Source of the DNA: a bacterium
GTDB lineage: Bacteria; Krumholzibacteriota; Krumholzibacteria; LZORAL124-64-63
Assembly (NCBI GenBank): GCA_016873405.1
Contig: VGXH01000070.1
Span: 1-8,164 of the forward strand
Length of the DNA stretch: 8,164 nt
Reading direction: 5' to 3'
In this document: positions 1-8,164 of the stretch, piece by piece
Layout: the number at the start of each line of letters is the position of its first letter
How positions within the stretch are numbered: the first letter of the stretch is position 1
Notes under the pieces: model-generated
What the model saw: only the letters and a program-made list of their open reading frames with translations
The model's database searches: none
Told to the model about the DNA's origin: nothing
Position numbers and translations under genes: made by a program

Positions 1-209
1 TTTTAACATACGCCCATCGTAGGGCACAGGCGGGATCATGGCAACGCTGTTGCGTCACGCTGCCGCGGGGGGAGGCGGCGCGCGGAGGGCGGCCGGGCGT
101 CCGAATTGGGTGGCCGAACGCGGCCTTGCTGCGGATAATCGGGTTCGGATAAGGAGATCCTGCGACGCAACCGCTCGGCGTCGCGTCACTCGGGGGGATT
201 CCGCTGCCG
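1..209. other. Gene-free 5' region
   Basis: I see no supported coding sequence before the metalloprotease start at 210. The + strand frame that opens at 38 is open here only because of base composition; its first recognisable protein is the DUF503 gene at 1994. The region opens with an AT-rich ten bases and a small GCCC/GGGC hairpin (12-15 with 22-25), too weak to call a terminator. It ends with a G-rich stretch (192-198) that may act as the ribosome binding site of the next gene. Confidence 0.5.
126..153 (+). promoter_or_regulatory. Weak sigma70-like promoter candidate
   Basis: GATAAT at 134-139 matches the -10 consensus at five of six positions, but no good -35 box lies 16-18 bases upstream of it. 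An alternative pairing is TTGCTG (126-131) with GATAAG (148-153) at a 16-base spacing, matching three and four of six. Either would lie 56-76 bases upstream of the metalloprotease start. Such matches occur by chance, so this is tentative. Confidence 0.2.
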
Positions 210-1919
210 ATGGGCCCGCGTCACCACCGCGCGATCACAGCCGCCGTTCTGTTGTCGGCGCTGCTGCCGTCTGTCGCCCTGCCGTCGCCGCGCGACCGTG
301 GCGCGACGGCCGCCGAGTCCCTGCTGCTGGGACGGTTCCAGGCTGCGTTCGCCGACGATGCCGCCGTGCCGGCGCACGACGCCGGCTGCGGCACCGCCCT
401 GGTTCGCCAGTACCTGGAGCAGCGCGCCGGCCTGTCGCCGGGCACCGTCGCCGCCATCGACGGCATGCTGGCCCACACGAGCGCCGAGAAGACGCTGCTG
501 AGCCCCGGCGGCCGGTTCCGGCTCGGCTGGGTCACGACCGGCGAGCACGCGGTGCCGTCGGCGGACGCCGATCCCCAGGACGGGGTGCCGGACTTCGTCG
601 CCCGCATCGCCCGCTACCTCGAGGAAGCCTGGGAGGTCGCGGTCGGGGAGGTCGGCCTGCGCGCGCCGCCGGGCGGCCCGATCGACGTCTCGTTCCGGCG
701 CATGCACTTCTTCGGCTACACGGTGCCGGTCGATCCGCTCGTCGGCACGACGCGCCTCGTGCTGCACAACTCGTTCGGGCGCTTCCCGCCCAACGACGAT
801 CCCGAGGGCAGCGCGCCGGGGTCGGCGAAGGTCACCGCGGCTCACGAGTTCCGGCATTGCAGCCAGTACGCCGGCAGCCGCTGGAGCGAGGGCGGCTGGA
901 CCGAGCTGGACGCCACCTGGGCGGAGGAGCGCACGTTCCCGCGGGTCAACGCCTATCACTACTACCTCCTCGGCGACAGCCCGGTCCGCCGGCCGCTCCT
1001 GTCGCTGGACAGCGGTTCGAGCGGCGCCGGCTCCTACGACGACGCGGTGTTCGCGATCTGGCTGAACCTCCGCTGGGGCGACGCCGTGATGCGCGACTAC
1101 TGGCAGCGGAGGGCGGACCGGTCCGACGAGGATCCGCTCGCCGCGTGGGATGCCGTGCTGGCGCCGCGGGGCGCGTCCCTGGCCGCGTCCTGGGCCGATT
1201 TCACCGGCTGGAACTACCTGACCGGCAAGCGCGCCGTCGAGGGTCTGGGCTATCCCGACGCCGCCGATTACCCGGCGGGCGAGGTCTTCGCGCGCGTCGG
1301 GAGCTATCCGGCGCAGGTCGGCGGCGAGGTCGCGCGCCTGGCGGCGGCGCCGGTCGAACTGGCAGGGTTCGCCGCCCTGGGACAGAGCCTGCTGAGCCTG
1401 AGGTTCGACGGGGACGACGACGGCGGCCCGCTTTCGCTGGCGCTCCACGTGTGCGACGTCGACGGGCGGTCGACGCTGGAGACCGTCGGGCTGGACGAGG
1501 CCAACGACGCCAGCCTCGTGCTGCGCACCGCCGCCGACCGGCTGGCCTCCGTCGCCCTGATCGTCGGCAACCCGGCGCGGGCCGGCCAGCCGAGGAGCTG
1601 GACCGCGGTCATCGACACCATCCCCGGTCCGCCACCGCCGCTGCGGGGACGCGTCGTGTCCATCGAGCCGAATCCGTGCAACGGCGGGGCCTGGCTGGAC
1701 TGCGCGATGACGGCCGGCGCACCCGCGGCCGTCGAGATCTTCGATGCCCGCGGGCGCCGCTTCCGTCGCCTCTTCAGCGGGCACCTCGGGCCGGGCAGCC
1801 ACCGCTTCCACTGGGACGGCCGCGCCGAGGACGGCCGGCCCGCTCCGGCGGGGACGTACCTGGCCGTCGTGACCGCCGCCGGACGGGAGCACGCCCGGAA
1901 GCTGACCATGGTGCGCTGA
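210..1919 (+). CDS. Secreted MXAN_6640-type metalloprotease with FlgD-like C-terminal domain
   Basis: A 569-residue exported protein. Residues 1-30 look like a signal peptide: two early Arg, then a hydrophobic stretch (AAVLLSALLP) and small residues. The catalytic signature is HEFRH (212-216), a zinc HExxH motif, followed by WTELDATWAEE (230-240); E232, 20 residues after H212, is the likely third zinc ligand. The preceding region (about 100-190: a 'DADPQDGVPDFV' segment, then a FGYT-type strand) matches what I recall of the putative metalloprotease family named after Myxococcus MXAN_6640. Residues 485-569 form a beta-sandwich tail with EPNP, VEIFDARGR, HWDGRAEDGRPAPAGTY and a final RKLTMVR. 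This is the FlgD Ig-like/type A sorting-like domain common at the C-termini of secreted proteins in FCB-related phyla. The start gives a clean signal peptide and has a G-rich stretch (192-198) upstream. It probably acts outside the cytoplasm; its substrate is unknown, and whether the tail directs type IX secretion cannot be told from here. Confidence 0.85.
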   Translation: MGPRHHRAITAAVLLSALLPSVALPSPRDRGATAAESLLLGRFQAAFADDAAVPAHDAGCGTALVRQYLEQRAGLSPGTVAAIDGMLAHTSAEKTLLSPGGRFRLGWVTTGEHAVPSADADPQDGVPDFVARIARYLEEAWEVAVGEVGLRAPPGGPIDVSFRRMHFFGYTVPVDPLVGTTRLVLHNSFGRFPPNDDPEGSAPGSAKVTAAHEFRHCSQYAGSRWSEGGWTELDATWAEERTFPRVNAYHYYLLGDSPVRRPLLSLDSGSSGAGSYDDAVFAIWLNLRWGDAVMRDYWQRRADRSDEDPLAAWDAVLAPRGASLAASWADFTGWNYLTGKRAVEGLGYPDAADYPAGEVFARVGSYPAQVGGEVARLAAAPVELAGFAALGQSLLSLRFDGDDDGGPLSLALHVCDVDGRSTLETVGLDEANDASLVLRTAADRLASVALIVGNPARAGQPRSWTAVIDTIPGPPPPLRGRVVSIEPNPCNGGAWLDCAMTAGAPAAVEIFDARGRRFRRLFSGHLGPGSHRFHWDGRAEDGRPAPAGTYLAVVTAAGREHARKLTMVR

Positions 1920-1980
1920 CGCGGCGGATCGCGGCCCGGGCGGGGCGCCGCCGTCGGCCGGGATCGCGTCCGCGCCTGCC

Positions 1981-1987
1981 GGGGAGG
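1981..1987 (+). promoter_or_regulatory. Ribosome binding site fixing a GTG start
   Basis: GGGGAGG ends six bases before the GTG at 1994. No in-frame ATG lies at a sensible place; the ATG at 2001 is in another frame. This site is the main support for the GTG start of the DUF503 gene. Confidence 0.65.
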
Positions 1988-1993
1988 CCGCCC

Positions 1994-2305
1994 GTGGACG
2001 ATGTCCGCATCTACACCGGGGTGCTCGTGGCGGATCTGGTGCTGCCGAAGGCGCGCTCGCTGAAGGATCTGCGCGCGCCGCTTCGCGCGCTGGCGCAACG
2101 CCTCCGCAACCGCGACTTTGCCGTCGCGCGCGTCGGGCCGGCCGACCGGCTGCAGCGCGCGCACCTGGCCGTGGCGGCCGTGACGGGCGACGCCGAACAG
2201 GCGGAAGCGCGTCTGGACGAAGCGGAGCGCCTGATCTACGATTCCCCGTTCGAGGTCGTCGACCTGCGTCGCGGCGTGACGGTGGAGACGTTCCCGTCGG
2301 CCTGA
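1994..2305 (+). CDS. DUF503 (YlxP-like) protein
   Basis: A 103-residue cytoplasmic protein. It matches the DUF503/YlxP pattern in order: an N-terminal beta strand (YTGVLVADLVLP, 7-18), the family signature ARSLKDLRAPLRALAQRLRN (20-39; typically 'SLKdKR..l..l..rlr'), then FAVARVG and an LQRAHLAVAAVTGD segment (42-66), then an alpha helix (EQAEARLDEAERLIYD) and a final strand. Length is near the family norm of about 90-100. Function is not established; in many bacteria the gene lies in the nusA-infB-rbfA region, suggesting a link to ribosome function. Here it follows the metalloprotease by 74 bases and precedes the cyclase gene by 40. The start is GTG, chosen because of a strong ribosome binding site and because the family begins just before the first strand. 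The usual acidic residue after 'VA.VG' (often D) is replaced by P. Confidence 0.82.
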   Translation: MDDVRIYTGVLVADLVLPKARSLKDLRAPLRALAQRLRNRDFAVARVGPADRLQRAHLAVAAVTGDAEQAEARLDEAERLIYDSPFEVVDLRRGVTVETFPSA

Positions 2306-2345
2306 CCGTGCGCGCGCCGCGGGGCGCCCGCCGGCGGAGGAGCTC

Positions 2346-3152
2346 ATGGATCAGAACGCAGCCAAAGGGAACGACCACCGCCGTACGGGGCCGGGCCAGT
2401 TGGACCTGAGCCTGGCCAACCTGAGCCTGGCCAACCTGAGCCTGACCAACCTGAGCCTGGTCGACCTGAGCCATCCGATCGTCACCGGCATGCCGCAGTG
2501 GCCGGGCGACGCGCAGGCGCTGCGCATCGTCCGGCTGCGCGATCACGGCGACGGGGGCTTGCGGTCGAGCCGTCTCGAGCTGGGCTGCCATGTCGGCACG
2601 CACGTGGACGCTCCCGGTCATTTCCTGGCGGGCGCCCCGGGCGTGGACGGGCTGACGCCGGAGCGTTTCTGCGGAGCGGCGATGGTCGTGCGCCCGCCGC
2701 GGACCGCGGGCGCCGCCGTGGCGCCGGGCCCTCTGGGCGCGGACGCGCTGGACGGCGTGGACCTGGCGGGCGTCGACTTCGTCCTGTTCGACACGGGCTG
2801 GGCGCGCCACTGGGGACAACCCGCGTACTATGCGGACTGGCCCTGGCTCTCGGCGCCGCTGGCGGCCGAATTGGCGGCCGCCGGGCTCAAGGGAGTGGGG
2901 CTGGACACCCCGAGCATCGACGACCGGACCGGCCGCCGCGCGCACGACCTGTTCGCCGCGGCCGGCATGGTGAACCTGGAGAACCTGGCCCACCTCGATC
3001 GCCTGCCACCGCGCGGTTTCCTGCTCGTGGCGCTGCCGTTGCCCCTGGCCGGGGCCGAGGCGTCGCCGGTGCGCGCGGTGGCCCTGCTCGAGCGGGAGCG
3101 CCTGCCCGGGGCGGGCGGAAGCGGAGATTGCCTCGATGGCCAAGTCGCCTGA
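2346..3152 (+). CDS. Cyclase-family protein (kynurenine formamidase-like metal hydrolase)
   Basis: A 268-residue cytoplasmic protein of the cyclase family (PF04199), which includes bacterial kynurenine formamidase KynB. The core begins at VDLSHPI (39-45). The metal-binding motif HVGTHVDAPGHF (82-93) supplies H82, H86 and D88, with H92 as probable catalytic base. H200 and E212 (HDLF...VNLEN) keep the 12-residue spacing of the remaining KynB ligands. The strand VGLDTPSID (184-192) is also typical. All expected active-site residues are present, so it should be active. The substrate is uncertain: no other tryptophan-degradation gene is in the window, and the family hydrolyses varied amides and lactones. 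The N-terminus is unusual: four LSL(A/T/V)(N/D)-type pentapeptides encoded by a 15-bp tandem repeat lead straight into the first core strand. The start ATG has a strong GGAGG (2336-2340) five bases upstream. The gene overlaps the pseudouridine synthase gene by 17 bases. Confidence 0.85.
   Translation: MDQNAAKGNDHRRTGPGQLDLSLANLSLANLSLTNLSLVDLSHPIVTGMPQWPGDAQALRIVRLRDHGDGGLRSSRLELGCHVGTHVDAPGHFLAGAPGVDGLTPERFCGAAMVVRPPRTAGAAVAPGPLGADALDGVDLAGVDFVLFDTGWARHWGQPAYYADWPWLSAPLAAELAAAGLKGVGLDTPSIDDRTGRRAHDLFAAAGMVNLENLAHLDRLPPRGFLLVALPLPLAGAEASPVRAVALLERERLPGAGGSGDCLDGQVA
2403..2472 (+). repeat. 15-bp tandem repeat encoding pentapeptides
   Basis: Four full units and a partial fifth of a 15-bp repeat, (G/A)ACCTGAGCCTGGCC, begin at 2403, 2418, 2433, 2448 and 2463. 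They encode (D/N)LSL(A/T/V) in frame at the N-terminus of the cyclase. The last unit merges with the conserved VDLSHP strand, so the repeat appears to have grown out of the native first strand. Units differ by one or two bases, so the array is not brand new. The A-N-L-x-x periodicity matches the pentapeptide-repeat consensus A(D/N)Lxx, though about four units make barely one coil of such a fold. Confidence 0.9.
3123..3126 (+). promoter_or_regulatory. Ribosome binding site inside the cyclase gene
   Basis: GGAG lies nine bases before the ATG at 3136, within the 3' end of the cyclase gene. It supports the upstream start of the pseudouridine synthase, including its repeat-coded N-terminus, over the later ATG at 3289, and suggests translational coupling of the two genes. 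Confidence 0.5.
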
Positions 3153-4062
3153 CAAGACCGCGGACAAGACCGCGGACAAGACAGCGGACAAGACAGCGGA
3201 CAGGACAGCGGACAAGTCGCCGGACAAGTCGCCCCCCCGGGCATCCCGCGGCGCTCCCGCCCGCCAGCCATGGCGGCCGGATCGTCCGATGGGGCTGTCG
3301 CGCGCCCTCATGAAGGCGGGCTACGGCACGCGGCGCTGGGCCGACGCGGCCGTCAGCGCCGGCCGCGTGCGCGTCGGCGCCGACGTCGTGACCGACCCCC
3401 GGCGCATGATCGCCGCGGACGCCGCCGTGTTCCTGGACGACGCGCCGCTGATCAAGGTCGAGCGCGTCTACTACGCGTTCCACAAGCCCCTGCGCGTGGT
3501 CTGCCGCCAGGAGGACGGACCTGGTCGTCGCCTGGTGGAGGACTTCCTGCCGGACGAGGTGATCGGCTTGCGCACGGCCGGGCGCCTGGACGCGCGCACC
3601 TCGGGGCTGCTCCTGATCTCCAATGACGGCGCCTGGATCACCCGCGTCACGGGAGCCGCCGGCTGCGAGCACGAATACAAGGTGCAGGTCGAAGGGGAGG
3701 TCAGCGACCTCCAGCTGACGGTGATCGACGCGGGGATCGTGCTGCCGGGCCTCGGCACGTTCCGGCCGGTGGCGGTCAAGGTGCTCTCGCGCGAGCGCGA
3801 CCGCACGATGCTGAGCCTCACCCTGCGCGGGGGGCAGGCGCGGCAGATGCGCCGGATGCTCGCCACCCTGCGGCACAAGGTGCTGATGGTCCGCCGCGAG
3901 CGCCTGGGCGGCGTGAGCCTCGGCGACCTGGCGCCCGGCGGGCTGCGGCCGCTCTCGCCGCCGGAGGTGGCGGCGTTCGCGGCGCCGGCGCTTGGCCGCC
4001 CGCCGGGAGCGACCCCTGCCCCCGCCGGCGGGGCGGGGCACCGCGGCGCGCGGGGGCGCTGA
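3136..4062 (+). CDS. RsuA/RluB-family rRNA pseudouridine synthase
   Basis: A 308-residue protein that isomerises a uridine in ribosomal RNA to pseudouridine. Residues about 53-105 form an S4 RNA-binding domain (SRALMKAGYGTRRWADAAVS, then GRVRVG and VVTDP). The catalytic domain follows: YYAFHKP (112-118), then the signature AGRLDARTSGLLLISNDG (148-165) with catalytic D152, EYKVQVEG (180-187), and the C-terminal RGGQARQMRRML (231-242) and LGGVSLGDLAPGGLRPL (257-273), typical of the RsuA/RluB/RluE/RluF branch. Which rRNA site it modifies cannot be read from the sequence. Residues 4-31 are a lysine-rich repeat of (T/S)(A/P)D(K/R) units. The catalytic core would also be made from an in-frame ATG at 3289 (M52), so the true N-terminus is uncertain; I chose 3136 because of the upstream GGAG and the overlap with the cyclase gene. 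Residues 283-308 are a low-complexity Gly/Pro/Ala tail. Confidence 0.9.
   Translation: MAKSPDKTADKTADKTADKTADRTADKSPDKSPPRASRGAPARQPWRPDRPMGLSRALMKAGYGTRRWADAAVSAGRVRVGADVVTDPRRMIAADAAVFLDDAPLIKVERVYYAFHKPLRVVCRQEDGPGRRLVEDFLPDEVIGLRTAGRLDARTSGLLLISNDGAWITRVTGAAGCEHEYKVQVEGEVSDLQLTVIDAGIVLPGLGTFRPVAVKVLSRERDRTMLSLTLRGGQARQMRRMLATLRHKVLMVRRERLGGVSLGDLAPGGLRPLSPPEVAAFAAPALGRPPGATPAPAGGAGHRGARGR
3139..3234 (+). repeat. 12-bp tandem repeat encoding a (TADK)n tail
   Basis: Seven 12-bp units of the form GACAAGACMGCG run from 3151 to 3234, with a related partial unit at 3139-3150. They encode SPDK-TADK-TADK-TADK-TADR-TADK-SPDK in frame in the pseudouridine synthase. Unit variants occur in blocks: two with ACCGCG, three with ACAGCG (one of these carrying an A-to-G change), then two with TCGCC. 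This suggests stepwise duplication. The stop codon of the upstream cyclase gene (3150-3152) sits at the junction with the first full unit. Because the unit is a multiple of three, copy changes alter length but not frame. Confidence 0.92.
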
Positions 4063-4321
4063 GCGCGCCGCCGGCCGTCGACGCGGCGGGCGGCCCGGGC
4101 GCCGAACCGCCGCCCCGCCAGTGGATGGGTTTCGAAACTCATTGATGATTGGCGCCTTGGGCGCGGCGGGCCGGCGCCGCGCCGCCGGTGGCGCCCATTC
4201 CCGAGAAAAAAGATCACGTAAGTCGTTTTCAAGACGGCGATTGCCGCTTGATATCCACCCCCGCCCGTGGATGATTTGGGTCGTTGTGCCGAGCCGACTT
4301 ATCCGGACGGAGCGTACGCCC
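4063..4321 (+). promoter_or_regulatory. Intergenic region upstream of the cytochrome gene
   Basis: These 259 bases contain no supported gene. They hold a 10-bp perfect palindrome GTTTCGAAAC (4129-4138), a 9-bp perfect hairpin stem (4160-4168 with 4175-4183, six-base loop) not followed by a T run, an A-rich tract (4205-4212), and a 6-bp ATCCAC/GTGGAT inverted repeat (4253-4258 with 4267-4272). Its right half is clearly richer in A and T than the genes. A weak promoter could be TTTTCA (4226-4231) with GATATC (4250-4255) at an 18-base spacing, matching four and three of six. The cytochrome is probably transcribed from here, but no regulator site can be named. Confidence 0.4.
4309..4312 (+). promoter_or_regulatory. 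Ribosome binding site of the cytochrome gene
   Basis: GGAG lies nine bases before the ATG at 4322. The reading frame is open from 3992, so the start needs support. This site, and the signal peptide that begins directly after it, favour 4322 over the in-frame ATG at 4271. Confidence 0.55.
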
Positions 4322-7159
4322 ATGAGTCTTCCGCACGGACCGCGCCACGCGCAGAGCGGGTCCCGGGCCAAGCTGGCGACGGCGGTCGCCGTCGCCGCGC
4401 TCGCTCTGTGCCTGGTCCCGGCCACCGGCCGGGCCCAGGACGCGGACACCTGCCAGATGTGCCACGACGACCGCAGCCTGACCAGGAACGAGGGCGGCCG
4501 GGTCAAGTCCCTCTATCTGGATCTCGGGGTCTACGACCGCTCGGTGCACGGGCGCGAGGGCATCGGCTGCGTGGACTGCCACCAGTCGCTGGCGGGGGTG
4601 GAGGACTGGCCGCACGCGGACGAACTGCCGGACGTCGACTGCGGCACCTGCCACGACGACGTGGCGGCCGAGTACGCCGGCAGCCTGCATGGCGTGGGCG
4701 TCAGGCAGGGCGTGCCGATCGCTCCGCGCTGCTGGACGTGCCACGGCGCGCACGACATCATGCCGCCCGCAGATCCCGCCTCGAAGGTCAATCGCTTCAA
4801 CATCCCGATCATGTGCGGGCGCTGTCACAAGGAGGGCGACGCCATCCGCGAGTACGCGGAGGTGTCGCAGGACAGCATCCTCGTGCACTACTCGTTCTCG
4901 ATCCACGGCGAGGGACTCTACAAGCGGGGGCTGACGAACTCGGCGGTGTGCTCGGACTGCCACACCGCGCACAACGTCCGCAACCACAAGGATCCCAAGA
5001 GCAGCATCCACCGCGACAACATCGCGGGCATGTGCCAGACGTGCCACGGCATGATCGCCAAGGTGCACGAGAAGGTCGTCGAGGGCCGGCTCTGGGAGAA
5101 GGAGCCGACCAAGGTCCCCGCCTGCGTCGAGTGCCACGAGCCCCATGAGATCCGCCGCGTCTTCTACGACGAGGGCATGGCCGACAGCGAGTGCCTGCGG
5201 TGCCACGGCCGGCAGGACCTGACCGGCACGACGCCGGCGAACGCCGGCCGGTCGCTGTACGTCGCCCACGGCCGACTGGCCGGCTCGGCGCACGCGAAGA
5301 CGGCGTGCATCCAGTGCCACACCGGCGCCACGCCGAGCCACGCGCGGCCCTGCGACACCGTGCCCGACCGCGTCGACTGCTCGATCTGCCACGCGGAGGT
5401 CGTCGAGACCTACAAGGCCAGCATACACGGCAAGCTGGGCGCCCAGGGGGATCGGGACGTTCCGGACTGCCTGGTCTGCCACGGGCGGCACGACATCCTG
5501 AAGAAGACGAACCCGGACTCGCCGACCTTCGTGCGCAACATCCCGGACATGTGCGGCAAGTGCCACGACGAGGGCGGCGTCGCCGACGAGCGCTACCAGG
5601 GCACCGAGAAGAGCATGGTGGCCAACTACAAGGAGAGCACGCACGGGCGCGCCCTTCAGAAGAGCGGCCTGGTCGTGACCGCCACCTGCGTCGATTGCCA
5701 CACCGCGCACGCGATCATGCCCAGCGCCGATCCCGCCTCCTCGGTCCACCGCTCGAAGGTCGACGTGACCTGCGGCCAGTGCCACGAGGGCATCGACCGC
5801 GAGTTCCGCCAGAGCATCCACTTCACGGGCGAGGCGAAGGACGGGCACCGGCTGCCCATGTGCAACGACTGCCACTCCTCGCACCGGATCGCGCGGACGG
5901 ACGCGGAGGGTTTCCGCCTGCGGATCGTGGACCAGTGCGGCACCTGCCACGAGCACGTCACCGAGAGCTACTTCGAGACCTACCACGGCAAGGTCTTCGC
6001 GCTGGGCTACACCGAGACCGCCAGTTGCGCCGACTGCCACGGCCAGCACAACATCCAGAAGCCCGATCATCCGGGTTCGATGCTCTCGCGGGACAACATC
6101 GTGGCGACCTGCGCCACGTGTCATCCCGGCGCGCACCGCCAGTTCGCCGGCTACCTGACGCACGCCACGCACCACGACAAGACGAAGTACCCCGTCATCC
6201 ACTACACGTGGCTCTTCATGACCACGCTGCTGGTGGGCACCTTCACCGTTTTCGGCATCCACACGCTGCTCTGGCTGCCGCGCAGCTTCCAGGCGCTGCG
6301 GCACAGCCGCCAACTGCGGAAGCAGGCCGCCGGGCAGAAGCAGTTCCGGCGCTTCAACCGCCTCAACCGCATGCTGCACATCCTGGTCATCGTCAGCTTC
6401 CTGACGCTGGCCGTCACCGGCATGACGCTGAAGTTCTCATACCTGCCCTGGGCGCAGACCCTGGCCAAGGCCCTGGGCGGCTTCCAGTCGGCCGGCACCC
6501 TGCACCGCCTGGGCGCGATCCTGACGTTCTTCTACTTCACGCGGCACGTCTACGACCTGCACTGCCGGCGGAAGCAGTCGGGCAAGAGCTGGCGCGAGTT
6601 CGTGTTCGGGCCGGAAGGCATGTTCCCGAACCGGCGCGACGGCCAGGAGTTCGTCGGCACGCTGAAGTGGTTCCTCGGCCGCGGCGCGCGCCCGGAGTAC
6701 GGCCGCTGGACGTACTGGGAGAAGTTCGACTACTTCGCCGTGTTCTGGGGCGTGGCGATGATCGGCTTCAGCGGCCTGGTCCTGTGGTTCCCCGAGCTGT
6801 TCACGCGGGTGCTGCCGGGCTGGTTCATCAACGTGGCGCAGATCATCCACTCGGACGAGGCGCTGCTGGCCACCGGCTTCATCTTCACGATCCACTTCTT
6901 CAACACGCACTTCCGTCCGGACCGGTTCCCGATGGACCCCGTGATCTTCACCGGCCGCATGACGCTGGAGGAGTTCAGGGAGGACCGCCCGCGCGAGTAC
7001 GAGCAACTCGTGCGCGAGGGCCGGCTCGAGGAGCACATGGTCGACCCGCTGCCGGAGGGCTTCGTCAAGGCGCTCAAGACGTTCGGCTTCGTGGCGCTGA
7101 CGATCGGCCTGGGGCTCGTGGTGCTGATCATCTGGGCGGTGCTGTTCGGGTATCGGTAG
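4322..7159 (+). CDS. CbcL-like 19-haem cytochrome c / cytochrome b quinone oxidoreductase
   Basis: A 945-residue inner-membrane protein. Residues 1-38 are a signal peptide (hydrophobic 18-35, cleavage near A38). Nineteen CxxCH haem c sites follow, first Cys at 44, 83, 107, 137, 165, 210, 238, 268, 291, 329, 353, 383, 411, 456, 484, 514, 539, 569 and 597. Many are of the form CxxCHxxH with a preceding HG, as in paired-CxxCH/cytochrome c3-type domains. Residues 626-945 form a cytochrome b domain of FdnI/HydC type with about six helices (628-652, 685-703, 727-746, 803-823, 845-862, 921-942). Positive loops fit a periplasmic haem domain. Likely haem b ligands are H686, H728, H843 and H858, by analogy with FdnI. 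The layout is that of Geobacter CbcL, which moves electrons from menaquinol to periplasmic carriers in metal or extracellular respiration. Direction and acceptor here are inferred. It appears monocistronic, with no partner cytochrome nearby. Haem number is well above that of CbcL as I recall it (nine). Confidence 0.88.
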   Translation: MSLPHGPRHAQSGSRAKLATAVAVAALALCLVPATGRAQDADTCQMCHDDRSLTRNEGGRVKSLYLDLGVYDRSVHGREGIGCVDCHQSLAGVEDWPHADELPDVDCGTCHDDVAAEYAGSLHGVGVRQGVPIAPRCWTCHGAHDIMPPADPASKVNRFNIPIMCGRCHKEGDAIREYAEVSQDSILVHYSFSIHGEGLYKRGLTNSAVCSDCHTAHNVRNHKDPKSSIHRDNIAGMCQTCHGMIAKVHEKVVEGRLWEKEPTKVPACVECHEPHEIRRVFYDEGMADSECLRCHGRQDLTGTTPANAGRSLYVAHGRLAGSAHAKTACIQCHTGATPSHARPCDTVPDRVDCSICHAEVVETYKASIHGKLGAQGDRDVPDCLVCHGRHDILKKTNPDSPTFVRNIPDMCGKCHDEGGVADERYQGTEKSMVANYKESTHGRALQKSGLVVTATCVDCHTAHAIMPSADPASSVHRSKVDVTCGQCHEGIDREFRQSIHFTGEAKDGHRLPMCNDCHSSHRIARTDAEGFRLRIVDQCGTCHEHVTESYFETYHGKVFALGYTETASCADCHGQHNIQKPDHPGSMLSRDNIVATCATCHPGAHRQFAGYLTHATHHDKTKYPVIHYTWLFMTTLLVGTFTVFGIHTLLWLPRSFQALRHSRQLRKQAAGQKQFRRFNRLNRMLHILVIVSFLTLAVTGMTLKFSYLPWAQTLAKALGGFQSAGTLHRLGAILTFFYFTRHVYDLHCRRKQSGKSWREFVFGPEGMFPNRRDGQEFVGTLKWFLGRGARPEYGRWTYWEKFDYFAVFWGVAMIGFSGLVLWFPELFTRVLPGWFINVAQIIHSDEALLATGFIFTIHFFNTHFRPDRFPMDPVIFTGRMTLEEFREDRPREYEQLVREGRLEEHMVDPLPEGFVKALKTFGFVALTIGLGLVVLIIWAVLFGYR
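4451..5188 (+). repeat. First copy of an 8-haem unit (haems 1-8)
   Basis: Residues 44-289 of the cytochrome. Distances between successive haem cysteines are 39, 24, 30, 28, 45, 28 and 30, then 23 to haem 9. The second unit reproduces this series almost exactly. Shared landmarks outside the CxxCH motifs include SLY after haem 1, an S-x-H before haem 2, a SxHG before haem 4, xNIPxMCG at haem 5 and CxDCHTAH at haem 6. Confidence 0.88.
5192..5929 (+). repeat. Second copy of the 8-haem unit (haems 9-16)
   Basis: Residues 291-536. Haem cysteine distances are 38, 24, 30, 28, 45, 28 and 30, then 25 to haem 17. Haems 10-16 lie exactly 246 residues after haems 2-8, and haem 9 lies 247 after haem 1. 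A non-haem cysteine, C344, sits between haems 10 and 11 and has no partner in the first copy. Confidence 0.88.
5936..6124 (+). repeat. Partial third copy (haems 17-19)
   Basis: Residues 539-601. The distances 30 and 28 equal those of haems 3-4-5 and 11-12-13. Context agrees: ESYFETYHGK before haem 18 matches ETYKASIHGK before haem 12, and SRDNIVATCATCH at haem 19 matches the NIP-M-CG-CH endings of haems 5 and 13. It leads directly to the membrane domain. Confidence 0.75.
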
Positions 7160-7276
7160 GAGGTCGACCCGGTCCGCGCCAGGGGCCGGGGCGGGACGGG
7201 GTGGACGAGCGTGACGCCGGGCTTTTGCCCGCCCCGCGCCGCCGCCGGGCCGGACACGGCCGCGCCGGCGCCGCGC
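7160..7276. other. Convergent intergenic region with inverted repeats
   Basis: This lies between two gene 3' ends, where a terminator would be expected. A 9-bp perfect inverted repeat (7187-7195 with 7228-7236) encloses 32 bases. A smaller CGGGC-TTTT-GCCCG hairpin (7218-7222 with 7227-7231) competes with it. A third, GGCCG/CGGCC, lies near 7254-7267. None is followed by a T run on either strand, so canonical intrinsic termination is not shown; in DNA this GC-rich, inverted repeats also arise by chance. Confidence 0.35.
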
Positions 7277-8089
7277 TCAGGGAGTCGCCGGCGCGACTTC
7301 CAGGCCGGCCAGGAACGCCACGAGCGCCGCGGCGGCACGCCGCGCCCCCTCGTCGTTCAGGTGAGCGCCGTCGCTGGTCAACGCCGGATCCAGGTACTGG
7401 ATCTCGCGCCCGTGGTGCCGGGCCGTGCGGCCCGCCGCCTCGACGGCGGCCAGGTCGAACAGCGGACGGTCGGGTCGGCTGCGGCTGCGCAGGACATCGT
7501 TGAAGGCCTGCCGGCGCGCGTTCTCGGCCAGCCCGGTCGGCGCGCGGCCGAGCAGCTTCTTGACGAAGGCGCGCCGCCCCTCCTGCACCGTGGTCAGCGG
7601 CATGGTGACCGCGACGAACGTCGTCGTCGGGTGCCGCGCCGCCAGGGCGTCGAGCGTGTCCCCGTACGCGCGCGCGACGGCCAAGGGGTCGATCGCGGCG
7701 GGCAGGTCGACGTAGCACAGCTTGACCAGCGCGATGTCGACGGGAGCGGCGGCATCGACGGCGGCCGCGAAATCGCCGACCTTTCCGAAGGGGTCGCCGT
7801 TGCGGCCGACGGGGAAGTGGAAGAGGCCCGGCCCGGGGCCGGGCGCGCGCGTCTCCGCGATCGCCAGGCGCGAACCGCCGTCGAGCGAGCGCAACCCGTC
7901 CAGGAGATCGCGTCCGACCGACTGGTGGGCGAAGATCACGCGCCGCGCCGCGGCCGCTTGCCACTGAGCCTCGGTCACCGTCGGGATGCTCGTCATGGGA
8001 GCCTCCGGCGCCGCCGGCCGGCAGGCCGTCGTCAGGAGCACCGCCAGGCACCCGGCCGCCGTCAGGCTGCGGGAAATGGTTGCGTTCAT
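7277..8089 (-). CDS. Exported SGNH-hydrolase-like protein, possible lipoprotein
   Basis: A 270-residue exported protein. Residues 1-23 form a signal sequence (TAAGCLAVLLTTAC). C23 may be lipid-anchored, but Thr at -3 makes the lipobox imperfect. The mature part has an SGNH-hydrolase-like outline. The first strand, VIFAHQSVGR (51-60), holds a possible nucleophile S57 in HQSVG rather than GDSL. A middle strand VDIALVKLCYVDL (117-129) corresponds to the region carrying the block III Asn/oxyanion residue in classical members. TSDGAHLNDEGARRAAAALV (238-257) is the block V D-x-x-H motif (D240, H243) before the last helix. This suggests an esterase or carbohydrate deacetylase, but the substrate is unknown and the missing classical motif keeps it tentative. 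The start is well supported by GGGGAG (8095-8100), five bases away. It converges on the cytochrome gene and shows no functional link to it. Confidence 0.72.
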   Translation of the reverse strand: MNATISRSLTAAGCLAVLLTTACRPAAPEAPMTSIPTVTEAQWQAAAARRVIFAHQSVGRDLLDGLRSLDGGSRLAIAETRAPGPGPGLFHFPVGRNGDPFGKVGDFAAAVDAAAPVDIALVKLCYVDLPAAIDPLAVARAYGDTLDALAARHPTTTFVAVTMPLTTVQEGRRAFVKKLLGRAPTGLAENARRQAFNDVLRSRSRPDRPLFDLAAVEAAGRTARHHGREIQYLDPALTSDGAHLNDEGARRAAAALVAFLAGLEVAPATP

Positions 8090-8094
8090 CGTCG

Positions 8095-8100
8095 CTCCCC
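8095..8100 (-). promoter_or_regulatory. Ribosome binding site of the SGNH-like gene
   Basis: Read on the - strand, GGGGAG ends five bases before the ATG whose first base is 8089. This agrees with the signal sequence that begins there. The rest of the sequence to the window end (8101-8164) is GC-rich, and I see no promoter in it. Confidence 0.6.
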
Positions 8101-8164
8101 GGGAACGTGGCCGGTGGAACTCGCCGGGCCCCTGCCGGCGACCGCCCCGCGCCCCCGCGCCCGG

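What the first reader, a model, noticed from the sequence alone, without database searches (positions are those of the whole stretch)
4451..6124. Internal duplication of an 8-haem unit, plus a partial third copy, in one cytochrome
Distances between successive haem cysteines run 39, 24, 30, 28, 45, 28, 30, 23 | 38, 24, 30, 28, 45, 28, 30, 25 | 30, 28. The series repeats with a period of eight haems and an offset of 246-247 residues, and the last three haems repeat haems 3-5. Sequence landmarks between haems follow the same register. So the 19-haem domain seems built as 8 + 8 + 3, an old tandem duplication that would roughly double the length of a periplasmic haem wire. I know of no description of such a doubled unit in CbcL-like proteins.
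Basis: seen in the sequence. Interest (0 to 1): 0.75.

Follow-up and report, generated by a model that had tools for sequence, protein, structure and literature searches.

The report
Doubled eight-haem wire in membrane cytochrome
A bacterial membrane protein that moves electrons across the cell envelope carries 19 haem groups because an eight-haem block was copied in tandem long ago; the two copies then diverged, and some relatives seem to have lost one copy again by recombination.

Summary
ORF 4322-7159 (+, 945 aa) has a signal-peptide-like start, 19 CXXCH motifs at the stated spacings and an FdnI-like cytochrome b domain. Haems 1-8 (A) and 9-16 (B) are homologous in register: profile E 4e-67, against 4e-24 for the best off-register alignment. 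The finer repeat is a two-haem module; the 8-haem period is a block duplication on top of it. The doubled form is a large conserved family (68 of the best 80 genome loci have 19 motifs, about 15 phylum labels). All 16 sampled A units form one clade. Single-unit (8+3) relatives lie outside the 19-haem group in trees of the units and of cytochrome b, so the duplication is old and an 11-haem form probably came first. Six 11-motif and one 13-motif proteins look like later contractions; two are clear A/B chimeras, four rest on weaker evidence, and P0179 is unsure. His98 of A (294 of 294) corresponds to Cys344 of B (293 of 294), suggesting one His/Cys haem only in the second copy. Unit B folded alone resembles octahaem cytochromes at middling Z. 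CbcL homologues with 3-23 motifs are in print; no description of the doubling was found in the searched library.

The parts
4322..7159 (+). gene for a 945-aa signal peptide + 19-haem + cytochrome b protein
   Evidence: closest listed homologue P0001, 87% identity over 96% of the query
4322..4435 (+). signal-peptide-like N-terminus, about residues 1-38
   Evidence: hydrophobic stretch read from sequence, model helix 15-30; cleavage site inferred
4451..5191 (+). octahaem unit A, haems 1-8 (residues 44-290)
   Evidence: in-register homology with unit B; one clade; His 76,98,123,144,195,217,249,275 in 294 of 294, His222 in 287
5192..5935 (+). octahaem unit B, haems 9-16 (residues 291-538)
   Evidence: His 324,369,390,441,463,521 in 294 of 294, His500 and Cys344 in 293; unit model pLDDT 88.9
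5936..6124 (+). C-terminal triplet T, haems 17-19 (residues 539-601)
   Evidence: also in 8+3 relatives; matches h3-5 or h5-7 type modules
6191..7156 (+). membrane cytochrome b domain, FdnI/b561-like, six long helices in the model
4613..4615 (+). His98, candidate distal ligand in unit A
   Evidence: His in 294 of 294
5351..5353 (+). Cys344, same position in unit B
   Evidence: Cys in 293 of 294; the exception is P0063

Best explanation
The protein is a CbcL-type quinol/quinone-multihaem cytochrome oxidoreductase whose periplasmic wire was lengthened by an in-frame tandem duplication of an octahaem block. Shown by sequence: the two blocks are homologous in register; the split is older than the spread of the family under many phylum labels; single-unit 8+3 proteins lie outside it in two independent trees; and 11- and 13-motif proteins nested among the 19-haem ones exist, two of which are clear A/B chimeras, as deletion between homologous places of the blocks would leave. 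Inferred: electrons pass between menaquinone at the cytochrome b domain, haems 17-19, unit B, unit A and a periplasmic or outer-membrane haem partner, in either direction; unit A extends the reach. Also inferred: in unit B the cysteine at the place of an invariant histidine is the distal ligand of one haem, giving a site of unusual, probably low, potential that only the doubled protein has.
For: Register and significance. Conservation: 110 of the best 120 homologues, 118 of 120 listed without a fused cytochrome b and 68 of 80 genome loci have 19 motifs. Units co-inherited without homogenisation: A-B identity 28.5% within one protein, 28.2% between proteins; A-A and B-B identities correlate 0.85, best of 200 permutations 0.04, n 294. 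Unit tree rooted on G: A one clade 100/99; A+B+six S rows 100/99, with single-unit L095, L111 and 13 G rows outside, unchanged when L111 is cut to haems 3-8. Cytochrome b tree: L095, L111, nine 9-motif CbcL-type rows and G outside the 19-haem group with its nested short forms (93; with P0179 95). Contractions: breakpoint gains 295 and 329 bits for P0140 and P0164, opposite sides in the two part trees; a clade of 19-haem rows alone is rejected, p-AU 2.3e-41. Membrane part like FdnI. A second cytochrome b-multihaem gene within 5 kb in 22 of 38 loci and an ImcH-pattern ORF in 12 of 38.
Against: No biochemistry; redox partner and direction unknown; the window has no other multihaem gene and no whole genome is held. 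The order 'single unit first' depends on rooting on G. L095 and L111 are long branches. In the h1-h5 tree A is not one clade: L043_A falls on the B side, and A and G mix. Breakpoint test: 10 of 13 G rows also give an A-to-B break with p 0.004 or less (gains 70-133; all 13: 39-133), and 4 of 32 leave-one-out controls have p below 0.02 (gains 22-29), so the 57-102 bit gains of P0179, P0187, P0215 and P0221 are not decisive; they rest mainly on the h2 interval, and in the h1-h5 tree these four do not join A. P0179 is basal to the 19-haem group in the cytochrome b trees and may be an early single-unit form. Octahaem matches have middling Z, and by sequence NrfB, MtrA and NrfA score better than HAO. 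Cys ligation rests on conservation only.
Confidence: 0.82

Rival explanations
1. The 8-haem period arose by stepwise addition of similar two-haem modules under spacing constraint, not by one block duplication.
For: Two-haem modules are real repeats: the off-register alignment still gives E 3.9e-24; relatives with 21 and 23 motifs carry extra pairs near the N-terminus.
Against: The in-register match is 43 orders of magnitude stronger; the 45-residue gap, the 24 and 38-39 gaps and the ligand positions all recur at lag 8.
Confidence: 0.05
2. 19-haem proteins arose several times by independent duplication of 11-haem proteins.
For: Unduplicated 8+3 proteins exist outside the A/B split.
Against: All 16 sampled A units form one clade (100/99), B units share an invariant Cys, and A-B identity is no higher within a protein.
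Confidence: 0.04
3. The single-unit proteins, G included, are all contractions of a 19-haem ancestor, so the root lies inside A/B.
For: G rows are A-like at h2 and B-like at h7 and mix with A in the h1-h5 tree; nested 11-motif forms show that contraction happens.
Against: G is about equally far from A and B in most intervals, and L095, L111, G and 9-motif rows all lie outside the 19-haem group in the cytochrome b tree.
Confidence: 0.12
4. It is not a wire from quinol but a haem store, or an enzyme with a catalytic site at the Cys-bearing haem.
For: Resemblance of the units to HAO, nitrite and sulfite reductase cores; one unusual ligand position in B.
Against: All 19 motifs are CXXCH with enough conserved candidate ligands, so no open haem is evident; fused or adjacent FdnI-like cytochrome b and neighbouring quinol-cytochrome genes.
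Confidence: 0.1
5. Cys344 is structural or buried, and one haem of unit B has another ligand or none.
For: Ligation cannot be seen in a haem-free model; P0063 lacks the Cys and has a His in the same interval; A has a ninth near-invariant His222 (287 of 294), so the count of eight ligands is not unique.
Against: It takes the place of an invariant His, and no other Cys outside the motifs is above 85% conserved in the haem domain.
Confidence: 0.35

Closest known systems
CbcL / MtrH / MtoC family of quinol oxidases or quinone reductases
   Same: N-terminal CXXCH domain plus C-terminal HydC/FdnI-like cytochrome b with mostly six helices; homologues with 3-23 motifs in 15 phyla reported (PMC6295460, abstract and passages); triplet plus cytochrome b 44-49% identical to nearly all of the 9-motif proteins found here, one 50%
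   Different: CbcL of Geobacter has nine haems, all bis-His (PMC9129911, passages); 21 of 25 parsed relatives of one phylum have 9 motifs spaced near 23,25,23,24,28,31,43,28, without the 8-haem spacing pattern
Octahaem cytochromes c (HAO, hydrazine dehydrogenase, octahaem nitrite reductase)
   Different: no open haem evident, all CXXCH; tandem and membrane-anchored; Z middling; sequence match weak (A profile E 0.0018, B profile E 0.64 for 1fgj)
MtrA, decahaem cytochrome proposed to come from pentahaem duplication
   Same: internal duplication of a haem wire, proposed by the authors (PMC7198977, passages)
   Different: 10 haems, part of an outer-membrane complex, not 8+8+3 on a cytochrome b
Neighbouring 11/13-motif cytochrome b relative (G)
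   Same: 8+3 haems, e.g. spacing 38,20,29,28,43,28,30,29,42,28, plus cytochrome b
   Different: single unit; mostly 29-36% identical to the window's triplet plus cytochrome b, one partial match 26%

Membership tests
CbcL/MtrH/MtoC in the broad sense | CXXCH-rich N-terminal part plus HydC/FdnI-like cytochrome b with about six helices | tested here: met
   19 CXXCH; FdnI-like domain; long model helices 624-669, 680-704, 721-753, 798-822, 834-864, 912-941
CbcL in the narrow sense (Geobacter type) | nine haem motifs | tested here: not met
   19 motifs; 9-motif relatives have other spacings
CbcL in the narrow sense (Geobacter type) | all c haems bis-His | tested here: inconclusive
   one matching ligand position is Cys in 293 of 294; ligation not observed
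Octahaem cytochrome c (HAO-type) | eight-haem core fold | tested here: inconclusive
Octahaem cytochrome c (HAO-type) | catalytic haem with an open or special site | tested here: inconclusive
   all motifs CXXCH, candidate ligands for all haems; no structure with haem
DmsE family decahaem cytochrome (TIGR03508) | curated score cut-off 192.2 bits | tested here: not met
   88.4 bits, best stretch residues 70-244
Quinol-cytochrome oxidoreductase activity | quinol-dependent haem reduction | not testable with these tools
   needs protein

The most novel reading that the evidence does not exclude
After duplication the second octahaem unit gained a His/Cys-ligated haem that acts as a low-potential gate in the middle of a 19-haem wire. 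The 19-haem proteins are then a separate, widespread class of quinol-cytochrome oxidoreductase whose length and gating are tuned by gain and repeated recombinational loss of whole haem units.
Probability: 0.4. Interest if true: 0.78.

Novelty: new variant of a known kind. Interest (0 to 1): 0.62.

Why it matters
Multihaem wires are thought to evolve by module duplication, but families that show the unduplicated state, the duplicated state and later contraction products side by side are useful and, to my knowledge (recalled), uncommon. Here natural 11-, 13- and 19-motif relatives on similar membrane anchors would let the effect of wire length on electron transfer be tested. A near-invariant His-to-Cys change confined to one copy gives a precise prediction for a special haem. 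The family occurs under about 15 phylum labels, nearly all from metagenome-assembled or uncultured records (titles).

Tried and rejected
Chance spacing match: rejected. Recent duplication or concerted evolution: rejected, A-B identity is the same within and between proteins. Assembly artefact: rejected, the architecture recurs in hundreds of homologues. Independent duplications: disfavoured. Reading all 11-motif proteins as ancestors: rejected for those nested among 19-haem proteins, open for P0179, favoured for L095 and L111. A direct superposition of A on B was not made, because no coordinates were available; both were compared with the same PDB families. Which haem Cys344 or His98 would bind was not settled. 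Solved chain 28pb_A, the best sequence match to h1-h5 of both units, was not followed up. Rfam found nothing in the window at gathering scores.

Literature: the listings show no title or abstract start that describes this protein. The three papers and the six (two are in both) were not opened. Passages only were seen of PMC6295460, PMC12977616, PMC9129911, PMC10553843, PMC7198977 and PMC5566968. 'duplicat', 'repeat' and 'tandem' do not occur in the main text of PMC6295460; its supplementary tables could not be read, so 19-motif members may be listed there.

Rows dropped before counts: of 80 loci, 12 did not show 19 motifs (L014, L017, L026, L056 short ORFs at contig ends, L025 not parsed; L034 with 18; L035, L041, L045, L071, L077 with 21; L065 with 23), and L059, L064 and L075 failed the spacing filter, so 65 loci, 228 database proteins and the window make the 294. 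P0127 and P0135 were parsed as 11-motif but start inside haem 8 of a longer protein and were left out of the trees. Unit trees used 16 representatives of the 294, chosen by word overlap; the cytochrome b trees used 31 chosen by hand. Most of the 120 proteins look like contig-edge fragments and were not used. G rows are the 13 ORFs with 11 motifs, final spacings 42,28 and a membrane tail in the 80 loci; the 12 with 13 motifs were used only in the ligand check. In one search the unit taken from L111 began with what is probably an inserted pair of motifs (L111 also has a decayed second motif); one search repeated the tree with its haems 3-8 only, with the same main result.
Full report

The duplication. 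Spacings are exactly as reported. Lag-8 agreement of 8 of 10 intervals is reached in 246 of 200,000 shuffles. Sequence is far stronger: 19.5% identity outside the motif C, C and H at offset 246 against a mean of 6.3%, s.d. 1.8, and profile E 4.1e-67 in register. The next-best profile alignment, mostly shifted by two haems, has E 3.9e-24, so the basic brick is a two-haem paired module and a block of four bricks was duplicated. The C-terminal triplet is second-best by ungapped offset against haems 3-5, but profiles match it to haems 3-5 and 5-7 of A almost equally and to 13-15 of B more than 11-13. Single-unit relatives also have 8 + 3, so the triplet is older than the duplication.

Distribution. 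Of the best 120 listed homologues, 110 have 19 motifs, 5 have 21, 3 have 18, 1 has 16 and 1 has 32 (4291 passed E 1e-10 among the 7996 scored). A search with an 11/13-motif profile listed 120 proteins, 119 of them 649-741 aa and P0241 822 aa, 118 with 19 motifs and 2 with 21, none with the cytochrome b motif I looked for. In L005, L011 and L013 the cytochrome b is a separate ORF directly downstream.

History. In 294 proteins A-A identity averages 51.1%, B-B 47.7%, A-B 28.5% within and 28.2% between proteins; A-A and B-B identities correlate 0.85 over pairs (best of 200 permutations 0.04). So the copies diverged before the family spread and have been inherited together since, without homogenisation; horizontal transfer is likely in part (inference). 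In the unit tree, rooted on G, the 16 A rows are a clade (100/99), A + B + six S rows are a clade (100/99), and L095, L111 and 13 G units lie outside (same with L111 cut to haems 3-8). In a separate cytochrome b tree L095, L111, nine 9-motif CbcL-type rows and G lie outside the 19-haem group with its nested short forms (93; with P0179 95). L095 (11 motifs) and L111 (12 motifs, an insertion and a decayed motif by inspection) are the best candidates for the unduplicated state; both are long branches. Holding L111 together with the 19-haem group is not rejected (p-AU 0.379).

Contractions. Six complete 11-motif proteins and one 13-motif protein with fused cytochrome b are among the 120. For P0140 and P0164, column scores switch from A-like to B-like after haem 6, with gains of 295 and 329 bits; the h1-h5 tree puts them on the A side (P0164 sister to L018_A, 98) and the h5-h8 tree on the B side (100). 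For P0179, P0187, P0215 and P0221 the switch is after haem 2-3 with 57-102 bits; 32 leave-one-out controls give at most 29 (4 of them p below 0.02), but 13 G rows give 39-133 (10 of 13 with p 0.004 or less), so this signal alone does not prove chimerism. In unit trees these four fall on the B side, P0187 as sister of L001_B (100/96). In the tree of cytochrome b alone, P0164 falls among Acidobacteria, P0215/P0221 beside Omnitrophota, P0187 beside L001/L002, P0140 and the 13-motif P0168 near them; a clade of only the 31 19-haem rows is rejected (p-AU 2.3e-41). P0179 is basal to that group. The simplest reading is repeated loss of about one unit by deletion between the copies. P0168 fits a jump from haem 5 of A to haem 11 of B (19 - 6 = 13), by inspection only.

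Ligands. Among 294 proteins the histidines outside the motifs that never vary are 76, 98, 123, 144, 195, 217, 249, 275 in A; 324, 369, 390, 441, 463, 521 in B; 555, 576, 614, 617 after haem 17. Nearly invariant are His500 (293), His618 (291) and His222 of A (287). Residue 344 of B, at the place of His98, is Cys in 293; Arg342 is invariant. The exception P0063 has a His in that interval. All 32 single-unit or partner sequences checked (6 S, 13 G, P0168, 12 thirteen-motif partners) have His and no Cys in this interval. Eight always-present His for eight haems in A, against seven His plus one Cys in B, make a His/Cys haem likely but not shown. In Geobacter CbcL the nine haems were found bis-His (PMC9129911, passages). 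That His/Cys haems tend to have low potentials is recalled.

Setting. Around the gene the window has a DUF503 protein, a cyclase/arylformamidase-like protein, a pseudouridine synthase, an MXAN_6640-type metalloprotease and a weakly GDSL-like protein, and no other frame with more than two CXXCH. Elsewhere, of 38 loci with at least 4 kb on both sides, 22 have a second cytochrome b-multihaem gene within 5 kb and 12 have an ORF with motif spacings 49,~110,~117; Pfam calls that ORF NapC/NirT in the two examples tested, and its length and layout recall ImcH as described in PMC6295460 (inference; the CX3CH motif was not tested). L009 also has Rieske and cytochrome b/b6 genes beside another 11-motif gene. 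This supports a role in quinone-linked electron export or import.

Literature. Zhong and Shi (PMC6295460; abstract and passages; author names from its contributions line and recall) report 138 CbcL/MtoC/MtrH homologues, 3-23 motifs, 15 phyla, 416-1034 aa. MtrA was proposed to come from a gene duplication (PMC7198977, passages). PMC12977616 discusses gene-level duplication in Geobacter cytochromes (passages). Listings show no description of an 8+8+3 CbcL-like protein; most subscription papers, preprints and supplements were not covered.

Verdict. It is a new variant of a known kind: an octahaem tandem duplication in the CbcL-type family, with likely contraction products and a copy-specific ligand change.

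Noticed in passing
window 2404-2472 and 3151-3228: Short tandem repeats of 15 nt (4.6 copies) and 12 nt (6.5 copies) near the 5' ends of the cyclase-like and pseudouridine synthase genes.
   Followed up: no
L001, L009, L030, L057, L063 and others, beside the 19-haem gene: A second, single-unit 11/13-motif cytochrome b relative lies nearby; within 5 kb in 22 of 38 loci with enough flank.
   Followed up: partly
L009:12809-17315: NapC-like 6-motif gene, Rieske gene, cytochrome b/b6 gene and 11-motif gene in a row after the 19-haem gene.
   Followed up: partly
L005:9938-12868, L011:9881-12874, L013:5011-7950: The 19-haem part and the cytochrome b are separate adjacent genes; 120 listed ~670-aa 19/21-motif proteins lack the cytochrome b motif.
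   Followed up: partly
P0083, P0084, P0098, P0109, P0118, P0302, P0321, L035, L041, L045, L071, L077 (21 motifs), L065 (23): Extra pairs of motifs near the N-terminus, in the early part of unit A.
   Followed up: partly
P0090, 1636 aa: A homologue with 32 CXXCH motifs, apparently a 19-haem-like part joined to another multihaem part.
   Followed up: no
PDB chain 28pb_A: Best PDB sequence match to haems 1-5 of both units (E 9.5e-12 and 7.6e-12), called only 'Cytochrome c'.
   Followed up: no
L111 (genome G107): A single-unit relative in which one motif reads CGDRH, apparently a decayed haem site, beside an inserted pair of motifs.
   Followed up: partly
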